Below are positions 1 to 50,587 of a DNA stretch of 50,587 bases, one piece after another. The stretch's first letter is position 1, and every line of letters begins with the position of its first letter. Below the pieces are notes generated by a model. The model searched no databases, was not told where the DNA came from, and saw only the letters and a program-made list of their open reading frames with translations. Both the position numbers and the translations under genes were made by a program. This DNA comes from an uncultured Bacteroidia bacterium (GTDB lineage Bacteria > Bacteroidota > Bacteroidia > Bacteroidales > F082): contig CADCML010000045.1 in assembly GCA_902802535.1 (NCBI GenBank), positions 1 to 50,587 of the forward strand, written 5' to 3'.

Positions 1-85
1 CGAAGGCGATGAGGGCAGCCATGGCCGCTCCGCCATAGAGCATGATATAAAGCAGTTGGCCTGAAGGTATGTCTTGGATGAACAT
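1..85 (-). CDS. N-terminal fragment of a membrane protein, cut by the window edge
   Basis: An ATG on the minus strand at 83-85 opens a frame that runs off the left edge of the window (28 residues seen). The visible residues begin MFIQDIPSGQLLYIMLYG and continue into an Ala/Leu-rich hydrophobic stretch, which suggests a first transmembrane helix. A TAnnTTTG box lies about 30 bp upstream on the same strand (117-124), supporting this start. The family cannot be named from so little sequence. It is divergent from the GAPDH gene. Confidence 0.55.
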   Translation of the reverse strand, partial: MFIQDIPSGQLLYIMLYGGAAMAALIAF

Positions 86-116
86 TGGTTTGTGGTTTTA
101 TACCTTTTCAAAGGTG

Positions 117-124
117 CAAAGATA
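117..124 (-). promoter_or_regulatory. -7 box (TATCTTTG) for the truncated upstream gene
   Basis: The minus strand reads TATCTTTG, an exact match to the Bacteroidota -7 consensus TAnnTTTG, about 30 bp before the ATG at 85. No clear -33 TTG at the usual 19-21 bp was seen. Confidence 0.5.
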
Positions 125-188
125 CAAAATTCATGGGGCAATACGTGGCATAATTCAATGAAAAAACGTGTTTTTCCAAAAAAATGAC

Positions 189-196
189 TAACTTTG
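189..196 (+). promoter_or_regulatory. -7 box (TAACTTTG) for GAPDH
   Basis: TAACTTTG matches TAnnTTTG exactly and sits 58 bp before the ATG at 255. The -33 region is T-rich (GTGTTTTT near 167-174) but lacks a clean TTTG. The intergenic region holds divergent promoters for this gene and the truncated gene on the left. Confidence 0.55.
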
Positions 197-254
197 CATG
201 GTTTTTTACAACCTAAATTGAACGTAATTGATTAAAAATCATAAATTTACAAAG

Positions 255-1262
255 ATGGAAAAAATTAAAGTAGGTATCAATGGTTTCGGCCGCATTGGCC
301 GCAACGTGTTCCGCATCATTTGCGAACGTCCGAATCTGGAAATCGTGGGCGTCAACGACCTGACAAGCACCAAGGTGCTGGCCCACCTGTTGAAATACGA
401 CTCCACGCAGGGCAAGTTCCCCGGCACGGTGGAATACGACGAAACCGCGCTGATTGTCAATGGACAGCGCATCCCCGTCACGGCCGAGCGCGCCCCGCTA
501 AACATCAAGTGGAGCAAGACCCCTGACGTAGTGGTTGAATCGACGGGCGTGTTCCGCTCGAAGGAAAGCAGCAAGGGCGGCTATGGCGACCACCTGAAAG
601 CCGGCGCCAAGAAGGTCATCCTTTCGGCTCCCTCAAAGGACGCCATCGACGCCACCGTCGTGGTGGGCGTGAACAACAACGACCTCACCGACGACGTGGA
701 ATGCGTGAGCAACGCCTCCTGCACCACCAACTGTTTGGCTCCCGTGGCCAAGGTGTTGAACGACCGCTTCGGCATCGAGCAGGGCTACATCACCACCATC
801 CACAGCTACACCAACGACCAAGTCATCCTCGACGGTCCTCACAGCGACCTTCGCCGCGCCCGTTCAGCCGCCATGTCGCAAATCCCGACCACCACTGGTG
901 CCGCCAAGGCCGTGGGTATCGTCATCCCCGAACTGAACGGCAAGCTCGACGGTATCGCCGTCCGCGTTCCTACGCCAACGGGTTCGTTGGTTGACCTCGT
1001 CTGCACACTGAAGACCGAAGCCACGAAGGAAGAAATCAACGCCGCCATGAAGGAAGCCGCCGAAGGCCCGATGAAAGGCGTCCTCGAATACACTGAAGAC
1101 CCGATTGTGAGCTGCGACGTCATCCACAACCCGCACAGCAGCATCTTTGATGCACAAAGCACGATGGTGATGGGCAAGATGGTGAAAATCATGTCGTGGT
1201 ACGACAACGAATGGGGTTATTCCAACCGCATGGTCGACCTCATTGAAATGATGAAGTATTGA
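255..1262 (+). CDS. gap: Type I glyceraldehyde-3-phosphate dehydrogenase
   Basis: This cytoplasmic glycolytic enzyme oxidises glyceraldehyde-3-phosphate to 1,3-bisphosphoglycerate using NAD and phosphate. The N-terminus carries the dinucleotide-binding motif VGINGFGRIGR. The active-site segment SNASCTTNCLAP contains the catalytic Cys and is followed by the conserved HSYTNDQ with the catalytic His. The C-terminus has the conserved WYDNEWGYSNRM. From ATG 255 the product is 335 residues, the normal family length. An in-frame TTG at 228 would add nine residues, but ATG 255 directly precedes the conserved MEKIKVGINGFG start and is preferred. The gene is monocistronic: a divergent promoter lies upstream and a convergent gene downstream. 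Cofactor preference for NAD rather than NADP is inferred from the family. Confidence 0.97.
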   Translation: MEKIKVGINGFGRIGRNVFRIICERPNLEIVGVNDLTSTKVLAHLLKYDSTQGKFPGTVEYDETALIVNGQRIPVTAERAPLNIKWSKTPDVVVESTGVFRSKESSKGGYGDHLKAGAKKVILSAPSKDAIDATVVVGVNNNDLTDDVECVSNASCTTNCLAPVAKVLNDRFGIEQGYITTIHSYTNDQVILDGPHSDLRRARSAAMSQIPTTTGAAKAVGIVIPELNGKLDGIAVRVPTPTGSLVDLVCTLKTEATKEEINAAMKEAAEGPMKGVLEYTEDPIVSCDVIHNPHSSIFDAQSTMVMGKMVKIMSWYDNEWGYSNRMVDLIEMMKY

Positions 1263-1268
1263 TTTATG

Positions 1269-1463
1269 GGATATTCCTTCGGAATAGAAATCTTTCAAAA
1301 ATCGGATGAAAATCAATCAAAACAAAAAATAGAGTTTTGAACGATTTAAGATGGGTTTGGCCTGCGGCCAAGAAATCTTTCAAAAATCTCAATTAGAATC
1401 TTTCAAAATGATTTTTGTTTGATTTTGAAATTGATTTTTGAAGAATTTCTTGCGAAGCAATCC
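1269..1463. repeat. Imperfect long inverted repeat with internal direct repeats
   Basis: The left arm (1269-1330) and right arm (about 1408-1463) are imperfect reverse complements: both contain GAAAT-CTTT/TTCT-CAAAAATC followed by AAATCAA-CAAA-CAAAAA. Inside, the 17-mer GAAATCTTTCAAAAATC occurs at 1287-1303 and again at 1372-1388, with a shortened third copy at 1396-1410. A small GGCC-TGC-GGCC hairpin sits at about 1359-1369. There is no convincing ORF. It may be a decayed non-autonomous element (MITE-like) or a structured 3' region. It lies between two convergent genes. Confidence 0.5.
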
Positions 1464-1474
1464 AACAAATTATT

Positions 1475-1502
1475 GTAGAGACGGTGCATGCACCGTCTCT
1501 AC
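1475..1502. terminator. Perfect 28-bp palindrome between convergent genes
   Basis: A perfect palindrome with arms GTAGAGACGGTGCA / TGCACCGTCTCTAC ends 5 bp before the stop of the convergent type B surface protein gene and is followed by a T-run (1504-1509). It could terminate transcription from both sides. Palindromes of the GTAGAGACG-TGCA-CGTCTCTAC type are, to my knowledge, dispersed repeats in several bacterial genomes, so it may also be a REP-like element. Confidence 0.6.
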
Positions 1503-1507
1503 ATTTT

Positions 1508-3769
1508 TTATCTGACGATGGTGATGGACCCTTGCAGATGCAGTTTTTCCTCGCCAGTTTCGCTTTGGTAGGTGATGTCGCAAATGTAGAAATAGGTGCC
1601 GGGCGGGCAGTCCATTTTGGTCAGTTTGTTTTTGCCGTCCCATTGGATGAGCGGGTCGTCGGTGTCGTGGAGGATGTTGCCCCAACGGTTGAAAATCACC
1701 GTCTTCGCACTGACAATCAAGTCAATACCAGTCACTTTGGGCTCAAAGACATCGTTGTAGCCGTCGTCGTTAGGCGTGAACACATTGGGCAACACGTAAG
1801 AAAACTCCTCCGTCGGTTCCTCGTGGCCAATCTGCACCGTTTTGATGGCAGAATAGTTCACCAAAGGCCGCACAATGCCTTCCAAAGTATAATGACCGTA
1901 TGTGGCCACATAGTAACGGTAATACGCATCGGGTTCCACTTCCATATCGGTGTATTCCATGCCGCTTGTTGAAGCTATGTTGACGAAATAATTGTTCATT
2001 TCCTTGAAAATCAATGTACTGTCTACCATCCAAGGCACTATTTCCGTCCAAGAAAGGTAGGCTTCGTTGTCGGTTCCACTGGCCGAAAGCATCACCGCCG
2101 AGGCTGTCGTGCTCTCGCCCATGAACTGCTGGTGGGCATCATACATCGCCACCTTATATAATAATGTGTTAGCCTCCGCCAAATTGACATTCGCGTCAAG
2201 GAAGCTCGTTTCGGCACCTTCGTAAACAGTGGAACTTGCGCCATCGAAGATGCGCGTCAAGGCATAGCTGAACGGTGCAATATATTGGTCGTCAATCTCT
2301 TTCGGCTCGACCCAACGGGTGATGACATGACCCGAAACAAGGTCAGTATCGTCGTTGCTGACATGAGTCATCAGCGGGCAGTCGTTCTTCAGGATGACGC
2401 AAGCCGCTTCGCTGACGATGCTCAATGCGCCATCGGGGAACTGAGCCAATACGCGATATTCATAAGCAATGCCTTGCGGGAGATTGGTATCGGTGTAAGT
2501 CGTGGTTGCTGTATTGTTCAAGGTGGCGATGAGTTGGTAACCGTCTCGGATACCTGTTTCGCAAGCATCGGGGATATAGCCGTCGCAACCTGCCCTGCGA
2601 TACACCAACAAAGCCGTTGCATTGGGACAAGGATAAGCCGACCACGAAAGCTTTGCATCATGACCCTGCACCTCGGCAGTGAAGTTAGTCAATCGCGGTC
2701 CCATCACGTTGATACTCACCGTTTTCACGTTGGTCAAACTGACAGGCGAGCTGTCGTCCTTGGCGTGAATCACCACCTGATAAGGCGTCTTGCGGATATG
2801 GGCGTAGTTGGTATTCCACAGGAACTCCATTTGAGGCTGGACACCAAAAGCCATTTCGGGATGCAGAATCGCGGGACTGACCGCCACCTCAAAAGGCGCG
2901 CCCGAAGCCGTCAGCGTGACGTTGTCGCCATCAGGGTCGGAGGCAGAAATGACGAAATCCAACTGCTCGCCCGCCAGGATGCAAAACTGCTCATCGCATT
3001 GGATTTCAGGTAAGTCGTTGTTGCAGTGAGAGATAAGGATTTGCATATCGCGCACGACCGAGCCGATTTTCACGCCGTGTCGCCATTCCTCCACCATGAT
3101 TGCGATATTGTACTCGCCTTGTATGACTGGATTCTCCCACCGTAACTCACCCGTAACAGGATCGATGTCAAATGATTGCGAAGCTTGAGGCAAGGTGTAG
3201 CCCGCAATTTCGATGCCGTCCTGACCCTTGCATGTCACCAAGCGGTAACTCAAGCTATCGCCATCGGGGTCGTAAGCCGATGGATTATGCAAATAAAGCT
3301 TGCCCACGCAACCCCTATCGACAGGAGCGTTTAGCAGTTGCACCGAGTTGTTGTAGCCCAAAAACGGATTGATGACCAATTCCGTCTCAATGTGCATAGG
3401 CACCATCACCGAATTAGGTACGTTGATTACACCATAATTACGGTTGGCGTCCTCCATGCTGATGGTGTAAGTCCCTGAGGTTGAGTAGTTATGGATTCTC
3501 TTGTAAACATTCAGCGTGTAGTCGTTGCCGAGATTTTGTAGCACCACACGGGGGATGTATTCCTCCGCGCCATCACCCCATTGCACGAGCAGCGAGTCGC
3601 GTTGCAGACCCGCTGGACTGGGCGTATAGGTATAGCATGTGAGCGTAAACTCGTAGGCATTGCCGCCGAGCCATGTGTAGGTGATTTCGGCCGCACGCTG
3701 GTGGGTCGCCTTCGCAGTGAAGACAAGGCAAAAGAAAAAGCCTAATATGAGCAAGAGTTTACGCTTCAT
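1508..3769 (-). CDS. T9SS type B (gliding-motility C-terminal domain) surface protein
   Basis: This is a 753-residue exported protein. It starts with a clear signal peptide (MKRKLLLILGFFFCLVFTAKA). The body is rich in beta-sandwich repeats, including a Cadherin/PKD-like stretch with repeated DPDGD motifs (around residues 165-290) and a fibronectin-III-like part in the middle. The last 85 residues match the type B sorting domain of the Por/T9SS system: VLPNVFTPNDDGYNDVF, then VIFNRWGN, WDGK and a final GSITIVR. Such proteins cross the outer membrane through the T9SS and are attached or released at the surface. The ligand or enzymatic role is unknown. A -7 box lies at 3790-3797, and a copy of the 51-bp palindromic repeat sits about 40 bp further upstream, possibly an operator. 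Confidence 0.9.
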   Translation of the reverse strand: MKRKLLLILGFFFCLVFTAKATHQRAAEITYTWLGGNAYEFTLTCYTYTPSPAGLQRDSLLVQWGDGAEEYIPRVVLQNLGNDYTLNVYKRIHNYSTSGTYTISMEDANRNYGVINVPNSVMVPMHIETELVINPFLGYNNSVQLLNAPVDRGCVGKLYLHNPSAYDPDGDSLSYRLVTCKGQDGIEIAGYTLPQASQSFDIDPVTGELRWENPVIQGEYNIAIMVEEWRHGVKIGSVVRDMQILISHCNNDLPEIQCDEQFCILAGEQLDFVISASDPDGDNVTLTASGAPFEVAVSPAILHPEMAFGVQPQMEFLWNTNYAHIRKTPYQVVIHAKDDSSPVSLTNVKTVSINVMGPRLTNFTAEVQGHDAKLSWSAYPCPNATALLVYRRAGCDGYIPDACETGIRDGYQLIATLNNTATTTYTDTNLPQGIAYEYRVLAQFPDGALSIVSEAACVILKNDCPLMTHVSNDDTDLVSGHVITRWVEPKEIDDQYIAPFSYALTRIFDGASSTVYEGAETSFLDANVNLAEANTLLYKVAMYDAHQQFMGESTTASAVMLSASGTDNEAYLSWTEIVPWMVDSTLIFKEMNNYFVNIASTSGMEYTDMEVEPDAYYRYYVATYGHYTLEGIVRPLVNYSAIKTVQIGHEEPTEEFSYVLPNVFTPNDDGYNDVFEPKVTGIDLIVSAKTVIFNRWGNILHDTDDPLIQWDGKNKLTKMDCPPGTYFYICDITYQSETGEEKLHLQGSITIVR

Positions 3770-3789
3770 TGAACTACTCTTTGAAATTG

Positions 3790-3797
3790 CAAATGTA
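3790..3797 (-). promoter_or_regulatory. -7 box (TACATTTG) for the type B surface protein
   Basis: The minus strand reads TACATTTG, matching TAnnTTTG, 20 bp before the ATG at 3769. The 51-bp palindromic repeat begins 40 bp upstream of the box. Confidence 0.5.
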
Positions 3798-3836
3798 GTG
3801 TTTTTTGGGAAAACAGTGATGATTTCTGAAAAATGG

Positions 3837-3887
3837 ATTATTTTTGGCTATTTGAACACATTTTTATGGTAAGATAGCCAAAAATAA
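3837..3887. repeat. 51-bp repeat, left copy, containing a 14-bp inverted repeat
   Basis: This 51-bp stretch is identical, base for base, to 5346-5396 and in the same orientation. Each copy is itself a hairpin: arm TTATTTTTGGCTAT, a spacer of 22 bp, then ATAGCCAAAAATAA. This copy starts immediately after the ATPase stop codon and lies upstream of the promoter of the type B surface protein, so the pair of copies brackets the ATPase gene. Confidence 0.9.
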
Positions 3888-3889
3888 TA

Positions 3890-5284
3890 TCAAAACAAAT
3901 CATCTAAAATGATTTCTTGCCGTACATAATTAATTGAATATTTATTCTTTACAAGTCCATTGGAAGTCACCATTGCAAAAAACAAGGTCTTACGCTTGAA
4001 GTAATTTTGAACCTCGTTCAAGCGCGTTTCTATCTTATCCCATTCCGCTTTCGTGATGAGGTAAGGCCGCTCCGAAAATTTCATCTCGCACACCGTAACG
4101 GCCCGGTCGGCACGATCGATAACCATATCGACTTGCGCTTGTCCAGAATAATAAGAACAGGTTTTGGTCAGGATGCCAGAGATGCCTAATTTCTGCTTAA
4201 TCTGCTGTAAGTGAGCGAAGCACAATCTTTCAAAAGCCAAACCTCGCCATGTAGTGCAAGTGTTCGTCGTCAGCAAATGCATCCACGTCTCATGGTCGGA
4301 ATACGCACCGTTTTTCAGGAACTGGAAATAAAACAAGGTGAAGCTGTCCGAAAGCTGATAAAGATAAGGCACCTCACCAATGGTCTTGTATTTTCGGATG
4401 AAACCGCACTGTTCAAGAGCGATGAGTTTCCGCGTCAAGCCGCCGCCATTGCTCAGTTTGGAGCCTTTGGCAATCTCATCGCGAGTATAGCCTGATTTCT
4501 TCTTCGACAAGGTCTCCACAATGCGAACATAATCCTCTGATTTCGTGAAAAGTGAATTATAAAGATTGTCGAACTCATCGGCCAGAAGTGCCGATTCTGC
4601 GAAGAAAAGCCTGTCCACGTTTTGGGCCAGGCTTCGGCTCTTGTCAAGCAGATGCAGATAATAAGGTATGCCTCCGAGAATCATATAGCACTCCGCCACA
4701 CTCATATTATCCCACTTAAACTTTTGGCTTTCAAGATATTCCTTGGTCTCAGACAAGGTAAATGGTAGCAGTTTCATCTTGCAAGTCAAGCGGTTATGCA
4801 ACCCACCGTGATTATTGATGACCTTGTTGACCATCCACGAGGCCGCCGAGCCACACACCACAAGCACAATGTCGTTGCGCGCCGAAGCCCATTCGTTCCA
4901 AAACAGTTCCAAGGCCTTCAAAAACTCCGATTTCTGCGTATCCATCCACGGCAACTCATCCAGAAAAATCACTTTCCGCTTCTTTTTTGATTTCGCGACC
5001 AAAGTCTCAAGCCGTTCAAACGCTTCAAACCAATTGGAGGGCACGGCCTGTTCGTCAGGCGAGCCATAACGAATCAGTCTATTATGGAAATGCGCCAATT
5101 GTTCTTTACGGTTGCCACGCGCCACCCCTGTAGCATAATACACAAAATTATCTTGGAAGAACTCCCTAACGAGATAAGTCTTCCCTACCCTGCGGCGGCC
5201 ATAGACCACCACAAATTCCGAACCCGTTGAATCATAAATTCTTTGCAGTTCTTTTATTTCTTCTTTTCTGCCTACTATTTGCAT
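3890..5284 (-). CDS. AAA+ ATPase with winged helix and DUF234-type nuclease-like C-terminus
   Basis: This 464-residue protein belongs to the ATPase_2/DUF234 class common in Archaea and Bacteroidota, whose cellular role is not established. Walker A is VVVYGRRRVGKTYLV (residues 25-39) and Walker B is KVIFLDELPWMD (104-115). A sensor-like strand with CGS follows at 144-146. Residues 255-305 resemble a winged helix (SGYTRDEIAKGSKLS, then GGLTRKLIALEQCGFI). The C-terminal 100 residues hold VDMVID...CEMKF (D386, E400, K402), a spacing seen in PD-(D/E)XK nuclease folds. The product looks intact. Palindromic repeats lie on both sides, with a -7 box at 5308-5315. It could be an autoregulated DNA-binding ATPase or the passenger of a mobile unit; both are inference. 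Confidence 0.85.
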   Translation of the reverse strand: MQIVGRKEEIKELQRIYDSTGSEFVVVYGRRRVGKTYLVREFFQDNFVYYATGVARGNRKEQLAHFHNRLIRYGSPDEQAVPSNWFEAFERLETLVAKSKKKRKVIFLDELPWMDTQKSEFLKALELFWNEWASARNDIVLVVCGSAASWMVNKVINNHGGLHNRLTCKMKLLPFTLSETKEYLESQKFKWDNMSVAECYMILGGIPYYLHLLDKSRSLAQNVDRLFFAESALLADEFDNLYNSLFTKSEDYVRIVETLSKKKSGYTRDEIAKGSKLSNGGGLTRKLIALEQCGFIRKYKTIGEVPYLYQLSDSFTLFYFQFLKNGAYSDHETWMHLLTTNTCTTWRGLAFERLCFAHLQQIKQKLGISGILTKTCSYYSGQAQVDMVIDRADRAVTVCEMKFSERPYLITKAEWDKIETRLNEVQNYFKRKTLFFAMVTSNGLVKNKYSINYVRQEIILDDLF

Positions 5285-5307
5285 TGCTTCAGAATTATTT
5301 CTGGCTG

Positions 5308-5315
5308 CAAAGGTA
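5308..5315 (-). promoter_or_regulatory. -7 box (TACCTTTG) for the AAA+ ATPase gene
   Basis: The minus strand reads TACCTTTG, 23 bp before the ATG at 5284. The -33 position falls inside the half-site ATAGCCAAAAAT at 5331-5342, so a protein bound there would be expected to affect initiation. Confidence 0.55.
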
Positions 5316-5330
5316 GGATTTTTTCATTAT

Positions 5331-5396
5331 ATAGCCAAAAATGATATTATTTTTGGCTATTTGAACACATTTTTATGGTAAGATAGCCAAAAATAA
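5331..5396. repeat. Palindromic array upstream of the ATPase: half-site plus right 51-bp copy
   Basis: A half-site ATAGCCAAAAAT at 5331-5342 is followed by the full hairpin (arms 5347-5360 and 5383-5396). The two same-direction ATAGCCAAAAAT sites start 52 bp apart, close to five helical turns. Positions 5346-5396 repeat 3837-3887 exactly. The array covers the -33 region of the ATPase promoter, as expected for an operator. Confidence 0.85.
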
Positions 5397-5448
5397 GGGC
5401 GCACCTCTATCAAGCGCGCCCTATTCATTTTCAATCTGTCTGAAACAA

Positions 5449-5874
5449 TCACTTGTTCTTCAGCAGGTCGCGAATCTCGGCAAGGAGTTCCTCTTGCGTC
5501 GGGCCGGCAGGAGCGGCAGGCTCGGCAGGCTTCTCTTCTTCCTTCCTCTTCAGTTGGTTGATACCCTTGATAACCATGAAGATGGAGAAGGCGATGATGA
5601 TGAAGTCAAAGATGACTTGCAGGAAGTTGCCCCAAGTCATGGTCAATGCCGGTTTGACGACGGTCTCCCCGTCCATGACGGCTTCGCGAATCACCCACTT
5701 CCAGTCGGTGAAGTTGAGTCCACCCGTGATGGCACCAATGAGCGGCATGATGATGTCGGCCACCAATGAGGAGACGATTTTTCCGAACGCGCCGCCGATG
5801 ACCACACCGACAGCCATGTCCATGACGTTGCCCTTCATGGCAAACTCCTTGAATTCTTGCATAAATTTACCCAT
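5449..5874 (-). CDS. mscL: Large-conductance mechanosensitive channel MscL
   Basis: This 141-residue inner-membrane channel opens under membrane tension and releases solutes during hypo-osmotic shock. The N-terminal amphipathic segment and first helix show [30 protein letters not shown], the pore-lining signature of the family, here split over residues 9-38. A periplasmic loop follows, then the second helix ([20 protein letters not shown]). A charged, Pro/Ala-rich linker leads to a cytoplasmic helix ([14 protein letters not shown]). Length and domain order are typical. It appears monocistronic, with a -7 box at 5906-5913. Confidence 0.97.
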
Positions 5875-5905
5875 AGCTCAATGATTTAAAGGTTAAACAT
5901 TGGCA

Positions 5906-5913
5906 CAAAGGTA
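5906..5913 (-). promoter_or_regulatory. -7 box (TACCTTTG) for mscL
   Basis: The minus strand reads TACCTTTG, an exact TAnnTTTG match, 31 bp before the mscL ATG. The -33 region is A/T rich without a clear TTG. Confidence 0.5.
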
Positions 5914-5975
5914 GAAAATATTTCTTTTATTGAGCACGAATTTCCATGAATTAGACACAAATTTTCAAAAATTAT

Positions 5976-6019
5976 AATTTATGAATCAATTTATGAATCA
6001 ATTTATGAATAATTTATGG
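5976..6019. repeat. 12-bp tandem repeat, about 3.7 copies
   Basis: AATTTATGAATC occurs at 5976-5987 and 5988-5999, then as AATTTATGAAT (6000-6010) and AATTTATGG (6011-6019). It fills the gap between the prfC stop and the mscL promoter. Its A/T richness suggests slippage; no function is evident. Confidence 0.85.
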
Positions 6020-6032
6020 TCATTCGTGTTTA

Positions 6033-7607
6033 CTAAAACTCCGAAGTGAAGTGGAACTCAATGTCGGGGTATTTCTCCATCGCCATTTGCAGGGCGTAGG
6101 GCGACTCGGCCAGGAACACATCGCGGCCTTCCTTGTCTTCGGCGAGGTTGAGAGCCTTACGCATCTTGAAATCAGCCAATTGTGCCTCGTTGTCACTGGT
6201 AATCCACGCGGTTTTGTAGAGCGAAATCGGCTCGTAACGACAGGAGGCATTGTACTCATGCAACAGGCGGTATTGAATCACCTCAAACTGCAACTCACCC
6301 ACTGTGCCGATGATTTTCCTACCCGTCATCTTGCCCGTAAACAGCTGGGCCACACCCTCATCCGTCAATTGTTCCAATCCCTTGGCCAGCTGCTTCGACT
6401 TCATCGGGTCAGCGTTCTCCACATAGCGGAACTGCTCGGGCGAGAAACTCGGAATGCCCTTGTAGTTCAGGATTTCGCCCTCAGTCAAGGTGTCGCCAAT
6501 CTTGAAGTTGCCGGCATCGTAAAGGCCCACAATGTCGCCCGGATAAGCCTCATCGAGGACAGACTTTTTCTGCGCCATGAAAGCCGTCGGGTTCGAGAAC
6601 TTCAGTTCGCGGCGTTGGCGCACGTGGAAGTAGTTCTTGTTGCGCTCGAAGCGGCCCGAAACCACGCGCACGAAGGCGATGCGATCACGGTGGTTGGGGT
6701 CCATGTTGGCGTGAATCTTGAAAACGAAGCCCGTAAACTTTTCCTCCGTCGGCTCGATGCGGCGTTCCACCGTATCACGACCAATCGGGGTGGGCGCTAT
6801 CTGGATGAAGCAATCCAACAGTTCCTTGACACCGAAGTTGTTCAAGGCCGAGCCGAAAAACACGGGGCAGATGTCGCCATTCAGATAGGCATCGCGGGAG
6901 AAATCGTCATAAACACCCTGTACCAGTTCGGTCTCGGCCCTCAATGTTTCTGCATCCTCGCCCAACATCTTATCGAGGTCGGGATTGTTCAGGTCGTCGA
7001 AAGCGATGCCTTCCGTAATATGCTGTTTGTCAGAATTAAAAAGATAAAGGCTCTTGTCGTAGATGCTGTAAACACCTTTGAATTTCGGTCCACTGTTGAT
7101 GGGCCAGCTCAGCGGCGTGAGGCGAATGTTCAACTTTTGCTCAATTTCGTCCAACAGCTCAAAGGCATCCTTGCCTGGACGGTCCATTTTGTTGATAAAC
7201 ACGATGATGGGCGTGTTCCTCATGCGGCAAACCTCAACCAATTTCTCTGTCTGCGACTCAACACCTTTCGCGGCATCAATGACCACGATGACGCTGTCCA
7301 CTGCTGTCAAAGTGCGGAAGGTGTCTTCTGCGAAGTCCTTGTGGCCAGGCGTATCCAAAATATTGATTTTGATGTCCTTATAGTCAAAACCCATCACGGA
7401 GGTAGCCACCGAAATGCCGCGTTGCCGCTCGATTTCCATCCAGTCGGAAGTGGCAGTCTTTCGGATTTTGTTCGACTTCACGGCACCTGCCACCTGAATG
7501 GCACCGCCGTAAAGCAGCAGTTTTTCGGTCAAAGTGGTCTTACCCGCGTCGGGGTGGCTGACGATGGCGAAGGTTCTGCGTCTGTTGATTTCTTCAAGAA
7601 AAGACAT
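6033..7607 (-). CDS. prfC: Peptide chain release factor 3
   Basis: This 524-residue translational GTPase recycles release factors RF1 and RF2 from the ribosome after peptide release. The G domain is clear: G1 [15 protein letters not shown], switch I around [13 protein letters not shown]3 DTPGHKDF, G4 NKMDRPG and the G5 region SWPINSG. Domain 2 and the C-terminal RF3 domain ([32 protein letters not shown]) follow. Length is normal. It lies downstream of hicAB on the same strand with a 33-bp gap; whether it shares their transcript is unclear. A long antisense ORF covering the gene is a codon-bias shadow. Confidence 0.97.
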
Positions 7608-7640
7608 GTTTCAATCGATTGATAATATTCCTAACTTAAT

Positions 7641-8048
7641 TCAAACGGCAACAGATTGCAACTCTCTGCCGAGCGAATGTAAGGCATTCACTATTTTGTC
7701 CGTTTGTGTCGGACGCGGATTGCTGCGCCCGCAGATGTAGTGTCCAAGTTGTCTTTCGTTAATGCCAGTAAGCCTTGAAAGCGATGCCCTTGTGAGAATC
7801 TTGTCGTAGCAATACAAAAGGCTTTGAATATCCATTTTATAGGTCAATTCATACTCGCCGTCAAAAACAGCCGGATAATCATCGCCATCGAGTTTCGCAC
7901 ATTCCAAATAGAAGTCGATGCTTTCCTGCACATAGTTTGCAAAATCCGAGAAACTGCCCGAAAAGGCCACCACCCATCCGGGAAGCAAGTCGCAACTTGC
8001 GCAGAAGCCTTTTTCTGTTTTCGATGTAGTGATAATTACTTTTTCCAT
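7641..8048 (-). CDS. hicB: HicB-like antitoxin with C-terminal helix-turn-helix
   Basis: This 135-residue protein combines an N-terminal RNase H-like HicB fold (MEKVIITTSKTEKGFCASCDLLPG, with the family's partial beta sheet; residues 1-80) and a C-terminal XRE-type helix-turn-helix (LSRLTGINERQLGHYICGRSNPRPTQ; about residues 90-125). HicB proteins neutralise the HicA mRNA interferase and repress the operon by binding DNA. It follows hicA with a 27-bp gap, the usual toxin-first order. The start has ATG at 8046-8048. Confidence 0.87.
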   Translation of the reverse strand: MEKVIITTSKTEKGFCASCDLLPGWVVAFSGSFSDFANYVQESIDFYLECAKLDGDDYPAVFDGEYELTYKMDIQSLLYCYDKILTRASLSRLTGINERQLGHYICGRSNPRPTQTDKIVNALHSLGRELQSVAV

Positions 8049-8075
8049 GCTTTTTTCCTTTCTTCTGTTTAGGGA

Positions 8076-8273
8076 TTAGAATTTCAACCCCGATTGGTTT
8101 TCAATGCTTTTCAGTTCGCTCCCCCAAGTGTCATCGCTCTCTTTTCCGTTCACGGTAACTTTACCAGGCTTTGTCGGGTGCTTAAACTGGCGATGGCTTC
8201 CGACTTGATGAACTTTCACCCATCCGTCTTCCGCCAACATTTTCAATATTTTACTGACTTTTACAACCTTCAC
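8076..8273 (-). CDS. hicA: HicA-family mRNA interferase toxin, GTG start
   Basis: HicA toxins are small double-stranded-RNA-binding-fold proteins that cleave mRNA and depend on a conserved His. The sequence VSKILKMLAEDGW-KVHQVGSHRQFKHPTKPGKVTV shows the family's pattern, with the catalytic His in GSHRQFKHP. The longest frame opens at a TTG at 8336, but the -7 box (8304-8311) would start transcription downstream of that codon, so a GTG at 8271-8273 is chosen. This gives 65 residues, a normal HicA length. The alternative is an upstream non-ATG start that would need a different promoter. Confidence 0.85.
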   Translation of the reverse strand: MKVVKVSKILKMLAEDGWVKVHQVGSHRQFKHPTKPGKVTVNGKESDDTWGSELKSIENQSGLKF

Positions 8274-8303
8274 TTTTGAGTTGATGATTTGCTTTTGACC
8301 CTG

Positions 8304-8337
8304 CAAAAATAGTAAATTTACTATTATTACAAGCAAA
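8304..8337 (-). promoter_or_regulatory. hicAB promoter with an 18-bp palindromic operator
   Basis: The minus strand has TTTG (8334-8337) and TATTTTTG (8304-8311), matching the -33 and -7 elements with a 22-bp gap. A perfect 18-bp palindrome (AATAGTAAATTTACTATT, 8308-8325) overlaps the -7 box. HicB proteins are known to autorepress, so this is the likely operator. Confidence 0.65.
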
Positions 8338-8360
8338 AGATAGTTTTTTACACGACAAAT

Positions 8361-8398
8361 GGCAAAATAAAAGCGCAGGTCTTTTGGACTTGCGCTTT
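8361..8398 (-). terminator. Intrinsic terminator after tRNA-Asp
   Basis: On the minus strand, just after the tRNA, AAAGCGCA (8391-8398) pairs with TGCGCTTT (8370-8377), extended by a few inner pairs, and is followed by a T-rich tract TTATTTTGCC. Confidence 0.7.
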
Positions 8399-8401
8399 GA
8401 G

Positions 8402-8476
8402 CGGTCCGGACGAGACTCGAACTCGCGACCTCCTGCGTGACAGGCAGGCATTCTAACCAAGCTGAACTACCGGACC
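8402..8476 (-). tRNA. tRNA-Asp (anticodon GTC)
   Basis: The minus strand folds into a full cloverleaf: acceptor GGTCCGG pairing with CCGGACC, anticodon stem CCTGC/GCAGG with loop CTGTCAC, and TPsiC arm with GTTCGAGTC. The anticodon GTC reads Asp codons. The discriminator base is G, and CCA is not encoded. Confidence 0.97.
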
Positions 8477-8613
8477 AACCAGAAAAAGAACTCTATTGCT
8501 TTGCTTTGCGGGTGCAAAAGTACTACAACCTTTTTCGTTACCAGCAAGCATTTTTTTCATTTTTTTGAAACTTTTTTCGCAATTAAATTGTATCTCGCTG
8601 ATTTACAATATTT

Positions 8614-10722
8614 TTAAAACTCAACCTCTAAAGCACCGTCACCAATATTATAATAAGGTATGTTCAATGCCTGGGCCTGACTCGCCCAACGTTCGGCCAA
8701 ATAATAGGGAACGGAGCCGTCGATGAGGAGCGTCTTGGCCTCATAACCATTCACAATGGATTGTACATCAGGGTTTTGTTTTCCCGTGACGAGCAGATAA
8801 TCCACAGGCAGGCGGTAGGAAAGACTATCCTCAACGGCCAAAGCATCATCCCAAAGCGCCAACAATTTGTCTTCGAAAGAAACAAGGTTGTATCGCTTAC
8901 ATAAAAACAAGCCTTCATAATCGTCCTCAAAACCAATGACTTCTGGAGAATGTGTGAGGTTTTTGAGCGTCCAAAAGCCCGTCATGCTGTAATCCACGGT
9001 AGATGGGTCGGCCATCAATGTAGAATCAGCCAAAAGGACATGATGCCCATCCCTAATGAAATCGACGGCAGTATGTCGGCGAAGACTGAAAAACGTCATG
9101 CCCTCATACGCATCCGAAACATATCGCCGTAACGTGACCGAAACCATAAACAGCAACAAAGTGGACAGCATGGCGATGAACAACCGTTTGCGATGCATGG
9201 TAAAACAAAGCAACAACAACATGAAGGCCAACAAGAGCAAAGCAAACTCAAACTGACTGACATACAATCCTTTGACGATGGAAAACGGCAGACTTTCTAT
9301 CCAAGAAACCAATTGGTTCATCAGGTAAAGCACGCCCCAAACGAGATAACCCAAGCCAATGTTGACGTATGGTATCCACGAAACCAGCAGCAACACCACA
9401 CCGCCCATCACCACGAAGAAGGAAATTGGGGTCATGAAAAGATTGCTCAACCAGAAATAAGTCGTGAACTGATGATAATAGAACAAAGTGAACGGCATGG
9501 TAGCCGCCTGAGCTGCCAGAGCAACGGCAGTGATGTTCCAAGCCTTGTCCAATAGTTTGTTTTTCAAGTAGAAAAGGTGATAAATCGGCTTTTGCAGCAC
9601 CACAATACCAATGACCGCAACGTATGAAAGCTGGAACCCGATTTCAAACAAATTGTTCGGGTTGACGCATAGCAGTATGAACGCCGATGCTGCTATCGAG
9701 TTGATGACGAAGCCTTTACGATGAATCATTTCCCCAATGATGACGAAAGAAATCATCAGTGTAGCGCGAAGGATGGACGGTGACAGTCCGGCGATGAAAG
9801 CATACATCCAAATCAACAGTAACAGCAAACTGTTTTTCAGCACCTTTTGCCACCTTTTACGGTTGAGGAAACCCAACAGAAACGAGGCTAACAGGTAGAT
9901 AATGCCCACATGCATACCCGACACGCAAAGGATGTGCATGGAACCTGCGGCCACGTAGTTCTTTCGCACCTCGTCGGCGAGGCTGTCATCATAGCCCAAC
10001 AAAATGGCTGCAGCCACGCCAAACTCCTTGTCTTTCATGCCGCAACGCTGCAACGACAGCAACAAACGGTCGCGAATCCGATACGAAAATGCGAACAACG
10101 GGTCGGCTTTATTAATTTGTAAATCAATCCAATCCGCATCCTTCAACCAGCATTGCCCCGTGATACCCTTGCGCATGAGATGGCTGCGATAATCGAACTC
10201 GCCCGGGTTCTTAGGTGGTGCCACCTCCCCTATCGGCGCATCAATGGCTAAGAGGTCGCCGTAACGCAACGCAAAGGCAGAATCAGTTTTTTGGAAATAG
10301 GCCACCACCTTGCCCGTCACAGGTCGCGAGGGCAGGGTGTCGCCAAACTGATATTCCAATTCCAGCAGTGCCTTGATGCTGTTTGCACGCTCGGTGGGAT
10401 AGTCATAAATCCTTGCCACATAGATTTTTGCATCTGATTCATAGTTGCGGAAATAGTCTTTTTTCACCCAAGCTTCGTGCGAGCAGGTCATTGCATAGCC
10501 GCCGAGGAAAAGGTAACAGCCCATGATGGCACCGAAAAGCCAGTTGAGGTGCAAGGATTTCAAGATGCGACTCGTCAGCACGGCCACACCGAACAAGGCA
10601 AGCATGATAAGCAGCAAGGTAAACAAGGGAAGTCGGAACGAGGCAAAAAACATGGCACACCATATCCCCAATGCCGTGGGTATCAACATTCTGACGAAGG
10701 GATATTTGCTCCAGTCGGCCAT
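8614..10722 (-). CDS. comEC: ComEC/Rec2-family competence membrane channel
   Basis: This 702-residue inner-membrane protein belongs to the ComEC family, which moves single-stranded DNA into the cytoplasm during natural transformation. An N-terminal hydrophobic segment leads to a soluble OB-like part (DUF4131, about residues 60-190). The Competence domain follows with the signature CVSGMHVGIIYLLASF and several transmembrane helices up to about residue 520. The C-terminal 170 residues have no visible HxHxDH metal site, so the metallo-beta-lactamase domain appears degenerate or missing, as in many Bacteroidota ComEC proteins. It sits last in the surE-lpxB operon, 22 bp after lpxB. Confidence 0.88.
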   Translation of the reverse strand: MADWSKYPFVRMLIPTALGIWCAMFFASFRLPLFTLLLIMLALFGVAVLTSRILKSLHLNWLFGAIMGCYLFLGGYAMTCSHEAWVKKDYFRNYESDAKIYVARIYDYPTERANSIKALLELEYQFGDTLPSRPVTGKVVAYFQKTDSAFALRYGDLLAIDAPIGEVAPPKNPGEFDYRSHLMRKGITGQCWLKDADWIDLQINKADPLFAFSYRIRDRLLLSLQRCGMKDKEFGVAAAILLGYDDSLADEVRKNYVAAGSMHILCVSGMHVGIIYLLASFLLGFLNRKRWQKVLKNSLLLLLIWMYAFIAGLSPSILRATLMISFVIIGEMIHRKGFVINSIAASAFILLCVNPNNLFEIGFQLSYVAVIGIVVLQKPIYHLFYLKNKLLDKAWNITAVALAAQAATMPFTLFYYHQFTTYFWLSNLFMTPISFFVVMGGVVLLLVSWIPYVNIGLGYLVWGVLYLMNQLVSWIESLPFSIVKGLYVSQFEFALLLLAFMLLLLCFTMHRKRLFIAMLSTLLLFMVSVTLRRYVSDAYEGMTFFSLRRHTAVDFIRDGHHVLLADSTLMADPSTVDYSMTGFWTLKNLTHSPEVIGFEDDYEGLFLCKRYNLVSFEDKLLALWDDALAVEDSLSYRLPVDYLLVTGKQNPDVQSIVNGYEAKTLLIDGSVPYYLAERWASQAQALNIPYYNIGDGALEVEF

Positions 10723-10744
10723 AAGCAGGGGCGGCTTGAACTTT

Positions 10745-11869
10745 TTAATGTTTCATTCGGGCAGCATTGACAACTATCTCAGCCGCCTTTTCAGAGGCAC
10801 CCGCATTGCCCAAACGGTCACGCAACTCGTCATAATCTTCAAGGATTTGCCGTTGACGCTTGCCGTCATGCAGCAGCCGCTCCAGTTCAGTTACGATATT
10901 TTTTTCGGTCAAATCACTTTGTATCAACTCTTTGACCACTTCCTTATCCATCACTAAATTGACCAAGGAGATGAATTTGACCTTAATCATCCACTTGGCG
11001 AGCAGATAAGAGAATCCCGTCGCCTTGTAGCACACCACTTCAGGCACGGTGAACAACGCAGTCTCCAAAGTGACGGTGCCCGAAGTGACAATGGCCGCGC
11101 TCGAATTTTGGAGCAACTCATAAGTTTGGTTCTCAATCAAGAACACATCCGTGTTGCCGATAATCTTCTTGTACAAAGATTTGTCGAGCGACGAAACGCC
11201 ACCTATGACAAACTGATAATCAGGGAAATGTGGCACCACTTTGAGCATCACGGGCAAGATACGCTTCACCTCCTGAGTGCGACTTCCAGGCAAGAGGGCA
11301 ATGATTTCGCGCTTCTCGCCAAGACTGTTGCGACGCAGGAATATCGACCTGTTGGGCGTTCCCGATTTGGACAACTCGTCCAGCAAAGGATTGCCAACAT
11401 AGGTGACGTCAACGCCATATTCCTTATAAAACGCCTCCTCGAAGGGGAAAATCACAATCATCTTGTCGACCGACTTCTTGATTTTTTTCACTCGGCGACG
11501 TTTCCAAGCCCACACTTGAGGCGAGATGTAATACAGCACCTTGAAACCCTTCTCATGAGCGAAATCGGCAATGCGTAAGTTGAATCCCGGATAATCCACG
11601 AGAATGAGGGCATCCGGCTGATACTCAACGATGTCCTTCTTGCATTGGGCGATATTGTCCAACACCTTACGCAGGTTGACCGCTACCTCCACGAAGCCCA
11701 TGAAGGCCATCGTGCGGTAGTGTTTCAGCAAGTCCACGCCTTGGGCTTTCATCAAGTCGCCACCACATCCACGAAACTCGGCCTTTTTGTCCTTCTTCTT
11801 GATTTCGGCCACGAGATTGGAAGCGTGCAAATCGCCTGAAGCCTCTCCTGCTATGATGTAGTATCTCAT
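10745..11869 (-). CDS. lpxB: Lipid-A-disaccharide synthase
   Basis: This 374-residue GT19 glycosyltransferase joins UDP-2,3-diacylglucosamine and lipid X into the lipid A disaccharide precursor, at the cytoplasmic face of the inner membrane. The N-terminus shows the family signature MRYYIIAGEASGDLHASNLV. Further motifs include DALILVDYPGFNLRIA, YYISPQVWAWKRRRV and FPFEEAFYKEYGVDVTYVGNPLLDE, then the C-terminal LLPGSRTQEVKRILPV and TSGTVTLETALF. Length is typical. It is in an operon with surE and the small membrane gene; the upstream gap is 10 bp. Confidence 0.96.
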   Translation of the reverse strand: MRYYIIAGEASGDLHASNLVAEIKKKDKKAEFRGCGGDLMKAQGVDLLKHYRTMAFMGFVEVAVNLRKVLDNIAQCKKDIVEYQPDALILVDYPGFNLRIADFAHEKGFKVLYYISPQVWAWKRRRVKKIKKSVDKMIVIFPFEEAFYKEYGVDVTYVGNPLLDELSKSGTPNRSIFLRRNSLGEKREIIALLPGSRTQEVKRILPVMLKVVPHFPDYQFVIGGVSSLDKSLYKKIIGNTDVFLIENQTYELLQNSSAAIVTSGTVTLETALFTVPEVVCYKATGFSYLLAKWMIKVKFISLVNLVMDKEVVKELIQSDLTEKNIVTELERLLHDGKRQRQILEDYDELRDRLGNAGASEKAAEIVVNAARMKH

Positions 11870-11879
11870 TGGTTAACAA

Positions 11880-12128
11880 TTATTTATACAAGAAAAACAC
11901 CAATAACATACCCACCACTGTTAATAAAAGAATGCCACGTCCGAAACGGTCAAGGCCCCATTTCACCAGAGCCATCCTAAAAATGACGATGCCCGGAATG
12001 AAAGCCAACAAATAAGGTGCACGACCGTAATGCTCGCCCCACGGGATGAGACTCAGCAGTAGGAAAAACAGCCCGAAACTGGCTGCGCCTGCCAACAATC
12101 CAAGCCAAAAATTATCATTGATTCTCAT
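11880..12128 (-). CDS. Small three-helix membrane protein, unknown function
   Basis: An 82-residue product beginning MRINDNFWLGLLAGAASFG. Three hydrophobic segments are visible (residues 8-28, 37-54 and 61-80), separated by short charged loops, so it is very likely an inner-membrane protein. Its ATG overlaps the surE stop in an ATGA arrangement (12125-12128), which suggests translational coupling and decides the start over the longer open frame to 12197. I do not recognise a named domain. Its position between surE and lpxB suggests an envelope role, but this is inference only. Confidence 0.78.
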   Translation of the reverse strand: MRINDNFWLGLLAGAASFGLFFLLLSLIPWGEHYGRAPYLLAFIPGIVIFRMALVKWGLDRFGRGILLLTVVGMLLVFFLYK

Positions 12129-12910
12129 GGTTTTACACTTAAAAGTTCGTAATCTTTCATCGGTTCGATGCAACGGTGCGCCGTCCAGTCGAAGCAAGTG
12201 GGCACCACGGAAACATAGTTGTTATGCAAAGCCCACAAATCAGTGTCGGGTAGGATGTCATCGCTCTCGAAAGTGCCGTCCAAGTTATAGTAGCATTCGC
12301 CGTTCTCGTCGTAGAATTCCTTGAAATACTCCACCCATCGACAGGCGGCCTGTCGGCACACCTTGATGCCTTTCATCGGCTCATCGCAGCGTTTGGGGAA
12401 GTTCACGTTGAGGCAGACACCCTTGGGCAGGCCTTCTGCCAGCACCTTTTGGGTAATCCCAAGGATAGCCGTGTCAAGATGGTCGAAATCGGCATCGGGG
12501 TCGAGGCTGAAAAGGCTGTAGCCGATGGCCGTCAAGCCGTTCATACACGCCTCGACAACCGCAGCTATCGTACCCGAATAGACCACCGTCGTCGCGGCAT
12601 TCACCCCGTGATTGATGCCCGACACCACCAAATCAGGCCACCTGTCGCAAAGCTTTTGATAGGCCAACTTCACACAATCGACAGGCGTACCATTGCAGCG
12701 GAACTCCTTGAAACCCAATTCTTCACGAACCAATTTTGCATATATGCGGTTGTGAATGGAACAAGAATGACTCTTGGCCGACATCACCTCGTCGGTGGAG
12801 ATGAGCACCACGTCGCCAAGTGTGCGCATCAGCGTTACAAGCTTGCACAAACCTTTGGCGGCATGGCCGTCGTCGTTGGTAACCAGTATTAAAGGGCGTT
12901 TTTTGTCCAT
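12125..12910 (-). CDS. surE: 5'/3'-nucleotidase SurE
   Basis: This 261-residue enzyme is a divalent-metal-dependent nucleoside monophosphate phosphatase linked to stationary-phase survival. The N-terminus holds the metal-binding NDDG motif (LILVTNDDGHAAKG). A conserved SAKSHSCSI segment, NGTPVDCVKLA, DLVVSGINHGVN and YSGTIAAVVEA follow, all as in the family. It heads a four-gene minus-strand operon (surE, membrane protein, lpxB, comEC). Its promoter is at 12928-12959, within and just beyond the end of maf. Confidence 0.95.
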   Translation of the reverse strand: MDKKRPLILVTNDDGHAAKGLCKLVTLMRTLGDVVLISTDEVMSAKSHSCSIHNRIYAKLVREELGFKEFRCNGTPVDCVKLAYQKLCDRWPDLVVSGINHGVNAATTVVYSGTIAAVVEACMNGLTAIGYSLFSLDPDADFDHLDTAILGITQKVLAEGLPKGVCLNVNFPKRCDEPMKGIKVCRQAACRWVEYFKEFYDENGECYYNLDGTFESDDILPDTDLWALHNNYVSVVPTCFDWTAHRCIEPMKDYELLSVKP

Positions 12911-12927
12911 ATTGCAGCATTAAGCCG

Positions 12928-12959
12928 CAAAGATAGCAAAAAACTCAAAACGTTTTCAA
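12928..12959 (-). promoter_or_regulatory. Promoter of the surE-lpxB-comEC operon
   Basis: The minus strand has TTG (12957-12959), a 21-bp spacer and TATCTTTG (12928-12935), fitting the Bacteroidota -33/-7 pattern. The -7 box is 17 bp before the surE ATG. The -33 part lies inside the maf coding end. Confidence 0.55.
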
Positions 12960-13526
12960 GCATTGATACAATTTTCGTGTCGGCAGACCCATCACGTTAT
13001 AAAATGAGCCTTCCAATCCGCTGATGCCCACGTAGCCAATCCATTCCTGAATGCCATAGGCGCCTGCCTTGTCGAAAGGCCGGAAACGCTCGATATAGTA
13101 GTCGATTTCCTCGCTGTCGAGTTGGGCAAAAGTCACATCAGAGCGCACTGCAAACGACTCGGTCTTCTCCTTTGAGCGCACCGTCACTCCCGTCACCACA
13201 TGATGCGTCTTGCCCGAAAGCAGTTGCAACATCCTGGCAGCGTCTTCCCTATCCTTCGGTTTGCCCAAAATCTCGCCTTCGCAAATCACCACCGTATCAG
13301 AGGTAATCAGCAGATAATCAGCGGGAAGCTCATCGTCCTTGAAGGCTAACGACTTTTGCAGGCTGAGGTATTTCGGCACCTCTTCCAAAGGCAAATCCGA
13401 TGAGAAGTCTTCGGGCGTTTCCTTGGTCAGTATCTCAAAATTCACACCCATACCGCGCAACAACTCCTGTCGACGCGGGGACTTGGACGCAAGGATAACA
13501 CGATAGTTTTTCAGGTTGGAAAGCAT
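12945..13526 (-). CDS. maf: Maf family nucleoside triphosphate pyrophosphatase
   Basis: This 193-residue enzyme hydrolyses non-canonical or modified nucleoside triphosphates to monophosphates (house-cleaning). The N-terminal ILASKSPRRQELL is the Maf signature. The substrate and metal site appears in YLLITSDTVVICEGEILGKP, and FRPFDKAGAYGIQEWIG near the C-terminus is also conserved. The open frame reaches 13640, but the ATG at 13524-13526 directly precedes the conserved fold and leaves a 10-bp gap to the upstream FKBP gene, so it is chosen. Likely co-transcribed with that gene. The YhdE-type assignment (dTTP/UTP) follows from general similarity and is not tested. Confidence 0.92.
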   Translation of the reverse strand: MLSNLKNYRVILASKSPRRQELLRGMGVNFEILTKETPEDFSSDLPLEEVPKYLSLQKSLAFKDDELPADYLLITSDTVVICEGEILGKPKDREDAARMLQLLSGKTHHVVTGVTVRSKEKTESFAVRSDVTFAQLDSEEIDYYIERFRPFDKAGAYGIQEWIGYVGISGLEGSFYNVMGLPTRKLYQCLKTF

Positions 13527-13536
13527 AGCATTGCCA

Positions 13537-14061
13537 TCAATTGCATCCCTCGCAGCCACCATCGCAACTGCCGCCACAACCGGCACAGCCGCCTGCGCTG
13601 AAGTCCTCATCCGTGGACTCACGCACGTCGAGAATCTCACCCGAGAAATGGAGGTGCTTGCCCGCCATGTCGTGGTTAAAGTCCATCTTCACGTGGTTGT
13701 CGCCGATTTCGCGGACGATGCCAGCAATCGGGCGACCGTCGGAGGTCTGCATCATCAGTTGGGCACCGACTTTCACCATGTCCATCAACACATTGTTTTG
13801 CATGAACATGCTCTTGTCTAAGTCCATGATGTAGTTCTCATCGCGTTCGCCGTAGCCCTCTTCGGGGGTCAGGTGGAAGGCGTACTTGTCGCCGGGTTCC
13901 TTGCCCATCAGGTTCTCCTCGAACTTGGGCAGCAGTTGGTGCATTCCGAAGATGCAGACAAAAGGATTCTCTTTGGTGGTCTCCTGCAGGATGGGACCGT
14001 TTTCGTCGTTCTCGCGCAAGACGTAGGTCATGGTGACGACGGATTGATCTTGAATTTTCAT
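13537..14061 (-). CDS. SlyD-like FKBP-type peptidyl-prolyl isomerase
   Basis: This 174-residue protein is a cytoplasmic FKBP with an inserted chaperone flap. The FKBP core is seen in VVTMTYVLRENDENGPILQET and FVCIFGMHQLLPKFEENLMGKEPGDKYAFHLTPEEGYGERD, followed by the flap and HDMAGKHLHFSGEILDVRES. The C-terminus is a Cys/Gly-rich tail (CAGCGGSCDGGCEGCN) resembling the metal-binding tail of SlyD. It probably assists protein folding and may bind nickel or zinc. It precedes maf by 10 bp on the same strand. The gene symbol slyD is not assigned because orthology was not checked. Confidence 0.92.
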   Translation of the reverse strand: MKIQDQSVVTMTYVLRENDENGPILQETTKENPFVCIFGMHQLLPKFEENLMGKEPGDKYAFHLTPEEGYGERDENYIMDLDKSMFMQNNVLMDMVKVGAQLMMQTSDGRPIAGIVREIGDNHVKMDFNHDMAGKHLHFSGEILDVRESTDEDFSAGGCAGCGGSCDGGCEGCN

Positions 14062-14118
14062 AAAGCGTTAGTATTTAAAGATTTAAAATTTAAAATTCAA
14101 AATTTAAAGATTCGGCAT

Positions 14119-16191
14119 TCAATATGAACCAAACATTTTTCGCAACACCCACTCCACTGCAGCCAAGCCGATGAGGACAAAGAAAATCCATTTGGAATGG
14201 ATCAGGTCCTCGAAACGGCTCTCGTGGTGCTCGACGGAAGTGATGCGCGTGTCGTTACGCAAATCCGCTGCAAGTTGGTCGAGTTGGCGGGCAGTATAAC
14301 AGTTTCCGTTGGTCAGGCGAGCCAAGGTGCGCATCCGGTCAATGTCGGCGGTGAGTTGTTGCGCCTCGATGCCGATGGCGACCACGCTGAAGGTGCCGCT
14401 CACACTGATTTTGCGTTCTCCCATCTGCGCCTGCACCTTATATATATATAGGCCCTCGGGCAGCAGGCCAGCATTCAGTTCATAGTCGTGGTCGCGCTTC
14501 GAGAAGGTGTAGTCGTAGGTCTCGCCCGTCAGTTTGTTCTCGATTTGAATCGTCATGTCAGGGTCGGTGACCAATTCGTTGTTCGGATTGCGCAACTCGG
14601 CCGTGATGATAACTGGCTCGTTGCTATAATAGGTTTCCTTGGCATAGATGGCCGAGCCGTCATTGGCGGACAGCAGCAAGTATTTCAGCGACTTGGAGAA
14701 CATCTCATCGAACACGTCGTGGTTTTTGTTTTGGTAATACTCGAACAAACGCCAACGCCAGACATTTGTGCCGAACAAGAAGGCCATCTTGCGCCCATCC
14801 TGGGCAAAACTCAAGAGCGGTAGTCCAGACTTGATGCCCATCACCTCCTGCAAAAGCAAATCGTCATGTGATTTCAAGGCATTGATTTCAAGATGAGGCA
14901 AGGCCAAAGGCGGGTATTTCGCGATGAGTTGTTCCGATTTTGAATCGAAAGTGAAAGTCGAGAAGGCCGTGTTTTGGTGCGCCTTGACATCCAATTGAGT
15001 GTTGGTCGCTCCAGAATGTAAGGCAAAGACACCTTGCAACTTGCACAGCATATCGCGTTCGGTGTCATTGCCAACGATGAAGAAGACGGGTAGCTTAACG
15101 TTTTTGTCCAACTGGGCTTTCAAAGCGTTGAAATCTGTGCGCGCCGATGGCACTTGATGTAGGATGACCAAGTCGTAATTGCTGAACTCAGGCAAGGTTT
15201 CCTTTCCGAAACAGAAGTCCACTTCGTAGTTGTCGTTAAGTACACTTCGCAATGCACCCAGGTCGGGATGCGGCGAGGCCGCCACGCACAGCAGTTTGTA
15301 TTTCTGGTCGAGCACCTCGACATAGATATGCCGCACATTGTTCAGGAGTTGCTCCTCCTCGGCGATGCCGCTCACCTCGATGTCGAGGGCCATCACACCT
15401 TTCTTGGTGGCATCGAGCATGAAATCTATCTCTTTGGAGAAGCGGTTGGACGGGATCTCGATGTCGCGTTTCTCGATGACGCGGCCGCTTTCCTTGAGGG
15501 TCAATTGGGCTTTGCGTCCGGCCAAGTCACGGGCAGCCACCGTCACGCGGACGGGGAAAGTCGCGCCAAGCGACACCACCTTATTATAATGCACATCGCG
15601 CACGGCAAGGTCGGGATAGGCCACCGTGTCGCCCAAGACCACGGTATGAATGGGATACGGGAAATTCTCGGCCAACAATTCTGGCTCGAAGCCACGATTA
15701 TAGATACCATCGGAAAAGAGCAGCACCGCACCGACATTGCGCTTATAGTAACGTCGGTCGAGGGTGTTCAGCAGCGAGGAAAGGTCGGTGAGTTGGTCGG
15801 AGAAATCCAATTGCTCAAAATCGCGGACTTCCTCGCCAAAAAGATATTCATCAACTTGGAAATCAGCGTTTAATTCCTTTCGGAAGGCTTTAAACTGCGT
15901 CTGATAGTCGTTTTTGTAGAACGCGGAATCCTTGCAAAGGACGACGGACGAGGAATTGTCGTGCGCGAGGATAATCGTAGGCGTTTCCACCGAACTGAAT
16001 TTCTGCCTTATCAGCGGGTTGAAAAGCAGCAAAACCACCAAGCCCACCATCATCGTTCGCAGTGCAAACAATATGATTGTCAAGACTTTTCCATAGTGTT
16101 GTTTCTTGTTTCGGAAATACAATACTGTGGCCGCTGCTACACCTGCCAGCAGCGATACGATTAACATCCAAAACGGGATACCAATGCTCAT
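14119..16191 (-). CDS. VWA-like membrane protein of unknown function
   Basis: This 690-residue protein has two N-terminal transmembrane helices (residues 5-27 and 37-60) and one near the C-terminus (SKWIFFVLIGLAAVEWVL). Between them lies a large soluble part. Residues 75-200 resemble a von Willebrand A fold, with ILAHDNSSSVV in the position of the MIDAS DxSxS strand and a later LLFSDGIYNRG. Later segments look like Ig-type beta sandwiches and a GATase1-like or flavodoxin-like strand pattern (YDLVILHQVP). Such proteins are often near BatA/MoxR genes in Bacteroidota, but none is seen here. Function is unknown. Confidence 0.8.
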   Translation of the reverse strand: MSIGIPFWMLIVSLLAGVAAATVLYFRNKKQHYGKVLTIILFALRTMMVGLVVLLLFNPLIRQKFSSVETPTIILAHDNSSSVVLCKDSAFYKNDYQTQFKAFRKELNADFQVDEYLFGEEVRDFEQLDFSDQLTDLSSLLNTLDRRYYKRNVGAVLLFSDGIYNRGFEPELLAENFPYPIHTVVLGDTVAYPDLAVRDVHYNKVVSLGATFPVRVTVAARDLAGRKAQLTLKESGRVIEKRDIEIPSNRFSKEIDFMLDATKKGVMALDIEVSGIAEEEQLLNNVRHIYVEVLDQKYKLLCVAASPHPDLGALRSVLNDNYEVDFCFGKETLPEFSNYDLVILHQVPSARTDFNALKAQLDKNVKLPVFFIVGNDTERDMLCKLQGVFALHSGATNTQLDVKAHQNTAFSTFTFDSKSEQLIAKYPPLALPHLEINALKSHDDLLLQEVMGIKSGLPLLSFAQDGRKMAFLFGTNVWRWRLFEYYQNKNHDVFDEMFSKSLKYLLLSANDGSAIYAKETYYSNEPVIITAELRNPNNELVTDPDMTIQIENKLTGETYDYTFSKRDHDYELNAGLLPEGLYIYKVQAQMGERKISVSGTFSVVAIGIEAQQLTADIDRMRTLARLTNGNCYTARQLDQLAADLRNDTRITSVEHHESRFEDLIHSKWIFFVLIGLAAVEWVLRKMFGSY

Positions 16192-16202
16192 TAATTAATT
16201 AC

Positions 16203-16316
16203 TTAACTTATCAGTCTAACAACCCTGTCAATAAACTCTGCCGTTTTTGCTATTCGAGGCGCAGTGTCTTCCTCTGTTGCATAATATGCAATTATAATTG
16301 CTTTTTTCCCATAGAG
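16203..16316 (-). pseudogene. C-terminal remnant of a HEPN-domain gene
   Basis: Directly after the MNT stop codon, in the same frame, an open stretch encodes KAIIIAYYATEEDTAPRIAK followed by TAEFIDRVVRLIS and a stop. The pattern YYAT-EEDTA-RI--AEFI--V--LI resembles the last 35 residues of HEPN proteins, which normally follow MNT genes. No start codon or N-terminal HEPN helices with the Rx4-6H motif are present, so the partner gene seems mostly deleted. The assignment rests on a short match and gene order. Confidence 0.55.
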
Positions 16317-16631
16317 TCATACCAATACGATTTTATCCTGTTCCACATTTTTGTAATAAGGCAAGAAACTCATAGCATCCCATTCCTGTTGGGAATAGGT
16401 TTGCACGCTGAAATACTCTCCCAAGTCAAACCCAAGTTCCATAATAGGATAGGCAATATTTTGAAAATCAGATGCTTCTTGCGGACGGTTGAGCAAAACA
16501 AGCAAATCCCAATCGGAGTTCTCACGGTAATCACCTCGTGCGCGCGAACCATAAAGCAACAAATGGGCTTCTTCAGGAAGAAGTCGTCTGCCCAGTTGCT
16601 GAATTTGATATAAAATGTCTGCGTGACTCAT
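16317..16631 (-). CDS. MNT-type nucleotidyltransferase (HEPN/MNT antitoxin-like)
   Basis: A 104-residue minimal nucleotidyltransferase. The motif YGSRARGDYRENSDWDLLVLL carries the GSxARG and DxD residues of the family. In HEPN/MNT toxin-antitoxin pairs the MNT protein neutralises the HEPN RNase, in some systems by adding AMP residues. Here only a remnant of the HEPN gene remains downstream (16203-16316), so the protein is either orphaned or acts on another target. A -7 box lies at 16652-16659. Confidence 0.88.
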   Translation of the reverse strand: MSHADILYQIQQLGRRLLPEEAHLLLYGSRARGDYRENSDWDLLVLLNRPQEASDFQNIAYPIMELGFDLGEYFSVQTYSQQEWDAMSFLPYYKNVEQDKIVLV

Positions 16632-16651
16632 GGCTTTATGCTATTTTGCTG

Positions 16652-16659
16652 CAAAAATA
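16652..16659 (-). promoter_or_regulatory. -7 box (TATTTTTG) for the MNT gene
   Basis: The minus strand reads TATTTTTG 20 bp before the ATG at 16631. No clear -33 TTG was seen. Confidence 0.45.
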
Positions 16660-16751
16660 CACAAAATTATTGGTTTTGAAAGATTTCGTTGCAAAGCCAC
16701 ACCCAATAACGAAAATAATTATAGACGAGGCTTGATTTTTTCAAAAATCGA

Positions 16752-16792
16752 AACTTATAAGTTGCAAATTTTCAAAAAAAGTAGTACTTTTG
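16752..16792 (+). promoter_or_regulatory. Promoter of the XRE gene with a 12-bp palindrome
   Basis: TTG (16762-16764), a 20-bp spacer and TACTTTTG (16785-16792) form a good Bacteroidota promoter 31 bp before the ATG. The perfect palindrome AACTTATAAGTT (16752-16763) covers the -33 position and could be the binding site of the XRE protein itself. Confidence 0.6.
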
Positions 16793-16823
16793 CATCAATA
16801 CACCTCCAAAAAGATATTGAACC

Positions 16824-17138
16824 ATGACACAAGAAGAAGCCATTGCTCGCTTGAGCCGTTATCAGTCCACCACGCCCTCGGCTTGGCGCGAAGAAGAAGA
16901 GAAACGCCGTCAGGCCAAAGCCGAAGGCTGGCTACAGTATTCCCGCAAAATCGCCATTAAGCTGGCTCTCGCGATGAAACAGCAAAACCTTACAAGGCAA
17001 GATGTTGCAGAACGAATGGGATGCTCACCGCAATATGTTTCGCGCCTTTTGAAAGGCGAAGAAAACCTTTCGCTCGAAACTATATGCAAATTGGAGGATG
17101 CGCTTAACATCTCAATTTTGCAATATGAGTTTGCATGA
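16824..17138 (+). CDS. XRE-family helix-turn-helix regulator, HigA-like
   Basis: A 104-residue protein. An N-terminal charged helix (residues 15-35) is followed by a Cro/CI-type helix-turn-helix: LALAMKQQNLTRQDVAERMG and CSPQYVSRLLKGEENLSLETI, residues 50-95. This arrangement, with an N-terminal extension, is common among antitoxins of HigBA and similar pairs. No toxin gene lies next to it: the upstream 190 bp hold only promoters, and the downstream gene is a convergent broken ATPase. It may be an orphan antitoxin or a simple autoregulator. Confidence 0.87.
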   Translation: MTQEEAIARLSRYQSTTPSAWREEEEKRRQAKAEGWLQYSRKIAIKLALAMKQQNLTRQDVAERMGCSPQYVSRLLKGEENLSLETICKLEDALNISILQYEFA

Positions 17139-17162
17139 TTTTCTATGCGAAGCAATTTTTGT

Positions 17163-18367
17163 TTACCCTAGCAACCACTTCCAAAGCGGCATCACCTGAA
17201 TGGTCTTGCCGTCCTTTTCCAAAATAGTTTCTTCGTCTTTGGTGATAATCATCAGATCGTTCGCTTCCAAGCGCTTGGAAACCTTGATTAAAGCCTCGGT
17301 TTCGCGTTGGAAAGTGCTTTCATCTTGCAGGGAATAAGAGGTTTGAAGAAGTTTTTTTTGCTCGGGCAAGTAAAAATCGACCTCCACGCCGTTATGGTAA
17401 AAACAAACTTCGTTCTTGTACTTTCTTATCAAGTTGATGGCCACCATGTTCTCCAAAAGACTGGTCTCAGGATCTGGCAAAAACAGGTTGAGAATGCCGT
17501 TGTCGATGAAATAATATTTGCGTTGGGTGTTGCGTTCGGTCAATTTGCCAATGATGTTCTCCAACGGCAGCAGCAGCCACGATTCGCACATGTAATTCAC
17601 ATAATCAATGACTGTGTCAGTGCTGGTCTTTTTGCCAGTCGAACTCACCACATTGGCCAAACGGTTGTAGGATGAAGGCTGTTTTACGCTTTCTGCCAAC
17701 TTTTTGGCCAAAATGCGCAGACCAAAGTCGTTGCGGATGTCGTAACGCGCAATCAAATCGCCAAAGAAAACCTTGTTGAACAATCCGCTGAGCGGAAATA
17801 AGTCTCGAAATGCTTCGCAATCTCTTTTCTATGAAGATGCAAAGCGTTCTTTTCCTTTACATTAATGCCCAAAAAAGACAAATACTCAGCAAATGAAAGC
17901 GGAAACACTTCCTTAATCATATAACGCCCGCCCAAAATAGTCGCAATTTCCGAACTCAACATTTTGGCATTGCTGCCAGTGATGTAAACCCTATATTTTT
18001 GGTCCGCCAACCGTCGCGCAAACTTCTCCCAACCTTCAACAATCTGTATCTCATCGAAGAAGAAAACAGGCTGGGTATCAAACATTTCCTCGTATGCAGA
18101 CTTGATGATGTCCAAATCGGCCAAAGTCATTATTCCTAAACGGTCATCCTCAAAATTGAAATAGCAGATCTCCTCCATACGATAGCCTTTTTCCAATAAT
18201 TGATGGATGCGCTGATACAACAAATATGACTTTCCAGCGCGGCGCAAGCCCACAAGCACATAATTCTGTGCGTCCTCAAACGCATAATCGCGCTCATGAA
18301 AACTTACCGATGAAATAAAACGCTGATTTTCAATGATAATATCCTTTATTAAATCTTTGCTCAACAT
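17163..18367 (-). pseudogene. Broken AAA ATPase of the AAA_14-DUF4143 family
   Basis: Two overlapping frames together make one ATPase. The first (17753-18367) has Walker A LVGLRRAGKSYLLYQ, Walker B PVFFFDEIQIVEGWEKF and YITGSNAKMLSSEI, and ends normally up to HFETYFR before running out of frame. The second (17163-17783) resumes at FNKVFFGDLIARYDIRN and contains the complete DUF4143 nuclease-like part, with HNGVEVDFYLP. The family normally has about 20 residues (beginning YGGFPE) between YFR and this segment, so a small internal deletion with a frameshift at about 17780-17805 is inferred. It is upstream of no other gene in its direction. A three-unit palindrome array lies before its promoter. 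Confidence 0.85.
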
Positions 18368-18390
18368 GGTTGTTCATATTTTTCTGATGG

Positions 18391-18398
18391 CAAAAATA
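18391..18398 (-). promoter_or_regulatory. -7 box (TATTTTTG) for the broken ATPase
   Basis: The minus strand reads TATTTTTG, 23 bp before the ATG at 18367. The first 22-bp palindrome starts 4 bp further upstream, so the -33 region falls inside it. Confidence 0.5.
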
Positions 18399-18402
18399 CA
18401 AA

Positions 18403-18490
18403 TTTATCGATTACATTCGATAAAAACATATACTTTTTATCGTTTATAATCGACAAAAATACCCCATTTTCATCGATTATGTTCGATAAG
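18403..18490. repeat. Three 22-bp palindromes with an exact 33-bp period
   Basis: Units at 18403-18424, 18436-18457 and 18469-18490. The first has perfect arms TTTATCGA and TCGATAAA around a 6-bp centre. The other two are imperfect versions (TTTATCG..CGACAAA and TTCATCGA..TCGATAAG). Spacers are 11 bp and differ from each other. A 33-bp period is about three helical turns, so proteins would bind on one DNA face. Most likely operators for the adjacent ATPase gene. Confidence 0.85.
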
Positions 18491-18499
18491 ATGGGAAAT

Positions 18500-19243
18500 T
18501 TATCTTTTCTTGACCAGCCGTTGAATGCGGTTAGCCACCTCTTCCGGATAATCTACAAGCAGTTGTCCGTGATTCATTTTTGGGAAGACCTCCACGTGAG
18601 CATCGGGGCATAATTTGAGCAGATAATCGGCCTGCGGCTTGGCCACAAAAGCCTCCTTGGTGCCATACCAATAATGGATATCTGCCCCATGAATGGATTC
18701 CAGTTTATGGGTATAGACATCCTTGTAGCCGTCTCGCACTGCCTTTCCTTTCCCGTATGGCCACACTTTCTTACATTCTTCCAACAGCACATCGAAATAG
18801 TGCGAATGGAACACAAATTTCCAAAAGCCAGTCCAATGATAGCAAGTCCACACGTTGAGACTTTGGTAATATCGAATCGGATTCACGCTCCACTTGGGCA
18901 GGGGCAACAGCGGTGCCGCGTCCATGATGGCGTGGTCCATCACGATTTCGTTCCGTTCCATGATTCGGGACAGTATCTTTCCGCCCAAAGAAAGTCCGTA
19001 AGCAACGTCCAAATGCCCATTCAAGTTTTCCCGAACGTATTGAGTCGCCTGAATAGCTTGGTCATCGACTGATGTAAACTGAGACTCCTGACCGAGCAGG
19101 AATCCGTCAATTCCAACTGCGACAATGTAGAATTTGTCTTTCAGCAGCTCTATCAGGGGCAGGAATATCTCGTGGGATACGCCCAGCCCTGGTATCAGTA
19201 GCAGGTTTTGGTTTTCTTTATTTCCGTAGGTGCAGAAATTCAT
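18500..19243 (-). CDS. Alpha/beta-fold hydrolase
   Basis: A 247-residue cytoplasmic alpha/beta hydrolase with an oxyanion-hole region LLLIPGLGVSHEIFLP. The nucleophile elbow GLSLGG places the catalytic Ser at residue 85. The catalytic His is likely in FPKMNHGQLL (near 226). The acid residue may lie in the strand after YWYGTKEAF. Substrate is unknown. It follows the hdeD-like gene by 8 bp on the same strand and is therefore probably in one operon with it. Confidence 0.87.
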   Translation of the reverse strand: MNFCTYGNKENQNLLLIPGLGVSHEIFLPLIELLKDKFYIVAVGIDGFLLGQESQFTSVDDQAIQATQYVRENLNGHLDVAYGLSLGGKILSRIMERNEIVMDHAIMDAAPLLPLPKWSVNPIRYYQSLNVWTCYHWTGFWKFVFHSHYFDVLLEECKKVWPYGKGKAVRDGYKDVYTHKLESIHGADIHYWYGTKEAFVAKPQADYLLKLCPDAHVEVFPKMNHGQLLVDYPEEVANRIQRLVKKR

Positions 19244-19251
19244 AAAACGAA

Positions 19252-19815
19252 TCAGCCTCTCAGGGCATCACGCACATCCTCCACTTTCTTTTCGAAGCGG
19301 TTGATACCAGCTACGGCCAACAGGTAGGCCAAACCTGCAACGATGATGCCAACACCAATGAACAGTGACAGCGTCTTGGCTGAAACATCAGGATTCTTCA
19401 TACCGAGGAAACCAAAAACGACGGCTGCAATGCCAAAAAGGAGCAATGCCCACCAAGAGCCGAAACCAACTTTCTTGTAATCGAAACTCTGAACTGCAAT
19501 AATCAAACCTTCAACCGTCACCCAAAGGGCAAAGGCCATAGGGAGAGACATCGCAACAAACAGATTGTTGCTCAAGAACATAACACCAATGATGATTTGC
19601 AACAGACCCGACAGCATTCGCGTACCGCTATTGGGCAAAAAATGCTGGGTCCGGAAAGTGAAAACCATCTTGGAGATACCGGAAAAGAGCGTGAAACAGC
19701 CTATGAGCCACGCTGTTGAGAACAATGTAGCGGCGGGTTTGGCAATGCACATCACGCCTAACACGATGAGAAGGATGCCCGAAATGACGAGCCAAATCTT
19801 GTGACTTGTTTTCAT
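19252..19815 (-). CDS. HdeD-family (DUF308) membrane protein
   Basis: A 187-residue inner-membrane protein with six hydrophobic segments in paired DUF308 repeats, starting MKTSHKIWLVISGILLIVLGV and including WALLLFGIAAVVFGFLGMKNP. The E. coli relative HdeD is linked to acid resistance; the molecular activity is unknown. It ends with a charged tail (KVEDVRDALRG). It heads an operon with the hydrolase gene. A -7 box is at 19866-19873, with two large palindromes directly upstream. Confidence 0.88.
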   Translation of the reverse strand: MKTSHKIWLVISGILLIVLGVMCIAKPAATLFSTAWLIGCFTLFSGISKMVFTFRTQHFLPNSGTRMLSGLLQIIIGVMFLSNNLFVAMSLPMAFALWVTVEGLIIAVQSFDYKKVGFGSWWALLLFGIAAVVFGFLGMKNPDVSAKTLSLFIGVGIIVAGLAYLLAVAGINRFEKKVEDVRDALRG

Positions 19816-19865
19816 AAAGTTGATTTTTAATTGATGATGAAATTATAATTTTTGGATTTTGGCTG

Positions 19866-19873
19866 CAAAATTA
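19866..19873 (-). promoter_or_regulatory. -7 box (TAATTTTG) for the hdeD-hydrolase operon
   Basis: The minus strand reads TAATTTTG, 50 bp before the ATG at 19815. The expected -33 position lies inside the first arm of the palindrome at 19888-19901. Confidence 0.5.
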
Positions 19874-19887
19874 ATAAAAATCATTAC

Positions 19888-19992
19888 TTCCAACCAAATC
19901 TACCCTTTTTTAATGAGATTTGGTTGAAACTAATGCGCTTTTTGCGTTACTTTCAACCAAATCTATGTATTTTTTGGTGGATTTGGTTGAAA
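19888..19992. repeat. Two 42-bp palindromic units, 63-bp period
   Basis: Unit 1 (19888-19929) has arms TTCCAACCAAATCT and AGATTTGGTTGAAA around a 14-bp centre. Unit 2 (19951-19992) has TTTCAACCAAATCT and GGATTTGGTTGAAA. Unit starts are 63 bp apart, about six helical turns. The central 21 bp and the loops differ between units. The array is between the hdeD promoter and the end of the DUF5131 gene and looks like a double operator. Confidence 0.85.
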
Positions 19993-20018
19993 CTTCGTAA
20001 AGATATCTGTCGCCATAA

Positions 20019-20822
20019 TCAATCGTGATAGTCGCTGTCTTTCCATTCGAACTTTACCGTTTCGGGTACAAGGTACTTGCCTATTTTGTAGTCAATGTTT
20101 GCTTTGTGAGCCTGACTCAACTGGTAGCACCGTGGCACACGAAACATCTTTCCGTCCTTGATGAAATGGGCACCCGTCTGATGAAAGCGGAAGGCGACAT
20201 CTTTTGCGACACATTGCTCGCGAAGAGCAAGTACCCAGTCGTAATTGCAAGGCCTTGCATCGACTCCTGACTCCCCGCCCACCGACACTTCATCTATCGT
20301 TTCATTGAGATAAGGGGTAAGATTCATAGCAGTAATCAACGGAGAAGCAATAATGCTCTTGTGCTTGATGGGAAGCGACAAGAAAATGGGCAAACGATAA
20401 TCCGCCATCTCCTGATTCTCCACCGTGCAGCCCACGATGATATTGTCGTAACCATCGCCCCAGTCGTCGGGCACACACTCCATGAAACGGTCGATGCGTT
20501 TGGTGAAAAAGAAGAACCAAAGGTCGCTCCGCTGCTTCATCATCCGCCAACATTCCGGCCGCCATTCGTCTGCATCTTTCAAAAGGAAATCAGAAGTGAA
20601 GCAAGTGAACACCAACTTGCCGCTCTCAATCTTCCACGACTTGTCGCGCTTCTTTTTTATCGGAAGGTTGAAGCTGCCTGTCTTTCTGCACTCGCTACTT
20701 GATATCTCACTACCGTACATCTCGTCCTGACGATACACATAGCAATACTTGCATCCAGGGCTAATTTTGGTACAACCGTGCCATGGATTCCAGTCGGCGT
20801 ATATTTCCCAGTGTTCAGACAT
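20019..20822 (-). CDS. DUF5131 (phage Gp37/Gp68-like) protein with a radical-SAM-like Cys cluster
   Basis: A 267-residue protein. The N-terminus WNPWHGCTKISPGCKYCYV has a C-x6-C-x2-C cluster followed by Tyr, as in the DUF5131/phage Gp37-Gp68 family, whose fold is related to radical-SAM enzymes. Other conserved segments are VFTCFTSDFL, FFFTKRIDRF, IIVGCTVENQ and VSVGGESGVDARPCNYDW. The family often sits in mobile or defence regions beside three-Cys-motif proteins, and its reaction is unknown. The open frame reaches 20843, but the -7 box (20843-20850) overlaps that codon, so the ATG at 20820-20822 (MSEHWEIY) is chosen. Confidence 0.85.
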   Translation of the reverse strand: MSEHWEIYADWNPWHGCTKISPGCKYCYVYRQDEMYGSEISSSECRKTGSFNLPIKKKRDKSWKIESGKLVFTCFTSDFLLKDADEWRPECWRMMKQRSDLWFFFFTKRIDRFMECVPDDWGDGYDNIIVGCTVENQEMADYRLPIFLSLPIKHKSIIASPLITAMNLTPYLNETIDEVSVGGESGVDARPCNYDWVLALREQCVAKDVAFRFHQTGAHFIKDGKMFRVPRCYQLSQAHKANIDYKIGKYLVPETVKFEWKDSDYHD

Positions 20823-20842
20823 AAAGTCTCGCGAAAAGTCCA

Positions 20843-20870
20843 CAAAAATAAGAAAAAAAGTCTACTTTTG
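20843..20870. promoter_or_regulatory. Divergent -7 boxes for DUF5131 and glycosyltransferase genes
   Basis: On the minus strand TATTTTTG lies at 20843-20850, and on the plus strand TACTTTTG lies at 20863-20870. Both match TAnnTTTG. The two genes start 21 and 17 bp beyond their boxes, so their promoters overlap back to back. Confidence 0.55.
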
Positions 20871-20886
20871 CGGAAATTTTGAACAC

Positions 20887-21648
20887 ATGAACACGCTATC
20901 GGTCGTCATCATTACCTTCAACGAGGAGCAGAAGATAGGACAATGCCTTGATTCTGTGAAGGATATCGCAGACGAAATCATCGTCGTGGACAGCCATTCC
21001 ACCGATGCAACCGAAGCCATCTGCGACCGCTATGGCGTGAAGTTCTTCTCTCAAGATTGGCTCGGCTATTCCGACCAAAAGAACCTCGCTGACGACCTTG
21101 CCACCTGCGACCTCATTTTTTCCATTGATGCCGACGAAGCCCTCTCCGATGAATTGAAACAATCCATCAAAGAATTGAAAAACAAGGACATCGCCGAAAA
21201 CGAGGTCTTCGCTATGAACCGCCTCAACAACTATTGCGGTCAATGGGTCAAAGGCTGTGGGCTTTATCCCGAGACCAAAATCCGCATCTGGAGGCGAGGC
21301 TTTGCCCAATGGGAAGGACTCATCCACGAATGGCTGAACTTCAAGGAAACGCCGAAGAAAACCCTATTGCAAAGTGACCTGCTACATTATTCTTGGGACA
21401 CGCCCGAAGCCTTCCGCAAACAACAATTCCACTTTGCGGAGTTGGGCGCACAGTCATACTACGAGCGTGGCAAGAAGACAGGCATTTTGCCCTATCTTTT
21501 CAGCCCAAGCATCAACTTCATCCGCACCTATATTATAAAAGGTGGCTTCCTCGAAGGCAAGACGGGACTTTACATCTGCCGCACGATGATGCAAGCCAAT
21601 AGACACAAGTACAACCTGTTAAGAGAAAAATTGAAACAAAAAAAATAG
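20887..21648 (+). CDS. Glycosyltransferase family 2, LPS-core WaaE/KdtX-like
   Basis: A 253-residue GT-A glycosyltransferase. The N-terminus SVVIITFNEEQKIGQCLDSV and EIIVVDSHSTDAT are the nucleotide-sugar-binding strands, and FSIDADEALSDEL holds the DxD-type metal site. The later part (KIRIWRRGFAQWEGLIHEWL, then a helix with FIRTYIIKGGFLEG) resembles WaaE/KdtX-type enzymes that add a sugar to the LPS inner core at the cytoplasmic face of the inner membrane. The open frame begins at 20749, but ATG 20887 fits the promoter and the conserved start. The sugar donor is not known. Confidence 0.92.
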   Translation: MNTLSVVIITFNEEQKIGQCLDSVKDIADEIIVVDSHSTDATEAICDRYGVKFFSQDWLGYSDQKNLADDLATCDLIFSIDADEALSDELKQSIKELKNKDIAENEVFAMNRLNNYCGQWVKGCGLYPETKIRIWRRGFAQWEGLIHEWLNFKETPKKTLLQSDLLHYSWDTPEAFRKQQFHFAELGAQSYYERGKKTGILPYLFSPSINFIRTYIIKGGFLEGKTGLYICRTMMQANRHKYNLLREKLKQKK

Positions 21649-21654
21649 ACTATG

Positions 21655-21750
21655 GGACTACGAGACTACGGGACTACGGGACTGCGAGACTACGGGACTG
21701 CGGGACTGCGAGACTGCGGGACTGCGAGACTACGGGACTGCGGGACTGCG
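21655..21750. repeat. Array of twelve 8-bp units RGACTRCG
   Basis: Twelve adjoining units of (A/G)GACT(A/G)CG run without interruption. They begin 7 bp after the glycosyltransferase stop and end 38 bp before the four-helix-bundle gene. No ORF of interest crosses it. The reverse complement of the same unit recurs, degenerate, on the other side of that gene. Confidence 0.92.
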
Positions 21751-21788
21751 AGTCTTTGGTATTACACAAATAATTAGACTTAGACGAT

Positions 21789-22136
21789 ATGAAAGCATTT
21801 GAAGATTTAAGGATTTGGCAAGATGCACAAACACTCGCTGTAGATGTATACGTGATGTTCAAGGAGAACAAAGATTTTGGCTTTCGTGACCAAATTCAAA
21901 GGGCAGTGATTTCCATATCAAACAATATTGCAGAAGGAGCAGAGTATAATTCGGACAAAATGATGATTCGCTACCTGAGAATTGCAAAAGGCAGTTGCGG
22001 CGAAGTGAAAAACATGTTTTATCTTTGTCCAAAGTTAGGATATTGTTCCGACGAAAAAGGAAAAGAAATGATAGAAAAATGCAAGGCTTTGACCAATTCG
22101 ATTGGAGCCTTCATAGGTTATCTTGAAAATAAATAG
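21789..22136 (+). CDS. Four-helix-bundle protein (23S rRNA IVS / S23 family)
   Basis: A 115-residue protein with the conserved start FEDLRIWQDAQ, the helix motif QRAVISISNNIAEGAEYNS, and YLRIAKGSCGEVKNMFYLC, all typical of the S23/four-helix-bundle family first found in intervening sequences of 23S rRNA genes. Relatives also act as accessory (Avd-like) proteins of diversity-generating retroelements. No reverse transcriptase or rRNA is in this window. The gene is bracketed by the 8-bp repeat array (21655-21750) and by a degenerate inverted array (22156-22197), suggesting that it is a cassette. No TAnnTTTG box was seen. The biochemical role is unknown. Confidence 0.9.
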   Translation: MKAFEDLRIWQDAQTLAVDVYVMFKENKDFGFRDQIQRAVISISNNIAEGAEYNSDKMMIRYLRIAKGSCGEVKNMFYLCPKLGYCSDEKGKEMIEKCKALTNSIGAFIGYLENK

Positions 22137-22155
22137 TATTGTTTAAGATTTCGTT

Positions 22156-22197
22156 GTAGTCGAGTCCCGAAGTCTCACGTCTCGAAGTCTCGTAGTC
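22156..22197. repeat. Degenerate inverted counterpart of the 8-bp array
   Basis: The stretch contains GTAGTCGAGTCCCGAAGTCT, CGAAGTCT and CGTAGTC: several near copies of CGYAGTCY, the reverse complement of the unit in 21655-21750. About five units in 42 bp, with mismatches and one shortened unit. Together the two arrays form inverted flanks around the four-helix-bundle gene. Confidence 0.65.
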
Positions 22198-22211
22198 AAA
22201 ACATAAGCCTT

Positions 22212-22782
22212 ATGGAAGAATCATTTGAACAAGAAGTGGAACGCACTGTTGCAGTGCTGAAAGCCGGAAAAACCATCCTCTACCCCACCGACACCATTTG
22301 GGGCGTGGGTTGCGACGCCACCAACAACAAGGCCTGCCTGCGGGTTTACGCCGTGAAGCAGAGACCGCTCAACAAGAGCCTCATCATCCTCGTCGATTCG
22401 GTGGAAAGGCTTCAAGATTATGTGGTTAGCGTGCCTGCCATCGCCTACGACCTCATCAAAGGCGCCAAAAGTCCGCTGAGCATCATCTATCCCGAAAGCA
22501 AGAACTTGGCCAAGGCCGTTTCCGACGACAAGAGCATCTGCATCCGCGTGGTTGACAATGAGTTGCAAGGAAGTCATTCGTCGCCTCGGGAAGCCCATCA
22601 CCTCGACCTCGGCCAACCTTACCGGACAACCTTCATCGATGATTTTCAGCGACATCTGCGATGAAATCAAAAACACGGTGGATTATGTGGTGCAGCTCTA
22701 TCACGACAGTTTCGCCAAACCCAAGTGCTCCACCATCATCAAATTGAACCAGGACAACACTTTTGAGATTTTGAGGCAGTAA
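22212..22782 (+). pseudogene. L-threonylcarbamoyladenylate synthase (TsaC/Sua5), frameshifted
   Basis: This enzyme makes threonylcarbamoyl-AMP for the t6A modification of tRNAs reading ANN codons, and is usually essential. The first frame encodes VLKAGKTILYPTDTIWGVGCD, VKQRPLNKSLIILV and SICIRVVDNE. After about position 22562 the family sequence continues in the next frame (CKEVIRRLGKPITSTSANLTG, then a normal C-terminus to 22782). Two bases appear missing (or one extra) in GAGTTGCAAGG, since relatives read DEFCK here. Either the gene is inactive, or there is a sequence error, or a functional copy exists elsewhere. The start ATG at 22212 is well placed. Confidence 0.85.
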
Positions 22783-22791
22783 GCAATTCGC

Positions 22792-22821
22792 TTGTTATTT
22801 CAAAAAAGTTCGGTATTTTTG
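22792..22821 (+). promoter_or_regulatory. Promoter of the mscS-barrel operon
   Basis: TTG at 22792-22794, a 19-bp spacer and TATTTTTG at 22814-22821 match the Bacteroidota -33/-7 pattern, 34 bp before the ATG at 22856. Confidence 0.65.
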
Positions 22822-22855
22822 CAACTCTCATATAACATATAAAAAGTAGCCCTGT

Positions 22856-25654
22856 ATGAACAAAAAAAAGAGATTCCTGACACTTGTAATTGCACTCTTT
22901 GCTTTTTCCATTCCGCTTTTTTCCATCGTGAATGGACGCCCCTTGACGAACACACTCCGGGATCTGCGCACAGAACTGCAAACGATTTATCAGCAGCGCA
23001 CAGAGGCGCAGCAACGCTTCGATGAAGAATATGAGCGCCAGCATCAGAATATGGTTGACATCATTTCGAAAACGAACGAACTTTCCATTTTGCTATACAC
23101 CCAGGGGCAGGAGATGACCTTCGACCTCGCATACGCCTTGAAAAAGGTGACTACGGACTACAAGGATTTCAGCAAGGACAGAAAGCCCTATGACCACATC
23201 GTGAACAACCTGAACATCGAAATCGACCGCTATGCCCGCCTGCTTGAAGCCCTCCGCCGACTCCCTCCCATGATGAAGGAAATCGAGATTGAAATCCTGC
23301 CCGACAGTCTGTTGTATCACAACGATTCGTTGGACTTGCAGTTTTTAGACGGCATTTCTTCCTTGGAAAGAGAGGTTATCCAGATTGCCATCAAGGACTC
23401 GTTGTCGGCCCCCTTTGTTTTGGACGAGGAAGGGGAAATCCACCGCGATACTTGCATCAAATATGTTTCCGAGCTCCTGAAGATGTATGCCGACAACCGC
23501 GCCATCATAGTTGCCGACAGCACGCACTATCAGGAAGCCTATTTGCGCATGAAGGAGACTTACGACTATGCCGAATCGCGCTACCGCGACTTGGAAAGAT
23601 ATTTCTTTGTGGACGGCCAGACACCTTTCTTGGAAATTCTCGCCGACCCCAGCACCTATTGGAGAAAAACCATGGTGGACTTGCGGGATCAGTACAACTT
23701 TCACATATTTGACGACGACTACAGCCCATCGAACGTTTGGGACATTCCAGACTCCTTACTCATCGCCTATCCAGACTCTTTGGCTTTAACACAAGACACC
23801 TTATCGGTCGTTTCAATCGCCTCATCCGCCAATACTTATGATGATGATGATGATGAAGCATTTTACAACAATCTCACCAGCTCAGGCGTAAATGCCTACC
23901 TGACGGTTGTTTGCGTCATCCTGTTGGCCTTTTTGGTCATTTTCTGGGTAGTGACTTCCGTGATCATATTGTTGCTTAGCCGCATTTTCAAGCGCAGACG
24001 TTTTGTTCCCAAAAACAAGCGGACAATAACCTCAATACTGGTGGGTACTATTCTGTACTTCCTGGTAGTGGGTTTCTCTGCTGCAGTCGGAGCTGATGAA
24101 TACGTCCAAATGGGTGTCAAGCACATCAACACCTTCCTGTGGCTGCTTATCGCCATCTCGGGTTCCCTGCTGCTTCGCGTGAAGCCCGAACAAATCAGAA
24201 ACGACATCCACCTCTATACCCCCACCTTCTTCATTGCCATGGTAATCATCCTCTGCCGCAATGCTTTCGTTCCCGACAAGATGATGGTGCTCTTGTTCCC
24301 GCCCCTTTTGCTCTTGGTTGTACTGCGCCAGCTGTTCTTCTGCATCAGGGAAAGTGGGAAGGCCACGCCCATCGATAGCACTTTGGGCTGGGTTTCGTTA
24401 GCCATCTATCTCATTGCCTTCGTCGCTTCCTTTACGGGCTATACTTTCGTGGCTTTGCTCATCCTGATTTGGTGGTATTTCCAATTAGCCGTTTTGCTCA
24501 CCATCGTCTGTATTGCCGACCTGATAAGCCGCTACAAAGCACGGAGATTGAACAAGCGTGTGGACGCCATGCGCGAAAGCATCACCTACGTGACTGGCAA
24601 CGACCGTGAGTCGCTGCTGTTTGGTGCCACTTGGTTCTACGACTTCATCAAGCAAGTGGCCATCCCCGTAATGTTGCTGCTCTCCTTGCCGCTCTGCGTG
24701 CACATGTCATTGGACATCTTTGACTTTCAAGACCTTTACATAAAGATATTCCACGACCCCTTCATCCAATTGACGGACAAGAATGGATTTGACACGCTTC
24801 GCATCTCCGGCAGGAGCATCATCGGCCTTCTGATCCTGTTTTTTGCCCTGCGGTATTTCAACCGCGCCATTCATGCCATTTATCAGTACCTCCGCTATGC
24901 CACCTTCATGCGCAAGCACAACCGCACTTCCATCCGCGACAATGAAATCAACCTCTCGTTGGGTAACAGCATCCTCAGCGTCTTGGTTTGGATGGCCTAT
25001 GCCATAGTAATTGTTGCCGTATGGCGAATTCCGATGGGCTCCCTAAGTTTAGTGGCTGGAGGTTTGTCGGCTGGTATCGGTCTCGCCCTCAAGGACATTA
25101 TCAACAATTTCATCTATGGCATCCAGCTGATGGGCGGACGTTTGCGTGTAGGCGACTGGATTGAATGTGACGGCATGCGCGGACGTGTTGTCGCCATCAA
25201 CTACCAGTGTGTACAGATTGAGACCCTCGACGGCACCGAAATGTCGTTCCTCAACGCCTCTCTTTTCGGCAAGAATTTCAACAACCTCACCCGCAACAAT
25301 GCCTACGAGTTCACTAAGATTATCGTCGGAGTAGCCTACGGAACCGATGTCAAGAGGGTGCGCGAGGTGCTGTTGGAAGCCATGACGCAAATGCGCACCA
25401 AGGACAAATATGGCCGCGACATTGTGGACCCGAAGTACGGCATCAAAGTGGTGGTGAGCGACATGAGCGACAGCTCCGTTGACATTGCCGTGAAGCAGTA
25501 TGTGTTGGTTGCCGAACGCATCGGCTATGTTGACCGCTCGAAGGAGGTGATTTATGAGGCACTCAATGACGCGAATATCTCTATACCGTTCCCTCAGTGC
25601 GATGTGCATTTGATTCACGATGACAACAAAGAGGACAATAAAATAGAAGCATAA
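22856..25654 (+). CDS. Large MscS-family mechanosensitive ion channel
   Basis: A 932-residue inner-membrane channel. A hydrophobic signal or anchor (residues 5-25) is followed by a mostly helical extracytoplasmic region with a coiled-coil-like segment (about 30-85) and an acidic DDDDDE loop near residue 328. About ten further transmembrane helices lead to the MscS core: the pore helix SLVAGGLSAGIGLALKDI, then NFIYGIQLMGGRLRVGDWIE and the beta domain VRGRVVAINYQCVQIETLDG-like segment. A cytoplasmic alpha/beta domain closes the protein. The size resembles MscK/MscM-type channels. It is followed after 6 bp by the barrel gene, so both are likely co-transcribed. Confidence 0.93.
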   Translation: MNKKKRFLTLVIALFAFSIPLFSIVNGRPLTNTLRDLRTELQTIYQQRTEAQQRFDEEYERQHQNMVDIISKTNELSILLYTQGQEMTFDLAYALKKVTTDYKDFSKDRKPYDHIVNNLNIEIDRYARLLEALRRLPPMMKEIEIEILPDSLLYHNDSLDLQFLDGISSLEREVIQIAIKDSLSAPFVLDEEGEIHRDTCIKYVSELLKMYADNRAIIVADSTHYQEAYLRMKETYDYAESRYRDLERYFFVDGQTPFLEILADPSTYWRKTMVDLRDQYNFHIFDDDYSPSNVWDIPDSLLIAYPDSLALTQDTLSVVSIASSANTYDDDDDEAFYNNLTSSGVNAYLTVVCVILLAFLVIFWVVTSVIILLLSRIFKRRRFVPKNKRTITSILVGTILYFLVVGFSAAVGADEYVQMGVKHINTFLWLLIAISGSLLLRVKPEQIRNDIHLYTPTFFIAMVIILCRNAFVPDKMMVLLFPPLLLLVVLRQLFFCIRESGKATPIDSTLGWVSLAIYLIAFVASFTGYTFVALLILIWWYFQLAVLLTIVCIADLISRYKARRLNKRVDAMRESITYVTGNDRESLLFGATWFYDFIKQVAIPVMLLLSLPLCVHMSLDIFDFQDLYIKIFHDPFIQLTDKNGFDTLRISGRSIIGLLILFFALRYFNRAIHAIYQYLRYATFMRKHNRTSIRDNEINLSLGNSILSVLVWMAYAIVIVAVWRIPMGSLSLVAGGLSAGIGLALKDIINNFIYGIQLMGGRLRVGDWIECDGMRGRVVAINYQCVQIETLDGTEMSFLNASLFGKNFNNLTRNNAYEFTKIIVGVAYGTDVKRVREVLLEAMTQMRTKDKYGRDIVDPKYGIKVVVSDMSDSSVDIAVKQYVLVAERIGYVDRSKEVIYEALNDANISIPFPQCDVHLIHDDNKEDNKIEA

Positions 25655-25660
25655 ACGACC

Positions 25661-27460
25661 ATGAAAAGATTACACTGTTTCCTCACTTGTTTGGTCTTTC
25701 TACTGGGTTGTCTGCCTTTGCGGGCGCAATGGTCTGGCAATGTGGAAATAGCAGGCGGTCTCGGAGGGATGGAAGGCAGCGTCGTCAATGACGATGCCCC
25801 CATGTTTCACGGACTTTTGGAAGGCGCAGTTCGTCTGAATTATCAGACAGACAAATTCAGCTGGACTGCCAGAGTATATGAAAGTTGGGAACCCAATACC
25901 ACCGACAATGCCCGTCTACAATACAAGAACGAGCAGGTAAATATCGTATACAAAGCCGCCACTACCAAGCCTCTCACTACAGGTTTGAGATCAGATTTTC
26001 TTTGGACACCCTCACCCGACAAAAAGATTTCATCATGGGTTCTGTATCAGTACACCAACGACCGAGCCCGCAACCACACCTTGAATTTTGACGGTGATGT
26101 TGAGGAGATGGAGAATTTTTCATACTATTATGAACTTCCTGTCTTGGACGAGCAGAAATTGGAGACGGGACTTCAAACCTATAGGAGCTACAACTCAGGT
26201 CGCAAAATCTTTCGGAGTTCGGTAAGTTTCCAAACCATCCACAGCGATAAAGTCAACACCTGGACTGTGTTCAAAGCAGGAGAAGGAGTAGAAGGAGGAA
26301 CGGCTGTAGATATCGATGATGCCGAGGCCCATATTTGGAAATACCGCATCACCCCAAACAGCACGGATTTCGACCTCAACGGGGACATTCATCTGCAAAA
26401 CACCCTCATAGACGGAGAAGTCCAGCTGAAACTCACACCAGGAGTACGTCTTTCAACAAGACATGCTTTAGATCACAACAGCGGTGCCACATTAGTCATA
26501 TTGCCGGATGGGGATGGAATTTGGGTGGACTCAGCCAGCTTGAGAGAAAATTTCAATTTCTTGAGCCTCAGGGTTGAGCCGTTTTTGGCCGCTGATTTTA
26601 AGTGGAAGGACATCGAAGCTCATGCCAACTATGCCTGTCAGGTGTACGGACGCCGCTTGAACGACGACACACACCATCAGCCATTGAAAATCAAAGGGGT
26701 ATATCCTGTAGGAAAAGCCAACATAAAGTGGAACATTAATTCCAGACATTCACTCAACCTAACCAACCTAATGAGCGTCACCCATCCGGATTACATCAAA
26801 GTGTGTTGGTACGACAGAACCGCTGGCTATCTGGATCAACTGTATCGGGGAAATGAACAGCTCTTATCGCCTCAGACACGACGTTATGCGCTTGAATACG
26901 AATTCAAGCAGAATCGCTTTGTCACTCAAACTGCCGTTTCCTACACCCGCGTGGTCAACGAGATAGACCAAACCTGGTCGAATGAGGAGATCGGAGGTCG
27001 CCAGTATAAAGTGTTCAAATGGCTCAATGCGGCAGACAGCCGTACCGTTGGGGTCTCGGAAAAACTGGGGTGGCATGGAGGAATCGTCACGGCCAATTTA
27101 GGCGTATCCTATAACCAGTCGCGCCGCAAAGCCAAGAGCGACGGTGCCATCAAAGACTCGTATTATTGGACACTCAATGGCGATATTTCCGCCAACTTGG
27201 GCAAGGGCTGGAGCGTAGGAGCCGATGCACATTACCAGAGCCAGGTGGCCACCTTCTTCACCCTCTTCAAAGAATACTGCGAACTCAACGTTCATATCAA
27301 GAAAGACTTCAAACGATTCTCTTTGTACCTTGAAGGCCGCGACCTCTTGGACCAGGAGCGGGAGACAACTTTCGAGTCGGAAGAGACACAGGAGTTTTGG
27401 ATTGAAGAAATTCGAGGCAACCGACGCATCATCGTTTTGGGAGCCAGTTGGAATTTCTGA
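25661..27460 (+). CDS. Outer-membrane beta-barrel protein
   Basis: A 599-residue exported protein with a signal peptide (MKRLHCFLTCLVFLLGCLPLRAQ). The mature part has many alternating-hydrophobic strands with aromatic girdle residues and ends in ...RRIIVLGASWNF, a C-terminal aromatic typical of barrels inserted by the BAM machinery. The second half resembles the C-terminal barrel of TonB-type receptors (outer membrane beta-barrel family), but no plug domain is seen. Substrate is unknown. It lies 6 bp after the mscS gene. Confidence 0.8.
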   Translation: MKRLHCFLTCLVFLLGCLPLRAQWSGNVEIAGGLGGMEGSVVNDDAPMFHGLLEGAVRLNYQTDKFSWTARVYESWEPNTTDNARLQYKNEQVNIVYKAATTKPLTTGLRSDFLWTPSPDKKISSWVLYQYTNDRARNHTLNFDGDVEEMENFSYYYELPVLDEQKLETGLQTYRSYNSGRKIFRSSVSFQTIHSDKVNTWTVFKAGEGVEGGTAVDIDDAEAHIWKYRITPNSTDFDLNGDIHLQNTLIDGEVQLKLTPGVRLSTRHALDHNSGATLVILPDGDGIWVDSASLRENFNFLSLRVEPFLAADFKWKDIEAHANYACQVYGRRLNDDTHHQPLKIKGVYPVGKANIKWNINSRHSLNLTNLMSVTHPDYIKVCWYDRTAGYLDQLYRGNEQLLSPQTRRYALEYEFKQNRFVTQTAVSYTRVVNEIDQTWSNEEIGGRQYKVFKWLNAADSRTVGVSEKLGWHGGIVTANLGVSYNQSRRKAKSDGAIKDSYYWTLNGDISANLGKGWSVGADAHYQSQVATFFTLFKEYCELNVHIKKDFKRFSLYLEGRDLLDQERETTFESEETQEFWIEEIRGNRRIIVLGASWNF

Positions 27461-27494
27461 AAAAGGATTGCATCGGAGAAATGGAAAAATTGCT

Positions 27495-27502
27495 TATTTT
27501 TG
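27495..27502 (+). promoter_or_regulatory. -7 box (TATTTTTG) before the DUF4160/DUF2442 pair
   Basis: TATTTTTG lies 20 bp before the ATG at 27522. The nearest TTG upstream (27468-27470) is 24 bp away, a little far for a -33 element. Confidence 0.45.
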
Positions 27503-27521
27503 CACCCTGAAAAGTTTCAAA

Positions 27522-27706
27522 ATGGGCAAACTGGCTTTCATACTTCAATTCATTCTTTCCGTTTTTCCTGCCGATGCTCTGGAAAATAGGCGGCATATCC
27601 ATGTGGTGCGTCGCGGCAGCAAAATAATGAACATTGGAACGAACTCAACAAAAGCATTGACGAAGTATTTGCCGGAAAGAAGATTCGTATTAAACATATC
27701 AAATAA
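27522..27706 (+). pseudogene. DUF4160 gene with internal deletion
   Basis: The first 34 codons encode MGKLAFILQF...DALENRRHIHVVRRGSK, the normal DUF4160 N-terminus with its RRHxHV signature. Two bases later, in another frame, comes NEHWNELNKSIDEVFAGKKIRIKHIK and a stop, the normal C-terminus. Family members are about 90-105 residues, so about 35 central residues are gone and the frame is shifted (junction near 27624). Because of the shift, the N-terminal frame runs on into the DUF2442 gene. DUF4160 and DUF2442 genes form pairs thought to be toxin-antitoxin-like; activity is lost or altered here. Confidence 0.8.
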
Positions 27707-27719
27707 AGGAGAAAGCATT

Positions 27720-27959
27720 ATGTGCAAATTCAAAGACACAACATTAGGAATAAAGAAACTCGATTTCAGTTTGAAAAGAGGAGCAATGGCTGTCTTTCTG
27801 ACCGACGGACGTGTGGTCATCGTCCCCATTTCCATGTTCCCCGACATTAAACGCCTGACAAAAGCGCAGCGCGAGGACTACATGATTATGGATGACCAAT
27901 ATTTCTCATTTGAAAAACTCAGCAGAATCTTCTCGGTGAAGGATGTTTTGAGTTGCTAA
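27720..27959 (+). CDS. DUF2442-domain protein
   Basis: A 79-residue protein, MCKFKDTTLGIKKLDFSLKR..., with the DUF2442 features VFLTDGRVVIVPISMFPDIKRL and a C-terminal FSFEKLSRIFSVKDVL (the family has a two-layer fold with a small DNA-binding-like helix). A good ribosome binding site (AAAGGAGAAAG) precedes ATG 27720. It probably serves as the partner of the DUF4160 gene just upstream, which is broken. The same frame is open far upstream (to 27225) only because of the DUF4160 deletion and chance. Confidence 0.87.
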   Translation: MCKFKDTTLGIKKLDFSLKRGAMAVFLTDGRVVIVPISMFPDIKRLTKAQREDYMIMDDQYFSFEKLSRIFSVKDVLSC

Positions 27960-27971
27960 ACACTTTGACTT

Positions 27972-28742
27972 ATGAAATCACTGAAATCAATCCTTTTGGT
28001 CTTGGTCTGTTTCATTTCGCTTACCACGATTGCCCAAAAACAGACAGACAACGACACCACCATCTACTCCGTCGTTGACGAAATGCCCCAATTCCCAGGT
28101 GGCGACTCAGCCATGGTGGCCTATCTCACCCACAACCTCCACTATCCCCAAACCGAAAAAGAAAAAGGCATTCAAGGCAAAGTGTTTGTTGGCTTTGTGG
28201 TGGAGAAAGATGGTATCATTTCCAATGTAGAAGTCAAAAAAGGCATCGGTGAAGAATGTGATGCCGAAGCGGTTAGAGTCATTAGGGAGATGCCAACATG
28301 GAGTCCTGGAAAGCAAAACAGCGAGTGTGTTCGGGTCAGTTTGGTTTTGCCCATCAATTTCAAGATTATTGAGCAACCGCAAGCACCTACCATTGACACG
28401 TTGAATTGGGTAATAATAGAAAAGATGCCAACTTTTCCAGGAGGCGAAGAAGCATTGATGGACTTCATTGGAACAAACATCAGATATCCCAAATACGCTC
28501 AAGATCATGGCATTTCCGGAAGAGTGTTCATCAAATTTGTTGTCATGCCCGATGGAAGCGTATCAAATGTGGAGGTACTCAAAGGTATTGGCGGTGGTTG
28601 CGACGAGGAAGCCGTCCGTGTCGTCAAGATGATGCCCAAATGGATTCCTGGAGAGAAAGATGGGAAAAAAGTCATGGTTATGTACACCCTACCCATCAGT
28701 TTTCGCTTAACATCACTAAGACCGCAAGACTATCGACGGTAA
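27972..28742 (+). CDS. Secreted protein with two TonB C-terminal domains
   Basis: A 256-residue protein. A hydrophobic N-terminus (residues 4-20, ending near TIAQ) is probably a cleaved signal peptide rather than an anchor. Two TonB_C repeats follow: EMPQFPGGDSAMVAYLTHNL...GIGEECDAEAVRVIREMPTW and KMPTFPGGEEALMDFIGTNI...GIGGGCDEEAVRVVKMMPKW. These domains normally contact the TonB box of outer-membrane receptors. Without a Pro-rich linker or a clear membrane anchor, it may be a periplasmic peptidoglycan- or receptor-binding protein instead of an energy transducer. It starts 12 bp after the DUF2442 stop. Confidence 0.88.
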   Translation: MKSLKSILLVLVCFISLTTIAQKQTDNDTTIYSVVDEMPQFPGGDSAMVAYLTHNLHYPQTEKEKGIQGKVFVGFVVEKDGIISNVEVKKGIGEECDAEAVRVIREMPTWSPGKQNSECVRVSLVLPINFKIIEQPQAPTIDTLNWVIIEKMPTFPGGEEALMDFIGTNIRYPKYAQDHGISGRVFIKFVVMPDGSVSNVEVLKGIGGGCDEEAVRVVKMMPKWIPGEKDGKKVMVMYTLPISFRLTSLRPQDYRR

Positions 28743-28830
28743 ACCTTTGTATTACAATTTCTTATACTCTACAAAAATATCGAATCCATCTAAACAGAGC
28801 TTTCCCTTGAAGCGATTTCCTGATTAAAAC

Positions 28831-29244
28831 CTATTTGACTATCGAATGTACGATAACGAAAACGCCTAAGCCAATAATTGCTACTAATATTATCCAGAGA
28901 GGAACTATCACAAAACAGACATTCAATTTCCTAATTGTCTTATCTGGCAGCCTATTGTTTCCTTTCTTTAATTTATTGTGGCCTAATCTGTATTCAAGAA
29001 CGGCTCCAACGACAAATCCTAACAGGAGCAGAACAAACCAAATAATCAATATGATTAGATTAGTGTTTTTATCCCATTCACCCCTCAACGAGAAATAAAA
29101 AGCTATAAACATGAAGATTGATGCCCACATACTAATCGACCCTCCAACAGCAATCCCAGCTCCCCTCATTCCCCACAGCCACTTCTCATACTTTGGGTTT
29201 CGCTCCATCTTTTGTAGATTATATGTCATCCGATCCAATAGCAT
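28831..29244 (-). CDS. Three-helix membrane protein, unknown function
   Basis: A 137-residue protein, MLLDRMTYNLQKMERNPKYEKWLWG..., with hydrophobic segments at about residues 35-52, 62-82 and 108-135. A basic loop (GHNKLKKGNNRLPDKTIRKLN) separates the last two. No named family recognised. It is divergent from the S41 peptidase gene and convergent with the TonB_C gene; its promoter box is at 29274-29281. The 88-bp gap to the TonB_C gene holds no clear terminator. Confidence 0.7.
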   Translation of the reverse strand: MLLDRMTYNLQKMERNPKYEKWLWGMRGAGIAVGGSISMWASIFMFIAFYFSLRGEWDKNTNLIILIIWFVLLLLGFVVGAVLEYRLGHNKLKKGNNRLPDKTIRKLNVCFVIVPLWIILVAIIGLGVFVIVHSIVK

Positions 29245-29273
29245 AACTCCTATTTCATTATAGTTTCACAGCA

Positions 29274-29332
29274 CAAAGATAATCATTTTCGGCCAATTGT
29301 CCGTCTTTTCACGAAAAAAATCGTTATCTTTG
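29274..29332. promoter_or_regulatory. Divergent -7 boxes for the small membrane gene and the S41 peptidase
   Basis: TATCTTTG on the minus strand (29274-29281) lies 29 bp before the ATG at 29244. TATCTTTG on the plus strand (29325-29332) lies 26 bp before the ATG at 29359. Both are exact TAnnTTTG matches. Confidence 0.6.
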
Positions 29333-29358
29333 TGCCCTTAAAAACATCATTTTTACTC

Positions 29359-30876
29359 ATGAAAACCCTGAAAACGTTAATCTTAGCGATTGTCTGCCTC
29401 TTTGCGACGGCGGCAATGGCTCAGCAGCCCCAATCGAAGGGGCAGATGAATTCCCAAAAACTCGCCACGACGCTTTATCTCATCGAGAATTTTTATGTCG
29501 ACACGGCCAACCTTGACAAGGTGACGGAAGACGCCATCGTCGCGGCACTGAAGGAACTCGACCCGCACTCGGCCTATATCTCGAAGAAGGATGTGGAGAA
29601 GGCCAACGAACCCCTCGTAGGCAGCTTCGAGGGCATCGGCGGCGACCAGTTCATCAAAATCGACGGAGAGGAAGCCTTCGGCAAGAAAGTCGACAACGAA
29701 TACGTGCAGAAGCACCTGCGCGGCAAGAAAGGCACCAAGGTCACCGTGAGCGTGAAACGCGGCGACGACACCGAACTGCTTGATTTTGAAATTATCCGCG
29801 ACAAGATTCCGCTGAACAGCATCAACGCAGCCTATATGCTTGACAACCATGTCGGCTACATCAAGCTTGACCGCTTCGCACAAGAATCGACACAAGAATT
29901 CAAGGACGCTTTCGCCAAGCTGCAAAGCCAAGGCATGGAGTCGCTCATCTTCGACCTGCGCGGCAACACAGGCGGCTATCTCAACACCGCCATCGAGCTC
30001 GTCGACCAGTTCCTCACCGAAAACCAGCTCATCGTCTTCACCGAAGGCATCCACTCGCCTTATCAGGAATGGCGCTGCACCAACGAAGGACTTTACACCA
30101 CTGGCAAGTTGGTCGTCCTCATCGACGAAGGCTCGGCCTCGGCCAGCGAAATCCTTTCGGGTGCCGTCCAAGACCACGACCGTGGTGTAGTCATCGGCAG
30201 GCGTTCGTTTGGCAAAGGTTTGGTCCAAAGACCCTTCAACCTGCCCGACGGCGCACAAATCCGCCTTACCACTTCACGCTACCACACGCCTTCGGGTCGC
30301 TGCATCCAGCGGCCTTACGAAAAGGGCGTTGAGGACTATGCCAAGGAGATGGTGAAGCGCCTCGAACACGGCGAATACTACCACGCCGACAGCATTCACT
30401 TCCCCGACTCACTGAAATACAAGACCGACGGCGGGCGCACCGTGTACGGCGGCGGCGGCATCATGCCCGACCTCTTCATTCCTGTCGACACGGCCTACAA
30501 CAGCAAGCTCTACACCAACCTCGTCCGCAAAGGTGCCTTGAACCGCTTCACTACCGACTACGGCCTGAAACACCGCGAGGAAATCAGGGCACAATATGGT
30601 GATTTTGAGCGTTTCAACAAGGATTTCACCATCGGTCAAGACCTTGTTGACGGACTGAAAGCCGCCGCAACAGAAGCCAAAGTGGATTGGGACGACGAAC
30701 AGTTTGCCCACTCCGAGAAGTTCCTGCTCCTGCAAGTGAAGGCCTTGATTGCCCGCAATGTTTGGGAAACGCAGGAATATTACCGCGTGATGGCTTCTAT
30801 CGATACGGGCATCCAAAAAGCCTTGGAGGTGCTTGGCAACGAAAAAACGTACAAAAAAGTGCTGAAGGGGAAATAG
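29359..30876 (+). CDS. S41-family C-terminal processing peptidase
   Basis: A 505-residue periplasmic serine peptidase with a signal peptide (MKTLKTLILAIVCLFATAAMAQ). After a helical N-terminal domain, the PDZ domain begins around SFEGIGGDQFIKIDG. The peptidase domain has LIFDLRGNTGGYL, then the Ser nucleophile in DEGSASASEILSGAVQD and the Lys base in GRRSFGKGLVQRPF. The C-terminal region matches Bacteroidota carboxy-terminal processing peptidases. The frame opens at 29332, but ATG 29359 has the signal peptide and lies downstream of the -7 box. Such peptidases trim or degrade exported proteins; the substrate is unknown. Confidence 0.94.
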   Translation: MKTLKTLILAIVCLFATAAMAQQPQSKGQMNSQKLATTLYLIENFYVDTANLDKVTEDAIVAALKELDPHSAYISKKDVEKANEPLVGSFEGIGGDQFIKIDGEEAFGKKVDNEYVQKHLRGKKGTKVTVSVKRGDDTELLDFEIIRDKIPLNSINAAYMLDNHVGYIKLDRFAQESTQEFKDAFAKLQSQGMESLIFDLRGNTGGYLNTAIELVDQFLTENQLIVFTEGIHSPYQEWRCTNEGLYTTGKLVVLIDEGSASASEILSGAVQDHDRGVVIGRRSFGKGLVQRPFNLPDGAQIRLTTSRYHTPSGRCIQRPYEKGVEDYAKEMVKRLEHGEYYHADSIHFPDSLKYKTDGGRTVYGGGGIMPDLFIPVDTAYNSKLYTNLVRKGALNRFTTDYGLKHREEIRAQYGDFERFNKDFTIGQDLVDGLKAAATEAKVDWDDEQFAHSEKFLLLQVKALIARNVWETQEYYRVMASIDTGIQKALEVLGNEKTYKKVLKGK

Positions 30877-30914
30877 TTTTTTGTGAGATTAATGCTACAA
30901 AAAGGAGAATTTAC

Positions 30915-30922
30915 TATTTTTG
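30915..30922 (+). promoter_or_regulatory. -7 box (TATTTTTG) for the first C25 peptidase
   Basis: TATTTTTG lies 57 bp before ATG 30980. The leader after it is A/T rich. No good -33 TTG at normal spacing. Confidence 0.45.
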
Positions 30923-30979
30923 CGGTTTCTAATTCTCGTATTCAATCAACTTAAATCAATAACAACTAATCATTTACAC

Positions 30980-33900
30980 ATGAAGAAATTCGGTATCATT
31001 TCCGCAGCGTTCCTTCTGATGGGACTGTTGTTTGGTTCGCAAGCGATGGCCCAAGGCCAAATCGACTTTCGCACCAACTCAGCGCAACAATGCGCCAACG
31101 TGAGCCAAGACGGCTTCACGGCCACCTTCTCCTTCAGCGGCATCCAAGCCACTGAAATCACCACCGAAAAAGGTGCTTTCTCCGAAATCAAGATGGACGG
31201 TACCTATCCCGCAGGCAATGTGGGAGAGCCTTCATTGCCCGTTGCCAACAAACTCATCGCCATCCCCTACGGTGTCAAGAACGTCACCGTCGAGGTGAAG
31301 AGTTACAACACCAAAGTCTATGCCCTAGCCGACTACGGCGTCAAGGCCCTCTATCCCCAGCAGCCTCTGCTCTTCAAGAACCAGAAGCCCGAGGATGTGC
31401 CTTTCGCATACAACGAGAAAGCCTACGCCCACAAAGGCTTTGCCGAGCGTCCTATCGCCGAGGTGAAGATCCAAGGCACGATGCGTGGCATCCAAGTCGG
31501 TGCCCTGACGGTCAATCCCGTGCAGTATGACGCCGCCTCCAACAGCATCCGTGTGTTTAACGACATCGTCGTCGAGGTGCGTTACAGCCAATACGACAAG
31601 TCGACCGCCTACAATGAGTTTGCCCGCACCTTCAGCCCTTATTTCGCTGGTGTCTACGGACAGATGTTCAACTGGCGCGACGACGTGTACGACCAACACC
31701 CCGACCTGTGGCAGGCTCCCGTGAAGATGTTGGTCATCGCCAACCGCATGTTCGAAGATGCCTTGCAGCAATGGCTGGCTTGGAAGACCACGAAGGGCTT
31801 CTACCTGAACGTGAACTACACCGATGAGATTGGCAGCAACGCCTCAGCCATCCGTGCCTTCATCCAAGAAGAGTACGACAAGGACGCCCCTACCTTCCTC
31901 GTGATTGTGGGCGACAAGGAACAAGTGCCTGCCAGCGCCACGGGTAGTGAGACCAACTGCGTCACCGACCTCCAATACTCGAGCATCGACGGCGACCAGT
32001 TCCCGGACATGTACCACAGCCGTCTGTCGGCCACAAGTGCCGCCCAGCTGACCGCCATGCTCAACAAGGCCTTAGAGTATGAACAATACACCATGCCTGA
32101 CCCGAGCTACCTGAACAACGCGCTGCTCATCGCCGGTGCAGATAACGGCTATGGTGTTGAAGTCGGCCGTCCCACCATTTGGTATGCCTCCAACTACTAC
32201 TATAACACCGAACACGGATTCGACAATGTATACGAGTTCAGCCACGGCTCCTACACCAACTGCTACAGCTATCTGAGCAGCGGTGTCGGTTTCGCCAACT
32301 ACACTGCCCACGGCAGTCAAACCAGCTGGGCTGACCCTGAGTTCAACGTTAACAATGTCAACAACCTTACCAACGAGCACAAATACTTCCTCGCCATCGG
32401 TAACTGCTGCCAATCTGGCGACTGGGGCTACGGCACCTGCTTCGGCGAAGCCATGGTGCGTGCCGAAAACAAAGGTGCTTATGCCTACATCGGCTCTTGC
32501 CCCAACACCACTTGGTACAATGACTATTACTTCGGCGTTGGTGCCACCAACCGTCACGACGGCACCATGCCTACCTTTGAAGAGACCACAATGGGTATGT
32601 ACGATGCCGCTTGGGTCGACGATGCCTACAACACCGTTTGCTCCTACATGTTCATCGGCAACCTAGCTGGTAACGCCGCTCAAGCTCTGGGATACCAGAT
32701 GCACAGTGCCACCCTTTACTACTGGCAAGCCTACCACGTGTTGGGTGACGGTTCCGTCATGCCCTTCCGCGTGCAGCCTACCCAAAACAGTGTGAGCCAC
32801 ATGCCTACCCTGCCTATCGGCATGGATTTCTTCACGGTCAGCGCTGACCCAGGTTCCTATGTGGGCATCACCAAGGACGGCATCCTCTATGGTGCTGGCA
32901 TGATTGGCGAAAGCGGCACTGCCGATATCGCCATCAGCCCCATCACAAGCGGTGGTGATGTCACCATCTGCGTGACCCACCCCCAACGCATTCCTTATAT
33001 CAACGAGATTCCCGCCGCTGCCATGGAAGGTCCTTACATTGCCTTCGATAACGTGCAGTGCGCTCAACCTCTTGTCACTGGTGCTTACGTGGCTCCTACC
33101 ATTGCCCTGAAGAACGTTGGTATTGAAACCGCCAGCAACATCGATGTCGTTTTGAGCACCGAATCGGAATATATCGATCTCATCAGCAACACGGCCACCG
33201 TTCCGGCCATCGCTCCCGACGAGATTTATGAGATTGCCGATAACTTCGCTTTCAACGTGGACGTCGAAATCCCCAACAACAAGAAGGTGCGCTTCTTCCT
33301 GACCTGCACCTCCGGCGACAATGTCTGGGAAAGCAAGTTCGACCTCACTTTCAGTGCTCCTGAGTTTACCATGAGTAACATCAGCAACACCGAGCTCAAC
33401 CCTGGCGGCAATGGCACGGTCACCTTCCAGATTACCAACGATGGTAACGCAGATGCCGAAAACGCCATCTTCGAAGTGTATGCCAGTTCCGACGACCTCG
33501 CCATCGAGAGCAATGTCATTGAAATCGGTGCCATTGCCGCTGGCGAGACCGTTGAAGTTGTAGCCAACATCACCGTGGGCAGCAATGTCGAAATCGGATC
33601 GACCTACGAGCTGAGTTACCTGATGTCCGCCGGCCACTACTCGGTGGATGGCAGTTACATCATCACCGTGGGCAACATCATTGAAGGCTTTGAAACGGGC
33701 GACTTCAGTGCATACGAATGGCAATTTGGCGGCAGTGCCAACTGGACCGTGGTGAACACCGAAGCCAACAGCGGCACTTACAGTGCCAAGTCGGGCACCA
33801 TCTCCGACAACCAGCAGACCGACCTCATTCTCACTGTCGAAATCCTTGCCAACGGCCAAGTCAGTTTCTACAAGAAGGTTTCTTCAGAAAGCGACTGGGA

Positions 33901-34591
33901 CAAATTATTCTTCTACATTGACAATCAGGAGAAAGGCAACTGGTCGGGCAATGAAGGCTGGAATCAGGTTTCTTTCCCTGTGACTGCTGGTACGCACACC
34001 TTCAAGTGGACTTACAAGAAGGACAGCAGCGTGAGCAGTGGCAGCGACTGCGCTTGGATTGACGACATCCAATTCCCGCCCACCAGCGTCACCCTCGCCC
34101 TCGACCCCGTCACCGAGCTTATGGCTGAAGTGGACGACCACATCGTGACCTTGACTTGGGAGGCTTCCGAAGGCGGTTTCGAATACATCGTCCGTCGCAA
34201 TGGTGAGGTAATCGCCACCACCATCACCCTTACCATCTCCGATGCCATCACCGAAGACGGCATCTACACCTACAGCGTCGTTGCAACCGACGGTGAAGGC
34301 CTCTATTCAACACCTGAATATGTCACCGTCAGCGTTGGCACAGTCGGCATCGAAGAGATGGATGTGAACGAGTTTGGCATCTATCCCAACCCTGTTAACA
34401 GCACCTTATACATTAATGGTGGCAACGTTGATTACAGCTACGAGATGTTCAACAGCATGGGACAGAAGGTGGCCAATGGCAACGCCAACGGCAACACGCA
34501 AATCAGCGTCAATGACCTGAAGAAGGGCGTTTACTTCCTCCGCCTCACCACTGGCACGCAAGTGCGCGTGGAGAAGGTTGTGGTGGAATAA
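30980..34591 (+). CDS. Gingipain-like C25 cysteine peptidase, T9SS type A cargo (copy 1)
   Basis: A 1203-residue secreted peptidase. Order: signal peptide (MKKFGIISAAFLLMGLLFGS...); C25 propeptide; catalytic domain with His444 in NYTAHGSQTSW and Cys477 in AIGNCCQSGDWGYGTCFG; Ig-like repeats (CARDB type, residues 700-900); a cleaved-adhesin-type lectin domain (FETGDFSAYEW to CAWIDDIQFPP); a fibronectin-III-like piece; and a type A T9SS sorting domain (FGIYPNPVNSTLYINGG ... GVYFLRLTTGTQVRVEKVVVE). The His-Cys spacing of 33 is the same in all three copies here. The frame opens at 30920, but ATG 30980 begins the signal peptide. It should be exported and attached to the cell surface. Confidence 0.93.
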   Translation: MKKFGIISAAFLLMGLLFGSQAMAQGQIDFRTNSAQQCANVSQDGFTATFSFSGIQATEITTEKGAFSEIKMDGTYPAGNVGEPSLPVANKLIAIPYGVKNVTVEVKSYNTKVYALADYGVKALYPQQPLLFKNQKPEDVPFAYNEKAYAHKGFAERPIAEVKIQGTMRGIQVGALTVNPVQYDAASNSIRVFNDIVVEVRYSQYDKSTAYNEFARTFSPYFAGVYGQMFNWRDDVYDQHPDLWQAPVKMLVIANRMFEDALQQWLAWKTTKGFYLNVNYTDEIGSNASAIRAFIQEEYDKDAPTFLVIVGDKEQVPASATGSETNCVTDLQYSSIDGDQFPDMYHSRLSATSAAQLTAMLNKALEYEQYTMPDPSYLNNALLIAGADNGYGVEVGRPTIWYASNYYYNTEHGFDNVYEFSHGSYTNCYSYLSSGVGFANYTAHGSQTSWADPEFNVNNVNNLTNEHKYFLAIGNCCQSGDWGYGTCFGEAMVRAENKGAYAYIGSCPNTTWYNDYYFGVGATNRHDGTMPTFEETTMGMYDAAWVDDAYNTVCSYMFIGNLAGNAAQALGYQMHSATLYYWQAYHVLGDGSVMPFRVQPTQNSVSHMPTLPIGMDFFTVSADPGSYVGITKDGILYGAGMIGESGTADIAISPITSGGDVTICVTHPQRIPYINEIPAAAMEGPYIAFDNVQCAQPLVTGAYVAPTIALKNVGIETASNIDVVLSTESEYIDLISNTATVPAIAPDEIYEIADNFAFNVDVEIPNNKKVRFFLTCTSGDNVWESKFDLTFSAPEFTMSNISNTELNPGGNGTVTFQITNDGNADAENAIFEVYASSDDLAIESNVIEIGAIAAGETVEVVANITVGSNVEIGSTYELSYLMSAGHYSVDGSYIITVGNIIEGFETGDFSAYEWQFGGSANWTVVNTEANSGTYSAKSGTISDNQQTDLILTVEILANGQVSFYKKVSSESDWDKLFFYIDNQEKGNWSGNEGWNQVSFPVTAGTHTFKWTYKKDSSVSSGSDCAWIDDIQFPPTSVTLALDPVTELMAEVDDHIVTLTWEASEGGFEYIVRRNGEVIATTITLTISDAITEDGIYTYSVVATDGEGLYSTPEYVTVSVGTVGIEEMDVNEFGIYPNPVNSTLYINGGNVDYSYEMFNSMGQKVANGNANGNTQISVNDLKKGVYFLRLTTGTQVRVEKVVVE

Positions 34592-34606
34592 ACTGATTCC
34601 CTGCAA

Positions 34607-34640
34607 TGAAAAAAGGCAGCCGCATGGCTGCCTTTTTTGT
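34607..34640. terminator. Bidirectional intrinsic terminator
   Basis: A hairpin with stem GGCAGCC/GGCTGCC (34615-34621 and 34626-34632) and loop GCAT, flanked by an A-run before and a T-run after. It ends transcription from the C25 gene and from the convergent dnaJ-like gene. Confidence 0.9.
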
Positions 34641-35375
34641 TTACATCCCCCGCTGCTTCTTAATCGCTTCGTAGGCTGCATTGATTTCTTGGAACTTCTT
34701 CTCGGCGGCTTGGCGGACTTCTTCGCCGAGGTTGCTCACCAAGTCGGGGTGATTCTTCTTGGCCATTTCGCGGTAGGCGCGTTTCACTTCCTCGTCAGAG
34801 GCATTGGCATCCACACCGAGAATCTTATAGGCACTGTCGGTTTCCTTGATGAACATGGCCTTCACCGATTGGAAATCGCTGTTGGTGATGCCCATGTAGT
34901 CAGAAATCGTGTTGATGACACCCAGTTCCTCTTGCGAAATGCGCCCATCGGAATTGGCGATACCAAACAGATAATGAAGCAGTTGTAGGCGTGAAGAATA
35001 ATCCATGTAGCGGCCCACTTGTTGACTGACTTCGTAGATATTGTATTCCTTGTCGAGGATTTCGCGCAGCATTTTGATGTAGTTTTCGGCGCGTTCCTGC
35101 CCGAAATTCTGCAAGAAGAATCGTTTCACATAGTCGAGTTCCGACTTCCTCACGTTGCCGTCGGCCTTCATCACGGCAGCTGAAAGCACCAACAAAGTCA
35201 CGTTGAAGTCGCGCTTTTCCTCGGTGTTTCCAAAGGTATCCGTCACTTCCTCACGGATGATTCTCGGCCTGTTGCTGGAAAAAAGGCTTCCGATGGCATA
35301 GCCGATGATGCCTCCCAAAGGGCCGCCAAACGACCAACCCAAGCCCGTCAGTATCAATCTCAAAAAGAATCCCAT
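34641..35375 (-). CDS. TerB-DnaJ domain protein (DjlA-like)
   Basis: A 244-residue protein. The N-terminus has a short hydrophobic Gly-rich segment ([18 protein letters not shown]), likely a membrane anchor. Residues 65-170 resemble TerB, a helical domain with acidic metal-binding sites ([36 protein letters not shown]). The C-terminus is a J domain ([20 protein letters not shown], then the essential HPD in KKNHPDL), so it should stimulate a DnaK partner. This layout resembles DjlA, an inner-membrane co-chaperone. It is convergent with copy 1 of the C25 peptidase. Confidence 0.92.
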
Positions 35376-35405
35376 TGTTGCTTTTATTTTTTTTCAATTC
35401 GGCGG

Positions 35406-35434
35406 CAAAAATAAACAAAATCTTCGTACTTTTG
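35406..35434. promoter_or_regulatory. Divergent -7 boxes for the DnaJ protein and the second C25 peptidase
   Basis: TATTTTTG on the minus strand (35406-35413) is 30 bp before ATG 35375. TACTTTTG on the plus strand (35427-35434) is 74 bp before ATG 35509. Confidence 0.55.
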
Positions 35435-35508
35435 CCCCCCTAAAGTCCACATAACTTTTGCAAATTGAAAACAATCCAATCAATTCATCACTAAATTATC
35501 AAACACAA

Positions 35509-38500
35509 ATGAAAAAAGTCCTTTTATCCCTCGTGTTTGTGGCCTTGTCAGTAATGACATACGCCCAAAAATGGACCAGCCTCGGCGAGAGCACCCCTAC
35601 TTGTCCCGAGGTGACTTTGGTTTCGAGCAGTGAGCAGCAAGTCGTCGTTGACTTCACGCTTGGCGGCTTCAACATGACCAAAGTGGAAACTCCCAACGGC
35701 ATCCAGCAAGTCGTCTCCGTTCCAGAGATGGCCACCATGCTTGAGGCCGGTGCGCCCGACCTGCCGCAATTCCCCGTGCCCGCCATCATCGGCGACATGG
35801 CAGAGATGCAGGTGAGCATTATCAACAGCACCTTCACCGACTACGAAAACGTCGAAGTGGCTCCCTCGAAGGGCAACTTCAGCCGTCAGATCGACCCTGC
35901 AAGCGTGCCTTACACCTACGGTGAGATGTACAGCCAAAACGCTTTCTATCCGGCTGAGCAGGCAGTCCTTGAATCGCCTTACATCCTCCGCGACTATCGT
36001 GGCCAGAACATCATGGTGCGCCCCTTCGCCTACAACCCTGTGACGAAGACCCTGCGCGTGTACCATCACATGACCATCGCGATGAACAAGGTGAGCGACA
36101 ACGGTGAGAACCCCAAAACCACCCGCAAGTCCATCCAAAAGGTGGCACCCGAAACGAAGGCTGCCTACCAAAGCCGCTTCATTAATTATAAGGAGTGCCA
36201 AACGAGGTACAACTTCATCGAAGACCGTGGCGAAATGCTTGTCATCTGCGCCGACCAGTTCATGGCCAAAATGCAGGCTTTCGTCGATTGGAAGAACCAG
36301 TCGGGCCGTCCTACCACAATGGTCAGCGTGACCGAAGTCGGCGGCAACAGCGACAATGCCATCAAGAACTACATCACCAACCTGTACAACGACCCCGAGC
36401 ACAACCTCGTCTACGTCCTGTTTGTTGGTGACTACGAACACATCACCCCTCACTCCGTCAGCGGAGAGCGTTCCGACAACTGGTTTGGCCAAGTTGCTGG
36501 AAGCGACCACTATCCCGAGGTCTTTATCGGACGTTTCTCGGTACAGAACGACCTCCATGTGGAGTCGCAAGTGAACAAGGTCATCTACTACGAACGCGAC
36601 CTGAGAGACAACACTCCTGAAAAAGCCACCAACGAGCTTACATGGGTCAACAAAGGCTTGGGCATCGGTTACATCGGCGCAGGCAACGGTCACTACGGTG
36701 AAGACGACTACCAGCACATCGACCTCATCCGCGACACCCTTGAGCACTACACCTACGAGCACGTTACCGAACTGCACGGCGGCGGTGGCGGTGCCAGCAC
36801 AACTTCCATCAGCAACACCATCAATAACGGCGTGAGCATCATCAACTACTGCAACCACGGTTCGGAAACCAGCTGGGGTGTGGCCAACTACAGCACCAGC
36901 CACGTCAACGCCTTGGTCAATGACAACATGTGGCCCATCGTTTGGTCAGTGGCCTGCTTGTGCGGCAAGTTCAATTACGGCGGCGCAAACGGCGAATGTT
37001 TCGCTGAAGCATGGATGCGTGCCACCGACAACACTACGGGCGTGCCCACCGGTGCCATCGGCGGTATGTTCTCATGGATGAGCCAACCTTGGATTCCGCC
37101 CATGTACGGCCAAGATGAAATGGTTGACATCCTTTGCGAATGGCGTTCGACCGACTTGTACAACCATACTTTGGGTGCCGCTTCACTCAACGGCAACATG
37201 AACGTCATCGACATGAGTGGCAGCCAGGGTTACGACACCCACGACACATGGGTTCTCTTCGGCGACCCGAGCCTGATGGTGCGCACTGACAATCCCGTCA
37301 GCATGAACATCACACTCCAGCCTGCCGTACTGATGATCGGCATGTCAGAACTTGAAATCACGGCCGAAAACACTCCGTTCGGTATTGCCACCCTGATGAT
37401 GGACGGCGAAGTGCTTGCCTCGAGCTACATCGAAGACGGCAGCTGCACCCTCAGCTTCCCCCCGATGAGCAACGTGGGCGACGCCACCCTCACCGTGATG
37501 GGCTACAACAAGATTACCGAAATCATGACCGTGCCGGTATTGCCTGCCGAAGGTCCTTACGTCACTGTGACCAACTTCACACCCAACTTTGCTCCCGTCA
37601 ATGTGGAAACCAGCCTCACCATGAGCTTCAAGAACGTCGGTGTCGACCCGACCAATGGCAACACCAACGTCACCTTGAGCTGCGCAGATGACCGTGTGGA
37701 AATCCTCAACAGCACGGCCCAATTTGGCGTGTTGCCCGCCGATGAGAGCATCACGTTGCAAGACGCTTTCAGCTTCATCGTTGCAGAAGGTGTTGAAGAC
37801 GGCACCCGTTTCCAAATCGACGTGGAAATGACCGACGGCAGACAGACTTGGAGCGGCAGAGTCTTCATCACAGCCGGCCAAGCCAGCCTCGACTACAGCG
37901 GCGCCGAATGGGCAGGTAGCTATGTGCCCGGCGATGAGCTTACCATCCTTGCCAACTTCAAGAACATCGGTCACTATATGGCCACCAACGCCATCGCCAC
38001 CATTGCCTGCGAAAGCGAGTATGTCACCCTGCTCAACCCGACCATTGAGTTCGGCACCATCGACCCCGACGGTACGGCCCCGTGCGTGTTCCATATCGCC
38101 ATCGACCCAGAGTGCCCGGCCACTCAACAGATTCCAATCAGCTTCACTATGCAAGCCGACGGCGAAATCTTTGCCGAGGGTAGCATCATCTTGAAGAACA
38201 GCTGCATCGTCATTGTCGAAATGACCGATTCCTACGGCGACGGTTGGAACGGCAACAAACTGAGAGTTGCGTTTGACGACGGCACGCCTTCCGTTGACCT
38301 GACCCTCACTGACGGCAACTCTGGCACCGAGACCCTCGAAATCGGCAGCGGCGTCCATGTGACCTTGACTTGGGTCAACGGACAATATGCCTACGAGTGC
38401 TCTTTCGTCATGAAGTATGAAGACGGCACCATCATCTACCAAGGCTCCAACCTCAGCGCTGGTGTCCTGCACGAGTTCGACTGCAACTGCAACGGCGAAT

Positions 38501-39000
38501 TTCCTGGCGGCAACTTCAATCCTGGCGTCGAGAACCTTATGGGCTCGGTTGAAATCGGCAGCGTCATCCTGACTTGGGATGCTCCCGCTGATGCTTTGGA
38601 TTACACCGTCTACCGTAACGGCATCCAAATCGCCCAAGTGGAAGAACCCGCCTACGTTGACCAAGTTTTCTCTGAAATCCACTTCACTTATTGCGTCGTC
38701 GCCAACTACGAATCCGGTAGTTCCTACCCAGAGTGCATCGACGTGAAGGGCGAACTGAGCCTCGAAGAAAACGAAAGCGAGTTTGCCATCTATCCCAACC
38801 CCACCAACGGTACGCTTTACATCAACGGCGGCAACACCGAGTACAGCTATGTGATGTACAACGGCATGGGTCAGGTGGTGGCCAACGGCAATGCCAAAGG
38901 CACTGAACAAATCAGCGTCGAAGGCATGACCAAGGGCGTTTACTTCCTCCGCCTCACCTCTGGCACACAAGTGCTCGTGGAAAAGGTTATGGTGAAGTAA
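35509..39000 (+). CDS. Gingipain-like C25 cysteine peptidase, T9SS type A cargo (copy 2)
   Basis: A 1163-residue secreted peptidase. The signal peptide is MKKVLLSLVFVALSVMTYAQ. The propeptide and catalytic domain follow, with His450 in CNHGSETSWG and Cys483 in SVACLCGKF; then Ig-like repeats. In place of the adhesin domain of copies 1 and 3 there is a different beta domain beginning MTDSYGDGWNGNKL. A fibronectin-III-like piece follows, then a type A sorting domain (FAIYPNPTNGTLYINGG ... LVEKVMVK) almost identical to that of copy 1. The propeptide and catalytic part are closer to copy 3. The mosaic layout points to domain exchange. ATG 35509 is chosen for the signal peptide. Confidence 0.93.
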   Translation: MKKVLLSLVFVALSVMTYAQKWTSLGESTPTCPEVTLVSSSEQQVVVDFTLGGFNMTKVETPNGIQQVVSVPEMATMLEAGAPDLPQFPVPAIIGDMAEMQVSIINSTFTDYENVEVAPSKGNFSRQIDPASVPYTYGEMYSQNAFYPAEQAVLESPYILRDYRGQNIMVRPFAYNPVTKTLRVYHHMTIAMNKVSDNGENPKTTRKSIQKVAPETKAAYQSRFINYKECQTRYNFIEDRGEMLVICADQFMAKMQAFVDWKNQSGRPTTMVSVTEVGGNSDNAIKNYITNLYNDPEHNLVYVLFVGDYEHITPHSVSGERSDNWFGQVAGSDHYPEVFIGRFSVQNDLHVESQVNKVIYYERDLRDNTPEKATNELTWVNKGLGIGYIGAGNGHYGEDDYQHIDLIRDTLEHYTYEHVTELHGGGGGASTTSISNTINNGVSIINYCNHGSETSWGVANYSTSHVNALVNDNMWPIVWSVACLCGKFNYGGANGECFAEAWMRATDNTTGVPTGAIGGMFSWMSQPWIPPMYGQDEMVDILCEWRSTDLYNHTLGAASLNGNMNVIDMSGSQGYDTHDTWVLFGDPSLMVRTDNPVSMNITLQPAVLMIGMSELEITAENTPFGIATLMMDGEVLASSYIEDGSCTLSFPPMSNVGDATLTVMGYNKITEIMTVPVLPAEGPYVTVTNFTPNFAPVNVETSLTMSFKNVGVDPTNGNTNVTLSCADDRVEILNSTAQFGVLPADESITLQDAFSFIVAEGVEDGTRFQIDVEMTDGRQTWSGRVFITAGQASLDYSGAEWAGSYVPGDELTILANFKNIGHYMATNAIATIACESEYVTLLNPTIEFGTIDPDGTAPCVFHIAIDPECPATQQIPISFTMQADGEIFAEGSIILKNSCIVIVEMTDSYGDGWNGNKLRVAFDDGTPSVDLTLTDGNSGTETLEIGSGVHVTLTWVNGQYAYECSFVMKYEDGTIIYQGSNLSAGVLHEFDCNCNGEFPGGNFNPGVENLMGSVEIGSVILTWDAPADALDYTVYRNGIQIAQVEEPAYVDQVFSEIHFTYCVVANYESGSSYPECIDVKGELSLEENESEFAIYPNPTNGTLYINGGNTEYSYVMYNGMGQVVANGNAKGTEQISVEGMTKGVYFLRLTSGTQVLVEKVMVK

Positions 39001-39019
39001 AAACCAACGACTCAACCTT

Positions 39020-39056
39020 ACTTGAAGAGGCGGCCTCGTTGAGGTCGCCTCTTCTC
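39020..39056. terminator. Terminator hairpin between C25 copy 2 and the DUF4249 gene
   Basis: GAAGAGGCG (39024-39032) pairs with CGCCTCTTC (39046-39054), with inner CCTC/GAGG pairs, followed by a short T-run. It separates two convergent genes. Confidence 0.75.
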
Positions 39057-39077
39057 ATTTAACTATAAGACAAAAAG

Positions 39078-40022
39078 TTATTCTTGGAATACGCTTTCGT
39101 GATAGATGCCCTCGCCTTCGATGACCGAGGTAGCATTAAACCAGCCAATCGCATCGCAATTGGAGAAAAGGTTGCTGAACATGGCGGGGAAAGCACCCAT
39201 GATGGGATTGACACCAACGGCCAATTTCTGTCCCACCAAAAAATACATGTAATCCTTCGAAATGCTGTAGAGCTTCACCTTCACCACATCGCCCTCGTGC
39301 AAATAGGACTTGTTCATGATGCCGACTGGAACCTCTATGTTGTCCTTCAGCATTTCGGGACCATTGAAATAACCGTAATCAGCATAACCTTGCATGGGGA
39401 ACAAGTTAAACAACTTGGAAGGCCTGTTCTTGAAGTGCCTGCCATTCAAATACAGCTCTACATTGTAGACAATGGAATTATCATGAAGCATCTGGAAATA
39501 AGGGCACACACAAACGGCGGCCTTCTCATCGACGAATGGAATGCCCTCCTCGTTGCGCAAAGGAAGCAGCCCAACCGAGTCGATGCAGGTGGCGTTGTTC
39601 GACATTTTGGTGTCGGCTTCCATACTAAGAGCTCTTTGATAAAGTGTATTCTCCTCTACTTTGATTTGAAGATGATACCAGCGATTCTTCTTTCCCGCCA
39701 CCGAATCCGTGAGATAATGGCCTGGCTTATTTGCCCGTTCATGAAAATAAATCGTGTCACCCGCGTCTTGATACTTGCTGCTCTCCACCACATACACGTT
39801 CGCGCCAGAAATCATCTCAGCGCCAAGCGTATCGTACATGGCCGAAGAATAGCTGAGAATCACCTCGTGACACTTGTATTCATCAGTAATGGAGCCTTCC
39901 ACCACGGGCCTCTTTTTTCCTTCAGGCACATCCATGATGATGTCCTCGGTGCAGGACGCCGCCAGCAAACCTACCCCAACAAACAAACTATTGACGAAAA
40001 ACGATTTAAACAATTCTTTCAT
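39078..40022 (-). CDS. DUF4249 lipoprotein partner of the TonB receptor
   Basis: A 314-residue exported lipoprotein. The N-terminus MKELFKSFFVNSLFVGVGLLAASC ends in a lipobox Cys. The start of the DUF4249 domain follows (TEDIIMDVPEGKKRPVVEGSITD), then beta-rich segments such as GANVYVVESS and GHYLTDSV. DUF4249 proteins are often encoded right after TonB-dependent receptors, as here (5-bp gap), and probably act as surface ligand-binding partners; the ligand is unknown. The TTG at 40031 is rejected in favour of ATG 40022. It ends with a domain that includes PIMGAFPAMFSNLFSN. Confidence 0.92.
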   Translation of the reverse strand: MKELFKSFFVNSLFVGVGLLAASCTEDIIMDVPEGKKRPVVEGSITDEYKCHEVILSYSSAMYDTLGAEMISGANVYVVESSKYQDAGDTIYFHERANKPGHYLTDSVAGKKNRWYHLQIKVEENTLYQRALSMEADTKMSNNATCIDSVGLLPLRNEEGIPFVDEKAAVCVCPYFQMLHDNSIVYNVELYLNGRHFKNRPSKLFNLFPMQGYADYGYFNGPEMLKDNIEVPVGIMNKSYLHEGDVVKVKLYSISKDYMYFLVGQKLAVGVNPIMGAFPAMFSNLFSNCDAIGWFNATSVIEGEGIYHESVFQE

Positions 40023-40027
40023 GGCAA

Positions 40028-42376
40028 TCAATACTTAAAGTTGTAAGAAATGGAAGGCACTACCGAGAACAGATACATGTTCTTGGTCGCGATGCTGCCG
40101 TTCGGGCCTTGCTCGAAAGTGATGGCCCATGTGTTATGACGGGCATAGGCATTATAGATCGAAAGATTGAGTTCGTGCTGCCAACGGCGATTGTCGAGTT
40201 TGCCCAACTTGCAGGTAAACGACAGGTCGAGGCGATGGTAGTCGGGATAGCGGCACTCATTGCGCTTGCCGTTATACACCGCATAAGTCGAGCCATTGAT
40301 GGTGTACTGCGCATAGGGGAACGTCACCGGCTGACCCGTATTATACACCCAATTGGCCGCCAAAGTGATGCGCGGAGACACGTCATAGCTGCCCACGATG
40401 ACAATATTGTGCGGGCGGTCGAAAGGCGAGCGGTATTCCTTGCCGTGACTGATGCCCTTGATGGTACGGAACGAGCGTGAATAGGTGTAGGAAATCCAGC
40501 CCGTGAACTTGCCCACATTTTTCCGCACCAAGAATTCTATGCCATAAGAACGTCCCTTGCCCGAGCGCACCTCGGCATCGACAAGTATCGACCCCAAGGT
40601 GATGGCGTTGTCCTTGAAATCAATCACATTCTGCATGTTCTTGTAATACATCTCCACCGACGTCTCAATGGCATCGTTGTGGAAATTGTGGAAATAACCG
40701 ATAGCAAACTGGTCGCATTTCTGCGGCTTGATGTTGGGACTGACGGGAAACCACACATCGAAAGGCAGGCCACCCGTCGCCGACGAAGCCACCTGCGCAT
40801 ATTGCACAGTGCGCGAATACGAAGCCTTCACCGACGAGTGCTCGGTCAGCTGATACATGGCGGCCACACGCGGCTCAGGATTCACTTCCGTATTGAAAAT
40901 CTCTCCCCTTCCGTAATGAATGGTGTCGGTAGCGATATAGATGATGGGATCGATGACGTAAAAGTCCTCGGCACCCATGTTCTGGAACACCGACAGCCTC
41001 ATGCCTGCGCGGAAAGTGAGGCGCGGCGTGGGCATGTAGTCATGGCTGAAATAAACGGCATGTTCCAAACCCTTGCGCGACACTGCCTCCGTATTGCTCA
41101 CTTGAAGGAATTGCGAGAGGGCACCGCCACGGTCGTTGATTTCGCCTTGAAGGTAATATTGAAGTCCCGTCGTCAAGCCGAACTTCGAAACATGGCGGTC
41201 GTTCCAATGCATGGAGAAGTCGTAGTTGAGGCTGATGGCATCGGTACCCGCCGTAACGTCGAAATCGTATGGGGCATAATTCATGTTGATACCGTAACGG
41301 TACCTCGACCCAATCAATGAGAGGTTGGAAGCCAAACGGTCGGAGAAGATATGGCTCCATCTCAGGGTTGCGCTGCTGTTGCCGTAGCCCAATCCTATCA
41401 TCTTCTGCAACGAGAACTGGTCGTGACCATTATAGACCGAAAGATAAAGCCTGTCGTTCTTTCCCATCGTATGGGTGATTTTGGCGTTCAAGTCGTAGAA
41501 ATTGATTCTCGACTTGTTCAGGTCTTCACCCAAAAAAGGCAAAATCAGACCTGCGTATGTCCTGCGCCCCGCCAGCATCACCGATGTTTTATGGTCGAAC
41601 AAAGGTGCCTCAAGCATGAGACGGCTCGACACCAATCCAATGCCGCCTTGAATACCGAAGCGTTTGGGCATTTCATCCTTCACCGAGACATCGAGGACGG
41701 AAGAAAGGCGCCCGCCGAAATTGGCCGGAATATCGCCTTTGTAGAGTGTGGCATCTTTGATTACATCGTTGTTGAACACCGAGAAAAAACCCAAAAAATG
41801 CGAGGCATTGTAGATGGGAGCACCATCTAAGAGAATCAGGTTTTGGTCGGTGGCACCGCCGCGCACGCTGAAACCCGAAGACCCTTCCGAAGCCGACTGC
41901 ACGCCCGGCAACATCGTTATCGACTTGATGATGTCGACCTCACCCATTAAGGCCGGAATCCTCTTGATGGTAATCATGTCAAGGGTTTGTACGCTCATTG
42001 CCATGGCCGTCACATTGCGGTCCTTGCGCTCGCCAGTGACCTGCACCTCCGACAGTTTCTCCGATTCGGGCTGCAACCTGACATTGAGCGTAACGGGCTT
42101 GTTCCCCATGCTCACCTTCTTGAAAACCGTGGTGTAGCCGATGTAAGAAATTCGCAAAGTGTACTCGCCCATGGGCAATTCCAGCTCATAACGACCTTGC
42201 TCGTCAGTGGTTGCACCCACCTGCAGATGTTCCTCATAAATAGAAACACCTACCAAGGTTACATTGGTCTCAGCGTCCTTGATGACACCAGTCACCTGCC
42301 CCTTCTGTTGGGCAAACGCACTGAATATCAAGCCCCAAAGACAAATCAACAACAATACTATTTTACGATGCATCAT
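40028..42376 (-). CDS. TonB-dependent outer-membrane receptor with carboxypeptidase-like domain
   Basis: A 782-residue receptor. Signal peptide (MMHRKIVLLLICLWGLIFSAFAQ), then a carboxypeptidase-regulatory-like beta domain (GQVTGVIKDAETNVTLVGVS, residues 25-110). The plug is seen in GSSGFSVRGGATDQNLILLDGAPIYNASH and GGRLSSVLDVSVKD. The remaining 560 residues form the barrel and end in ...VVPSISYNFKY with the terminal aromatic residue. Such receptors take up large or scarce ligands with energy from TonB. It is followed by its DUF4249 partner in one operon; the promoter box is at 42397-42404. The ligand cannot be read from the sequence. Confidence 0.94.
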   Translation of the reverse strand: MMHRKIVLLLICLWGLIFSAFAQQKGQVTGVIKDAETNVTLVGVSIYEEHLQVGATTDEQGRYELELPMGEYTLRISYIGYTTVFKKVSMGNKPVTLNVRLQPESEKLSEVQVTGERKDRNVTAMAMSVQTLDMITIKRIPALMGEVDIIKSITMLPGVQSASEGSSGFSVRGGATDQNLILLDGAPIYNASHFLGFFSVFNNDVIKDATLYKGDIPANFGGRLSSVLDVSVKDEMPKRFGIQGGIGLVSSRLMLEAPLFDHKTSVMLAGRRTYAGLILPFLGEDLNKSRINFYDLNAKITHTMGKNDRLYLSVYNGHDQFSLQKMIGLGYGNSSATLRWSHIFSDRLASNLSLIGSRYRYGINMNYAPYDFDVTAGTDAISLNYDFSMHWNDRHVSKFGLTTGLQYYLQGEINDRGGALSQFLQVSNTEAVSRKGLEHAVYFSHDYMPTPRLTFRAGMRLSVFQNMGAEDFYVIDPIIYIATDTIHYGRGEIFNTEVNPEPRVAAMYQLTEHSSVKASYSRTVQYAQVASSATGGLPFDVWFPVSPNIKPQKCDQFAIGYFHNFHNDAIETSVEMYYKNMQNVIDFKDNAITLGSILVDAEVRSGKGRSYGIEFLVRKNVGKFTGWISYTYSRSFRTIKGISHGKEYRSPFDRPHNIVIVGSYDVSPRITLAANWVYNTGQPVTFPYAQYTINGSTYAVYNGKRNECRYPDYHRLDLSFTCKLGKLDNRRWQHELNLSIYNAYARHNTWAITFEQGPNGSIATKNMYLFSVVPSISYNFKY

Positions 42377-42396
42377 GTTCTCGATAAAAATTTGCG

Positions 42397-42404
42397 CAAA
42401 GATA
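42397..42404 (-). promoter_or_regulatory. -7 box (TATCTTTG) for the TonB receptor operon
   Basis: The minus strand reads TATCTTTG, 20 bp before ATG 42376. The -33 part would lie inside the end of the upstream SpoU-HAD gene. Confidence 0.55.
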
Positions 42405-42414
42405 CAAAACTAAA

Positions 42415-43635
42415 TCAAAGTATCCCCATTATTTCCAACAAACTCTTCACCTCAAATGTCCGTTCCCCCTCGACCACTTCCCCACTCGGATTGAATAGAA
42501 TCTGGTCGATGCCGGCGGCACGGGCTCCATCGATGTCGACGGCCATTTCGTCACCGATAACGAGGCTTTCTTCAGCGTTGGCACCAGCTTTCTTCAGGGC
42601 ATAACGGAAAATTTCAGGATTGGGTTTCTTCACACCGACTTCCTCCGAAACGGTCAAAGTCTCAAAATAAGGTTCCAGACCAGAACCGCTCAACTTGGTG
42701 TGCTGCACTTCTTGGAAACCGTTGGTAATCAAGTGCAAATGGTATTTTGGCTTCAAGTAATCCAACAATTCCATCGTTCCAGGAACCAATCGGACAATGC
42801 GCGGCGACCAATAGACATAGTCCTCGCTCAAATGGTCGGCCAATTCAACATCGTGGATGCCGTAATGCTCCAAGGGTTTCAGGAAACGGATGCGGCTGAG
42901 CTCATCCTTGGTGATTTGGTCGGAGCGGTAAAGCACCCAAAGTTGCTCATTCAGTGGATGATACACCTCATGGAACTCGTGCGCACTAGGAATGCCAAGA
43001 CTTTTCAAGTCGTACTTTTCATAAATTCGCTCAAAGGCCACTTCAGCAGCAGCATCGAAGTCCCACAATGTGCGGTCGAGGTCAAAAAAAACATGTTTGT
43101 ATTGTTTCGGTTCAACCTTTTCCCGCATTTGCCGTTGCCACTCAAACAAGGCCACGGCTGCGGCATGACTTACGTTGAGCGAACGTGTCGGGCCCGGAAC
43201 GGGAATGTAGACCACTTGGTCACATTGCGCCAACAAATCCTCATTCAGGCCATAACTCTCACTGCCCACGACAAACGCCACGTTTTCAGGAAGTTGGGTA
43301 TCGTAGATGCAGGTAGCATTGTCAGCGGTTTCAATGGCAACGATTTGCTTTCCTGCGGGAACAATCTTTCGCAGGTCGCTTTCCTCACTGAAATACCAAC
43401 GGATGTTGTCGCGGCTGGAGGCGGCAGCGCGACGCACCTTACCCAGCCGATGTTCCTCCTCCTTGCCCAAAAAACAGACCTCGGTCGCCCCGATGTTGTC
43501 GGCCAAACGAATCATCGCACCCAAATTATCGGGGGTCATCAGATGGTCGGCGATAAGAATGGGACGCGGCACCCGCCGATAGAGGCTTTCTGGATTGAGT
43601 TTCTCGAACAAATCGTTGGATTTCAGATAACTCAT
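42415..43635 (-). CDS. Fusion of an SpoU-type RNA methyltransferase and a YjjG-like HAD hydrolase
   Basis: A 406-residue fusion protein. Residues 1-170 are a SpoU/TrmH knotted methyltransferase without the N-terminal L30-like domain: motifs NLGAMIRLADNIGATEVCFLG, VAFVVGSESYGLNEDLL and IPVPGPTRSLNVSHAAAVALF. It would use S-adenosylmethionine to 2'-O-methylate RNA. After a very short joint (residues 171-179) comes a HAD hydrolase (HVFFDLDRTLWDFD, KKPNPEIF, GDEMAVDIDGA), resembling the YjjG pyrimidine nucleotidase. The longer frame to 43830 is a shadow; ATG 43635 lies 8 bp after the C25 copy 3 stop. Reading across the joint is in frame and no stop or start separates the parts. Confidence 0.9.
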   Translation of the reverse strand: MSYLKSNDLFEKLNPESLYRRVPRPILIADHLMTPDNLGAMIRLADNIGATEVCFLGKEEEHRLGKVRRAAASSRDNIRWYFSEESDLRKIVPAGKQIVAIETADNATCIYDTQLPENVAFVVGSESYGLNEDLLAQCDQVVYIPVPGPTRSLNVSHAAAVALFEWQRQMREKVEPKQYKHVFFDLDRTLWDFDAAAEVAFERIYEKYDLKSLGIPSAHEFHEVYHPLNEQLWVLYRSDQITKDELSRIRFLKPLEHYGIHDVELADHLSEDYVYWSPRIVRLVPGTMELLDYLKPKYHLHLITNGFQEVQHTKLSGSGLEPYFETLTVSEEVGVKKPNPEIFRYALKKAGANAEESLVIGDEMAVDIDGARAAGIDQILFNPSGEVVEGERTFEVKSLLEIMGIL

Positions 43636-43643
43636 AGCTTGGA

Positions 43644-46600
43644 TTATTGCACGATGATTTTCTTGACAATCACTCGGTCGTCCGCACTGATTTGCAGGAT
43701 ATACACACCCTGTGGCAACATCCCACAATCCATCCTGAGCGTTCCCGAACTTTGTCCTTCCTTGATACGCATCCCGATGTTGTTGAAGAGACTGTATCGG
43801 AAAGGCTGTCCAAAACTGACATTCAGCCAATTGCGAACTGGATTGGGGAACACCTGCAACTCGTTCTCAATGCTGTCGATGCCGAGCACCGTGATTTCCA
43901 CCGTGGCAAAGGCAGGAACGGACTGCTCGCCATCGCTGTTGACGGCCGTAACGCTATAGGTATAAGTGCCCAAATTCAGCAGCTGGGTAAAAATGGTGTC
44001 GTGTTGCATGGCAATGGGGATGCCGTTGCGACGAATGAGGTAGTTATCGTCGGGTTTTTGCTCTGGCCAAGACAAAGTCACCTCATTTTCAAAGACTTGC
44101 GCATTCAATTCAAAAGCAGGCAACAGCATGAAAGTTTTGGATGCCGGGAACTGCACGTCGTCAATCCAGCAACAGTCGTCACCATAGCTACTGCTGCCGT
44201 CTTTCATGTAAATCCACTTGAACTTATGCGTTCCGGCGGTCACGGGGAAGCTCTTGAGGCTCCAATCCTCCACGCCCGACCAAACGTCCATGGAAGTATT
44301 GTCAATATAGAAGGTCAGCCTGTCCCTATTGGCTTCGGAGCAGATTTTCATGTAGAAACTGATTTGCCCGTCTTCTTCAACGTCCATCTGGGTTTGCAAG
44401 GTAGTCAAGTGGGCATCGCCAATGCTTCCCGAACGCGCGCTGTAGGTGCCAGAATGGGCGGTGCTGCTATCGATAAACCAAGAGGCTCCACCCAAAGTCT
44501 CCCATGCAAAGGCAGAGAAGTCGCCTGTCTCGAAAGTCTCCTTGATGGGACCGATGCAGAGGAATTCGGAGCCTTCCGTCAGATACGAGCCCGCATCAAT
44601 GTGGTAATACACCTCAAAGTTGGAGCCGACGGACACATTAGCATCGGTGCTGAACGAGGCCATCGCGGTAACTTCAGTTCCTGCGGGTATCTCACCGAGT
44701 GGATAAAGCAACGGATTGAAAACCAAATCCGTGGAACTGCTAAACAACTGCACCTGCGCCTCACGTGCTTCGGAAGAACCAATGTTCTTGACCCCGACCG
44801 AAACAATGTCCGTCTCGCCCGGATTAGCGGTATTCAAGAGCCTGAACTCAGTCAAAACGAAGGCTGGCGCATGGAGGGTCAGGCGGAAACGGCTGCTCCA
44901 TGTATCGGTGCCGTCGGTGCAAGTGAGCTGGAACTCGACTTGGCTACCGTCAACAATGGTTTCGTTCACGGCAATTTCAAAGGCATTGATGGTGTAGGTT
45001 TCCAAAGCGGCAATTGCAGGAATGACAGTGGTGGCGTGCGTGACTTCCACAAAGGGTGAATCGGTGCTGAGCGTGGCATGAACATTTGTTGCGGCATCGT
45101 TTCCTATGTTCTTGATGGTCACACCGATACCAATAGTTTCGCCATAATCGGCCTGACCGTTTTCATCGTTGATGGCCACATCTTGATAGGTAAGATAAGC
45201 ACCATTGGAGGGAATGACGGCAATATCGCGCACCTCCGTGACCTTGTTGTAGCTGGTCACCACAAGCTGCATGTTGCCGACTTCGGTCGGACTGTCAAAG
45301 GTCAGTGTAGCTTCGCCGTCGACGATGGGCACGGTAGTCAACACCTCGCCATTGAAAGTAAGGGTAGCGATAGCATAATCCACGTCGGCGGTGATGCCCA
45401 ACTCGCTCTGCCCGAGGAAAACGACCTCAGGTTGACAAACGACATTCATCTCAGTAGGCGCTTTGGTACGCAACATCAGGCTGGGATCGCCGAAGAGAAT
45501 CCATGTGTTGTGGGTCTTGCCTTGGTCGGAAGGGTGCATGTCGAGGATTTTCATGTTGCCGTTGAGCGAAGCCCCGCCTAAGGTGTGGTGGAACTGGTCG
45601 GTCGATCGCCATTCGCAAAGGATGTCGACCATCTCGTCCTGACCCGTCATGGGCGGCTGCCAAGGCTGCGAGGTCCAGCTAAACATACCACCGATGGCAC
45701 CCGTGGGCACGCCCGTGTTGTTGTTGGTGGCACGCATCCAAGCCTCCGCAAAACAATTCACGTCAAACTGGCCGTTGTAGCAGGCCGTCGACCAGATGAA
45801 AGGCCATTTGTAGTCGTTGAGCAAGGAATTCACATTACTGTTGGTGAAGCTGCCCACATACCAGCCCGTAATCGTGCCGTGGTTGCAATAGTTGCAGATG
45901 CCTGCACCCTCGTTGAAGTTTTGGCTCAGCATGGAGGCATTGGTGCCCACACCCACCCCTTGATAATGCTGCGAAACCTCGGTGTAGGTGTAATGCAACA
46001 AGGTATCACGTATGTATTCAATATGCTGATAGTCAGACTCTCCCCCATTGTGACCGCTGCCTGCGCCCTCGGTGGAGCCAATGCCGATGCCTTTGCCTAA
46101 CCAATCAGCATCTGAAGTAATATCACGTTCATAGTAAATCACCTTGGCCACCTGATGCTCCACATCGGCCTCACTCTCAGCGGAAAAACGACCCACCAGC
46201 ACTTCGGGGTAATAGTCGTTGCCTTCTATTTGGCCAAACCAGATGTCGGAGCATCCTTCGTTCATGGCTTTGGGCGTGATGTGGCCATAGTCGCCTACAA
46301 GCAATACATAGCACAGGTTCTCGTCGGGATTGATGTAATGGCTGATAATGAACGACTTGATTTGATCGGTATAGTTGCCCCCGATGTCGGAAAGGCTGAC
46401 CATCGTCGTCGGGCGGCCCGATTGGTTTTTCCAGTCCACGAAGGGCTGCATGGCCTCAACAAACCGGTCGGCGCAAATGACCAGCATCTCGCCCTCGTCG
46501 GGAATGAAGTTGTACTTGGCCGTCCGCTCCCGATAGTTGACGAAACGCTGACGATACATGGCATCCGTCTCGGCTGCCAACCTCGTTTGGCCCGATTTAC

Positions 46601-47216
46601 GCCCCAATTTTGGATTGCTGCCGTTTTCGCCCATTTGCCGCATCTCCAACGTCAGTCGGGTATAGACTCGGAGCGTTTTCGTGACGGGATTGTAGGCAAA
46701 AGGATAGACCAAGATGTTCTGTCCACGGAAATCACGAAGGATATATGGCTCATCCAATTGCGCCTGATTGTCAGGGAAAAAGCGGTTTTGGGCATACACC
46801 TCGCCATAGCGGAACGGCACCTCGTCGGGGTCGATTTCGCGGCTAAAATTACCCTTGGACGGCGCAATCTCCATATTTTCAAAATCTTGATATTCAACCT
46901 CTTTTACCTTAACCTCCATCGCAGCCCTGTCGCCAATGAGTACAGGGATGGCAAACAGCGGGAGGTCGGGCGAGCCTTCTTCAAGCATCGAAGCCATCTT
47001 GGGCACTTTGATGATACATTGTGTGCCTTTCGGGGTGCTGACCTCTTCCTTGAAGAAGCCATCCAAAATGAAGCACAACTCAGTTTTTTGCTCCGTGTCG
47101 GAAATCAGTTTGACCTTGGGAGCGGTGGGGTTCGGTTGGTGACAGCCTATCCACTTCTGCGCGAACAGGTTGGTTGACGCCAGACAAATGATAAGAAACA
47201 ACAATCCTTTTCTCAT
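43644..47216 (-). CDS. Gingipain-like C25 cysteine peptidase, T9SS type A cargo (copy 3)
   Basis: A 1190-residue secreted peptidase on the minus strand. Signal peptide MRKGLLFLIICLASTNLFAQ; propeptide and catalytic domain with His446 in CNHGTITGW and Cys479 in STACYNGQF; Ig-like repeats; a cleaved-adhesin-type domain (FETGDFSAFAW to CCWIDDVQFPA); a fibronectin-III-like piece; and a diverged type A sorting domain (LQVFPNPVRNWLNVSFGQPF ... RVIVKKIIVQ). The N-terminal half is similar to copy 2 throughout (for example MASMLEEGSPDLPLFAIPVLIGD). The frame opens at 47246, but ATG 47216 begins the signal peptide. The SpoU-HAD gene follows after 8 bp and may be co-transcribed. Confidence 0.93.
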   Translation of the reverse strand: MRKGLLFLIICLASTNLFAQKWIGCHQPNPTAPKVKLISDTEQKTELCFILDGFFKEEVSTPKGTQCIIKVPKMASMLEEGSPDLPLFAIPVLIGDRAAMEVKVKEVEYQDFENMEIAPSKGNFSREIDPDEVPFRYGEVYAQNRFFPDNQAQLDEPYILRDFRGQNILVYPFAYNPVTKTLRVYTRLTLEMRQMGENGSNPKLGRKSGQTRLAAETDAMYRQRFVNYRERTAKYNFIPDEGEMLVICADRFVEAMQPFVDWKNQSGRPTTMVSLSDIGGNYTDQIKSFIISHYINPDENLCYVLLVGDYGHITPKAMNEGCSDIWFGQIEGNDYYPEVLVGRFSAESEADVEHQVAKVIYYERDITSDADWLGKGIGIGSTEGAGSGHNGGESDYQHIEYIRDTLLHYTYTEVSQHYQGVGVGTNASMLSQNFNEGAGICNYCNHGTITGWYVGSFTNSNVNSLLNDYKWPFIWSTACYNGQFDVNCFAEAWMRATNNNTGVPTGAIGGMFSWTSQPWQPPMTGQDEMVDILCEWRSTDQFHHTLGGASLNGNMKILDMHPSDQGKTHNTWILFGDPSLMLRTKAPTEMNVVCQPEVVFLGQSELGITADVDYAIATLTFNGEVLTTVPIVDGEATLTFDSPTEVGNMQLVVTSYNKVTEVRDIAVIPSNGAYLTYQDVAINDENGQADYGETIGIGVTIKNIGNDAATNVHATLSTDSPFVEVTHATTVIPAIAALETYTINAFEIAVNETIVDGSQVEFQLTCTDGTDTWSSRFRLTLHAPAFVLTEFRLLNTANPGETDIVSVGVKNIGSSEAREAQVQLFSSSTDLVFNPLLYPLGEIPAGTEVTAMASFSTDANVSVGSNFEVYYHIDAGSYLTEGSEFLCIGPIKETFETGDFSAFAWETLGGASWFIDSSTAHSGTYSARSGSIGDAHLTTLQTQMDVEEDGQISFYMKICSEANRDRLTFYIDNTSMDVWSGVEDWSLKSFPVTAGTHKFKWIYMKDGSSSYGDDCCWIDDVQFPASKTFMLLPAFELNAQVFENEVTLSWPEQKPDDNYLIRRNGIPIAMQHDTIFTQLLNLGTYTYSVTAVNSDGEQSVPAFATVEITVLGIDSIENELQVFPNPVRNWLNVSFGQPFRYSLFNNIGMRIKEGQSSGTLRMDCGMLPQGVYILQISADDRVIVKKIIVQ

Positions 47217-47233
47217 TTCGGATGAATTTGGCG

Positions 47234-47241
47234 CAAAAATA
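47234..47241 (-). promoter_or_regulatory. -7 box (TATTTTTG) for C25 copy 3
   Basis: The minus strand reads TATTTTTG, 17 bp before ATG 47216. Confidence 0.55.
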
Positions 47242-47305
47242 CGCAATTTCTTTGAAATGAAATAATACGAGTTGATTTATTAGACAAGCGTGTACAACAT
47301 TCAAA

Positions 47306-48772
47306 TCACGGCACCGCTCGTGTGAAAACAGCCGTCTCTCCTTCGCTTTCGGCCTTCACGAACACGCCCGTACACGGTGGAATAGGCGTAGACACCGGCA
47401 CCGCTTCGGGATTGATGCCCGAGCCGTCTTCCTTCAGCACATAGTATTCCCTGTCGAGGTAAGCATTGCAGGGGAATGGGTTGCCTATGAGATTCCAGCA
47501 TTTCCGCTCGTTGTCCGTATCGTAAACAAGGTTCATTTCTTTGGTCTCATCCTCGTTGAAAGCACCCTTGAAAATGATGTTCACCTCATTCTCGTTGGCG
47601 TAAAGGTAGCCTCGCCCGTTGACGAGGTTGAAATCATCAGTATGCGCTTTGTAGTTTTGCCATTCTCCCAAGGTGTCCGATGGGTTGAATTGGTAGAGGT
47701 CGTAAGCTGTTTCGGTGATCAGGTTGTCTACAGTTGTTGGAGCGGTATTTTCTGCCAACGGAGAAGCAATGAAAGCCCAATTGTCTGCGTTACCATTATA
47801 GCAAGAAATAGTTATATAGGCAATTTCTTGATAGTTGGTAAATTCGTTCCATATTGAAGTGGCCATATATGAATTTATTGTACTATATGGAACATAAATG
47901 GGAATGCTCATTGGAAATCTATAAAACGCATTCCATTCAATTGTTGGTGGCGTACTTGCAAGGCATATCAACGAACTAAAATTGCTACAATCTACAAATG
48001 CATGATAACCTAAAGTTCTAACAGAATTGCCAAGAATTAATGCACCATCAAAACCTGAACAACTCGAAAACGCTTCTTCTCCGATTTGAGACACTGAATT
48101 TGGAATATTTAATGAACCTGTAAAACCACTGCAACCACTAAAAGCAGCATCAAAAATCCATTTTACTGAATTGGGAATATCCAATGATCCAATGAAACCA
48201 TGACAGTTGAAAAAAACTCCCATACCGATACTTGTAATAGAGCTTGAAATTGTCAAGTAGCCATTGAATCCATAGCATTGTTCAAACGCACTCGATTTAA
48301 TTGTCGTTACCGAATTCGGAATTACTAAATCGCCTGTAAAACCATGACAATTAGAAAATGCGCCTGTTCCAATTGTCGTTACCGAATTTGGAATGGACAA
48401 AATCCCATTAAAGCCGGAACAACTTCTGAACGCCCAGTTCCCAATAGTATTTACTGTATTAGGAATGATGAGACTTCCTGTTAGGCCATTGCATGTTGAA
48501 AAAGCATAATTACCAATTGCGGTTACTTCATAAACTTGATTATCAGCATTAACAAATGAAGGAATAGTTATATTTCAAGAAGGAGAGTCGAAACCCGTCC
48601 AAGAATATACTTCATTATTTCCTGGATAAGTCAACTCAACATAATGGTGTTCAGAATCAATGATGTTGTAATACAACGTCTGCCCAGTTTCACAAACTGC
48701 CGAGAAATCATAAGCATATATTTTTCCCACCATTCCAAGCATTAGCCCAATAACCAGAGCCTTAATCGTCAT
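47306..48772 (-). pseudogene. BspA-like leucine-rich-repeat surface protein, broken by an in-frame stop
   Basis: One open frame of 488 codons is interrupted by a single TGA at 48575-48577. Before it: a signal peptide (MTIKALVIGLMLGMVGKIYA) and a typical start (DFSAVCETGQTLYYNIID). After it the frame continues without a gap through LRR_5/BspA repeats of the type F-GSL-IPNSV--IG--AF, then a C-terminal beta region (GRGYLYANENEVNIIFKG, WNLIGNPFPCNAYLD). Relatives read a sense codon (probably Gly, GGA) where this gene has TGA. The product also ends at TRAVP without a T9SS sorting domain, suggesting C-terminal loss too. A re-start at ATG 48400 would make only a signal-less fragment. Confidence 0.8.
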
Positions 48773-48848
48773 CTTAATTCGTAAAACCCTCTTTTCCTGA
48801 GTTTGACTATGCGCCACCCGTGCTTTGCGCGCGTGCGCATATGTGGAT

Positions 48849-50372
48849 TTATCCTTCCAGAAGCGGGCGGATTAGCTGTTGTTGAGGCATGGTGTAGAGA
48901 CGTTCGGTATATGTCTCTCCGTTAGGCAACCTGAAGCGCACGGTGGGGATTGTCTTTGCATGGAACAGCACCTTGTCCACGCTCATCCCGATACCAAGCT
49001 CCCTGATGGTCCGTTCCAGTTCCTTGTAGACCTTGTATGCGACGAAGCAGATGCAGATGTGGGCCTCGATGCGCTTGGGCGTGAAGTGGAACATCGGCCT
49101 CATCTCCAGGCTCGACTTTCCGATGCGGAAGGCCCGTTCCACGACCCACAAGCCGTGATACTGCCTGATGACCTCCTCGGGGTCAAGGCTTGTGTTTGTG
49201 ACGTATCCTTTCAGGCCGTCCCAGAGGGCATCCTCCTTGACTTTGTCGTAGTTGATGCTGACGGTGACCTCCTTGCCGATGTCAAGGAACTTGTTGTAGC
49301 CCCGCCTGTTCACCTTGTCCTTGGTCAATGTGCCCCTCGCATAGGCCTTCTGGAGCCTTGCGACACCTTTCTCACGGTTGTGGGCGTTCTTCTTTGCCCT
49401 GGACTCGGAATAGCTGACTATCAGCCGTTGGCCGGCCTTCTTCTCGCACTCCTCGTAATGGCCGTCCACCCGGCCGATGCCGAGCAGCCACTCCTTCACC
49501 TTCGGGGACTCGCTCCGTATTCGGGCACCGAGGATATACTTGTAGCCGGCCGACTCCAGCAGGCGGACGTTGGCCTCGCTCATCAGTCCCGAGTCGGCCA
49601 CCACGATGAAGTCCGTCAGCTTGAAGCGTTGGACGAAGTCGTCTATGACGGGTATCATCGTGTAGCCCTCGTACTGCTTGCCGTTGAACACGGAATACGA
49701 AAGAGGGTAGCCGTCCTCGCTCACCAGCAGACCCAGCACGATCTGCGACTCGGCGGTCTTGCCGTCTTTCGAGAACCCGTCCTGGCGCAGCTCGTCCGAA
49801 GGGTCGGGCGCGGACTCGAAGTACAGGGTGGTGACATCGTAGAACACCAGGCCGATGCGCCCTCCAAGAACATCCATCGTGTGCGCCACGCTTATCTGCT
49901 GCACCTTCTCCCGCTGCGTGCCGTGCAGCTTGTCCATGTAGCGGTAGATCTTGTGCAGCTTGACATCTTCGCCAAAGTAGGATTTCAAGTATTCCACTGT
50001 CGCCGTCTTGCTCATCGGCTGGCAGACACGGGCAACGGCAAGGTGGCGGAGGATGTCGTCCCCGATGGCGTTGAATCCGATTCGGTCGTAAACGCGGTTC
50101 AGGATGGCCTGAGGCGCGTCCAGCATGGTACGCTCAACAAGAGCCAGCGCACCTTTCACTCCCGCAAGGGCACGGGCGGACTCGCTGAAGTCCAATTCCT
50201 GCTGGCCACCGAATCCAGATATCCAGCGTCCGGCTTCGAGGGCGAACCTGTCAATCTCGTCAGGGTCCGTGGAAGTGCCGAAGGTCTTTATCTCTCGGTA
50301 CTTCCCTTCGCTCTTGTCAACGACAACGATAGTGATGGAACCACTTCGGTTCCGCTTGCGGCGCATATACAT
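48849..50372 (-). CDS. IS1634-type (IS4 superfamily) DDE transposase
   Basis: A 507-residue transposase. The start MYMRRKRNRSGSITIVVVDK resembles IS1634-family proteins, which normally begin MY-RKK-N-SG. DDE features: VFYDVTTLYFES (first Asp), FIVVADSGLMSEANV (second Asp) and the C-terminal VVERAFRIGKSSLEMRPM holding the Glu. The protein is full length and looks intact. The frame opens at 50411, but ATG 50372 fits the family start; the promoter box is at 50377-50384. The G+C-rich composition differs from the A/T-rich LRR gene beside it, in keeping with recent insertion. Confidence 0.92.
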   Translation of the reverse strand: MYMRRKRNRSGSITIVVVDKSEGKYREIKTFGTSTDPDEIDRFALEAGRWISGFGGQQELDFSESARALAGVKGALALVERTMLDAPQAILNRVYDRIGFNAIGDDILRHLAVARVCQPMSKTATVEYLKSYFGEDVKLHKIYRYMDKLHGTQREKVQQISVAHTMDVLGGRIGLVFYDVTTLYFESAPDPSDELRQDGFSKDGKTAESQIVLGLLVSEDGYPLSYSVFNGKQYEGYTMIPVIDDFVQRFKLTDFIVVADSGLMSEANVRLLESAGYKYILGARIRSESPKVKEWLLGIGRVDGHYEECEKKAGQRLIVSYSESRAKKNAHNREKGVARLQKAYARGTLTKDKVNRRGYNKFLDIGKEVTVSINYDKVKEDALWDGLKGYVTNTSLDPEEVIRQYHGLWVVERAFRIGKSSLEMRPMFHFTPKRIEAHICICFVAYKVYKELERTIRELGIGMSVDKVLFHAKTIPTVRFRLPNGETYTERLYTMPQQQLIRPLLEG

Positions 50373-50376
50373 GCCA

Positions 50377-50384
50377 CAAAAGTA
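50377..50384 (-). promoter_or_regulatory. -7 box (TACTTTTG) for the transposase
   Basis: The minus strand reads TACTTTTG 4 bp before the chosen ATG at 50372, so the transcript would be nearly leaderless, or translation may begin at the ATG at 50364-50366 (MRRKRN). Confidence 0.4.
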
Positions 50385-50469
50385 TACATTTTTCGGGCTT
50401 GCGCCACCCACACCACCAACAACACTTCTGGTTGTATTTAGTAATCAATGGGTTACAAATTCATTGATC

Positions 50470-50580
50470 CTAAGGTGTCAAAGTCAGGATAGGTTTGATG
50501 AACGATATTATCTTATGGATGTCATCGACAGAATTGACCTTTCGCGTGATGTGCAAACCATGATTGGTGATGTCAGACAT
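50470..50580 (-). CDS. Possible 36-residue protein fragment at the right edge
   Basis: ATG 50580 opens a frame encoding MSDITNHGLHITRKVNSVDD..., ending ...PILTLTP before a TAG at 50470-50472. A TGA lies just upstream in frame. Its composition is protein-like, but no family is recognised. It may be a small gene or the start of a gene cut by decay near the insertion sequence. Confidence 0.25.
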   Translation of the reverse strand: MSDITNHGLHITRKVNSVDDIHKIISFIKPILTLTP

Positions 50581-50587
50581 ACTTCAC

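Follow-up and report, generated by a model that had tools for sequence, protein, structure and literature searches.

Closest described systems

PDC-S27 (PADLOC-DB PDLC04984) is a single-gene phage-defence candidate in which an ATPase domain is fused to a PD-(D/E)xK domain (PMC12988326), and it is described as an abundant defence candidate of archaea and rumen microbes in the accessible text of two reports (PMC12988326, PMC13356809). Experimental validation is pending for most PDCs, and the accessible text of the former report contains no mention of private hairpins, self-operator anatomy or cassette boundaries for PDC-S27 (PMC12988326). Single genes flanked by subclass-specific palindromes are known from TnpA-REP/RAYT systems (REPtrons), for which the accessible portions of two reports describe a patchy distribution with horizontal transfer and loss (PMC6006769, PMC3733652).

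Here we describe an ATPase gene in a 50,587-nt stretch of DNA from an uncultured Bacteroidia bacterium (hereafter the window), which matches PDC-S27 over its full length and belongs to a family that is, like RAYTs as described in those portions, patchily distributed and flanked by its own palindromes. The layout of the unit recalls REPtrons, but its predicted chemistry appears unrelated: RAYTs are described as HuH/tyrosine enzymes, whereas the window protein combines AAA+ and PD-(D/E)xK domains, and a Pfam scan of it yielded only AAA-type domains and DUF234, with no HuH tyrosine catalytic domain. Furthermore, REPs are described as high-copy, whereas the genome here contains just two copies of the window hairpin.

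Other comparisons are more distant. In Tn7, an AAA+ protein works with the PD-(D/E)xK nuclease TnsA, and the TnsC ATPase of the Tn7-like Tn6677 (7ufi) gave a weak profile match to the ATPase core (E 0.0017); between the window hairpins, however, there is no second gene and thus no DDE transposase or other Tns partner. The solved structures 2FNA and 2QEN, archaeal STAND-type ATPases, match over profile positions 7-295 and 3-299, respectively, but these matches stop short of the C-terminal nuclease part of the window protein. Haloarchaeal orc1/cdc6 genes encode AAA+ and winged-helix proteins, lie beside their own private ORB inverted repeats and occur as many paralogs per genome; Orc1/Cdc6 is not known to include a nuclease, and there is no evidence of an origin at the window unit. 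Classical insertion sequences also occur at several loci with defined ends, but a Pfam scan identified no DDE, serine or tyrosine transposase or recombinase domain between the hairpins.

Positions 3837-5396 are probably one of a large family of mobile cassettes that each carry a single gene, mostly with a private palindromic self-operator. This reading draws on sequence features, namely the private palindromes and their position at the promoter, the cassette boundaries, the differing loci, the empty, truncated and gene-less sites and the invariant nuclease residues. No description of hairpins flanking this ATPase family was found in a search of open PubMed Central papers.

Organization of the locus and its ATPase

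The unit lies between mscL and a T9SS surface protein gene and comprises the following features, listed with their flanks:

1508..3769, minus strand: T9SS type B surface protein gene (CHU_C domain), flanking gene outside the unit
3790..3797, minus strand: -7-like box TACATTTG of the T9SS gene, also present in relatives without the hairpin
3837..3887, minus strand: downstream 51-bp hairpin, identical copy just past the stop codon, the other outer edge of the unit
3890..5284, minus strand: ATPase gene (464 aa), AAA+/STAND-type (ATPase_2), possible winged helix in the middle region, C-terminal PD-(D/E)xK motif (DUF234-like), PADLOC PDC-S27
4079..4129, minus strand: nuclease core D386, E400 and K402 (Q-x-D ... 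E-x-K), preceded by E352, invariant in 77/77
5177..5200, minus strand: Walker A, residues 29-36 (GRRRVGKT), conserved in the A1 and A2 alignments
5308..5315, minus strand: -7 box TACCTTTG of the ATPase promoter, matching the Bacteroidota-type TAnnTTTG
5331..5341, minus strand: proposed half-operator, a further perfect copy of the 11-nt arm TTTTTGGCTAT that overlaps the -33-like TTTG of the ATPase promoter
5346..5396, minus strand: upstream 51-bp hairpin, proposed operator and outer unit edge, immediately after the terminator-like hairpin of mscL
5397..5421, minus strand: left flank of the unit, a terminator-like hairpin that follows mscL, read from sequence
5449..5874, minus strand: mscL, flanking gene

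One long coding-strand open reading frame is present between the hairpins. A toxin-antitoxin-like second cognate gene is absent from the unit, and the related unit in genome G057 likewise holds a single gene. The encoded protein matches Pfam ATPase_2 (PF01637) with 75.3 bits, above the curated cut-off of 33.2, and reaches 21.8 bits for DUF234 (PF03008), for which the curated cut-off is 22.5 and which 11 of 26 A1 members match at E 0.01. The PDC-S27 model aligns with residues 2-464 (E 8.4e-189) and matches all 77 aligned sequences, in which E352, Q384, D386, E400 and K402 are invariant. The window protein is probably an ATP-driven nuclease. The genome encodes 15 further full-length paralogs, which are 39-48% identical to the window ATPase, and the family was identified in 69 of 99 genomes of the genus (E 1e-30), with 0 to at least 16 copies per genome.

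The hairpin pair

The earlier note on this DNA had described two identical 51-bp copies in the same orientation on either side of the ATPase gene (3837-3887 and 5346-5396), each containing a 14-bp inverted repeat, and the analysis bears this out: the arms, separated by a 22-nt spacer, pair perfectly over 14 nt, and over 15 nt in the downstream copy (one extra base paired). The promoter positions given there were also recovered, with the right copy upstream of the ATPase -7 box and the left copy upstream of the T9SS box. A search of the host genome, which the note had proposed, gave exactly two matches to the arm pattern TTTTTGGCTAT-N(8-35)-ATAGCCAAAAA across the assembly (3.7 Mb, 85% complete), both in the window, and none to its reversed control. 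Exact-arm copies of the window hairpin occur in 16 of the 99 genomes, one or two in each. In addition, a third, degenerate copy (65% alike) lies at 5294-5344, and its perfect part is the 11-nt arm at 5341-5331.

Full identity of the two copies is confined to this genome. Four others (G056, G014, G072 and G057) carry an intact element, and there the copies differ in the loop and the arms are exact, an exactness that the search pattern itself demanded. The claim that the perfect match implies a recent origin or strong selection is thus refined, as the arms are nearly invariant and the loops drift. As both copies in the window genome (G000) are one base away from the upstream copy of G056, their identity is more likely to reflect copy-to-copy conversion than a fresh duplication.

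Palindromes and promoters across the family

Most family members carry an upstream palindrome that is private to the lineage. An inverted repeat with arms of at least 9 nt was identified within positions -220 to -1 of 188 of 235 elements, compared to 3/235 each in gene interiors and shuffled sequences; 8 of the 80 named loci duplicate genus loci and are counted twice here, and without these the count is 183/227 against 3/227 in gene interiors. Loci left out of the analyses were the truncated L177, from the 159 genus loci, and L264 and L305 (odd length) and three more with short flanks, from the 80 named loci. Arm similarity, scored as 7 of 8 positions alike, was seen in 66-77% of pairs with more than 70% protein identity, in 27% at 60-70% and in 7-12% below 60%. 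Three members from haloarchaea and one from Wolbachia phage WO have no upstream palindrome, and the palindrome is therefore a feature of a subfamily.

TAnnTTTG, the Bacteroidota-type consensus of the -7 box, occurs within positions -90 to -1 of 104 of 125 representatives (controls 4/125 and 14/125), a figure that again includes duplicates and becomes 97/117 (controls 4 and 14) without them. Where both features are present (n=82), the palindrome ends a median of 29 nt upstream of the box. Furthermore, 35 of 100 elements, duplicate loci included, contain an extra private half-site between palindrome and start codon, whereas swapped arms gave 1.4 on average and at most 6. The middle region was considered as the domain that sets specificity and is favoured only weakly, as its identity is weakly linked to arm similarity (r 0.22, for pairs that are not independent).

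Repetition of the site after the gene is less general. A word of at least 13 nt is common to the upstream and downstream regions in 30 of 49 genus lineages (51 clusters, two of which were dropped for insufficient flank) and in 8 of 735 mismatched pairs; the other 19 lineages lack such a word, some common words are non-palindromic, and many family members have the upstream palindrome only.

Element boundaries and genomic loci

The family occurs at several loci with defined ends. In G057, a cassette with 88% protein identity is located at another locus, and its similarity to the window spans 3838 to 5396. Flank similarity was undetectable on both sides in 165 of 348 within-cluster pairs, pairs with short flanks being left out. 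Of 21 clusters, 15 lose similarity no more than 15 nt from the outer edge of the upstream hairpin (control 27%) and 11 do so at the downstream hairpin (control 22%), which places cassette boundaries at the hairpins in most lineages tested upstream and in about half downstream. The downstream end lies off the hairpin edge in 10/21 clusters, and some boundaries are up to 206 nt away. In several clusters without a downstream hairpin similarity ends near the stop codon, and elements of this kind were also found at different loci; two flanking hairpins are therefore not needed for presence at new loci.

A single candidate target-site duplication (TTCA, 4 bp) was identified at one site, and one empty site, with a flank identity of 90-95%, was found for paralog L006. 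The L007 site is empty in G097 and contains palindrome and promoter without the gene in G061, and the junction is uninformative on duplication because the L007 stop codon overlaps the start of the next gene. L016 was rejected as a clean empty/filled pair, as its right flank is a repeat array in which another ATPase-like gene starts in G020.

Empty, truncated and gene-less sites at the mscL/T9SS locus

Among 16 relatives fetched for the window's locus, 8 have neither gene nor hairpin. Six genomes contain gene-less hairpins at the mscL site, whose arms are kept although the cognate gene was not seen in those genomes, a retention left unexplained by a simple self-operator. Two genomes contain 5'-truncated genes between two hairpins, and in G089 bases resembling the stop-codon region precede the single hairpin; both observations suggest that a complete element has decayed. 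In a tree of mscL and part of the T9SS protein, which has low support and shows signs of gene exchange, the intact, gene-less and empty sites are intermingled; a simple vertical history was rejected, and no direction of gain or loss was drawn from the tree. The earlier note had held that the repeat at the same place in relatives that never carried the ATPase would count against its interpretation. Hairpins do occur at that place in the six genomes, and since truncated and intact copies of the locus exist in others, loss of the gene accounts for them no less well than prior presence.

Proposed regulation and movement of the cassette

The earlier note had offered operators or the ends of a mobile unit as two readings. 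These are merged here, as self-operator anatomy is found upstream and the unit ends recur at different loci, and only control of the T9SS gene drops out. In the favoured reading of a self-regulated mobile cassette, each unit encodes an AAA+ ATPase fused to a PD-(D/E)xK nuclease, the two domains being separated by a probable winged helix, and most units have a palindromic site of their own, which varies between lineages. The upstream palindrome, often accompanied by an extra half-site, lies on or just upstream of the cassette's own promoter, where the protein most likely recognises it in double-stranded form and represses its own expression. In many lineages, that of the window included, the palindrome is repeated after the gene, and hairpin, promoter, gene and hairpin together form the unit, which would repeatedly have been truncated or lost to leave gene-less hairpins. 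The nuclease might itself take part in movement, and the protein potentially contributes to defence against phages or rival elements.

A stronger version, in which one protein recognises, represses at and cuts or copies the unit at its own hairpins, would constitute a previously undescribed class of self-mobilising, self-regulated elements; we put this forward only tentatively. Recognition would then diversify alongside the protein, allowing ten or more orthogonal copies per genome, and gene-less hairpins would be footprints or non-autonomous offspring.

A possible alternative, of comparable, limited probability, is the passive spread of a phage-defence gene that regulates itself through a private operator. 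The hairpins would be operators only, the nuclease would attack invaders rather than act as the mover, and the cassettes would move by recombination, whether homologous or illegitimate, and by general horizontal transfer. The full-length match to PDC-S27 and the patchy presence in the genus agree with this, as do the relatives found at E 1e-5 in 146 of 72,556 plasmid records and 8 of 50,697 phage records, each less than 60% identical, the many members with an upstream palindrome only and the elements without a downstream hairpin at different loci. Against it, two-hairpin lineages are often bounded by the outer hairpin edges, and no operator function is obvious for the downstream copy. Nothing in the sequence is decisive against passive transfer.

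Should the family prove to mobilise itself, a gene listed as a 'defence candidate' would at the same time be selfish, with a chemistry unlike that of known transposases; if it does not, gut Bacteroidota would offer many natural pairs of regulator and operator that are probably orthogonal. A known private site for each of dozens of paralogs offers a direct handle for assaying one protein against many sites.

Other readings of the hairpins

The hairpin might instead have come first as an attachment-like site, at which the gene arrived as a one-hairpin circle by site-specific recombination, yielding two copies. Single gene-less hairpins at the same loci fit this order of events, but it is unlikely given the 8/16 relatives with neither gene nor hairpin, and given the truncated genes and the G089 remnant described above, which suggest decay of a full element.

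Control of both the ATPase and the T9SS surface protein through a pair of operators, as the earlier note had envisaged, appears very unlikely. The downstream hairpin lies approximately 40 nt upstream of the T9SS -7-like box, and gene-less hairpins at this place have kept their arms. However, a TACATTTG or TACCTTTG box precedes the T9SS gene in all 8 fetched relatives classed as empty (L086-L093), which lack such a hairpin, and the G057 unit is located away from the T9SS gene; the hairpin was thus rejected as a T9SS operator.

Other counts speak for a site at the DNA level. Across 14 hairpins at this locus, a set that leaves out the degenerate G037 and G071 as well as G069, variable columns number 0/22 in the arms versus 16/22 in the loop, and with these three added 2/22 versus 19/22. 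Arm mismatches show no consistent excess of G-T over A-C. A function at the RNA level, as transcription terminators or as hairpins bound or cut in transcripts, would accord with the long stems, the many downstream copies directly past the stop codon and the upstream lean to G-T (66 versus 44 A-C), but is highly improbable and was rejected, as the upstream palindrome usually precedes the -7 box, downstream copies, which would lie inside a transcript of the gene, have 29 G-T versus 33 A-C mismatches, and a T-tract after the stem is absent in the window.

A C-terminal tail of the [DEN]x[LM][FY] type is present in 195 of 236 family proteins (control 0/236). It was rejected as a beta-clamp binding tail, as clamp-like motifs in Y-family polymerases of the same genus and order read QLDLF, QLALF or QLSLF, which the ATPase tails resemble in part.

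Hairpins and promoter of the ATPase gene

The earlier note had described a perfect same-direction 51-bp pair around the ATPase gene of the window, each copy with a 14-bp inverted repeat. Both claims hold: the copies are identical, lie in direct orientation and form hairpins whose 14-nt arms enclose a 22-nt spacer. A host-genome search suggested in that note and run with the arm pattern returned just two matches, both of them the window copies (3.7 Mb in 139 contigs, 85% complete). Furthermore, a third, degenerate copy overlaps the ATPase promoter.

3837-3887, hairpin copy downstream of the gene
3890..5284, minus strand, ATPase gene
5294-5344, third, degenerate hairpin copy
5315-5308, -7 box TACCTTTG of the ATPase promoter
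5341-5331, perfect 11-nt arm inside the degenerate copy, spanning the -33-like TTTG of the promoter
5346-5396, hairpin copy upstream of the gene

Private palindromes across the ATPase family

The own genome encodes 15 more full-length family members, which are 39-48% identical to the window protein, and in 9 of the 16 own members, window gene counted, a word of at least 13 nt from the palindrome is common to both flanks. Family members (E <=1e-30) were identified in 69 of 99 genomes of the genus. Among the matches listed at genus level, 159 loci, of which 16 are from the own genome and 29 and 114 from relatives, contain intact genes in 158 cases and form 51 clusters at 70% identity. For the 49 cluster representatives with flanks, a shared word of at least 13 nt (-260..-1 versus +1..+180) was found in 30 (mismatched pairs: 8/735); arms of at least 11 nt occur upstream in 33 and downstream in 26, and in none of the gene interiors or shuffled upstream sequences. 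A second set of named loci (75 of 80 used; eight of the 80 are also present in the genus set), with record titles mostly from Bacteroidota and a few from Kiritimatiellae, Lentisphaerae, Succinatimonas and clostridial MAGs, contains such arms upstream in 39, downstream in 23 and in the interior in none, and flank-shared words, part of which are not palindromic, in 20/75 versus 7/1125. With both sets pooled, the upstream palindrome is present in 188 of 235 elements (controls 3/235 and 3/235), or 183 of 227 without duplicate loci (interior control 3).

The palindromes are alike in close relatives and unlike below approximately 60% protein identity, and they are thus private to individual lineages. 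Of the named relatives, the nearest two, L237 (57%) and L238 (55%), carry the window-like arms TATTTTTGGCGGT and TTATTTTTGGCT. The private hairpin of the paralog L008 is present in 8 of 20 genomes searched, and a full-length family gene adjoins it in all seven genomes examined (one locus each), which is the cognate gene (91-100% identical) in six and a 59%-identical paralog in the relative G089. Near the site of paralog L016, another ATPase-like gene (L339, G020:C46) starts after a repeated AATCTCAAAAACGTG-like motif, and private repeats may accompany another ATPase type as well.

Anatomy of the proposed operator

The box TAnnTTTG, which we take to be the Bacteroidota-type -7 consensus, was identified within -90..-1 in 104 of 125 representatives, compared with 4 in -230..-140 and 14 on the other strand (97/117, 4/117 and 14/117 without duplicates). 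Where both features are present (82 representatives), the inner end of the palindrome lies a median of 29 nt upstream of the box. Of 100 representatives, 35 carry an additional 9-mer of the own arm in the stretch from the palindrome to the start codon (swapped-arm control: mean 1.4, maximum 6 in 200 rounds). Arm mismatches comprise 66 G-T and 44 A-C upstream, and 29 and 33 downstream; this lean towards G-T, confined to upstream arms, argues for a site acting as double-stranded DNA rather than sense RNA, short of settling the question.

In 14 hairpins located by synteny at the mscL site, between mscL and the T9SS type B surface protein gene, variable columns number 0/22 in the arms and 16/22 in the loop (Fisher p 3.6e-7), or 2/22 and 19/22 when two degenerate hairpins and that of G069 are added; two more fetched loci there (G060, G089) contain no such hairpin. 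Arm similarity correlates best, and weakly, with the middle region of the protein.

Boundaries of the unit and sites without the gene

Three relatives (G056, G014, G072) contain a 98-99% identical gene at the same mscL/T9SS place, and in G072 DNA identity is 94% for the unit and 75% and 88% for the flanks. The unit of G057 (88%) is located elsewhere, with similarity to the window spanning 3838 to 5396. Among the 348 within-cluster pairs having flanks, blastn similarity extended to neither side in 165, downstream only in 111, upstream only in 11 and to both sides in 61. The upstream limit of similarity falls no more than 15 nt from the outermost upstream hairpin edge in 15 of 21 clusters (swapped control 27%), and the downstream limit lies equally close to the downstream hairpin edge in 11 of 21 (22%). 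Among the misses are clusters that lack a downstream hairpin, with similarity stopping near the stop codon, and others with longer shared flanks. At the own paralog L011, the 218 bp upstream are 100% identical in the own genome, G056, G061 and G071 and the downstream flank 87-88%, which points to a recent transfer that apparently took the upstream sequence along.

Exact arms of the window hairpin were found in 16 of 99 genomes, at the mscL site or at a second locus adjoining the copy of G057 (the latter in G061, G087, G089 and G020). Five contain the intact unit (the own genome, G056, G014, G072 and G057) and two a truncated gene; in the remaining nine, the stretch fetched lacks a cognate gene. 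The 5'-truncated genes, between two hairpins in G037 (L100) and G061 (L177), begin at about residues 281 and 241, and both deletions begin right past the promoter half-site. The comparison of loci with and without the ATPase proposed earlier revealed single gene-less hairpins, as in G089, where the preceding bases still resemble the stop-codon region of the gene. Genomes with gene-less hairpins contain no full-length cognate gene of >60% identity among the matches listed (completeness of the six mscL-site assemblies 77-88%). The gene-less hairpins retain their arms, and self-regulation of a cognate gene would not fully account for this.

At the mscL/T9SS place, 8 of 16 fetched relatives (L086-L093) have an intergenic region of 105-152 bp and no such hairpin. 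In several of these, TTTTTGGC or TTTGGCT directly follows the mscL stop codon and resembles one hairpin arm, which may reflect chance, shared ancestry or a target preference. The paralog L006 has an empty site in G061 (flank identity 90% and 95%), with TTCA on each side of the insertion as a candidate 4-bp duplication.

ATPase protein, proposed mechanism and known systems

The window protein (464 aa) matches Pfam ATPase_2 (75.3 bits) and, slightly under the cut-off, DUF234. By sequence, it is assigned to the phage-defence candidate PDC-S27, whose PADLOC model it matches end to end (E 8.4e-189), as do 77/77 sequences of the family alignment. Invariant positions in this alignment include the lysine of Walker A, D109/E110 of Walker B and, in the nuclease, E352, Q384, D386, E400 and K402. 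A profile search matched two archaeal ATPases of solved structure, 2FNA and 2QEN; weak matches were obtained to TnsC of Tn6677 (E 0.0017), the regulator SloR (0.049) and ORC4 (0.24). Helix-turn-helix families are matched by a few members out of 26 (HTH_20 three, HTH_IclR two, TrmB one), and the winged helix is accordingly considered putative. A C-terminal [DEN]x[LM][FY]-type tail is present in 195 of 236 family proteins (control window 0/236); the conserved tail, for example TMDDLF, lies no more than a few residues from the protein end and in part resembles clamp-binding peptides.

We propose that the unit is a mobile cassette of one gene, the product of which would bind its own private palindrome and repress its own gene, with the hairpin copies at the two ends marking the unit limits. 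The encoded nuclease may also perform the movement, which we consider less likely than not. The main rival explanation is a self-regulated defence gene that spreads passively. PDC-S27 is described as a fusion of an ATPase with a PD-(D/E)xK domain and as abundant in archaea (PMC12988326), and 2865 occurrences are reported from rumen genomes (PMC13356809). The layout of the proposed cassette is similar to that of the RAYT/REP 'REPtrons' (PMC6006769, PMC3733652), but the window system differs from these in its catalytic domain and in the copy number of the palindrome. A description of hairpins flanking this ATPase family was not found in searches of the open PubMed Central literature.

Relatives (E 1e-5, every one <60% identity) are found on plasmids (146 of 72,556 records) and in phages (8 of 50,697). 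Among eight plasmid/phage members, the upstream palindrome is present in those of Segatella, Butyrivibrio and Emticicia, weaker in Malaciobacter, and absent from three haloarchaeal members and Wolbachia phage WO. Of nine viral-contig members found, eight were examined and four have an upstream arm of at least 9 nt.

Other features of the window

A second gene-less footprint consists of tandem hairpins at 19891-19926 and 19954-19989 (CAACCAAATCT...AGATTTGGTTG), which match the private array of a further family member, L211 in G056, and have no family gene beside them.

7641-8048, neighbour ORF of the toxin ORF, no Pfam match, resembling a HicB antitoxin
8076-8336, HicA-type toxin ORF (PF07927)
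17753-18367, AAA_14 ATPase ORF, 204 aa, possibly truncated; AAA_14 is presumably a domain of DUF4143-type ATPases
19884-19994, tandem hairpin pair without gene
21648-21755, ~13 tandem copies of an 8-bp repeat unit (GACTACGG-like)

The exact L211-type arm pattern occurs in the own genome solely at this pair. This hairpin type was found in 7 of 20 genomes. Its family gene adjoins the hairpin solely in G056 and at G066:C8; the eight other loci read (7 places) lack the gene in the 3 kb covered.
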